DNA of 36,368 bases from Gammaproteobacteria bacterium (GTDB taxonomy: Bacteria > Pseudomonadota > Gammaproteobacteria > Pseudomonadales > Halieaceae). Both the position numbers and the translations under genes were made by a program. The notes beneath the pieces were generated by a model that searched no databases, was not told the DNA's origin, and was given only the letters and a program-made list of their open reading frames with translations. This document shows, piece after piece, positions 1-36,368 of the stretch. How positions within the stretch are numbered: position 1 is the first letter of the stretch; every line of letters begins with the position of its first letter. The stretch is from positions 1-36,368 of the forward strand of contig JAUHWV010000007.1 in the NCBI GenBank assembly GCA_030427335.1, read 5' to 3'.

Positions 1-1461
1 ATTCAAAGGCACCACGCTTTACCCCTTTTTAGACGGGGCAAACGGCTTTTCATTGCTCTAGCTGATCCCGCTAATCTTGAGGCCCTAGACGAGATCAAGT
101 TTCATACGGGCATAAATACGGAAGCCATCGTGGTCGACCAAGAAGCTCTTGCTGCCGCCATAGATAGGCTAAGCGAAGCAAAAGATGCCATAGAACAACT
201 TGTTGATCTGGAAGGCAGCCAATTTGAAGACCTGGAAGTTGAAGCCATCGACGAAGATGATCGAAGCGATCGCGACGTCGGCAACATGGATGCCGACGAT
301 ACCCCCATAGTGCGCTTCGTAAACAAAGTACTGCTCGACGCAGTAAAAGCCGGCGCATCGGACATTCACTTTGAGCCCTACGAACATACCTACCGCGTGC
401 GCTTTCGTGCAGATGGCATTCTTCGAGAAGTGGTCACACCGCCGAAAGCGCTTGCACCCCGCTTAGCGGCGCGCTTAAAAGTGATGTCCCGTATGGATAT
501 CTCGGAGCGCCGCGTACCTCAGGACGGGCGCATACAAATGCGCCTATCGAAAACACGCGCCATCGATATGCGGGTTAACACGCTGCCAACCCTGTTTGGT
601 GAAAAAATCGTACTGCGTATCCTCGATCCAACCAGCGCTACTCTGGGCATTGATGCCCTGGGCTACGAGCGTGAGCAGAAAAAACTATTTATGGATGCGC
701 TGGATAAACCTCAAGGCATGATCCTCGTCACCGGCCCTACGGGTTCAGGTAAAACGGTGTCGCTATATACAGGACTAAATATTCTGAATACCGTTGAGCG
801 CAACATCTCAACCGCAGAAGACCCAGTTGAAATCAACCTAGAAGGTATAAACCAGGTACCGGTTAACCCCAAAGTGGGACTCAACTTTGCCGATGCACTG
901 CGGTCATTCCTGCGCCAAGACCCTGATGTGATCATGGTAGGGGAGATTCGAGATCTAGAAACCGCAGAAATCTCTATCAAAGCAGCGCAAACAGGGCACT
1001 TAGTGCTCTCGACCCTGCACACCAACAGTGCGGCAGAAACGATTACGCGCTTGCTCAATATGGGGGTTCCCGCTTTCAACGTGGCGACCGCGGTTACATT
1101 GATTATCGCGCAGCGCTTGGCGCGACGCCTATGCACCAAATGCGCCAAACCCGTCGGTAATCTTCCGGAAGAGAGCCTCTTAGAACTCGGCTTCACCAAA
1201 GAGATGCTCAAAGACGCTAAGATCAAAGAAGCGGTAGGCTGCGAATCCTGCAACCACGGTTATAAAGGCCGGACCGGCATCTATGAAGTCGTTCAGATTA
1301 CCTCTAAAATTGCACGCATGATTCTCGAGGGCGCCAACTCGATTGAAATCGCCAACGAAGCTCGCAGAGAAGGCTTCACCAGCTTACGCACATCGGCGCT
1401 CATGAAGGTCGCAAGAGGCATCATCAGCTTAGAAGAAGCGAATCGAGTTACGGTCGATTAG
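1..1461 (+). CDS. pilB: Type IV pilus assembly ATPase PilB (5' end truncated by window edge)
   Basis: The frame is open from base 1 ([37 protein letters not shown]...), so the ORF-track start at 130 is internal. Walker A GPTGSGKT, the [11 protein letters not shown] Walker B/Asp region, [12 protein letters not shown] and the C-terminal CxxC zinc motifs (CTKC, CESC) are present. Followed by pilC and pilD. Confidence 0.95.
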
Positions 1462-1477
1462 GTAAGAAGGGCATACC

Positions 1478-2689
1478 ATGGCAGCAAAGCTCGCTATCTT
1501 TAATTACGTTGGCACCGATAAACGAGGTAAAGAAACCTCCGGTGAGATCGAAGCCGCATCGGTTGCTATGGCGAAGGCGCAGTTGCGCCGTCGCGGCATC
1601 AATACCAAATCGGTCAAGAAACAAGCAAAAACCCTCTTCGGCAGAGCCGGTAAAAAGATTAAGCCCGCAGATACAGCGCTCTTCACACGTCAGCTGGCCA
1701 CCATGATGAAGGCTGGTGTTCCGCTCATACAGAGCTTTGAGATCGTCGCCGATGGGGTCGAAAACGAGCGTATGCGCAAACTCGTGACCCGCATTCGTGG
1801 TGATGTCGCTGCAGGTAACCAGTTGGCCGCCGCGCTAGCGAAGCATCCGGATCAGTTTGACGATCTGTTTTGCTCCCTAGTCAACTCAGGCGAAAGCTCT
1901 GGTACGCTCGAGACCATGCTTGACCGCGTTGCAACCTATAAAGAGAAAACCGAAGCGCTCAAGGCCAAAATCAAGAAAGCGATGACCTATCCGATTGCGG
2001 TTGTGCTCGTGGCGCTCGTCGTGACCTCACTCTTGTTGGTCAAGGTCGTACCGCAGTTCGCTGAGACCTTCCAAAGTTTCGGGTCCGAACTACCCGGTTT
2101 CACTCGGTTCGTTCTCGAAATCTCATATTTTGCTCAAGACTACTGGTACATTATCTTCGCAGCCATTATTGGAGCGGTTTTACTATTCCAACGCGCCATG
2201 AAGACCTCCGTCGCCTTCGCCGAAAAATTTGATGAATTCGCGCTCAAAACGCCTGTGGTCGGCGGCATCGTTTACAACTCCGTCATCGCTCGTTTTTCGC
2301 GCACACTGTCTACCACCTTCGCAGCGGGCGTACCCCTCGTTGAAGCTTTGGAGAGCACCGCGGGCGCAGCGGGCAACTTAGTCTACCGCAAGGCAATTTT
2401 CAGAATCAGAGACGACGTTACCAGCGGTTCATCGCTCTATGCGGCCATTAAATCAACCGGCATCTTCCCCAGCATGCTCCTGCAGATGGTGAGCATCGGC
2501 GAGGAATCGGGCGCACTCGACGAGATGCTAGGTAAAGTAGCAACACACTACGAGGAAGCCGTAGATAACGCGGTCGACAGCCTGAGCTCCCTGATAGAAC
2601 CTGTGATCATGGCGGTGCTCGGGGTGCTCGTTGGTGGCTTGATGGTTGCAATGTACCTGCCGATCTTTATGCTGGGCTCAGTGGTATAA
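1478..2689 (+). CDS. pilC: Type IV pilus inner-membrane platform protein PilC
   Basis: 403 aa T2SF/PilC-type protein with duplicated domains (FTRQLATMMKAGVPLIQSFEIV and FSRTLSTTFAAGVPLVEALEST) and hydrophobic segments; lies between pilB and pilD. Confidence 0.95.
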   Translation: MAAKLAIFNYVGTDKRGKETSGEIEAASVAMAKAQLRRRGINTKSVKKQAKTLFGRAGKKIKPADTALFTRQLATMMKAGVPLIQSFEIVADGVENERMRKLVTRIRGDVAAGNQLAAALAKHPDQFDDLFCSLVNSGESSGTLETMLDRVATYKEKTEALKAKIKKAMTYPIAVVLVALVVTSLLLVKVVPQFAETFQSFGSELPGFTRFVLEISYFAQDYWYIIFAAIIGAVLLFQRAMKTSVAFAEKFDEFALKTPVVGGIVYNSVIARFSRTLSTTFAAGVPLVEALESTAGAAGNLVYRKAIFRIRDDVTSGSSLYAAIKSTGIFPSMLLQMVSIGEESGALDEMLGKVATHYEEAVDNAVDSLSSLIEPVIMAVLGVLVGGLMVAMYLPIFMLGSVV

Positions 2690-2705
2690 ACCAAAAGGCC
2701 CTACG

Positions 2706-3566
2706 ATGTTTGAATTAGAAACGCTCGCGCAGATTCCCGTACTCTGGTACCCGACCATCTTCGTTTTGGGCGCTGTGATTGGCAGTTTCTTAAACGTTGT
2801 AATCCTGCGATTACCCGCCATGATGCAGCATACCTGGCGCAGCGACTGCGAGGTCTTTTTAGAGATCGAACCCAGCGAAAAAGCGGAACCGCTCACCCTA
2901 GCGACACCCGGCTCGCACTGCCCCTCGTGTAAAACGCCAATTAAGCCCTGGCACAATATTCCCATAGTGAGCTGGCTCACATTGCGCGGTAAATGCAATA
3001 GCTGCGGGGCGAGCATCAGTGCCCGCTATCCTCTTGTCGAGCTGGCTACCGCCTTGCTGAGCGTTGCAGTAGCCTCGCAATTTGAGTTCGGCGCTGCGCA
3101 GGGGCTCGCTCTGGTGGCTACGTGGGCCTTGATCGTTTTGACCATGATCGACGCCGATCACCAGCTTTTGCCCGACGACATCACCCTACCCTTGCTTTGG
3201 TTGGGCTTGATCGCAAACGCCTTCGGAATATTCACCGATCTTGCATCCGCCGTGTGGGGCGCCGTCTGCGGTTACGGCAGTTTGTGGAGCGTGTACTGGG
3301 CCTTCAAACTCACCACGGGCAAAGAAGGCATGGGCTACGGTGATTTCAAGCTCCTAGCCGCACTCGGCGCTTGGCTTGGCTGGCAATCGCTCCCGATGAT
3401 CATTTTAATGTCATCACTTATCGGCGCCATCATTGGCATCACCATGATGGCTCTGTCCAAACTGGGCCGCGGCCAACCTATGCCTTTCGGGCCGTATCTC
3501 GCTATCGCCGGCTGGCTATCACTCGTATTTGGCGATACCATCCAGCGCTTATCCCCTTACTTTTAG
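2706..3566 (+). CDS. pilD: Type IV prepilin peptidase / N-methyltransferase PilD
   Basis: Start chosen at ATG 2706 (MFELETLAQIP), not the 2646 ORF start that overlaps pilC. Zinc-binding cysteine pairs CPSC...CNSC, GxGDFK-type aspartyl protease motif (GYGDFKLLAALGAWLGW) and LTMIDADHQLLPD. Confidence 0.94.
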   Translation: MFELETLAQIPVLWYPTIFVLGAVIGSFLNVVILRLPAMMQHTWRSDCEVFLEIEPSEKAEPLTLATPGSHCPSCKTPIKPWHNIPIVSWLTLRGKCNSCGASISARYPLVELATALLSVAVASQFEFGAAQGLALVATWALIVLTMIDADHQLLPDDITLPLLWLGLIANAFGIFTDLASAVWGAVCGYGSLWSVYWAFKLTTGKEGMGYGDFKLLAALGAWLGWQSLPMIILMSSLIGAIIGITMMALSKLGRGQPMPFGPYLAIAGWLSLVFGDTIQRLSPYF

Positions 3567-3573
3567 GAATCCT

Positions 3574-4164
3574 ATGCGAACCATAGGCATCACCGGCGGC
3601 ATTGGCAGCGGAAAGACGGCCGTTACCGATTATTTGGCAACCAAAGGTATTACGATCGTTGATGCCGACTTAGCCTCACGAGTGATCGTTGAACCCGGTC
3701 GACCCGCGCTCGAAACGATATTTGAGCATTTCGGTCAACATCTAAAACTAAGCGATGGGTCACTGGATCGTGCCGGTTTACGCACCATTGTTTTTAACGA
3801 TACCGAGGCGCGCTTGTGGCTCGAGCAACTCACCCACCCCCTCATTGGCGAAGAGATTCAGCAGCAGTTAGCAGCGGCCGAGGGGCACTATCGTGTATTG
3901 AGCTCGCCGCTCTTGCTGGAAGGTACTCAGGTCAACATGACGGATTACGTGGTTGTCGTAGACGTACCGGAAGAAGTTCAGATCGCGCGCGCAAGTGCCC
4001 GCGACAACAATGATCCCGCGCAAATTAAACGCATTATGGCTGCACAGTTGACGCGCGAAGAGCGGAAGGCGAAAGCAGATTACGTTGTGGACAATTCGGG
4101 TTCTCTTGAAGATCTTCACATTGCGGCTGAGCAGCTGCACCAACATCTCCTGAGCCTGGACTAA
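3574..4164 (+). CDS. coaE: Dephospho-CoA kinase
   Basis: Start chosen at ATG 3574 (MRTIGITGGIGSGKTAV, P-loop); DADLASRVIVEPGRPAL and the downstream LSSPLLLEG region are typical of CoaE. Follows pilD as in many gammaproteobacteria. Confidence 0.95.
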   Translation: MRTIGITGGIGSGKTAVTDYLATKGITIVDADLASRVIVEPGRPALETIFEHFGQHLKLSDGSLDRAGLRTIVFNDTEARLWLEQLTHPLIGEEIQQQLAAAEGHYRVLSSPLLLEGTQVNMTDYVVVVDVPEEVQIARASARDNNDPAQIKRIMAAQLTREERKAKADYVVDNSGSLEDLHIAAEQLHQHLLSLD

Positions 4165-4263
4165 TGACAAGTTTGGTGAAGAGCTCAAAGCTTGAACGTG
4201 CTTAAAGCTACTGTGACCGCAATTAAGCAGGTAAGCCGCGAGGGGCTCTCGAGACCGACCAGT

Positions 4264-4674
4264 TCAGGTTAAGCGCGCGGCCAGCGCCTCCAGAATCGCC
4301 ACGTTGGGCGTTGGCATCGGATACTCGCTGCACTGATCCACCGGCACCCAGGCAATTTGCTGGCCTTCCTTGCCTTGACCCTCGCCTTCAAAGTCGGTTA
4401 CCAGCCAGCAGTCCAATAGAACCGAACGCACATCATAATCGTGGCGGATCTCCACTAAAGGCTCCGCCTCGATGACATCTAAACCCAGCTCCTCGTGCAG
4501 CTCACGAGCGAGCGCCTCGAATACGTGCTCACCGGGCTCGACTTTACCACCGGGGAATTCCCACAAACCGGCCAAATGCTGCTCACCTTGACGCAAGGAA
4601 ATCAGGAGCCACCCATCCCTCAGGATAACCCCAACGGCCACATGCAATAGCGGTTTAGATTCAATATTTGCCAT
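4264..4674 (-). CDS. mutT: 8-oxo-dGTP diphosphatase MutT (Nudix)
   Basis: Nudix box GGKVEPGEHVFEALARELHEELGL; single-domain 136 aa protein; downstream of secA/argJ. Confidence 0.9.
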   Translation of the reverse strand: MANIESKPLLHVAVGVILRDGWLLISLRQGEQHLAGLWEFPGGKVEPGEHVFEALARELHEELGLDVIEAEPLVEIRHDYDVRSVLLDCWLVTDFEGEGQGKEGQQIAWVPVDQCSEYPMPTPNVAILEALAARLT

Positions 4675-4712
4675 TCATTACCACTTAGGTTCGAAATGAA
4701 CTATCCATACAC

Positions 4713-5912
4713 CTAGGTTCGATACTCGGCATTTATGCGCACGTAATCGTACGAGAAGTCACTGGTATAAACCGCGGTTGCAGCGGTACCGCGATTCAGC
4801 CCCACTTTTAGAACCACATCGGTTGGCGCCATCGCGGCTACACCCTGCTCTTCTGTGTAGCTTGAGGCACGCTGCCCCTGCTCGGCGATCAAAACATCGT
4901 TCAGATGCAAGGTCACTTTATCGACATCCAGATTCACGAGACCCGCGCGGCCAATAGCGGCCAGCAGTCGCCCCCAGTTGGGATCAGAGGCAAAGAGCGC
5001 AGTCTTAACGAGAGGTGATTCCGCGATGGTAAAGGCGACATCCAAACACTCTTGTTCGCTGGCACCACCCTGTACTTCAATCTGAAAGAACTTGGTAGCG
5101 CCCTCGCCGTCGCGCACCATCATCTGCGCAAGCTCCAGCAGCAATCCGTCGAGGGCCTCGCAAAAGGTCACGTACAAAGGGTCGTCCGCACTTTCAATAG
5201 CGGGCAGGGCAGACTGCCCCGTCGCAGTAAGCGTGCAGGCGTCGTTCGTGGAGGTATCGCCGTCTATCGTAATACGGTGATAGGACTGCTCAACGGCACG
5301 CACCAGCGCCTTGTGAAGCAAATCCGGCGCGATAGAAAGATCGGTCGCCACAAAGGACAGCATAGTCGCCATGTTGGGGCGAATCATACCCGCGCCCTTG
5401 GTGATACCCGTGATCGCAAACGCGCTGTCACCGACCTCAACCCGCGTGGAAGCAAATTTGGGCTTGGTATCGGTGGTCATGATACCCTCCGCGGCGATCG
5501 GCCACGCCTCAGCGTTCAAGGCATCCAAGGCGGCGGGTAGAGCCGCGGTAATCTTCGCTACGGGTAAAGGCTCTCCGATCACACCCGTGGAAAAAGGCAA
5601 AATCTGATCCGCCGAGCACCCTGCCAAGTCGGCTAGCGCCTGGACAGTCGCTTGCGCATTGGCAAGTCCAGATTGGCCTGTACCGGCGTTCGCGTTTCCG
5701 GTATTGATCAATAGGTAACGCGGCGCATTCGCACCCAGGTTCGCCTTTGCAATCGTGACCGGCGCTGCACAAAAGGCGTTCTTCGTGAAAACGCCAGCCG
5801 TGTGAGCTCCCTCACACAACTCAAATACAACCACATCTTTGCGGCCTGGCTTTTTTATGCCCGCGCTTGCGATGCCAACACGAATACCTAGAATGGAGTG
5901 AAACGCGCTCAT
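4713..5912 (-). CDS. argJ: Bifunctional glutamate N-acetyltransferase / amino-acid acetyltransferase ArgJ
   Basis: KGAGMIRPNMATMLSF autoproteolytic site with catalytic Thr; STNDACTLTATG; RDGEGATKF; SDPNWGRLLAAIGRAG. Confidence 0.96.
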   Translation of the reverse strand: MSAFHSILGIRVGIASAGIKKPGRKDVVVFELCEGAHTAGVFTKNAFCAAPVTIAKANLGANAPRYLLINTGNANAGTGQSGLANAQATVQALADLAGCSADQILPFSTGVIGEPLPVAKITAALPAALDALNAEAWPIAAEGIMTTDTKPKFASTRVEVGDSAFAITGITKGAGMIRPNMATMLSFVATDLSIAPDLLHKALVRAVEQSYHRITIDGDTSTNDACTLTATGQSALPAIESADDPLYVTFCEALDGLLLELAQMMVRDGEGATKFFQIEVQGGASEQECLDVAFTIAESPLVKTALFASDPNWGRLLAAIGRAGLVNLDVDKVTLHLNDVLIAEQGQRASSYTEEQGVAAMAPTDVVLKVGLNRGTAATAVYTSDFSYDYVRINAEYRT

Positions 5913-5916
5913 AAAT

Positions 5917-8619
5917 TTAGAGTTTTCCGTGACAAGATTTGTATTTCTTTCCGCTACCGCAAGGGCAGGGTTCGTTACGCCCTACTTTGCGCTCTTCACG
6001 CACAAAGGGCTCTGCGCCTGGGGCGGGTTCAGCCTCGCCCTCGCCGCTATCCATCGCGGCCGCCTGCGCGTGCTCAAATGCGAGCTTCTCTCGGGCAGCT
6101 TCTTCGCGACGGCGCTGCTCGATGAGAGCCGCCTCGTCCGGGCGCTGAATTTGAACGTGGCTCAAGAACTTCACCACCTCAAACTTCAAATTATTCAGCA
6201 AAGTCTGGAACAGCTCAAAGGACTCGCGCTTGTATTCCTGTTTGGGATTCTTCTGAGCGTAAGCGCGGAGATGAATACCCTGGCGTAACTGATCCATTGT
6301 CGCTAGGTGATCTTTCCACAGCTGATCCAGAATCTGCAGCATGACCTGCTTCTCGATGCTACGCATATCGGGGCCCACCAGCTCCGACTTCTCGTCATAG
6401 GCCTCTTGTATCGCGGCAACGACACGCTCGCGGATCGCCTCTTCGTCCACCGAGTTATCTTCATCTAGCCACTGTTGTACGGGCAACTGAATAGCAAAAT
6501 CAGTTTCCAACGCTTTCTCGAGCCCTGAAATATCCCACTGTTCCTCAACGCTCATAGGCGGTATGAAACCGTCAATGGCGTCGTTGATTACGTCCGCACG
6601 AATAGCCGTTACCGTTTCCGAGATATCATCCTCAAGCAGCAAATCGTTGCGCTGCTGGTAAATAATCTGACGCTGGTCATTGGCAACGTCATCGTACTCA
6701 AGCAACTGTTTACGAATGTCAAAGTTACGCCCTTCTACTTTACGCTGTGCTTTCTCGATGGCGTTGGTTAGATTACGGTGTTCGATGGCCTCGCCTTTTT
6801 CCATACCAAGGGCTTGCATAAAGTTCTTCACGCGATCAGAAGCAAAAATACGCATCAGGTTGTCTTCTAAAGACAAATAAAAACGCGATAAGCCTGGATC
6901 ACCCTGACGCCCTGCACGACCGCGAAGCTGGTTATCGATTCGTCGCGATTCGTGTCGCTCTGTGCCTAAGATATGTAAGCCGCCGGCAGCTAACACAGCT
7001 TCGTGGCGTTCTTGCCAAGCCGCTCTAATCGCTTCGTGCTGTTCGTCGCTGATATCACCCGCAGCCGCAAGCTCTGCCTCAAGATTACCACCCAATACGA
7101 TGTCAGTACCTCGACCCGCCATATTAGTGGCGATGGTCACCACGCCGGGGCGGCCCGCTTGAGCGATGATCTCGGCTTCCTGCTCGTGGTATTTCGCGTT
7201 GAGTACTTTGTGCTCTATCTTAGACTGCTTAAACCGTGCCGAAAGCTCTTCCGAAGTCTCAACCGACGCCGTTCCGACCAGCACCGGTGACCCCTTCTCG
7301 ATACAAGACAGCACGTCTTCAACGATCGCATCGAACTTTTCTTCACGCGTCAGATACACCAGATCGTTCAAGTCTTTGCGCTGCATAGGCTTGTTCGTTG
7401 GTATTACCAGAACTTCTAAGCCGTAAATTTGCCTGAACTCGAAGGCCTCGGTATCCGCCGTCCCCGTCATACCCGATAGCGTGTTATACAACCGGAAGTA
7501 GTTCTGGAAAGTCGTTGAGGCCAAAGTCTGGCTTTCGCTTTGAATCTGTACGCCTTCTTTTGCCTCGATAGCCTGATGTAGGCCTTCCGACAAGCGACGA
7601 CCGGGCATGGTGCGTCCAGTGTGCTCATCAATCAACACCACTTGGCCACCCTGAACGATGTACTCCACATCTTTATGGAACAATGCGTGCGCCTTGAGTG
7701 CAGAGTGTACGTGGTGCAATAAATTCAAATTTGTCGCCGCATATAGGCTTTCACCCTCCGCCAGCAAACCCTCGCTGATCAAAAGCCCTTCAACGTACTC
7801 GTGCCCCGCTTCTGTAAGTTCAATCGAGCGCTGTTTCTCATCGATCGAATAGTGCCCGGGTACTTCCTCCGTTCCCTGACTTAACATGGGCACAAAGCGA
7901 TTAATGCGCTTATACAGGTCGGAACTATCAGAGGAAGCACCCGAGATAATAAGGGGCGTCCGGGCCTCATCGATCAAAATCGAATCGACTTCGTCTACGA
8001 TTGCAAAATTGAGCTCACGCTGCAGACGGTCGGAAGCAGAAAAGGCCATGTTGTCACGCAGGTAATCGAAACCGAATTCGTTGTTGGTGCCGTAAATGAT
8101 GTCCGCTGAATAAGCCTGCTTCTTTTGCTCTCCGGCCTGCCCGGACTTAATCACACCTACGCTCAAGCCCAAAAAGCGATAAAGAGGCTCCATCCAGTGC
8201 GCGTCACGATTAGCCAGGTAGTCGTTTACCGTAACCAGGTGTACACCTTTACCCGTAAGTGCATTCAGATAAGCTGGCAAGGTCGCAACCAGCGTTTTAC
8301 CCTCACCCGTGCGCATCTCGGCGATTTTGCCTTCATGTAGAGCGATACCACCGATCATCTGCACATCGAAGTGACGCAATCCCAAAGTGCGTTTGCCCGC
8401 CTCGCGCACAACCGCAAAGGCTTCGGGTAGAATCGACGTCAGCGTTTCACCCTGCTCTAGGCGCTCTTTAAACAAGGGGGTTTTGGCCGCCAACTCGTCA
8501 TCCGACAGCGCCGCTAAACCACTTTCAAATTCGTTAATTTTCGCGACCAGCTTGCCGATGCGCTTCAACTCGCGGTCGTTACGGGTGCCGAAAACTTTTC
8601 TCAATACATTCGCAATCAT
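5917..8619 (-). CDS. secA: Protein translocase ATPase SecA
   Basis: Start proposed at the ATG at 8619 ([20 protein letters not shown]), not ORF start 8628: AAGGA SD at 8632-8628 gives 8-nt spacing, and the N-terminus then matches the canonical length. [37 protein letters not shown] and C-terminal SEC-C zinc motif [14 protein letters not shown]. Confidence 0.96.
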
Positions 8620-8680
8620 CAATCTCATCCTTCAAAAAAATGGGGGGACTTGCCAACAGCTGGCTTGGAGCTGAGATTGA
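8619..8680 (-). promoter_or_regulatory. Predicted RNA helix sequestering the secA ribosome-binding site
   Basis: On the - strand TCAATCTCA-GC-TCC (8680-8667) is complementary to GGA-TGAGATTGA (8630-8619): 9 bp + 3 bp with a 2-nt bulge and 36-nt loop. The 3' arm contains part of the SD and reaches the first base of the secA ATG. Confidence 0.6.
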
Positions 8681-8682
8681 AA

Positions 8683-9588
8683 TTAGGAAAGGGTGTTGTG
8701 CTGATACCGTGATGGGTCAATGAGTCTGCCAAAAGCAAAGGCCGGTCGCTGTTCGCGGTTAGCCCACAATAACGCTTGGTATGAAGCGATCAATGCGTGC
8801 CCACGCTCGCTGCTAATAGTGCTTGAGATGGAATGATATTCGGGACGCTCACTTATAACGAGTGCGCTTGGCGCAGAAGCGCGTTCGCCAGCAGAGGCAT
8901 CTACCAAAGGCTCGTGGCCGAGATGAAACCAGGCCTTCGGACTATGGCGATCTGCGATATCCGTTTGATGCAACACACCGATTGCCATTCGCACCGCAGC
9001 GCGAATCGATGCCACCGGACGGTCCGTCCTTGCACACCGGCTCGATTCCCCAGCCCCAGCCTTCGCAGCAGAGTCACGGGAGGAAGCCAAGTCAACAAAA
9101 TCGAAATAGTAACTACCCAGCTCAATATCGGAGGCGGAGTCATTCAGCTTGAGCGAGGTGTAAGTCGGCAAGACCCAACCATTAGCAGACTCAGTCAAAG
9201 ACCCCTTTTGATCAGACGCAGCCCAATCCCAATTCAGCGCGCACTCAGCGATATCAGGCCTAGGCAAGCTTGGGTGAACCCAGTATTGCCAATTCAGGGG
9301 CGCCTCCCCTACCACTTTAATGGGTAGGCTGGCGATATTTGAGGCAAGTGAACGTAGCGTATTTCGCGCTCTTAGGCTGAGTGATATGGGTTCTTTGACA
9401 ACCTGCGGCTGACTCGCTTTTTCAAACGAAGTCTGCGCCGAATACGAGATAGTCGCTTCGTTATCGCTGCTCGCCGCCAGCCCCATGGGTAACCCTACCA
9501 ACACAACCGAGGCAATCGATTTGCCCAAGCGCCGCCAGTCATGACTGACGATACGCTCAACAAGGTTAGTTGGGGTTGGCTTGCTCAT
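8683..9588 (-). CDS. Orphan exported protein in the secM position (candidate SecM-like secA regulator)
   Basis: ORF track 8683-9657; start chosen at ATG 9588 (MSKPTPTNLVERIVSHDWRRLGKSIASVVLVGLPMGLAASS...), with ATG 9609 and TTG 9657 as alternatives. Positively charged, extended n-region plus a hydrophobic core resembling a signal sequence. Co-oriented between lpxC and secA. No family recognised in the mature part. Confidence 0.6.
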   Translation of the reverse strand: MSKPTPTNLVERIVSHDWRRLGKSIASVVLVGLPMGLAASSDNEATISYSAQTSFEKASQPQVVKEPISLSLRARNTLRSLASNIASLPIKVVGEAPLNWQYWVHPSLPRPDIAECALNWDWAASDQKGSLTESANGWVLPTYTSLKLNDSASDIELGSYYFDFVDLASSRDSAAKAGAGESSRCARTDRPVASIRAAVRMAIGVLHQTDIADRHSPKAWFHLGHEPLVDASAGERASAPSALVISERPEYHSISSTISSERGHALIASYQALLWANREQRPAFAFGRLIDPSRYQHNTLS

Positions 9589-9772
9589 GCTCGGGCGCAA
9601 TAGGCGCATGTGATTTAATGAGCGCACAATATGCCACAAGCGGGCCCGTAACACCAACTCGACAGGGCATCGTAAAGCGTCCGTTTGTCACAAATGGGTA
9701 CCTTTTAGAGCGGCGAAGGATTAGCGACCGCCGGGTGTGGCTTCGTCTGAGTCATACGCAATCTGGTGATTA

Positions 9773-9791
9773 CCGCACTGGATGAGTGCGG
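9773..9791 (-). other. Small perfect hairpin in the lpxC-orphan intergenic region
   Basis: - strand CCGCACT-CATCC-AGTGCGG: 7-bp perfect stem, 5-nt loop. Confidence 0.45.
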
Positions 9792-9831
9792 CGTCGGTCA
9801 TACACGACCATACGAGGTGCTACAGCAGACC

Positions 9832-9865
9832 AACGTCAGCCCTGCCGGTTCCTCTAGCTGACGTT
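9832..9865 (-). other. Hairpin just downstream of the lpxC stop
   Basis: - strand AACGTCAGC-(16 nt)-GCTGACGTT, perfect 9-bp inverted repeat, extendable by G-U and G-C pairs; no U-tract, so not a canonical terminator. Confidence 0.5.
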
Positions 9866-9875
9866 AGGCGGAGCC

Positions 9876-10793
9876 TTAAACTGCCAAAGCAACAGGGCTC
9901 GTATTGTAAGAGATCGGCGCGCGCTGGGCGTCATCGAAAGTCACCATTTCCCAAGCGTCTTCTTGCTGAAGCAGGCTCCGCAGCAAACGATTGTTCAAAG
10001 CGTGACCCGACTTGTGGGCGCGAAACTCGCCAATCAGACTGTAGCCCAGCAAGTACAGATCACCAATCGCGTCGAGAATTTTATGTTTTACGAACTCATC
10101 TTCGTAGCGTAGACCGTCTTCGTTCAAAATACGATACTCGTCGACGACGATGGCGTTATCGACACTGCCACCTTGGGCTAGCCCCTGAGAACGCAGATAT
10201 TCGATTTCGTGCATAAAACCAAAAGTGCGCGCGCGGCTGATTTCTTTTACAAAGCTCGTACTGGAAAAATCGACTTCCGCCGTTGCCTTGCGATCGCGAA
10301 ATACGGGGTGATCAAAATCGATATTAAACGCCACTTTGAAGCCATCAAAAGGCAAGAAAGTGGCCGTCTTGTCACCGTCGGTTACGGTAACTTCTTTTTT
10401 AATCCGAATAAACTTCTTCAAGGCGGCTTGCTCTTCAATACCCGCCGACTGAATCAGAAAAACAAAAGGGCCAGCACTACCATCCATAATCGGGACCTCG
10501 GTCGCACTGACATCGATAAACGCGTTATCGATGCCAAGACCTGCCATGGCACTGAGAAGATGTTCAACGGTGGAGACCCGCTGACCATCCGCAACTAAGG
10601 TGGTGGAGAGAGTCGTGTCACCTACGTTCAGTGCACTGGCCGGTATTTCAACTACGGGATCCAGATCAACGCGACGAAACACAATGCCATTGTCAATCGG
10701 CGCCGGCGACAGACCAAGGTACACTTTTTGGCCCGTGTGCAAACCTACACCGGTGGCTTTAATCGGATTGCGCAGAGTGCGTTGTCTAATCAT
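9876..10793 (-). CDS. lpxC: UDP-3-O-acyl-N-acetylglucosamine deacetylase LpxC
   Basis: [52 protein letters not shown] zinc-site motif; [14 protein letters not shown] and [12 protein letters not shown]. Confidence 0.97.
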
Positions 10794-10840
10794 AGTTACT
10801 GCCCTTTTATTAGCCGTTTATCGTTCGGCTTGGTGTCAGC

Positions 10841-12007
10841 TTAATCGGCTTGACGACGCAAAAAAGCTGGGATATCAAAGTAATCTCCACCTTCATCTAT
10901 GTCGGGCAGCTGACGCGCTGTGTTTCCCTCTACCTCGGCTTGCCGACGCTTGATCGTCGGACGATCGAAGTTTCTATAATCCGGTTTCATCCCATCTGGA
11001 GACTCAACCGCCACAGGTTTGACAACAGAAATCGGTTTTTTCTCCATACCGACTTTAGATAAACCTGTTGCAACGACCGTAACCTTGATTTCATCGTGCA
11101 TATCGGGGTCGATTACGGTTCCAACCACGACGGTAGCTTCCTCGGAAGCAAACTCTTCGATGGTATCGCCCACCTCCGAAAACTCGCCCAAGGACAAATC
11201 CAATCCCGCTGTGATGTTTACCAAAATACCGCGTGCGCCCTGCAGATCGATGTCGTCAAGCAGAGGGCTTTGAATCGCCTTCTCTGCAGCTTCACGGGCA
11301 CGATCTTCTCCACTGGCACGTCCAGTCCCCATCATCGCCATGCCCATCTCTGACATCACGGTCTTCACATCGGCAAAGTCAACGTTAATCATACCGGGTC
11401 GGATAATAAGATCTGCGATCCCCTGAACGGCGCCCAAGAGTACATCATTCGCTTCGCGGAAGGCATCCAATAAGCTGGTACTTTTTCCCAAAACCTCAAG
11501 CAAACGCTCGTTCGGAATGGTGATCAGCGAATCAACGTACTGCTCAAGCTCAGCTAAGCCCGCCTGTGCAATGGCAGTCCGCTTTTTACCTTCAAAGGAG
11601 AACGGTCTGGTCACGACCGCTACCGTCAAGATGCCAAGATCGCGCGCGACTTCGGCCACCACCGGCGCGGCACCCGTTCCGGTACCACCACCCATGCCAG
11701 CCGTAATGAAGACCATATCAGCACCGCGGATTGACTCAGCAATCCGATCGCGGTCGGCGAGAGCGGCGTCACGCCCCACCATAGGGTTGGCGCCAGCGCC
11801 CAAGCCTTTGGTGATATCACCACCCAACTGCAAACGTGTTTTCGACTCAATGTCGGTCAGCGCCTGAGCGTCGGTATTCGCGCATATGAAATCCACGCCT
11901 TCGATCTGGTTGGCGATCATGTGCTTCACGGCATTGCCGCCACCACCGCCTACGCCAATCACTTTAATTACAGCACTTTCTGGTACGTTATCAATGAGTT
12001 CAAACAT
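10841..12007 (-). CDS. ftsZ: Cell division protein FtsZ
   Basis: IKVIGVGGGGGNAVKHM; GGGTGTGAAPVVAE tubulin signature; C-terminal DYFDIPAFLRRQAD FtsA/ZipA-binding peptide. Confidence 0.98.
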   Translation of the reverse strand: MFELIDNVPESAVIKVIGVGGGGGNAVKHMIANQIEGVDFICANTDAQALTDIESKTRLQLGGDITKGLGAGANPMVGRDAALADRDRIAESIRGADMVFITAGMGGGTGTGAAPVVAEVARDLGILTVAVVTRPFSFEGKKRTAIAQAGLAELEQYVDSLITIPNERLLEVLGKSTSLLDAFREANDVLLGAVQGIADLIIRPGMINVDFADVKTVMSEMGMAMMGTGRASGEDRAREAAEKAIQSPLLDDIDLQGARGILVNITAGLDLSLGEFSEVGDTIEEFASEEATVVVGTVIDPDMHDEIKVTVVATGLSKVGMEKKPISVVKPVAVESPDGMKPDYRNFDRPTIKRRQAEVEGNTARQLPDIDEGGDYFDIPAFLRRQAD

Positions 12008-12027
12008 AGCTACTTCCTTTCTCCATT

Positions 12028-12064
12028 GTCACTTGCGTGACGTCTCTCCAAATAGAGCGGTCAC
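12028..12064 (-). other. ftsZ leader with two mutually exclusive hairpins
   Basis: - strand GTGAC-CG-CTCT-ATTTGG-AGAG-AC-GTCAC can form one hairpin; the same GTCAC can instead pair in GTCAC-GCAA-GTGAC (GNRA tetraloop). Confidence 0.35.
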
Positions 12065-12072
12065 CCGCACTT

Positions 12073-13311
12073 TTAATAATTTGATTGCATCCAATTTTTT
12101 AGGCGAGCCAACAGGCCCTCGCCTTCGCTCTTCGACTTGCGTCCCGTCGACTGACGTTGGCGCGTGTGCGCTGCGCCGTATTCCAGTAAACCCACCGCCG
12201 TCGCATAAATAGGGTTGCGCACGATATCGGTGAGCCCCTTCACGCGAGTCGGCACGCCGATTCGCACAGGCATGTGAAAGATCTCTTCTGCAAGTTCAAC
12301 CACGCCCTCCATTTTTGAGGTACCGCCCGTCAACACAATTCCTGCGGGAATCATGTCTTCAAAGCCCGAGCGACGCAGCTCAGCCTGAACCAAGGTGAAG
12401 AGCTCGTCGTAGCGAGGCTCAACCACCTCAGCCAACGAATGACGCGACAAGTCACGCGGTGGGCGATCGCCCACACTCGGCACCTTGATCATGTCTTCGG
12501 GGGATGCCAATTGCGTCAGCGCACAAGCGTACTTAATCTTGATTTCCTCGGCGTGCTGAGTCGGTGTGCGTAAGGCCATGGCGATATCGTTGGTCACCTG
12601 ATCGCCGGCAATCGGAATAACGCCCGTATGGCGGATGGAGCCTTCGGTAAAGATAGCGATATCGCTAGTACCACCACCAATGTCCACCATGCAGACGCCG
12701 AGCTCTCGCTCATCGTCCGTGAGCACCGAATAACTCGACGCCACTTGTTCCAATATGATTTCGTCAACGTCCAGACCACAGCGTTTGATGCATTTTTCGA
12801 TATTCTGGGCCGCGTTCACGGCGCACGTGACCAGGTGCACCTTCGCTTCTAGGCGAACACCGGACATACCCATGGGTTCGCGAATACCCTCTTGATTATC
12901 GATCACGTATTCCTGCGGCAAGATGTGCAGAATCTTTTGATCTGCTGGAATAGCCACAGCTTGCGCGGCATCCAGCACCCGTTCCAGGTCGGCATCAATC
13001 ACCTCGCCGTCCTTGATCGCCACAATGCCATGCGAATTAAGACTGCGAACGTGGCTACCGGCGATACCCACGTAGACCGAGTGAATCTGGCAACCCGCCA
13101 TGAGCTCGGCTTCTTCAATTGCGCGCTGTACAGACTGCACCGTAGACTCGATGTTGACCACAACCCCTTTTTTCATACCGCGAGAGGGGTGACTGCCCAT
13201 TCCGATAATTTCAAGTTCACCATTGGGATCAATCTCCGCGACCAAAGCCACCACCTTTGAGGTGCCGATATCGAGTCCAACAATCATCTTATTCTGAGCC
13301 TGAGGCGCCAT
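12073..13311 (-). CDS. ftsA: Cell division protein FtsA
   Basis: Start chosen at ATG 13311 (MAPQAQNKMIVGLDIGTSKVVALVAEI); actin-like ATPase motifs VDIGGGTSDIAIF and GIVLTGGTSKMEGV. Confidence 0.96.
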   Translation of the reverse strand: MAPQAQNKMIVGLDIGTSKVVALVAEIDPNGELEIIGMGSHPSRGMKKGVVVNIESTVQSVQRAIEEAELMAGCQIHSVYVGIAGSHVRSLNSHGIVAIKDGEVIDADLERVLDAAQAVAIPADQKILHILPQEYVIDNQEGIREPMGMSGVRLEAKVHLVTCAVNAAQNIEKCIKRCGLDVDEIILEQVASSYSVLTDDERELGVCMVDIGGGTSDIAIFTEGSIRHTGVIPIAGDQVTNDIAMALRTPTQHAEEIKIKYACALTQLASPEDMIKVPSVGDRPPRDLSRHSLAEVVEPRYDELFTLVQAELRRSGFEDMIPAGIVLTGGTSKMEGVVELAEEIFHMPVRIGVPTRVKGLTDIVRNPIYATAVGLLEYGAAHTRQRQSTGRKSKSEGEGLLARLKNWMQSNY

Positions 13312-13312
13312 C

Positions 13313-14095
13313 TTAGTATCCTCTTCCTGTATCCGAATTGGCGGCCATCGCCATTGAATCGACGGAATCATTCACCGCCAGAGCGTTACGATAACGCAGA
13401 TCAAAATGCGCTCGATTTGAGACCTCGTCTCCGAACCGCTCATACCATGTCAAAAATCGCTGAAAGCGAGTCAAATGAGCTTTCCGACCCAACGCAATCA
13501 CCATTCCACCTTCAAGAAATAGTCTGGTGTCGCGCAGCGAATCCATTGTGATCGAGCTCAAACGCAAGGGTTGCTCCGGCGGCATCATCTCTGACAAGCG
13601 CAGGTACAAATCCATCAACTCCGCCTGCTGATTTAAGTCGCCTGATAGCTTGGGCAGGTTCAGCGTCTCGCTTCCAGGGACCGGCTCAAACACTTGCCCC
13701 TGGGAATTCAAAAATGAGCCATCGCCCCAAAGAGCTACAGGAGTATGAGGCACGACCTCGATTCGCATGGCGTCGGGCCAGAGCCGCGTCGCAGATGCCT
13801 TTCTAATCCAAGGCAAGGATTCAATCTTGCTCTCGGTCGAATCCAATTTCCAACGAGCGGCATCCGACGACACGTTCTCCACCAACCACGCACTTAAAGC
13901 GACACGATGCAGCTCGCCAATCTCTCCCACGATGACAACCCTTTGCAAAGGCTGGGTATAAATCGCAACAAGCACCGTCAGTGCACCTGCAAATAGGGCA
14001 AGCACACTGAACGCAAAAGGGAGCGACGCCAAAAGACGCTTGCTGGTCTCCATGAGCGGTGTTACCGAAGCAAAGAGTGAAGAGCGCAGACTCAT
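13313..14095 (-). CDS. ftsQ: Cell division protein FtsQ
   Basis: Single N-terminal TM segment, POTRA/FtsQ region (VENVSSDAARWKLDSTESKIESLPWIRKASATRLWPDAMRIEVVPHTPVALWGDGSFLNSQGQVFEP); between ddl and ftsA. Confidence 0.93.
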   Translation of the reverse strand: MSLRSSLFASVTPLMETSKRLLASLPFAFSVLALFAGALTVLVAIYTQPLQRVVIVGEIGELHRVALSAWLVENVSSDAARWKLDSTESKIESLPWIRKASATRLWPDAMRIEVVPHTPVALWGDGSFLNSQGQVFEPVPGSETLNLPKLSGDLNQQAELMDLYLRLSEMMPPEQPLRLSSITMDSLRDTRLFLEGGMVIALGRKAHLTRFQRFLTWYERFGDEVSNRAHFDLRYRNALAVNDSVDSMAMAANSDTGRGY

Positions 14096-15027
14096 ACGCG
14101 GGGTCCTCCCGTGGCTAAGCTCAGCGCAATAATTTGAGTAAGCAGATCGCTAATCGACATGCCGGCCGCACGAGCCGCCATGGGAACCAAACTGTGTGAA
14201 GTCATACCGGGGACCGTGTTGGCTTCTAGGATGTAGGGCTGACCCTGATCATCCATCATAAAATCAACGCGCCCCCAGACGGTGCAGTCAATTGCATGAA
14301 AAGCCCTGACCGCCAGTTTGCCGAGTGCCTGCTCGGCCTCTTTGGATAACCCGCATGGGCAGAAATACTGGGTGTCATTGGAAATATATTTTGCGTGATA
14401 GTCGTAGAAGGTTTCCTGCGCTGCCAAGCGAATCGCAGGCAATGCGCAGTTACCCAGAATCGCGACCGTATACTCCTCGCCCACGATACGCTGCTCTGCA
14501 AATACGGGACCACGATACTGGGTCGCACTGCGGTAGGCTTCGACTAACTCGGCCTCATTGGTAGCTAAGCTCATACCAATGCTCGAACCCTCATACGCAG
14601 GCTTAACAAAAACCTGACCAAAACGCTCAATAACGGCTCTAAAGTCGGTATCCGCATCAAGCACCTCGGAATCAGCCACAGGCAACCCTTGGGCGCTCCA
14701 AATCGATTTGCTTCGCAGCTTGTCCATACCCAAGGCAGCGCCCAGCACCCCCGAGCCCGACTGCGGAATGCCGAGTGTCGACAACAGCCCTTGCATAGAT
14801 CCATTTTCGCCGGCTCCACCGTGCAAAATATTGAATGCGAAATCAACACCAGAAAGTGTATCCAACCATCCCGCGTGCGAGGGATCGATCACACGAACCT
14901 CTTTGCAAATGGTACGCAAGTGCTCAACCACCGTGGCGCCGCTCATGAGCGACACTTCTCGCTCTGCCGATACCCCCCCCTGCAGTACAGCGATGGTCAT
15001 GTCACCGAGAGATGCGTTAATCAACAT
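14092..15027 (-). CDS. ddl: D-alanine--D-alanine ligase
   Basis: LQGGVSAEREVSLMSG; HGGAGENGSMQGLLSTLGIPQSGSGVLGAALGMDK; VFVKPAYEGSSIGMS; ILEANTVPGMTSHSLVPMAAR. GGGAGGG SD precedes ATG 15027. Confidence 0.96.
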   Translation of the reverse strand: MLINASLGDMTIAVLQGGVSAEREVSLMSGATVVEHLRTICKEVRVIDPSHAGWLDTLSGVDFAFNILHGGAGENGSMQGLLSTLGIPQSGSGVLGAALGMDKLRSKSIWSAQGLPVADSEVLDADTDFRAVIERFGQVFVKPAYEGSSIGMSLATNEAELVEAYRSATQYRGPVFAEQRIVGEEYTVAILGNCALPAIRLAAQETFYDYHAKYISNDTQYFCPCGLSKEAEQALGKLAVRAFHAIDCTVWGRVDFMMDDQGQPYILEANTVPGMTSHSLVPMAARAAGMSISDLLTQIIALSLATGGPRV

Positions 15028-16456
15028 GCGATAGACCCTCCCTCTTTATTTGAGTCAAACTGTGAGCAAGCGACGTAATATTTCCCGCGCCCTGTGTAAT
15101 GACAACATCTTGATCATTGAGCAAATCGCAGAGGATCTGGGGCACTTCGTCAATCGATGCCGCATAAATCGGCTCCACATGACCGCGAGAGCGGATGCTT
15201 CGCGCCAGAGCTTTACTGTCAGCACCAGGGATTTCAGGCTCGCCCGCAGCGTAAACGTCGAGCAGAATCAAAACATCGCAGCGACTCAGAACGCGCACAA
15301 AGTCATCGTATAAATCGCGCGTTCGTGTGAACCGATGCGGCTGATAGATCATAACCACTCGGCTCTCTGGCCAGACTTGTGCTGCGGAATTCAGCGTTGC
15401 CTCAACCTCTGTTGGGTGATGCCCGTAGTCATCAACTAAGTAAGCAGACCCGCGTCGATGCGCCAAGATCCCCAGCTGCTCAAAACGGCGCCCAACGCCC
15501 GCAAACGTCGAGAGACCTTCTATCACGGCTTCCACCGAGAGTCCCTCGTCTAAAGCGACTGCCGCCGTCGCTGCCGCATTGAGTACATTGTGCATTCCCG
15601 GCGCATTAACACGCAGAGCAAGCTCACCATGATTGGGGGTTGCAAGCTGGAAGGCACTCGCGGCTCCCTCGGCTTTAACAGCCAGAATTCGGTAATCAGC
15701 ACCCTCAGATTGACCGTAACTGAGCACCGAGCGATTGATCGACGAAATCAAACCGCGCACCTCGGGATCGTCCAAACACAGAATCGCCATCCCGTAAAAC
15801 GGCAAGTTGTGCAAAAACTCGATAAAGGTATGCCGCAACTGCTGCAAATCACCATTGTAGGTATCCATGTGATCGGCTTCGATATTGGTGACCACAGAGA
15901 CCATTGGGCTCAAGTGTAAAAATGAGGCGTCACTCTCGTCTGCCTCGGCAATCAGGTAATGACTGCCGCCCAATTTTGCATTACTTCCGGATTGATTGAC
16001 TCTACCTCCGATCACGTAGGTGGGATCCAGATTCGCGGCAGCGAATACCGAGGCAATCATGCTGGTTGTCGTGGTTTTACCGTGCGTCCCAGCCACCGCA
16101 ATGCCGTGGCGATAGCGCATTAACTCAGCCAACATTTGGGCGCGCGGCACTATTGGAATGCGCGCCGATTTCGCCGCTTGGTACTCAGCGTTATCTGGAG
16201 TGACGGCAGTCGAGGTCACAACCACGTCCGCACCGACTACGTTATCTGCGGAATGACCAATAAAAACCCGAACCTCAGCATTCTCGAGTCGCTGTGTGAC
16301 CGCCGAAGGCCGGATATCCGAACCCGAAACCTCATACCCTAAGTTCGCCAGTACTTCGGCAATGCCGCTCATTCCTGAGCCGCCCACGCCAACAAAATGT
16401 ATGCGTTTAATGCGTCGCATCGCAGGTACTGTGAATACAGAGGTTTCAACGGTCAC
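15017..16456 (-). CDS. murC: UDP-N-acetylmuramate--L-alanine ligase MurC
   Basis: IHFVGVGGSGMSGIAEVLANLGYEVSGSD; AGTHGKTTTTSMIA; DDYGHHPTEVEATL. Confidence 0.97.
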   Translation of the reverse strand: MTVETSVFTVPAMRRIKRIHFVGVGGSGMSGIAEVLANLGYEVSGSDIRPSAVTQRLENAEVRVFIGHSADNVVGADVVVTSTAVTPDNAEYQAAKSARIPIVPRAQMLAELMRYRHGIAVAGTHGKTTTTSMIASVFAAANLDPTYVIGGRVNQSGSNAKLGGSHYLIAEADESDASFLHLSPMVSVVTNIEADHMDTYNGDLQQLRHTFIEFLHNLPFYGMAILCLDDPEVRGLISSINRSVLSYGQSEGADYRILAVKAEGAASAFQLATPNHGELALRVNAPGMHNVLNAAATAAVALDEGLSVEAVIEGLSTFAGVGRRFEQLGILAHRRGSAYLVDDYGHHPTEVEATLNSAAQVWPESRVVMIYQPHRFTRTRDLYDDFVRVLSRCDVLILLDVYAAGEPEIPGADSKALARSIRSRGHVEPIYAASIDEVPQILCDLLNDQDVVITQGAGNITSLAHSLTQIKREGLSHVD

Positions 16457-17540
16457 CGATCACCTCCTCGCACGCCCGAACAATTCGTTGCGTTGCATCC
16501 AATTTGGCAATGCCGCGTGCTGCGTTCATCATGCTACTCAAACGCGCGGGCGCTTGCGTAAAGTCAATGCAAAGCTCAGCTAAATCACGCGCTGAGGTAT
16601 CGGCCTGTTCTAGTACAACAGCCGCACCCGCATCGGCTAAGAACGCAGCGTTTTTTCGCTGATGATCATCAATCGCGTTGGGTAAGGGAATGAGTACAGC
16701 CGGGCAGGCCGCTGCCGTTACCTCTGAGCAAGTCAGCGCGCCAGCTCGGGCAATAACCAAGTCAGCCCATTCGTATGCAGCCGCCATATCGTCAATAAAA
16801 GCCGATACACGGGTTTCGCTGAAGCCGCGAGATACGTACTCCTGCGTAACCGAATCAAGATGCGCCTTACCCACTTGATGCCAAACTTCCATCCACTGTG
16901 AAGTCGCCTTGTTATCAATTTCGACTAACACATCGGGTAACAAGCGGTTGATCGCCAGCGCGCCTTGCGAGCCACCTAAAACTAGGACTCGCATTGCTCT
17001 TTCAGGGGAATAGGCACTGCGCCGCTCGCCGATCGCCGCAATATCGGCTCGAACGGGGTTGCCAATCCATTCGGCTTCCGAGCAACCCACAAAGGCACCG
17101 TCAAAAGCGGTGAAGACACGTGATGCCAAGCGACGCAGGAATCGATTAGTACTTCCAGCAATCGCATTTTGCTCGTGAATAAACAGCGGTCTGCCGGTCA
17201 AATACGAGGCCAGCCCCCCGGGAGCGGCAACGTAGCCTCCCATCCCGATAACGACGGCTGGACGTTCCCGAAGCAGGATGGCAATCGCCTGCACAATCGA
17301 CCAAAACAAGCGCACTGTACCGGCTATAATGGATGCGAAAGACTTACCTCTTAAACCGCGAACCGCAAGCGTGTGGAGTGGTATGCCGGCTTCGGGTACC
17401 AAGCGTGCTTCAAGCCCCGCATTCGTACCCAGCCAAGCAATGCGATAACCCTGTTCTCGCAAGGAACGCGCAACCGCCAAACCCGGAAAGATGTGGCCGC
17501 CGGTTCCACCTGCCATAATCATAATCAGAGCTCGACTCAT
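16446..17540 (-). CDS. murG: UDP-N-acetylglucosamine--N-acetylmuramyl-(pentapeptide) pyrophosphoryl-undecaprenol N-acetylglucosamine transferase MurG
   Basis: Start chosen at ATG 17540 (MSRALIMIMAGGTGGHIFPGLAVARSL); GGYVAAPGGLAS; HEQNAIAGSTNRFL; GGSQGALAIN. Confidence 0.96.
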   Translation of the reverse strand: MSRALIMIMAGGTGGHIFPGLAVARSLREQGYRIAWLGTNAGLEARLVPEAGIPLHTLAVRGLRGKSFASIIAGTVRLFWSIVQAIAILLRERPAVVIGMGGYVAAPGGLASYLTGRPLFIHEQNAIAGSTNRFLRRLASRVFTAFDGAFVGCSEAEWIGNPVRADIAAIGERRSAYSPERAMRVLVLGGSQGALAINRLLPDVLVEIDNKATSQWMEVWHQVGKAHLDSVTQEYVSRGFSETRVSAFIDDMAAAYEWADLVIARAGALTCSEVTAAACPAVLIPLPNAIDDHQRKNAAFLADAGAAVVLEQADTSARDLAELCIDFTQAPARLSSMMNAARGIAKLDATQRIVRACEEVIGDR

Positions 17541-18688
17541 GGACTCGACCTCCGTCCTTCGGGCATGAGCGACTCGCGCGTCATCCGCAAAGCAATAGCC
17601 ATAAGGCATAAGGTGACAATCAGCGAACTACCCCCAAAGCTGATCATGGGTAGCGTTAAACCTTTCGTTGGTAATAAGCCCATGCTCATGCCCATACTCA
17701 CAAACACCTGTCCGGACAACATCAATGCGATACCAGCGAAAACATGACTTTCAAAGGAGCGCCCCACCACGAGCGCTTTGCGACTCCACCAGAATAAACG
17801 GGCTATTAGAATCGCAAATAACGCCAATAGGCCGGCAGCGCCAATAAAACCCGTCTCTTCCGCCCAGATAGAGAAGACGAAATCCGTATGCGCCTCAGGC
17901 AAGTAAAAGAGCTTTTGAACCGACTGACCAAAACCAACACCGGAGAGCTCACCACGGCCAAATGCAATCAATGACTGCGTCAACTGAAACCCCGAATTGA
18001 AAGGATCCGACCAGGGATCTTGGTAGGCCAAAAACCGCTGGAGTCGATACGGAGCGTAGGCCACCATCGCCACGCCGAGTATAGCGAGACTGCCCGCCAC
18101 AATAAAAAACTGCACCAGTCGAACACCGGCTAAAAAGAGCATACCCAAGGCAGTCCCTACAACGATAACGGTCGCACCAAAGTCGGGCTCTAGCAGTAGC
18201 AAACCACCAATACCACCTACAACAAACAAGGGTTTTATGAACCCTTTCCAGGAGTCACGCACCTCGTCTTCTCGGCGCTGGAGGTACGACGCCAAGAAAA
18301 GAATCACCGCCGCTTTGGCGACTTCAGAAGGCTGCAGATTTACTACACCCAATGGAATCCAACGCTGCGCGCCGTTCACTTCGCGACCGACACCGGGAAT
18401 CAGAACAAGTATCAACAGTGTGATCGCAATCAAGAGCGCAAGCCAAGCGGTTCGACTCCAAAAGCGGATAGGGATGGCGTAGGCTACAGCCGAAAAAAAT
18501 AAAGCAACCACCAGATAAATTACGTGCTTCATCGCGTGATACCAGCGCCAACCAAACACGGTCTCAGCGTAGTCAACGCTCGCGCTCGCAATGGCAAGCA
18601 AGCCAATCCCGCACAGCGTGGTGATACAGATCACCAGCCATCGATCCAGATCCGCCAAATGCATCGTGGCAGAGTTATGGGCTGTCAT
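17537..18688 (-). CDS. ftsW: Lipid II polymerase / cell division protein FtsW
   Basis: SEDS-family polytopic protein; GAQRWIPLGVVNLQPSEVAKAAVILFLA; EAHTDFVFSIWAEETGFIGA; LPMISFGGSSLIVTL. 4-nt overlap with murG. Confidence 0.96.
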   Translation of the reverse strand: MTAHNSATMHLADLDRWLVICITTLCGIGLLAIASASVDYAETVFGWRWYHAMKHVIYLVVALFFSAVAYAIPIRFWSRTAWLALLIAITLLILVLIPGVGREVNGAQRWIPLGVVNLQPSEVAKAAVILFLASYLQRREDEVRDSWKGFIKPLFVVGGIGGLLLLEPDFGATVIVVGTALGMLFLAGVRLVQFFIVAGSLAILGVAMVAYAPYRLQRFLAYQDPWSDPFNSGFQLTQSLIAFGRGELSGVGFGQSVQKLFYLPEAHTDFVFSIWAEETGFIGAAGLLALFAILIARLFWWSRKALVVGRSFESHVFAGIALMLSGQVFVSMGMSMGLLPTKGLTLPMISFGGSSLIVTLCLMAIALRMTRESLMPEGRRSSP

Positions 18689-20034
18689 GCTGCCATCCCT
18701 CCCTGCCTAATCAGCTTGCAGTAGGTTTCGCCCCGCTCCACATAATTTTGAAACTGGTCAAAACTCGCACAGGCGGGAGATAAAAGTACGGTATCGCCGC
18801 AGCTCGCCTCGGATCGCGCAATAGCGAGCGCTTGTCTCAAATCGTCGGCGCGATGCACAGGGGGCTTGAACCCTAAGCCCGCCAGCTCATCTGCTACCGC
18901 TCCAAATACGACCACGGCTTTGGCACGCCGATTAACCGGTCCGCGCAGAGCCTCAAAGGACTGGCCTTTGCCAACACCACCGAGCAAGACAATCAGACGA
19001 CCGCTCGCGCCTATCCCCTCAATCGCGGCGATCGTGGAGCCCACATTCGTCGCCTTAGAGTCGTTAATAAAAACGACGCCGTTGTCTTCCGCTACGTGCT
19101 CGCAACGATGCGGTAAACCTGTAAAGCGTGACAATGCACGAGACATTCCCCCGAGCGTGGCGCCCATTGCGTCAGCAATAGCACAAGCAGCGAGCGCGTT
19201 ACGCACGTTGTGGTCACCCTGCAATGCGATACGGCTCGTATCGATTAGTTTAGACTCACCCATCCAAATCGCGCCATCGGCGAGACGGAAATTCAGGTCT
19301 CGATTCGTCTTTGTGCCATAACGAATCACCCGCACGGTATCGTCAACCAAGGCATTTGTTAAAGGATCATCGTCGTTTATAACCACGGCTTTAGCACCCC
19401 TGAAAATGCGATGCTTAGCCGCATGGTAAAGAGGCATCGATCCGTGTCGGTCTAAATGGTCTGGCGTAATGTTCAGGACCGCAGCCACGTCTAAACCCAA
19501 ATTATGAGATCGCTCCAGCTGAAAGCTCGACATCTCAATAACATACATCTCGCTGCCATCATTCAAGAGCGTGAGCGCCGCAGGTGAGAGATTGCCGCCC
19601 GCTGAAGCCTTAAAACCCGACTCCTGTAGCATCTGCGCAACAAGCGTGGTGACCGTCGATTTCCCATTAGAACCCGTAATACCCACAACAGGAGCGCCCG
19701 TTGCCTGCATGAATAGATCGAGATCGCCTAAGATTTCAGAACCGGCCTCGCGTGCCTTAACCACTAAGGCATCGGACAGCGCCACACCAGGACTCACTAT
19801 CCAGGTTGCATTGGGCCCGGTCCAGTGCACGGCCTGCTGCGATTGAACAAATTCAACGCCTGGAAAGGCAACCCTAAGCTCCTCTAAATTGAACTTATCA
19901 TCGCGACTATCAAAGGCGACTATCGATTTACCGAGCGCAAACAAGTGGGCAATCACAGACACGCCTGTCTCACCCAAACCCATCACAACGTAGGTCTGGT
20001 CAGAAGCGATTAGTGTCTGCATTGGCTCAGTCAT
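18685..20034 (-). CDS. murD: UDP-N-acetylmuramoylalanine--D-glutamate ligase MurD
   Basis: VGITGSNGKSTVTTLVAQML; LNITPDHLDRHGSM; LPHRCEHVAEDNGVVFINDSKATNVGSTIAAIEG; LLSPACASFDQFQNYVERG. Confidence 0.97.
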   Translation of the reverse strand: MTEPMQTLIASDQTYVVMGLGETGVSVIAHLFALGKSIVAFDSRDDKFNLEELRVAFPGVEFVQSQQAVHWTGPNATWIVSPGVALSDALVVKAREAGSEILGDLDLFMQATGAPVVGITGSNGKSTVTTLVAQMLQESGFKASAGGNLSPAALTLLNDGSEMYVIEMSSFQLERSHNLGLDVAAVLNITPDHLDRHGSMPLYHAAKHRIFRGAKAVVINDDDPLTNALVDDTVRVIRYGTKTNRDLNFRLADGAIWMGESKLIDTSRIALQGDHNVRNALAACAIADAMGATLGGMSRALSRFTGLPHRCEHVAEDNGVVFINDSKATNVGSTIAAIEGIGASGRLIVLLGGVGKGQSFEALRGPVNRRAKAVVVFGAVADELAGLGFKPPVHRADDLRQALAIARSEASCGDTVLLSPACASFDQFQNYVERGETYCKLIRQGGMAA

Positions 20035-20037
20035 ACT

Positions 20038-21120
20038 TTATCTCAGCTTCAAGGTGGCTAGGCCAAATAAGACCAGCATCACAGTGATTATCCAGAAACG
20101 AACGATCACACGCGGCTCCGGCCACCCTTTCAGCTCATAGTGATGGTGCAATGGCGCCATACGAAAGATGCGCTTCCCAGTCAACTTAAATGAGGCCACC
20201 TGCAGAATCACCGACACCGTCTCTAGAACGAAAATGCCGCCCATGATGAAGAAAACGATTTCGTGTCGGGTAATAACGGCAATACAACCCAATGCCGCGC
20301 CCAGTGCCAGCGCCCCGACATCGCCCATAAAAACTTGAGCCGGATAGGTGTTGAACCAGAGGAATCCTAGCCCGGCTCCGGCAAGAGCACCGCAGATCAC
20401 GGCGAGCTCTCCGCTTCCTGGGATATATGGAATTAGCAGGTAATCGGCGAAGTCTGCACGTCCTGTCAAATAAGCAATAATACCCAGTGCGGAGCCCACC
20501 ATGACCGAGGGTAAGATGGCGAGACCATCCAGTCCGTCGGTCAAATTCACCGCGTTACTGCCACCCACAATGACGAAATAAGTCAAGACAATGGAGAAAG
20601 GCCCCAGTGGTACGATCCAGTCTTTGAAGAAGGGCACGTACAGTTCGGTCATAGCGTCTATACCGCTGTACTGGTACAGATAAACGGCCGCTGTAAACCC
20701 CACTATAGACTGCCAAAAGTACTTCCAACGCGCCGGCAAACCCCGTGAATCGCGCTCGACGACTTTGCGATAATCATCCACCCAACCAATCGCACCAAAG
20801 GCTAAGGTTACGAGCAAGGTAAGCCAGACAAAATGATTATCGAGATCACCCCATAGCAGCGTGCTGATCGCGATGGAGCTCAAGATGAGGATTCCACCCA
20901 TAGTGGGCGTTCCGGCCTTCACCAAATGTGTTTGCGGGCCATCATCACGAACGGCTTGACCGACTTTAAGACGGTGCAGATATCGTATCGTGGCAGGACC
21001 GGTAATCAAAGCGATCGCCAATGCAGTACCGGCGGCCAGGATGCTGCGCAAGGTTAAATAGCCAAAGACACGGAAAGACGCGTCGTACTGGCTCAAATAT
21101 TCAGTCAGCCATACTAGCAT
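20038..21120 (-). CDS. mraY: Phospho-N-acetylmuramoyl-pentapeptide-transferase MraY
   Basis: [88 protein letters not shown]. Confidence 0.98.
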
Positions 21121-22469
21121 AAGCGCGTCTCCGGGCGGGCCAAGGCCTCAACCACTTTATCCAAACCGACGCTTCTAGATCCTTTCACCAAGGCGACGTC
21201 AAAGTTGGGAATCTCTGTTAAATGATCAACAACTTCATCGGCATCCTGAAAATAGCGGAACAACTTACCTTCAATGACGGGCCATAAAGGCCCTACACAC
21301 CAGACCGTATCAAGGTCGAGCTCTAAGGCTAAGTCGGCCACTTCGTTGTGGTATGCGCGTTCATTCTCGCCAAGCTCAGCCATGGTGCCAAGCAACGCGA
21401 ATCGGCAACCTGAGGTGTTTGACAACACAGAGAGGGCACCTTTGGTGGCGGCTGGATTCGCATTGTATGAATCGTCGATCACACGCTGACCTGAGTCCAG
21501 CGTCAGGATTCGCATGCGACCATCGACAGCCTGAAACGTTGCTAGCTGAGATCGAATCAATCCGGCGGACAAACCACATTCGATGGCGGCAATAATAGAC
21601 GCGACGACATTACCCACGTTGTGCAGACCCAGAAGGGGCGAATGAAATTCATGTGTCCCCAGAACACCCTCAATGCCGAAGGCTACGCCATCCAAGCCCT
21701 TATCCTGAGCGCCGACAATTCGAACGTCGGCATCCTCAGCGAATCCATAGGTTAAAGCCTGTCCGCCGACGCGCTCTTTCCAGGAGCCGACATACGAAAC
21801 ATCAGCCGTCATGATCGCCAGATCGCTGCTTTGCATTTCGTCAAAAATTTCGCCTTTGGTCTGCGCAATCATATCCAAGGAACCGAAGGTCCCGATGTGA
21901 GCCGGCAAAACCGAAGTGAGTATTCTGATTTGCGGCTTAACGAGTTGACACAAATGAGCGATATCGCCTTTAAATCGGGCACCCATTTCTACTACGGCAA
22001 ACTCAAGATCCTGACCAAGTGACAGTAAGGTGAGTGGAACGCCCAGCTCATTGTTGTAATTGCCTTTGGTAGCCCCCACTTTCGCCTGACCGCTAAGAAC
22101 GTGCGCGAGAAGCGATTTAACGGTGGTCTTGCCGGCACTTCCGGTCACACCAATAAAACGAACCTGCAGTTGGCTGCGATACCAAGCCGCGAACCGTTCT
22201 AGGGCAAACTGAGTGTCGTCAACGAGGATCTGGGGAAGGTCGACCGAGCGCAACTCAGACACCAGCGCGCCCGTGGCACCCGCTTCTTTGGCTAATCCTA
22301 GATAGTCGTGACCATCTACTCGCTCCCCTTTTATGGCAACAAAGAGATTACCTGCTGCGATCGTTCTAGAGTCAATAGCAAGGCCTGTACTAACAGCTGG
22401 CGGTCCGTGTAGCTCACCACCAACCACAGCAGCAAGCTCAGATAAATTGACAGAGAGCTTCATGCGCAA
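21114..22469 (-). CDS. murF: UDP-N-acetylmuramoyl-tripeptide--D-alanyl-D-alanine ligase MurF
   Basis: [50 protein letters not shown]. Confidence 0.97.
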
Positions 22470-23923
22470 GCCCTCTTGCTCAGAGCATCGAAGGCTACCT
22501 GATAATCGGAAAAGGGAATAACTTTGTCATTAAGCACCTGCTCGGTCTCATGACCTTTCCCCGCCAAGACCACAACATCGCCCGGCTCAGCCCCTTTTAT
22601 TGCAAACTCAATGGCCTCTTGACGGTCAACGATTTCTGCCACGGGGCGACACTGTGACTGCGAGATATCCGCCAGAATTTTTTCTGGGCATTCCGACCTC
22701 GGGTTATCACTCGTGAGTACCACCATGTCCGCATTAACGGCTGCGGCATTACCCATAAGTGGTCGCTTGGAACGATCTCGATCGCCACCGCAGCCAAATA
22801 CCACCCACAGGTGGTTTTTGACCGTGGGTCGAAGCACACGCAAAACTCGACTGAGCGCATCGGGCGTATGAGCGTAATCAACGAATACCTGTATATCGCC
22901 TGCGGCTTCTACTCGCTGCAGACGTCCGGGAACACCCACAAGCGTTGTGGAGGCCCTCAGAAGTTCATGTAGATCGAAGCCTTCGGCAACGAGCATCAGA
23001 ACAGCCGTAACCAAATTGCGCAAATAAAACTCACCGACCAGGGGCGTTTCCAGGCGCACCTCTTTGCCATTCAAGAACAGGGACGCTCTGGTGCCGCTGG
23101 GGCCGTATGATGGCACGACCACGACATCGACCTCCGCCGACGCGTCAAAACTGAATGTCGCAAGCCTTACCGAAGAGGACACTTTCGCCGTTATCGCGCG
23201 CGCATTCGGGTCATCACAATCAATCACAACCGATTCAAGGGTGTCAAAATCGAGGATCTTGGCCTTAGCCTCAATGTAAGCCGCCATGCTCTTGTGATAA
23301 TCGAGATGGTCCTGAGTAATATTCGTTATCGCTGCTGCGCGAATATTGAGCCCTGCCATTCGCCCCTGTACCAGACCATGCGAAGATGCCTCAATGGCGA
23401 TACGCTGCGCGCCTTTGCCTTGAGCTTCCGCCATAAACGCGTGCAGAGCGAAGATATCGGGGGTCGTATTGTTCGATTTAACCACGGCATCCGCGATCTG
23501 AAAGCCCAAGGTCCCAACTGATGCACCCACGTGCCCGAGTCTATCGAGCAGTTGCGCTATCAGATTCACGGTCGAGGTCTTGCCGTTCGTGCCCGTTACT
23601 GCCATTACACGCGCTCGATCGCCGCTTGCAGCATAAAATCTACTGGCTATTTTTCCCAACTCTTCAGCCAGAGTGGCCACCCGCGCAAATCCTAGGTGAG
23701 AGGGCAATTCAACGGCGCGATCGCAGAGCACCGCGCTCGCTCCTCGCGCTAAGGCGTCCTCTAGATAGTCAAGCCCATGCGCTTCGTGACCGCTGAGAGC
23801 GACAAAGGCGAAGCCCGGTTTAATTTGGCGACTGTCTAACGAAATACCCTCAATAGACGCATCTCGAACGGGGCGTGCAATGCCCTGTAGTAGGTCTGAG
23901 AGCGACATCTGACGATCAGCCAT
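22460..23923 (-). CDS. murE: UDP-N-acetylmuramoyl-L-alanyl-D-glutamate--2,6-diaminopimelate ligase MurE
   Basis: AVTGTNGKTSTVNLIAQLL; FVDYAHTPDALSRVLRVL; FGCGGDRDRSKRPLMG; DNPRSECPEKI, the DNPR motif of meso-DAP-adding MurE. Confidence 0.97.
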   Translation of the reverse strand: MADRQMSLSDLLQGIARPVRDASIEGISLDSRQIKPGFAFVALSGHEAHGLDYLEDALARGASAVLCDRAVELPSHLGFARVATLAEELGKIASRFYAASGDRARVMAVTGTNGKTSTVNLIAQLLDRLGHVGASVGTLGFQIADAVVKSNNTTPDIFALHAFMAEAQGKGAQRIAIEASSHGLVQGRMAGLNIRAAAITNITQDHLDYHKSMAAYIEAKAKILDFDTLESVVIDCDDPNARAITAKVSSSVRLATFSFDASAEVDVVVVPSYGPSGTRASLFLNGKEVRLETPLVGEFYLRNLVTAVLMLVAEGFDLHELLRASTTLVGVPGRLQRVEAAGDIQVFVDYAHTPDALSRVLRVLRPTVKNHLWVVFGCGGDRDRSKRPLMGNAAAVNADMVVLTSDNPRSECPEKILADISQSQCRPVAEIVDRQEAIEFAIKGAEPGDVVVLAGKGHETEQVLNDKVIPFSDYQVAFDALSKRACA

Positions 23924-25664
23924 CCTGCCCCTCCTCTAAACTCTCGGTCAGCGCTGCCAAACTTTCGTTTATGGGGTCAAAGCTGGGCGCTCGCCCCATA
24001 ACACGCAACATCGACTCGGTCATGTCGGCAAATACAGGCGCCGATATCGACCCACCGCCAACAGATCCCCCTTTCGGCTCGTCCACCATAACGACACTCA
24101 CCAACTGAGGAGAATCAGCTGGCGCCATACCCGCGAACCAGACGATATATTTGCTGCGATCGTAGCCACCCGCTGCGGCTTTGTGTACGGTTCCCGTTTT
24201 ACCTGCCACCTGGTAACCCGATACGTTGGCTAGGACTCCGGTGCCGCCTTTTGAGGTCACCGAACCAAGCATCAGCTTTACTTTCTCTGAAACGTCTTCT
24301 GCGATCACGCGCTGCGCAAGCGATGCACCGTCTTCTTTCTTTGGCAGTAAAGTCATTGGCGCTTGCTTACCCTTGTTGGCAAATACCGCATAGACTTGCG
24401 CCAATTGCGCTGGCGAAACGGTTAGACCATATCCGAAGGCAAGTGTGGCCTGCTCGATATCGCTCCAACGACTTTGAATCGGCAAAACACCTGAGGTCTC
24501 TCCTGGAAAACCCACACTCAAGGACTGCCCCACCCCGAATCGACGCAGAACGTCCATCAAAGGCTCGCGCCCTATCTCGAGCGCAATGTGCGTTGTACCA
24601 ACCTGGCTTGACTTAGCGAGAACACCCGCCAACGTAAGCTCACCGTAATCGGCAGGATCTTTGAAGGTTTTACCCTGCACCACCGTCCATCCAGGGGATG
24701 TATCGACGACCGATTGGGGTTGAAATTTGTTCGTCTCGAGCGCCGCAACGGCGGTAAGCGCCTTTAAAGTAGAGCCGGGCTCATACTGATCAACAAAGAC
24801 GCGATTGCGCATCGTTTGCGGATCGATTTCACTACGATCATTCGGGTTAAAACTGGGATAGTTTGATACCGCGAGCACCTCGCCGGTTGCCGGATTCAAG
24901 GTAATCGCGGAAGCCGACTTCGCTTTTGTTGTCTCAACGACCTTCTGTAAGGCACGAAACTGAACGTATTGCATACGCAGGTCGATACTAAGACGAATAT
25001 CATCCCCATCCGCAGCGGCCTCTATCAGTCCAACATCACGAACCGCGCGCCCAGCACGATCTTTGATGTACTTCTTGCGCCCTTCAGAACCTCGTAGTGC
25101 TTCGTCAAAGGCGAGCTCGAGCCCGGAGAGACCTCGATCCTCCAGATCAGTCAATCCAACGAGTTGAGCGGCGAGGTCCGCAGCGGGGTAAAATCGACGA
25201 TAGCCGCGCTCTGCACTGACTCCTTTAAAATTCCGATCCAATACCAACGATGCGGATTCAGGCGTCATGTTCCTGCGCAAATACATAAACTGCCGATTTG
25301 CGTAAGGTGCCAAGCGATCTGACAGAGATCGTTTGTTTTCATTCAGAGCCTGCGCGAGATCACCTAAGCGACTGTAATCAAAGTGCTGAGGATTGAGAAT
25401 GAGCGACACCACGGGAGTCGACACCGCCAAAGGAACACCATTGCGATCCAAAATCGCCCCTCTGTGAGCAGGTATCGCGGCGTAGCGAACCGCTCTCGCG
25501 TCGCCTTGAGACTGCAAAAAAGACTGCCCCTGCTCGGCGTCAAGTAATTGCAGCGCGGCCATTCGAGCCAAAAGTGCCGCAGCGAGCGAACTGAGCACTA
25601 AAGCAATAAAGTAGAAACGCCAAGGGCGTTCAACGTTGCTTGATAACGCGCGTGCGCGCCTCAT
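23916..25664 (-). CDS. ftsI: Peptidoglycan D,D-transpeptidase FtsI (PBP3)
   Basis: Class B PBP: N-terminal TM, YEPGSTLKALTAVAAL (SxxK), AKSSQVGT, AGKTGTVHKAAAGGY (KTG), WFAGMAP. Confidence 0.97.
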   Translation of the reverse strand: MRRARALSSNVERPWRFYFIALVLSSLAAALLARMAALQLLDAEQGQSFLQSQGDARAVRYAAIPAHRGAILDRNGVPLAVSTPVVSLILNPQHFDYSRLGDLAQALNENKRSLSDRLAPYANRQFMYLRRNMTPESASLVLDRNFKGVSAERGYRRFYPAADLAAQLVGLTDLEDRGLSGLELAFDEALRGSEGRKKYIKDRAGRAVRDVGLIEAAADGDDIRLSIDLRMQYVQFRALQKVVETTKAKSASAITLNPATGEVLAVSNYPSFNPNDRSEIDPQTMRNRVFVDQYEPGSTLKALTAVAALETNKFQPQSVVDTSPGWTVVQGKTFKDPADYGELTLAGVLAKSSQVGTTHIALEIGREPLMDVLRRFGVGQSLSVGFPGETSGVLPIQSRWSDIEQATLAFGYGLTVSPAQLAQVYAVFANKGKQAPMTLLPKKEDGASLAQRVIAEDVSEKVKLMLGSVTSKGGTGVLANVSGYQVAGKTGTVHKAAAGGYDRSKYIVWFAGMAPADSPQLVSVVMVDEPKGGSVGGGSISAPVFADMTESMLRVMGRAPSFDPINESLAALTESLEEGQDG

Positions 25665-25921
25665 GGTCGCACCACCCTGATTTCCGAGGGAGACGGAGAA
25701 ACAAACTCTATTTGTGCCGCGATCGAGTCAACTCGACTCATTTGAGTGTAGGCACTGAGCTCCAGCAATAGCCGACTCGATTCATCCCGCAAGAACCACT
25801 GTCTCGCCTCAAGAACCTGCAAGCGACTCGTCAGGTTTCGTGCGTCCTGAGTCGAAGCAACAACGGCAAACCCCGAAATCACGTTAAGCAAGGCCAAAAG
25901 CGGAACGAGCAACTTCTTCAC
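25661..25921 (-). CDS. ftsL: Cell division protein FtsL
   Basis: 86 aa, single N-terminal TM plus coiled-coil-like segment; 4-nt overlaps with rsmH and ftsI. Confidence 0.88.
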   Translation of the reverse strand: MKKLLVPLLALLNVISGFAVVASTQDARNLTSRLQVLEARQWFLRDESSRLLLELSAYTQMSRVDSIAAQIEFVSPSPSEIRVVRP

Positions 25922-26838
25922 AGAGCCCTCCGCTCGGCCACTCGCAATACAGCGCTGCGTGAACGCACATTCGCCACCACTTCACGCTCTTCGGGCTTAA
26001 TCGCCTTGCCGACTAGGCGTAACGGCCCGAGACTGGCATCGCCCGTAACTGGGATATCTCTGGGTATTTTGGGGCCGCGGGTCATCTCTCGCATAAAGTG
26101 TTTGACTCGACGATCTTCGAGAGAGTGAAAACTAATTACCGCCACTCGACCGCCCGGTATAAGACAAGCCACAACATTTGCAAGTAGCGAATCGAGATCA
26201 TCTAGCTCTCGGTTTACGGCAATTCTTATCGCCTGAAACGTCCGTGTCGCCGGATGTTTATGCTTCTCCCACTTAGGGTGCGCCACCTTCACAATTTCAG
26301 CCAATTCGCCCGTAGTGTTGATGGGCTTCTTCTGACGAGCCTCGACGATAGCGGCGGCGATCCGCTTGGCGTAACGCTCTTCACCGTACTCGCGCAGAGT
26401 CTCGACCAGATCAGACTCGCTTATGTCCGCCAGATACTGTGCAGCGGTCTGGCCAGAGTGGTTATTCATTCTCATGTCGAGCGGCCCCGTTCTCTGAAAC
26501 GAAAACCCGCGCGCATCATCATCAAGCTGAGGACTGGATACACCCAGATCCAACAAAATCCCGTTAACACCCGCCCAATCAAGCCCGATCAAGACAGTGG
26601 GCAAATCGGCGAAACTGCCGTGATATACGTGAACACGAGGGTCTGATTCGCTCAACTCTAGGGCGGCAGTTATGGCCTGTGGATCTTTATCCATAACAAG
26701 AACCGATGCATTGGGCCCCAGCGCAGACAAGAGCGCACGAGTGTGCCCGCCACGGCCAAATGTGCCATCCACGTAACACCCATTGATATCGCCAACAAGC
26801 GCTTCGATGGACTGCTCTAACAAAACCGACTCGTGCAT
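25918..26838 (-). CDS. rsmH: 16S rRNA (cytosine(1402)-N(4))-methyltransferase RsmH (MraW)
   Basis: MHESVLLEQSIEAL; YVDGTFGRGGHTRALLSAL; GILLDLGVSSPQLDDDARGFSFQRTGPLDMRMN; ISFHSLEDRRVKHFMRE. Confidence 0.97.
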   Translation of the reverse strand: MHESVLLEQSIEALVGDINGCYVDGTFGRGGHTRALLSALGPNASVLVMDKDPQAITAALELSESDPRVHVYHGSFADLPTVLIGLDWAGVNGILLDLGVSSPQLDDDARGFSFQRTGPLDMRMNNHSGQTAAQYLADISESDLVETLREYGEERYAKRIAAAIVEARQKKPINTTGELAEIVKVAHPKWEKHKHPATRTFQAIRIAVNRELDDLDSLLANVVACLIPGGRVAVISFHSLEDRRVKHFMREMTRGPKIPRDIPVTGDASLGPLRLVGKAIKPEEREVVANVRSRSAVLRVAERRAL

Positions 26839-26846
26839 TTCAACAC

Positions 26847-27302
26847 CTACAGTGTGAGCGACATGAGTTCGTCCGGCAGCTCAGCCTCCGCTCCGGTTTC
26901 AAGCAAAGCCTGATCACGCTCCGCTAGCCAAGCGTCTTCAGACCAAATCTCCAGCTTATTGCCCTGCCCTACCAGGACCAACTTCTTGTCGAGCCCGGCG
27001 TATTCGCGCAGGGGGGCAGGCAGCAACAGTCGTCCACTGCCATCCATATCCAAATCTGTGGCATAACCCAGAGTTAATCGCTGAAAACGTTTTACCGCGG
27101 GCTTTAATGCGGGAAGTGCTTGAATTTGCTTTTGGATAACTTCCCATTCGGGAAGAGGATAGAGCACCAAGCAGTGAACTTGAGTGTCTATCGTGATGAC
27201 CACGGCGCCCTTGCAATGGGCCAAAAGAGGCTCGCGATGCTTGGCTGGTATCGCCAATCGCCCTTTCGCATCCATATTGATGTGATGCACGCCTCTAAAC
27301 AC
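26847..27302 (-). CDS. mraZ: Transcriptional regulator MraZ
   Basis: Start assigned to GTG 27302 ((V)FRGVHHINMDAKGRLAIPAKHRE), since the N-terminal extension in the ORF track runs through the MraZ boxes and promoter; two SpoVT/AbrB-like halves (DAKGRLAIPA, DGSGRLLLPAPLREYAGL). Confidence 0.93.
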   Translation of the reverse strand: MFRGVHHINMDAKGRLAIPAKHREPLLAHCKGAVVITIDTQVHCLVLYPLPEWEVIQKQIQALPALKPAVKRFQRLTLGYATDLDMDGSGRLLLPAPLREYAGLDKKLVLVGQGNKLEIWSEDAWLAERDQALLETGAEAELPDELMSLTL

Positions 27303-27331
27303 GCAATTTTCGCCCTTTTTTATACCGGCAA

Positions 27332-27366
27332 ACCCACAAAAAACCAGATTTACCCACTTTTCACCA
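27332..27366 (-). promoter_or_regulatory. MraZ-box array: four TGG(G/T)N repeats at exact 10-bp spacing
   Basis: - strand TGGTG(27366-27362), TGGGT(27356-27352), TGGTT(27346-27342), TGGGT(27336-27332), immediately upstream of mraZ. Confidence 0.8.
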
Positions 27367-27375
27367 CTTTGCGAC

Positions 27376-27405
27376 ACTATAGAGGCGAACGAATGCCACT
27401 GTCAA
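27376..27405 (-). promoter_or_regulatory. Predicted sigma70 promoter of the dcw cluster (Pmra-like)
   Basis: - strand TTGACA (27405-27400), 18-nt spacer, TATAGT (27381-27376), directly upstream of the MraZ boxes. Confidence 0.75.
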
Positions 27406-27606
27406 GCTAGCCACTTGGCAAAAAACAGTGTTATTTCAGTTAATTAGACGCGATAACCGTGTATGATGAAAGCGCAAGACGACTCAGTGACGGGGCGATT
27501 TTTATCAAGAATACACTGCACTATGAACACTAAGTGACACTTCACTTTAACAAAAAGCGTAGACAGAAATAAAAACGGGAAAATAAATAACCAAATGATA
27601 TAAAAA

Positions 27607-27949
27607 CGAGTCGATCGATAAGCCGGGTTCTGTCGTGGACGATCATTCCTCTGCGACCAATGTCACCATTGGCCTGTAGCGACCTACCCGAACCCGCCGC
27701 GGGCCACGACTAAAGGGTTCCTATTTGGTCTTGCTCCGAGTGGGGTTTACCATCGCCAAACCTGTTACCAGATTTGCGGTGCGCTCTTACCGCACCATTT
27801 CACCCTTACCGACATCGAAACGCCGGCGGTTTACTTTCTGCTGCACTTTCCGTAGGCTCGCGCCCCCCAGGCGTTACCTGGCACTCTACCCTATGGAGCC
27901 CGGACTTTCCTCCAGAGGTCACCCCTCCAGCGATCGCCTAATCGACTCG
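27607..27949 (-). ncRNA. rnpB: RNase P RNA (bacterial type A)
   Basis: Conserved GGAGGAAAGTCCGGGCTCC near the 5' end and ACAGAACCCGGCTTAT near the 3' end; also AGAAAGTAAACCGCC and GGTAAGGGTGAAATGGTGCGGTAAGAGCGCACCG. Ends set by the perfect P1-type pairing CGAGTCGAT/ATCGACTCG, so approximate. Confidence 0.95.
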
Positions 27950-27980
27950 GTCGACAGACTAACCTCTACCACAGCCTCGA

Positions 27981-28823
27981 TCAAACTTTATTTTTAATTT
28001 CAAGCAGGCGAGCGTATAGCTCATTTTTCTTCAAACCCAGGTAATCAGCGACAATGCCCGCGGCAACTTTAGGCGGCGCATATTCCGCCACACCCAACAA
28101 GAGGGTTTCTTCGGCATCGCCCACCTGCACCGTAGGCTCTTTCGTTCCAGCTATAATCAGCACAATTTCACCGCGCTGTTGATTTGTGTCGGACGAGACA
28201 AATTGAATCAAATCAGCTAGAGAGGCCCGCTGTATGGTTTCGAATGTTTTGGTGACCTCGCGACAAAGACAGGCTTCGCGCGCGGCGCCGAATACCGCGA
28301 CGGCATCGTGCAATGAAGCCAAAACACGATGTGGTGCTTCATATAAAATTAACGTAGCGCTGCTGTGTGCGAGATCGGCATACCAAGCTCGACGCGCCGC
28401 TTCTTTAGCTGGAGGGAAGCCCGCAAACAAGAAACGATCCGACGCGAGCCCCGCCACCGAAATAGCGGCAATCGCTGCACTGGCCCCCGGCACGGGTATT
28501 ACGGCCAATCCCCGGTCTTGAAGAGCGCGGACCAATGGATAGCCCGGATCTGATACAAGCGGGGTACCTGCGTCGCTTATGAGCGCAACCGCACCACCTG
28601 ATTCGATGGCCTCCGCAAATTTGCCCGCCACGTGAGCCAAATCGGAATGCTCATGATAAGCAACCAGGGGGCGCTCTATGCCAAAGTGTTTCAATAGTTT
28701 TCGACTGTGGCGGGTATCCTCTGCCGCAACAAGATCCGCATCTTTCAGAACCTGAAGTGCGCGAAGCGTGATATCATCGAGATTTCCGATGGGCGTTGCA
28801 ACGATATACATGCCGGGTTTCAA
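27981..28823 (-). CDS. rsmI: 16S rRNA (cytidine(1402)-2'-O)-methyltransferase RsmI
   Basis: MYIVATPIGNLDDITLRALQVLKDADLVAAEDTRHSRKLLKHF; ALISDAGTPLVSDPGYPLV; PVPGASAAIAA. Start may instead be the Met at 28811. Confidence 0.95.
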   Translation of the reverse strand: MKPGMYIVATPIGNLDDITLRALQVLKDADLVAAEDTRHSRKLLKHFGIERPLVAYHEHSDLAHVAGKFAEAIESGGAVALISDAGTPLVSDPGYPLVRALQDRGLAVIPVPGASAAIAAISVAGLASDRFLFAGFPPAKEAARRAWYADLAHSSATLILYEAPHRVLASLHDAVAVFGAAREACLCREVTKTFETIQRASLADLIQFVSSDTNQQRGEIVLIIAGTKEPTVQVGDAEETLLLGVAEYAPPKVAAGIVADYLGLKKNELYARLLEIKNKV

Positions 28824-28850
28824 ACTTACCTCCAGCGCTTGGGGTTGTGT

Positions 28851-30620
28851 ATGACAAACGCGAACAATAGCATGAAGCCAAGCTCAAGGCTTGGGCCGCT
28901 TATTTTTTTTGCGTTCACGGCGAGTCTCATTGCGGGATGCGCGCAAACACCGAGTCCATCTATCTCCAAACCCAGATCAGCGCAGGATGGCACCGAACCA
29001 AAGACGCTCGTTCAATCAGCCACAGAACCCGAAATCAAGGCCATGCGCGAAGCCCTTCGGCAATCGGAAGAAGCGCTTGAGCAAAACCACTTCCTAGCGA
29101 GTTTGAGCCTACTCCAGCAGATACAGCCGACCTTACTCAGCGCTCGAGATCAAGCGACAACGGAATGGATTGCGGCCAAGATCCACGCGCATAGAGGCCA
29201 CTACTATGAAGCTAAAGCCCTTTATCAAACCATTTTAAGGCGAAACGAATCCGACCTTCCCAGATCACGTCAAACGCTACTAGAGGAACAATATGCTCTT
29301 GCGCAGCAGCATCACGATCAATACGTAGTTATCACTGCAGGACTCGAACTTTTATTTCGGTACGAACCCCTATTCCCGTCGAATATCGTCTTTAATTTGA
29401 GCTTGGCTCTCGCCGATGTCTCGCCACAAGCGGCTCGTAATATCCTAGAGTCCATTCCCGCTGAGACACGAGGCCCCATCAAAGCGGCACTTGCCAGCGA
29501 CGCCCTAATCAAAAGAAATGTTGGCGCGACACTATGTGAAGCTTGGCAGAAGATTTCTGAACTTGAACTCGCCATCCAGCCTCTTTGCACGAACAGCCCA
29601 AAGGATAGACAAGCAGAATTAATCATAGCCCTGCCTCTGACTGGGCGACTCAAACCAGCTGGGGAGGCCATCCTCGACGGCATCGTAGCCGCCCAACTAA
29701 TCGCCGGACACGAGACTCAGCTTAAAGTCGTTGATACGGATACCATCGAGATGACCGCGCTGGCAACCCAATTGAAAGCCAATCCACTCTCGCGGTTGAT
29801 AGGGCCGCTCGAAAAAGAGAAATTGGCACAGCTGGCAAGTCTCGTAGAGCCCGAACAAAGCGTCATTGGTCTCAATACCTTAGAAAATTCGGACTCGTCA
29901 TCAAACATCGTACAGCTTGCCCTGAGCCCTGAATCGGAAGCGAGAGACTTGGCTGAGCGCGTATTCGCAACAGGCGCTAGACGCATTGTGATCATCCGGC
30001 CTCAAACGGATTGGGGTGCGAGAACGCTGCTCGCGGTCCGCTCTACATGGGAGTCACTCGGCGGGACCGAGGTGGCCACCGCAACCTACCGAGGCCAAGA
30101 TGACTATGAAGCTGCACTTCGAGTCGCTCTAGGCGTAGCGGATAGTAACGCCAGACGACGTGAGCTCGGGAGAGTAAGCGGCCTATCGACCCATCTTCAA
30201 ACTCGACGACGGCAAGATATTGACGCCATTATCATGCTAGCCAGCAGTCCAGAAGAAGCTCGGTCGCTCAAGCCATTGTTGGCATTTCACTTTGCAGATG
30301 ATCTACCGACCTTCGCTCTGTCGGTGATTAATGAACTGCCCTCGCAAATCGACCATAAAGATCTCGATTCACTCTATGCACTTGAGATTCCGACCATACC
30401 ACCCTTCCCTGAATCAAGGGCGAACAGCGCAAGCTTGGCAAGGCTAAATGCCTTGGGCATGGACGCTTACCAATTAGCTAAATCAACCCATGTCGACACC
30501 GGCAAACTCAGGAGTTTGCAGCGCGGCCACACGGGCCTTCTGTACCTTAATGATGAAAAAAAGCTCATTCGGCACATGTATTTGTACCGATATGATCAGG
30601 AGACCCTGCGACGCAAATGA
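28851..30620 (+). CDS. lpoA: Penicillin-binding protein activator LpoA (LppC family lipoprotein)
   Basis: Start chosen at ATG 28851 (MTNANNSMKPSSRLGPLIFFAFTASLIAGCAQ), lipobox LIAGC; C-terminal periplasmic-binding-like LppC domain; adjacent to rsmI and yraN as in other gammaproteobacteria. Confidence 0.85.
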   Translation: MTNANNSMKPSSRLGPLIFFAFTASLIAGCAQTPSPSISKPRSAQDGTEPKTLVQSATEPEIKAMREALRQSEEALEQNHFLASLSLLQQIQPTLLSARDQATTEWIAAKIHAHRGHYYEAKALYQTILRRNESDLPRSRQTLLEEQYALAQQHHDQYVVITAGLELLFRYEPLFPSNIVFNLSLALADVSPQAARNILESIPAETRGPIKAALASDALIKRNVGATLCEAWQKISELELAIQPLCTNSPKDRQAELIIALPLTGRLKPAGEAILDGIVAAQLIAGHETQLKVVDTDTIEMTALATQLKANPLSRLIGPLEKEKLAQLASLVEPEQSVIGLNTLENSDSSSNIVQLALSPESEARDLAERVFATGARRIVIIRPQTDWGARTLLAVRSTWESLGGTEVATATYRGQDDYEAALRVALGVADSNARRRELGRVSGLSTHLQTRRRQDIDAIIMLASSPEEARSLKPLLAFHFADDLPTFALSVINELPSQIDHKDLDSLYALEIPTIPPFPESRANSASLARLNALGMDAYQLAKSTHVDTGKLRSLQRGHTGLLYLNDEKKLIRHMYLYRYDQETLRRK

Positions 30621-30621
30621 G

Positions 30622-30649
30622 ATAATTCCCGTTCAAGGGAGGGAATTAT
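30622..30649 (+). promoter_or_regulatory. Predicted hairpin sequestering the yraN start region
   Basis: ATAATTCCC (30622-30630) and GGGAATTAT (30641-30649): perfect 9-bp inverted repeat starting 1 nt after the lpoA TGA; 3' arm includes part of the SD and the A and T of the yraN ATG. Confidence 0.6.
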
Positions 30650-30998
30650 GAAGTCATTGGGCCTCATTTATGAAGCGCGCGCAGCAGACTACCTCGCAGC
30701 GCAGGGGCTCGAGCTTATTGAGAAAAATTATCGTTGTCGACACGGTGAGATAGACTTAATCATGTGCGATCGCGAAACACTCGTTTTTATTGAGGTAAAA
30801 CAAAGAACCGCGGGGCGTTTTGGTTCCGCGGCAGCTGCTGTGACCGATAAAAAATTATCCAAAATCTTCCGTACAGCGGAGAGTTTTTTACAAAAGCACC
30901 CTGATCTCGCCCACCAGCGAGCGCGATTCGATGTTCTTGCATACGAAAATTCAAATCCGACACCGCAGTGGTTTAAGAGTGTCTTTACGTCATCCTAA
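30648..30998 (+). CDS. yraN: UPF0102 family endonuclease-like protein YraN
   Basis: GLIYEARAADYLAAQGLELIEKNYRCRHGEIDLIMCDRETLVFIEVKQR, the YraN/UPF0102 signature; located after lpoA. Confidence 0.93.
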   Translation: MKSLGLIYEARAADYLAAQGLELIEKNYRCRHGEIDLIMCDRETLVFIEVKQRTAGRFGSAAAAVTDKKLSKIFRTAESFLQKHPDLAHQRARFDVLAYENSNPTPQWFKSVFTSS

Positions 30999-31018
30999 TT
31001 CCAAGTAACAATAACACC

Positions 31019-31624
31019 ATGACACATTACGACCTTATCGCTAATCGTTTTGCCGACACCCTGCAGGCCGTCGCGGAGCAAGTCGATAGCCTCGCACCAA
31101 CCATAGAGCGCGCAGCGTCTCTTTTAAGCGAAACGCTGCTTCAAGACGGCAAGTTGATACTGTGCGGCTTGGGTCCTGATGCAGCGGCTGCACAGCTTAT
31201 GGCTTCCTATTTAATTAGCCGTTTCGATCTAGAGCGTCCAGCTCTTCCAGCTCTAAACCTAGCCCAAGGTTCGAGCATTACGACATCGGTAATCGGCCTC
31301 AGCGGTAGCAACGATCTATTTTCTCGACAAATCAAAGCGCTTGGCCGAAACGAAGACCTCTTGATCTGCATCGCCAACCAGAACAGTCATCCTGCTCTGC
31401 TCAGAGCCATTCAAACCGCGCATGATCAAGGCATACCAGTAGTCGCCATCTCGAACGCTCAACTCGATGACATAGACAGCCTATTAACACCTGGGGACGT
31501 CAATATTGCGATTGAAGCCGAGCGAAATAGTACGGTAATGGAGCTACAAATAATGTGTGTCCACCGGCTACTAGAACTTCTCGAAGAGAGTCTCTTTTAC
31601 ACTAACACAGGAACAGAATCGTGA
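31019..31624 (+). CDS. diaA: SIS-domain protein DiaA-like (DnaA initiator-associating / GmhA-like)
   Basis: 201 aa SIS fold pattern (GKLILCGLGPDAAAAQLMASYLISRFDLERPALPALNLA... VIGLSGSNDLFSRQIKALGRNEDLLICIANQNSHPALLRAI); yraN-diaA-dolP gene order. Confidence 0.8.
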   Translation: MTHYDLIANRFADTLQAVAEQVDSLAPTIERAASLLSETLLQDGKLILCGLGPDAAAAQLMASYLISRFDLERPALPALNLAQGSSITTSVIGLSGSNDLFSRQIKALGRNEDLLICIANQNSHPALLRAIQTAHDQGIPVVAISNAQLDDIDSLLTPGDVNIAIEAERNSTVMELQIMCVHRLLELLEESLFYTNTGTES

Positions 31625-32193
31625 AATCACTCGCTCTATATGTTGCTCTAAGCACCGCAACCTTATTGTCCGGCTGCGGTGGAATGCTTGCCAGCATGGG
31701 CTCGGAGCCAATAACGGAAGACCCTACTCGCCGCTCGCTGGGCCAATCGATAGAGGATGAGTCAATCGAAACCAAAGCGATCGTTAACATCAACGCCTCA
31801 AACGATGCATTCAAGTCCGCTCGCATTGATGTAGACAGCTACAATGGTTATGTTCTAATCACGGGCCAAGTACCGACACAAGAGCTCAAAGACCAAGCTG
31901 CCGAAGTAGTCAAAGGCATCCCCAAAGTGCGTCGTATTTACAATGAGCTCGAGATAGCATCACCCACCTCGACGCTGACTCGCACCAGCGATGGTTGGCT
32001 CGCAACCAAAGTCAAGACGGTTCTCTTGGCTCGGGAGGACATCGAAGGCAATCGGATCGATGTTATTGTCGAAAATGGCGTCGTGTTCTTGATGGGATTG
32101 GCTTACAAGATCGAAGGCGAACGCGCTATCAACGCAGTCTCTGATGTGTCGGGAGTGCAACGGGTTGTCAGTGTCTTTGAATGGCTAGACTAG
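31621..32193 (+). CDS. dolP: BON-domain outer-membrane lipoprotein DolP (YraP)
   Basis: GTG start; lipobox LLSGC; two BON domains (ARIDVDSYNGYVLITGQVPTQELKDQAAEVVKGIPKVRRIYNEL and NRIDVIVENGVVFLMGLAYKIEGERAINAVSDVSGVQRVVSVFE). Confidence 0.87.
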   Translation: MKSLALYVALSTATLLSGCGGMLASMGSEPITEDPTRRSLGQSIEDESIETKAIVNINASNDAFKSARIDVDSYNGYVLITGQVPTQELKDQAAEVVKGIPKVRRIYNELEIASPTSTLTRTSDGWLATKVKTVLLAREDIEGNRIDVIVENGVVFLMGLAYKIEGERAINAVSDVSGVQRVVSVFEWLD

Positions 32194-32226
32194 ACCACTC
32201 AGATTTGGGTACTGAACTCAGCGCTG

Positions 32227-32637
32227 TTACTTAACCACTTTAAGCGAAGGTCGGCGCAGCGGTTTGACCTTTCCCGAGGACTCTTCAGGCGGCACTGGGT
32301 CAGGTGGAGGCGTCATTTCGACTTCAAACATCATACCCTGCCCATTTTCTTTCGCGTAAATACCTAAAACCGCAGTCATGGGGATCCATATATCCATAGG
32401 ACGGCCGCCAAAGCGCGCGTTAAAGCAAATAGCGTCGTCCATCATATTGAAGTCAACCACCGCACCCGGCGCAACGTTTAGAACGATTTGGCCGTTTTTG
32501 ACATATTCTTCAGGTACGAGAGCACCGCTGATGGTCGCATCAACGAGCAGGTACGGAGTGCAGTTATTGTCGACAATCCACTCATATAAAGCCCTAATAA
32601 AGTAGGGCTTACTCGATGTCATACTTGACCGGCTCAT
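32227..32637 (-). CDS. sspB: ClpXP protease specificity-enhancing factor SspB
   Basis: YFIRALYEWIVDNNCTPYLLVDAT; VLNVAPGAVVDF; ARFGGRPMDIWIPMTAVLGIYAKENGQGMMF. Start chosen at Met 32637 (Met 32622 possible). Confidence 0.92.
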   Translation of the reverse strand: MSRSSMTSSKPYFIRALYEWIVDNNCTPYLLVDATISGALVPEEYVKNGQIVLNVAPGAVVDFNMMDDAICFNARFGGRPMDIWIPMTAVLGIYAKENGQGMMFEVEMTPPPDPVPPEESSGKVKPLRRPSLKVVK

Positions 32638-32641
32638 TGCC

Positions 32642-33268
32642 TTAGCGCATTTCTCGTTCTTGAGCAGACAGGGACTCTTGAAAGGCTTCTCGATCAAACA
32701 GACTTTCCATGTAAGTGAAGAGTGGTTTGGTTTGCCGAGTCATCTTCAAATCAATGCCATAGGCAGGCAGTCGCCACAAGATGGGGGCCAAACAGCAATC
32801 CACCAAAGTGAATTCCTCGCTCATGAAAAAGGGCTTTTCCGAGAAGATAGGCGCGATACCCGATAAACTCTCACCCAGCTCCTTTGCCGCTTTTGCCTTA
32901 GCAGGCTCTGATCCTCGCTCGATCTTATCAACCAAGGAACACCAATCGCGCTCAATACGATGCATATACAAACGACTTTCAGCACGAGCAACAGGGTACA
33001 CTGGAAGCAAAGGCGGGTGTGGAAAGCGCTCGTCCAAGTACTCCATCATTACTTTGGACTCATAAAGCACGAGCTCACGATCCACGAGGGTGGGCAGTGA
33101 ATTGTACGGATTTAAATCAGCTAACTCTGCTGGGGGCTGATTTCCATCAACCTCAACCAAATCAACTGTTACACCTTTCTCAGCAAGCACGATACGCACT
33201 CGATGGCTATAGTGGCAGGTGCTGTCAGAAAAAAATGTCATCGAAGACCGTTTAGTCACGATACCCAT
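32642..33268 (-). CDS. sspA: Stringent starvation protein A (GST-like)
   Basis: Start chosen at ATG 33268 with GAGG SD ([41 protein letters not shown]); GST N-terminal fold pattern [37 protein letters not shown]. Confidence 0.92.
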
Positions 33269-33296
33269 CAAATTACCTCGATATTTGAGAAGAGAC

Positions 33297-33318
33297 ACCG
33301 GCGTCTAGCGACGCCGGT
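33297..33318 (-). other. Strong perfect hairpin between the petB/C ORF and sspA
   Basis: ACCGGCGTC-4 nt-GACGCCGGT: 9-bp perfect GC-rich stem; no U-tract on the - strand transcript. Confidence 0.6.
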
Positions 33319-33325
33319 AAAATTA

Positions 33326-35365
33326 TTAGTGGACGTCCTTCCAGTACTCGCGATTCAGCAACCAAGCAAGAACGAAGAAGAGAACGATAAACATGAGTGT
33401 GAATACGCCAATACGCTTTCTATCCTCGGCAAAGGGTTCTGCCGTGTAGGACAAAAAGTTCACCAAGTCGTACATCGCACCGTCAAATTCAGCCGGCGTC
33501 ATCAACCCAGCCTGCTTGACCTCAAGACGACCACAAGGCACGTCGAGAATATCTTCACCGGTCAGCGGATCTCGCTTTACGCCACCGTTAGCTGCATGGC
33601 CAGGCCCCATAGCGCACACCTGCATACCTTGGAGATCCATTAAGACATGCGGCATACCCACGTCTTTGAACACTTTGTTATTCACGCCGTAAGGGCGGCT
33701 TGAATCAGCATAAAACGTACGCAGGTAAGTATATAACCACTCTGGCTGACGAGCACGTGAGATCAGGGTCAAATCCGGTGGTGTCGCACCAAACCATTGC
33801 TTTGCCAAACCTTTGTCCATCGCGTTGTTCATGAGCGCACCCATTTTCACGTCGGGATCAAACTTCAGGTTGCCGTCAAATAGATCTTCGGGAATGCCGA
33901 GATCCGTTGCCACTCGATTGTAGCGTGAATACTGCATTGAGTGGCAGGCGTGGCAGTAGTTCATATACAACTTCGCACCGTTCTGGAGCGACGCTTTATC
34001 CGTGTGATCCACACTGATCTCGTCACAAGGAATCGAACCGCACGCAAACTCCGACTCAGCACCCACTGCTTTCAGCGGCAGCACAGTTAGCAAAGCAATA
34101 ACTGCCGCTGCGCCCAGCACACCCATGGCTCCCAGACCGCCATTCATTGTGACGCGCTCCGGCACGGGCTTAGTTTTATCCATCGCTGACCAGATTGGCA
34201 TCAGCAAGAAAAACGCGAAGTAAATCACAGAGCAAATTTGAGCTAAGAAGGTTCTGGCCGGGGTTGGCGCCTTCACGCCCAACACACCCAAGATCAAGAA
34301 TGAGGCAACAAACAGCGCGAGCATTACCTTAGTGATGTTGCCTTTATAACGCCAACTGCGAACAGGCGAGCGATCAAGCCAAGGCAACAAGAACGGAATC
34401 GCGACCGAGGCGGCAAACGCCACAAAGCCCCAGAATTTGTCGGGAACCGCTCTCAGCACCGAATAGAACGGTGTGAAGTACCAAACAGGAGCAATATGCG
34501 CAGGGGTTTTCAGCGCATTGGCTTCTTCAAAGTTTGCGTACTCAAGGAAGAACCCGCCCATTTCAGGCATAAAGAAAATGATGCCGCAGAAAATGAACAA
34601 GAACACTGCGATTGCTTGCAAATCATGCACCGAGTAATAGGGGTGAAACTTAATACCATCAAGCGGAACGCCATTCGCATACTTGTGTTTCTTGATATCA
34701 ACGCCATCCGGGTTGTTCGACCCAACCTCATGCAGCGCCAGCAAATGCAGCACGACGAGGGCCAAAAGCACAATAGGAAGCGCAACCACGTGCAGCGCAA
34801 AGAAACGATTCAGAGTAATACCTGAAATCAAGTAGTCGCCGCGGATCCACGTAACGAGATCCTCACCCACCACCGGAATGGCGCCAAACAGCGAGATAAT
34901 CACCTGGGCTCCCCAGTAAGACATCTGTCCCCATGGAAGTACATATCCCACAAACGCTTCGGCCATAAGCACAACGAAGATCAGCATACCGAAGATCCAG
35001 ATGAGCTCTCTAGGCTTCTGATATGACCCATACAGCAACGCGCGGAACATGTGCAAATAGACAACCACAAAGAACGCTGAAGCACCGGTCGAGTGCATAT
35101 AGCGAATGAGCCATCCGTATTCGACATCGCGCATGATGTACTCGACAGAGGCAAAAGCGTTTTCAGCGCTCGGAGTGTAACTCATGGTGAGCCAGATACC
35201 GGTTAGAAGTTGGTTTACCAAAACCACCAACGAGAGCACACCGAAAAAGTACCAAAAGTTAAAGTTTTTAGGCGCGTAGTACTCCCCCATGTGCGTGTTC
35301 CACGCACGCATAATTGGCAGGCGGGCATCAACCCAATCACGCAAACCCACTAAAGCATTAATCAT
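33326..35365 (-). CDS. Ubiquinol-cytochrome c reductase cytochrome b fused in frame to cytochrome c1
   Basis: 679 aa single ORF. N-terminal ~400 aa is cytochrome b (YMHSTGASAFFVVVYLHMFRALLYGSY, YVLPWGQMSYWGA, Qo-motif region PVWYFTPFYSVLRAVP). C-terminal part is cytochrome c1 (NYCHACHSMQYSRYNRVATDLGI with CxxCH, C-terminal TM anchor). Confidence 0.93.
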   Translation of the reverse strand: MINALVGLRDWVDARLPIMRAWNTHMGEYYAPKNFNFWYFFGVLSLVVLVNQLLTGIWLTMSYTPSAENAFASVEYIMRDVEYGWLIRYMHSTGASAFFVVVYLHMFRALLYGSYQKPRELIWIFGMLIFVVLMAEAFVGYVLPWGQMSYWGAQVIISLFGAIPVVGEDLVTWIRGDYLISGITLNRFFALHVVALPIVLLALVVLHLLALHEVGSNNPDGVDIKKHKYANGVPLDGIKFHPYYSVHDLQAIAVFLFIFCGIIFFMPEMGGFFLEYANFEEANALKTPAHIAPVWYFTPFYSVLRAVPDKFWGFVAFAASVAIPFLLPWLDRSPVRSWRYKGNITKVMLALFVASFLILGVLGVKAPTPARTFLAQICSVIYFAFFLLMPIWSAMDKTKPVPERVTMNGGLGAMGVLGAAAVIALLTVLPLKAVGAESEFACGSIPCDEISVDHTDKASLQNGAKLYMNYCHACHSMQYSRYNRVATDLGIPEDLFDGNLKFDPDVKMGALMNNAMDKGLAKQWFGATPPDLTLISRARQPEWLYTYLRTFYADSSRPYGVNNKVFKDVGMPHVLMDLQGMQVCAMGPGHAANGGVKRDPLTGEDILDVPCGRLEVKQAGLMTPAEFDGAMYDLVNFLSYTAEPFAEDRKRIGVFTLMFIVLFFVLAWLLNREYWKDVH

Positions 35366-35961
35366 TACGCGACCTCCGCATCGATGCCGATTACCAAGAT
35401 TTTGTCGGATTCAAACGAATAGGGTGGCACCACCAGGTTGGTTGATGCCGGAACGCCCGCATACACTCGTCCGGACAAATCGAATTTAGAACCATGACAG
35501 GGACAGAAGAAACCGCCGAACCAATCGGCACCACCCATATCCGCCGCACCAACTTCAGGCCGGTACTTCGGCGCGCACCCAAGGTGAGTGCACAAGCCTT
35601 CGACAACTAGCAGTTCAGGACGCAAAGCACGAATTTCGCCCGAGATGTAAGCGGGTTGCATCGAGATGGCGGAATCAGGATCTTTGAGCTTGCCGTTCAC
35701 CTTGGGCAGGTCTGCCAGCATTTGCTCCGTGCGATTGACGACGTAAACGGGCTTGCCGCGCCACTCGACAACGATCATTTGCCCTGGCTCCAGCTTGGAA
35801 ATATCGGCCTTTACGGGAGCGCCCGCGGCTTTTGCCTTTGCTGAAGGCTGCCAAGAGCCCAAAAATGGCGTCGCTATACCCACTGCGCCCGCAACGCCCA
35901 CGGCGCTCGTAGCTGCAGTCAGAAAACGTCGCCGACCTGTGTTTACAGTTTCATCAGACAT
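35365..35961 (-). CDS. petA: Ubiquinol-cytochrome c reductase Rieske iron-sulfur subunit
   Basis: TAT-like N-terminus RRRFLTAATSAVGVAGAVG; Rieske motifs CTHLGC and CPCHGSKFD. Confidence 0.96.
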   Translation of the reverse strand: MSDETVNTGRRRFLTAATSAVGVAGAVGIATPFLGSWQPSAKAKAAGAPVKADISKLEPGQMIVVEWRGKPVYVVNRTEQMLADLPKVNGKLKDPDSAISMQPAYISGEIRALRPELLVVEGLCTHLGCAPKYRPEVGAADMGGADWFGGFFCPCHGSKFDLSGRVYAGVPASTNLVVPPYSFESDKILVIGIDAEVA

Positions 35962-36138
35962 TATTCACTCCACCCCGGCTGATTAAAGTGGCGGCGCCTA
36001 GTGTGCACCAAAACCACCCGCTCAAAAAAATGAAGAGAATGGTAAAGAGTTTGCACGTCAGATACAAGCCGAAACACCTGTATGGACGAGTTTTTTATGA
36101 ACAAAAGTGATCCAAAACAAGGTCTTATTTTCAGGCAC

Positions 36139-36167
36139 AAAAAAACCCGAGGCAAGAACCCCGGGTT
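36139..36167 (-). terminator. Rho-independent terminator downstream of rpsI
   Basis: - strand AACCCGGGG-TTCTTG-CCTCGGGTT (9-bp stem with one G-U), with the final TT running into a 7-nt T run. Confidence 0.88.
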
Positions 36168-36183
36168 CTTCGGAAAGAAGCGA

Positions 36184-36368
36184 TTAACGCTTAGAGAACT
36201 GTGGACGCTTACGCGCTTTGCGTAAACCAACTTTCTTACGTTCTACTTCGCGAGCGTCTCGCGTCACGTAACCCGCTTTACGCAGAGCACCGCGAAGCGC
36301 CTCATCGTATTCCATCAGCGCGCGAGTGATACCATGACGAATCGCGCCCGCTTGGCCAAAGCTACCAC
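36184..36368 (-). CDS. rpsI: 30S ribosomal protein S9 (N-terminal part beyond window edge)
   Basis: - strand C-terminus translates to ...[14 protein letters not shown]-stop, the conserved uS9 tail; open to the window edge. Confidence 0.94.

Follow-up and report, generated by a model that had tools for sequence, protein, structure and literature searches.

An open reading frame between lpxC and secA in one Halieaceae genus looks like an independently evolved SecM-type secretion sensor

The DNA analyzed here ("the window") is the whole 36,368-nucleotide stretch of contig JAUHWV010000007.1, from a 2.6-Mb draft genome of a Halieaceae gammaproteobacterium (GCA_030427335.1); with four other genomes (G001 to G004) it makes up our sample of the genus. 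An open reading frame (ORF) of 301 residues lies between lpxC and secA on the minus strand, from 9588 down to 8683, all three co-oriented in the order known from SecM-type loci. A sequence-only reading of the window had reported this arrangement, and the N-terminus and tail that it quoted match the translation exactly. The features of the locus, in the direction of transcription, are:

9876 to 10793, minus strand: lpxC, the upstream neighbor of the ORF (Pfam LpxC match)
9628 to 9637, minus strand: promoter-like extended -10 element GTGGCATATT, found by eye ahead of the ORF in each of the five genomes and in most M23-type relatives
8683 to 9588, minus strand: the lpxC-secA ORF, 301 codons from ATG to TAA, with same-site orthologs in G001 to G004; candidate secretion-monitoring arrest peptide
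9466 to 9588, minus strand: N-terminal export segment (residues 1-41), kept throughout the genus and sharing ancestry with the membrane anchor of the M23 peptidases of this locus
8731 to 9465, minus strand: variable spacer (residues 42-286), a decayed M23 catalytic region with no predicted fold and no HxH
8683 to 8730, minus strand: C-terminal tail GRLIDPSRYQHNTLS and stop codon, conserved as protein, with near-saturated synonymous sites; putative arrest sequence
8619 to 8680, minus strand: predicted RNA hairpin in which TCAATCTCA (8680-8672) pairs with TGAGATTGA (8627-8619), hiding the secA Shine-Dalgarno (SD) sequence and start
8628 to 8633, minus strand: secA SD sequence, GAAGGA
5917 to 8619, minus strand: secA, the presumed regulated gene (Pfam SecA match)

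Comparison with the MI.N.. starts of relatives makes 8619 the most likely secA start, in preference to the first in-frame ATG (8628). The promoter-like element, GTGGCATAnT, is common to the ORF and most of the peptidase loci described below, judged by eye; a consensus promoter scan did not list it at 9628 to 9637. No Pfam or NCBIfam family matched the window ORF at E <= 10 except for one chance match, and the ORF, of no known function, immediately precedes a sec gene. All five ORFs of the genus stop with TAA or TAG, and many of the M23-type relatives stop with TGA, in what is a small sample. Elsewhere in the window (33326 to 35365, minus strand) a 679-residue ORF matches cytochrome b in its N- and C-terminal parts and then cytochrome c1 at its end, and is apparently a fused cytochrome b/c1 gene.

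Each of the other four genomes has an ortholog at the same site, three recovered by search and the fourth, in G003, by inspection of the lpxC-secA gap, its sequence having diverged too far for the first search to pick it up; the loci include those of the metagenome-assembled genomes Gammaproteobacteria bacterium Ww597 and Halieaceae bacterium LH.11. The homologs between lpxC and secA on which the sequence-only reading had staked its proposal are thus present in five of five genomes, with lengths of 301, 218, 218, 218, and 255 residues. The frame is no chance occurrence, being open in five species whose start, hydrophobic segment and C-terminus are conserved. No relatives were identified outside the genus among 369 genomes spread over the class; because the five loci are all related and come from one genus only, they are not fully independent.

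Conservation across the ORF is limited to two parts, the export segment at the N-terminus and the final 15 residues. The former consists of a basic N-region and one hydrophobic core, as had been described from the sequence, with a best 11-residue Kyte-Doolittle mean of 2.33 over residues 25-35; the five aligned proteins share the pattern D-[WR]-[RK]-R-..-AS-..-L-.-GLP-.-G, and the conservation of a hydrophobic segment after basic residues was judged by hydropathy and alignment, without a signal-peptide or transmembrane predictor. Between this segment and the tail lie 163-246 residues, free in both sequence and length, and AlphaFold2 with a five-row alignment gave no fold for the ORF protein (mean pLDDT 38.7). 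The last 15 residues conform to GR[LV][IV]DP[SA]xYxxxTLS-stop, TLS-stop being invariant in the five genomes. Pairwise identity is 53-93% in the tail against 13-61% in the spacer, the tail scoring higher in every pair, and in the two comparisons involving G003 no spacer 15-mer matched as well as the tail; greater conservation of the C-terminus than of the rest, which had been predicted, is therefore borne out for roughly the last 15 residues, together with the signal.

The tail is also under purifying selection, a further point on which the proposal had been made to depend: over the last 15 codons pS ranges from 0.43 to 0.94 and pN from 0.03 to 0.36. Codon choice varies for Gly (GGC/GGG/GGT), Arg (AGA/CGT/CGC/CGG), Pro (CCA/CCG/CCC), Leu (CTT/TTA/TTG/CTA), and Ser (TCC/TCT/TCG). 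Since the amino acids are kept while most synonymous sites differ, selection acts on the protein, and the excess of pS over pN argues that the conservation is not an RNA effect alone. The absence of RAGP had been correctly noted: the tail GRLIDPSRYQHNTLS lacks the SecM arrest motif FxxxxWIxxxxGIRAGP, neither Pfam nor NCBIfam gave a SecM match at E <= 10, and none of the five sequences has an R-A-P-P-like motif in its C-terminal region.

Outside the genus, the usual content of the lpxC-secA gap in this family is a gene of about 310 codons that encodes an M23 peptidase (PF01551, with E 2e-32 for one of them). Of the 57 loci from these other genera that were readable at both ends, 53 carry it; M23 peptidases are also the usual occupants of this gap across other families of the order. 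The four exceptions, in which the gene is wholly missing, fall in genera g14 (L006, L008, L010) and g4 (L063), so both the enzyme and a regulator are dispensable in those genomes. In alignment, the peptidase N-terminus (..GRWSRALLSLCCLGLPLGM..) and C-terminus (..GRPVDPSSYVRRTRR-stop) correspond to the conserved ends of the ORF, and the number of residues from DP to the stop is identical. A profile of the M23 locus matched the five full proteins with E values of 6e-11 to 5e-6, their first 45 residues alone with 1.5e-7 to 2.7e-5, and their last 16 residues alone with 1e-4 to 3e-3 (each for a search space of one), while against the middle of the five proteins it scored no better than against shuffled sequence. 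The zinc-binding HxH is missing in all five ORFs, and the window ORF has no Pfam M23 match at E <= 10. A vestigial HxGxD motif in the window ORF (KAWFHLGHEPLVDASAGE), tempting in the alignment, was rejected as it did not rise above shuffled sequence. A relocated intact copy of this M23 gene was sought within the genus, and only distant M23 domains (<= 43% identity) were found elsewhere.

Because the ends match the M23 profile and HxH is absent, we conclude from these comparisons that the ORF is a descendant of the lpxC-secA M23 peptidase from which the catalytic domain has gone and the two ends remain. This bears on several points of the sequence-only reading. The mature part that it did not recognize does fall in no Pfam or NCBIfam family, but its context identifies it as a decayed M23 peptidase; the loose likeness of the tail to GIRAGPQR does not survive, as GRxxDPxxY corresponds in alignment to the final strand of that peptidase's domain; and recognition as an unrelated enzyme family, which would have refuted the proposal, counts against it only in part, the kinship being by descent and the enzyme domain itself being lost.

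The predicted hairpin supplies the second line of evidence. A structure hiding the secA SD and start, of which the sequence-only reading was unaware, is predicted in 5/5 genomes, its 5' arm lying in the last two codons of the ORF or just past the stop. In the window the pairing of TCAATCTCA with TGAGATTGA is joined by a second pairing of TCC (8669-8667) with GGA (8630-8628) of the SD; the corresponding arms are TCCTTGTTTA/TAAACAAGGA in G001, CCTATCGT/ACGATAGG in G003, and TTGTCCT/AGGACAA plus TTTGTTCAA/TTGAACAAA in G004. The arm sequences differ between lineages and still pair, pointing to conservation of the pairing and not of the sequence. A search of Rfam gave no match.

Such renewal of the hairpin with different sequences in each lineage is hard to reconcile with the ORF being a decaying M23 pseudogene that has stayed open by chance. 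Loss of the catalytic domain and of HxH, and the complete absence of the gene in g14 and g4, are what such decay would look like; yet the five species have no in-frame stop, and both the tail and the N-terminus are conserved at the protein level at a synonymous divergence near saturation. We regard a pseudogene as very improbable.

The effect of a terminating ribosome was modeled by treating the mRNA as occupied as far as 12 nt beyond the first base of the stop codon, an assumed footprint. The cost of opening the SD-to-AUG region was 9.9-14.6 kcal/mol in the free mRNA of the five genomes against 1.4-5.7 kcal/mol with the ribosome at the stop, a reduction of 7.3-12.3 kcal/mol. At 52 M23-type loci the same gain had a median of 0.5 and a maximum of 3.7 kcal/mol, completely separated from the five genus loci (nominal Mann-Whitney p 2e-7, kinship ignored), and of 200 intergenic shuffles per genome only 0-4 reached the observed gain. 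SD burial was stable with 45-300 nt of upstream context; judged by total energy, the window hairpin is the weakest (z -1.2), though its SD burial is unusual (3/200 shuffles). In a control with E. coli secM-secA the cost fell from about 8 to 3.5 kcal/mol with long context and showed little with short context, so the measure is only roughly calibrated. The peptidase loci lack a comparable SD-burying hairpin, and the idea that the M23 peptidases are themselves arrest peptides is not supported. Three M23-type loci of genus g13 (L028, L029, L036) carry a shorter helix near the stop, for example TCTTCAGGA/TCCTGAAGA, between the stretch that follows the M23 stop and the secA SD; the gain predicted for a ribosome at the stop is small, and the helix is possibly an early stage of a similar switch.

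A hairpin released by a ribosome at the stop is exactly what plain translational coupling requires, in which secA translation depends on ribosomes reaching the end of the ORF with neither arrest nor secretion sensing, and this is the main rival explanation. Coupling has no need of conserved amino acids, yet the tail is kept at the protein level while its codons are free, and the export segment is kept as well; as coupling without a stall would not preserve the tail amino acids, we consider it unlikely, without dismissing it. Still less probable in our estimation is that the ORF product is a small protein, exported or anchored in the membrane, with a tail that binds a periplasmic partner, the hairpin being a separate control element: the export-like segment, the conserved C-terminal motif and the origin from an envelope enzyme would suit it, but no fold is predicted, the spacer is unconstrained in sequence and length, and loss of the domain together with gain of an SD-burying hairpin at the very stop would have to be coincidence.

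We return to secretion monitoring, for which Fujiwara et al. (2024; PMC10987492) give criteria: the ORF is uncharacterized and precedes a sec gene, it encodes an export segment and a conserved C-terminus, and more than 30 residues of spacer lie between them; according to the same text, peptides found in this way then stalled ribosomes in tests. The lpxC-secA ORF satisfies the criteria of unknown function, position, C-terminal conservation, and spacer length; its export segment is putative, judged by hydropathy and alignment without a signal-peptide predictor. A downstream SD hidden by a structure that a ribosome at the ORF end opens is likewise found in 5/5 genomes, as a prediction only. The ORF resembles E. 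coli SecM (PMC10987492) in gene order, a putative export signal, a conserved C-terminal sequence, and the placing of the secA SD in an RNA structure opened by a ribosome at the end of the ORF; it differs in lacking FxxxxWIxxxxGIRAGP and any Pfam match, in its derivation from an M23 gene, and in a hairpin that opens with the ribosome further downstream. Also similar are the uA_RQH_Pseudomonadales and other RAPP-like substrates, which, as described in PMC10987492, lie upstream of secA in the same order and have a signal (for the Halieaceae ORF a putative one), a conserved C-terminus and a long variable spacer, whereas the Halieaceae ORF has no R-A-P-P-like motif. A 116-codon ORF just upstream of secA at locus L101 (G175, family f37; minus strand, about 2310-1960), with an export-like N-terminus and the ending ..LSRRGPPSTCHCIG-stop, is probably a member of this published RGPP/RAPP group and unrelated to the M23 gene.

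The Halieaceae tail corresponds to none of the motifs named in PMC10987492 (SecM RAGP, RAPP-like, LPPP, NSP-stop, NAP-stop, DGMK-stop, KYxIW). That screen was limited to ORFs of unknown function below 300 aa, which leaves the 301-residue window ORF outside it; an unnamed cluster in the survey's supplementary tables could contain some of the genus ORFs. Stop-dependent arrest peptides reported from Bacteroidota or Firmicutes share conserved residues immediately before the stop, on which their arrest depends, and differ in motif from the Halieaceae TLS-stop with its upstream GRxxDPxxY. The lpxC-secA M23 (LytM-type) gene of Pseudomonadales has the locus, the N-terminal anchor, and a C-terminal GRxVDPxxYxxxT equally far from the stop in common with the ORF, which in turn lacks the catalytic domain. 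CutF (mBio 2023; PMC9973294) is an exported protein that, while nascent, is reported to control how a downstream gene is translated; it senses copper, not secretion, and lies at a different locus. We found no link between M23 peptidases and arrest at secA in open-access papers.

That the ORF is a functional analog of SecM, as the sequence-only reading had inferred, is supported by the locus, the conserved ends, the selection on them, and the SD-hiding hairpin, with stalling inferred only. We consider it likely that the ORF encodes a SecM-like monitoring substrate for secA, with arrest at or next to the stop codon; this position is inferred from the invariant TLS-stop and from the window hairpin, which opens only with the ribosome edge at about +9 or beyond (+6 to +9 in G001), which locates a useful stall right at the ORF end. 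That the conserved sequence runs to the stop codon likewise suggests arrest at termination. In the proposed mechanism, the tail would halt the ribosome when the stop codon is in or beside the A site; the stalled ribosome would keep the hairpin open and allow secA to be translated, and pulling on the nascent chain by SecA/SecYEG would end the stall and close a feedback loop. In evolutionary terms, the peptidase would have lost its catalytic domain in this genus, and the signal and last strand would have been co-opted. On balance the data favor a new Sec-monitoring arrest class, GRxxDPxxYxxxTLS-stop, born by M23 peptidase decay as an SD-burying hairpin arose at the stop. The motif is unlike any tested arrest sequence, so the arrest is inferred from conservation and architecture; there are no stalling data, the force response is equally an inference, and the evidence comprises five related draft genomes, with no experiment and an assumed ribosome footprint.

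To our knowledge, SecM-type sensors are short and fast-evolving, and we know of no account of their origin. The 2024 survey (PMC10987492) finds that they arise repeatedly, and no ancestral source is stated there. Here the likely ancestor is visible, as most of the family and order retain a full M23 peptidase where one genus has its two ends and a new RNA switch. If true, the origin of an arrest peptide from an enzyme could be traced here, the last strand of the domain having become a force-sensitive arrest peptide. The locus also provides a new candidate arrest motif for ribosome tests, apparently acting at the stop codon. The case suggests, too, that a screen restricted to short ORFs of unknown function can overlook loci of this kind.
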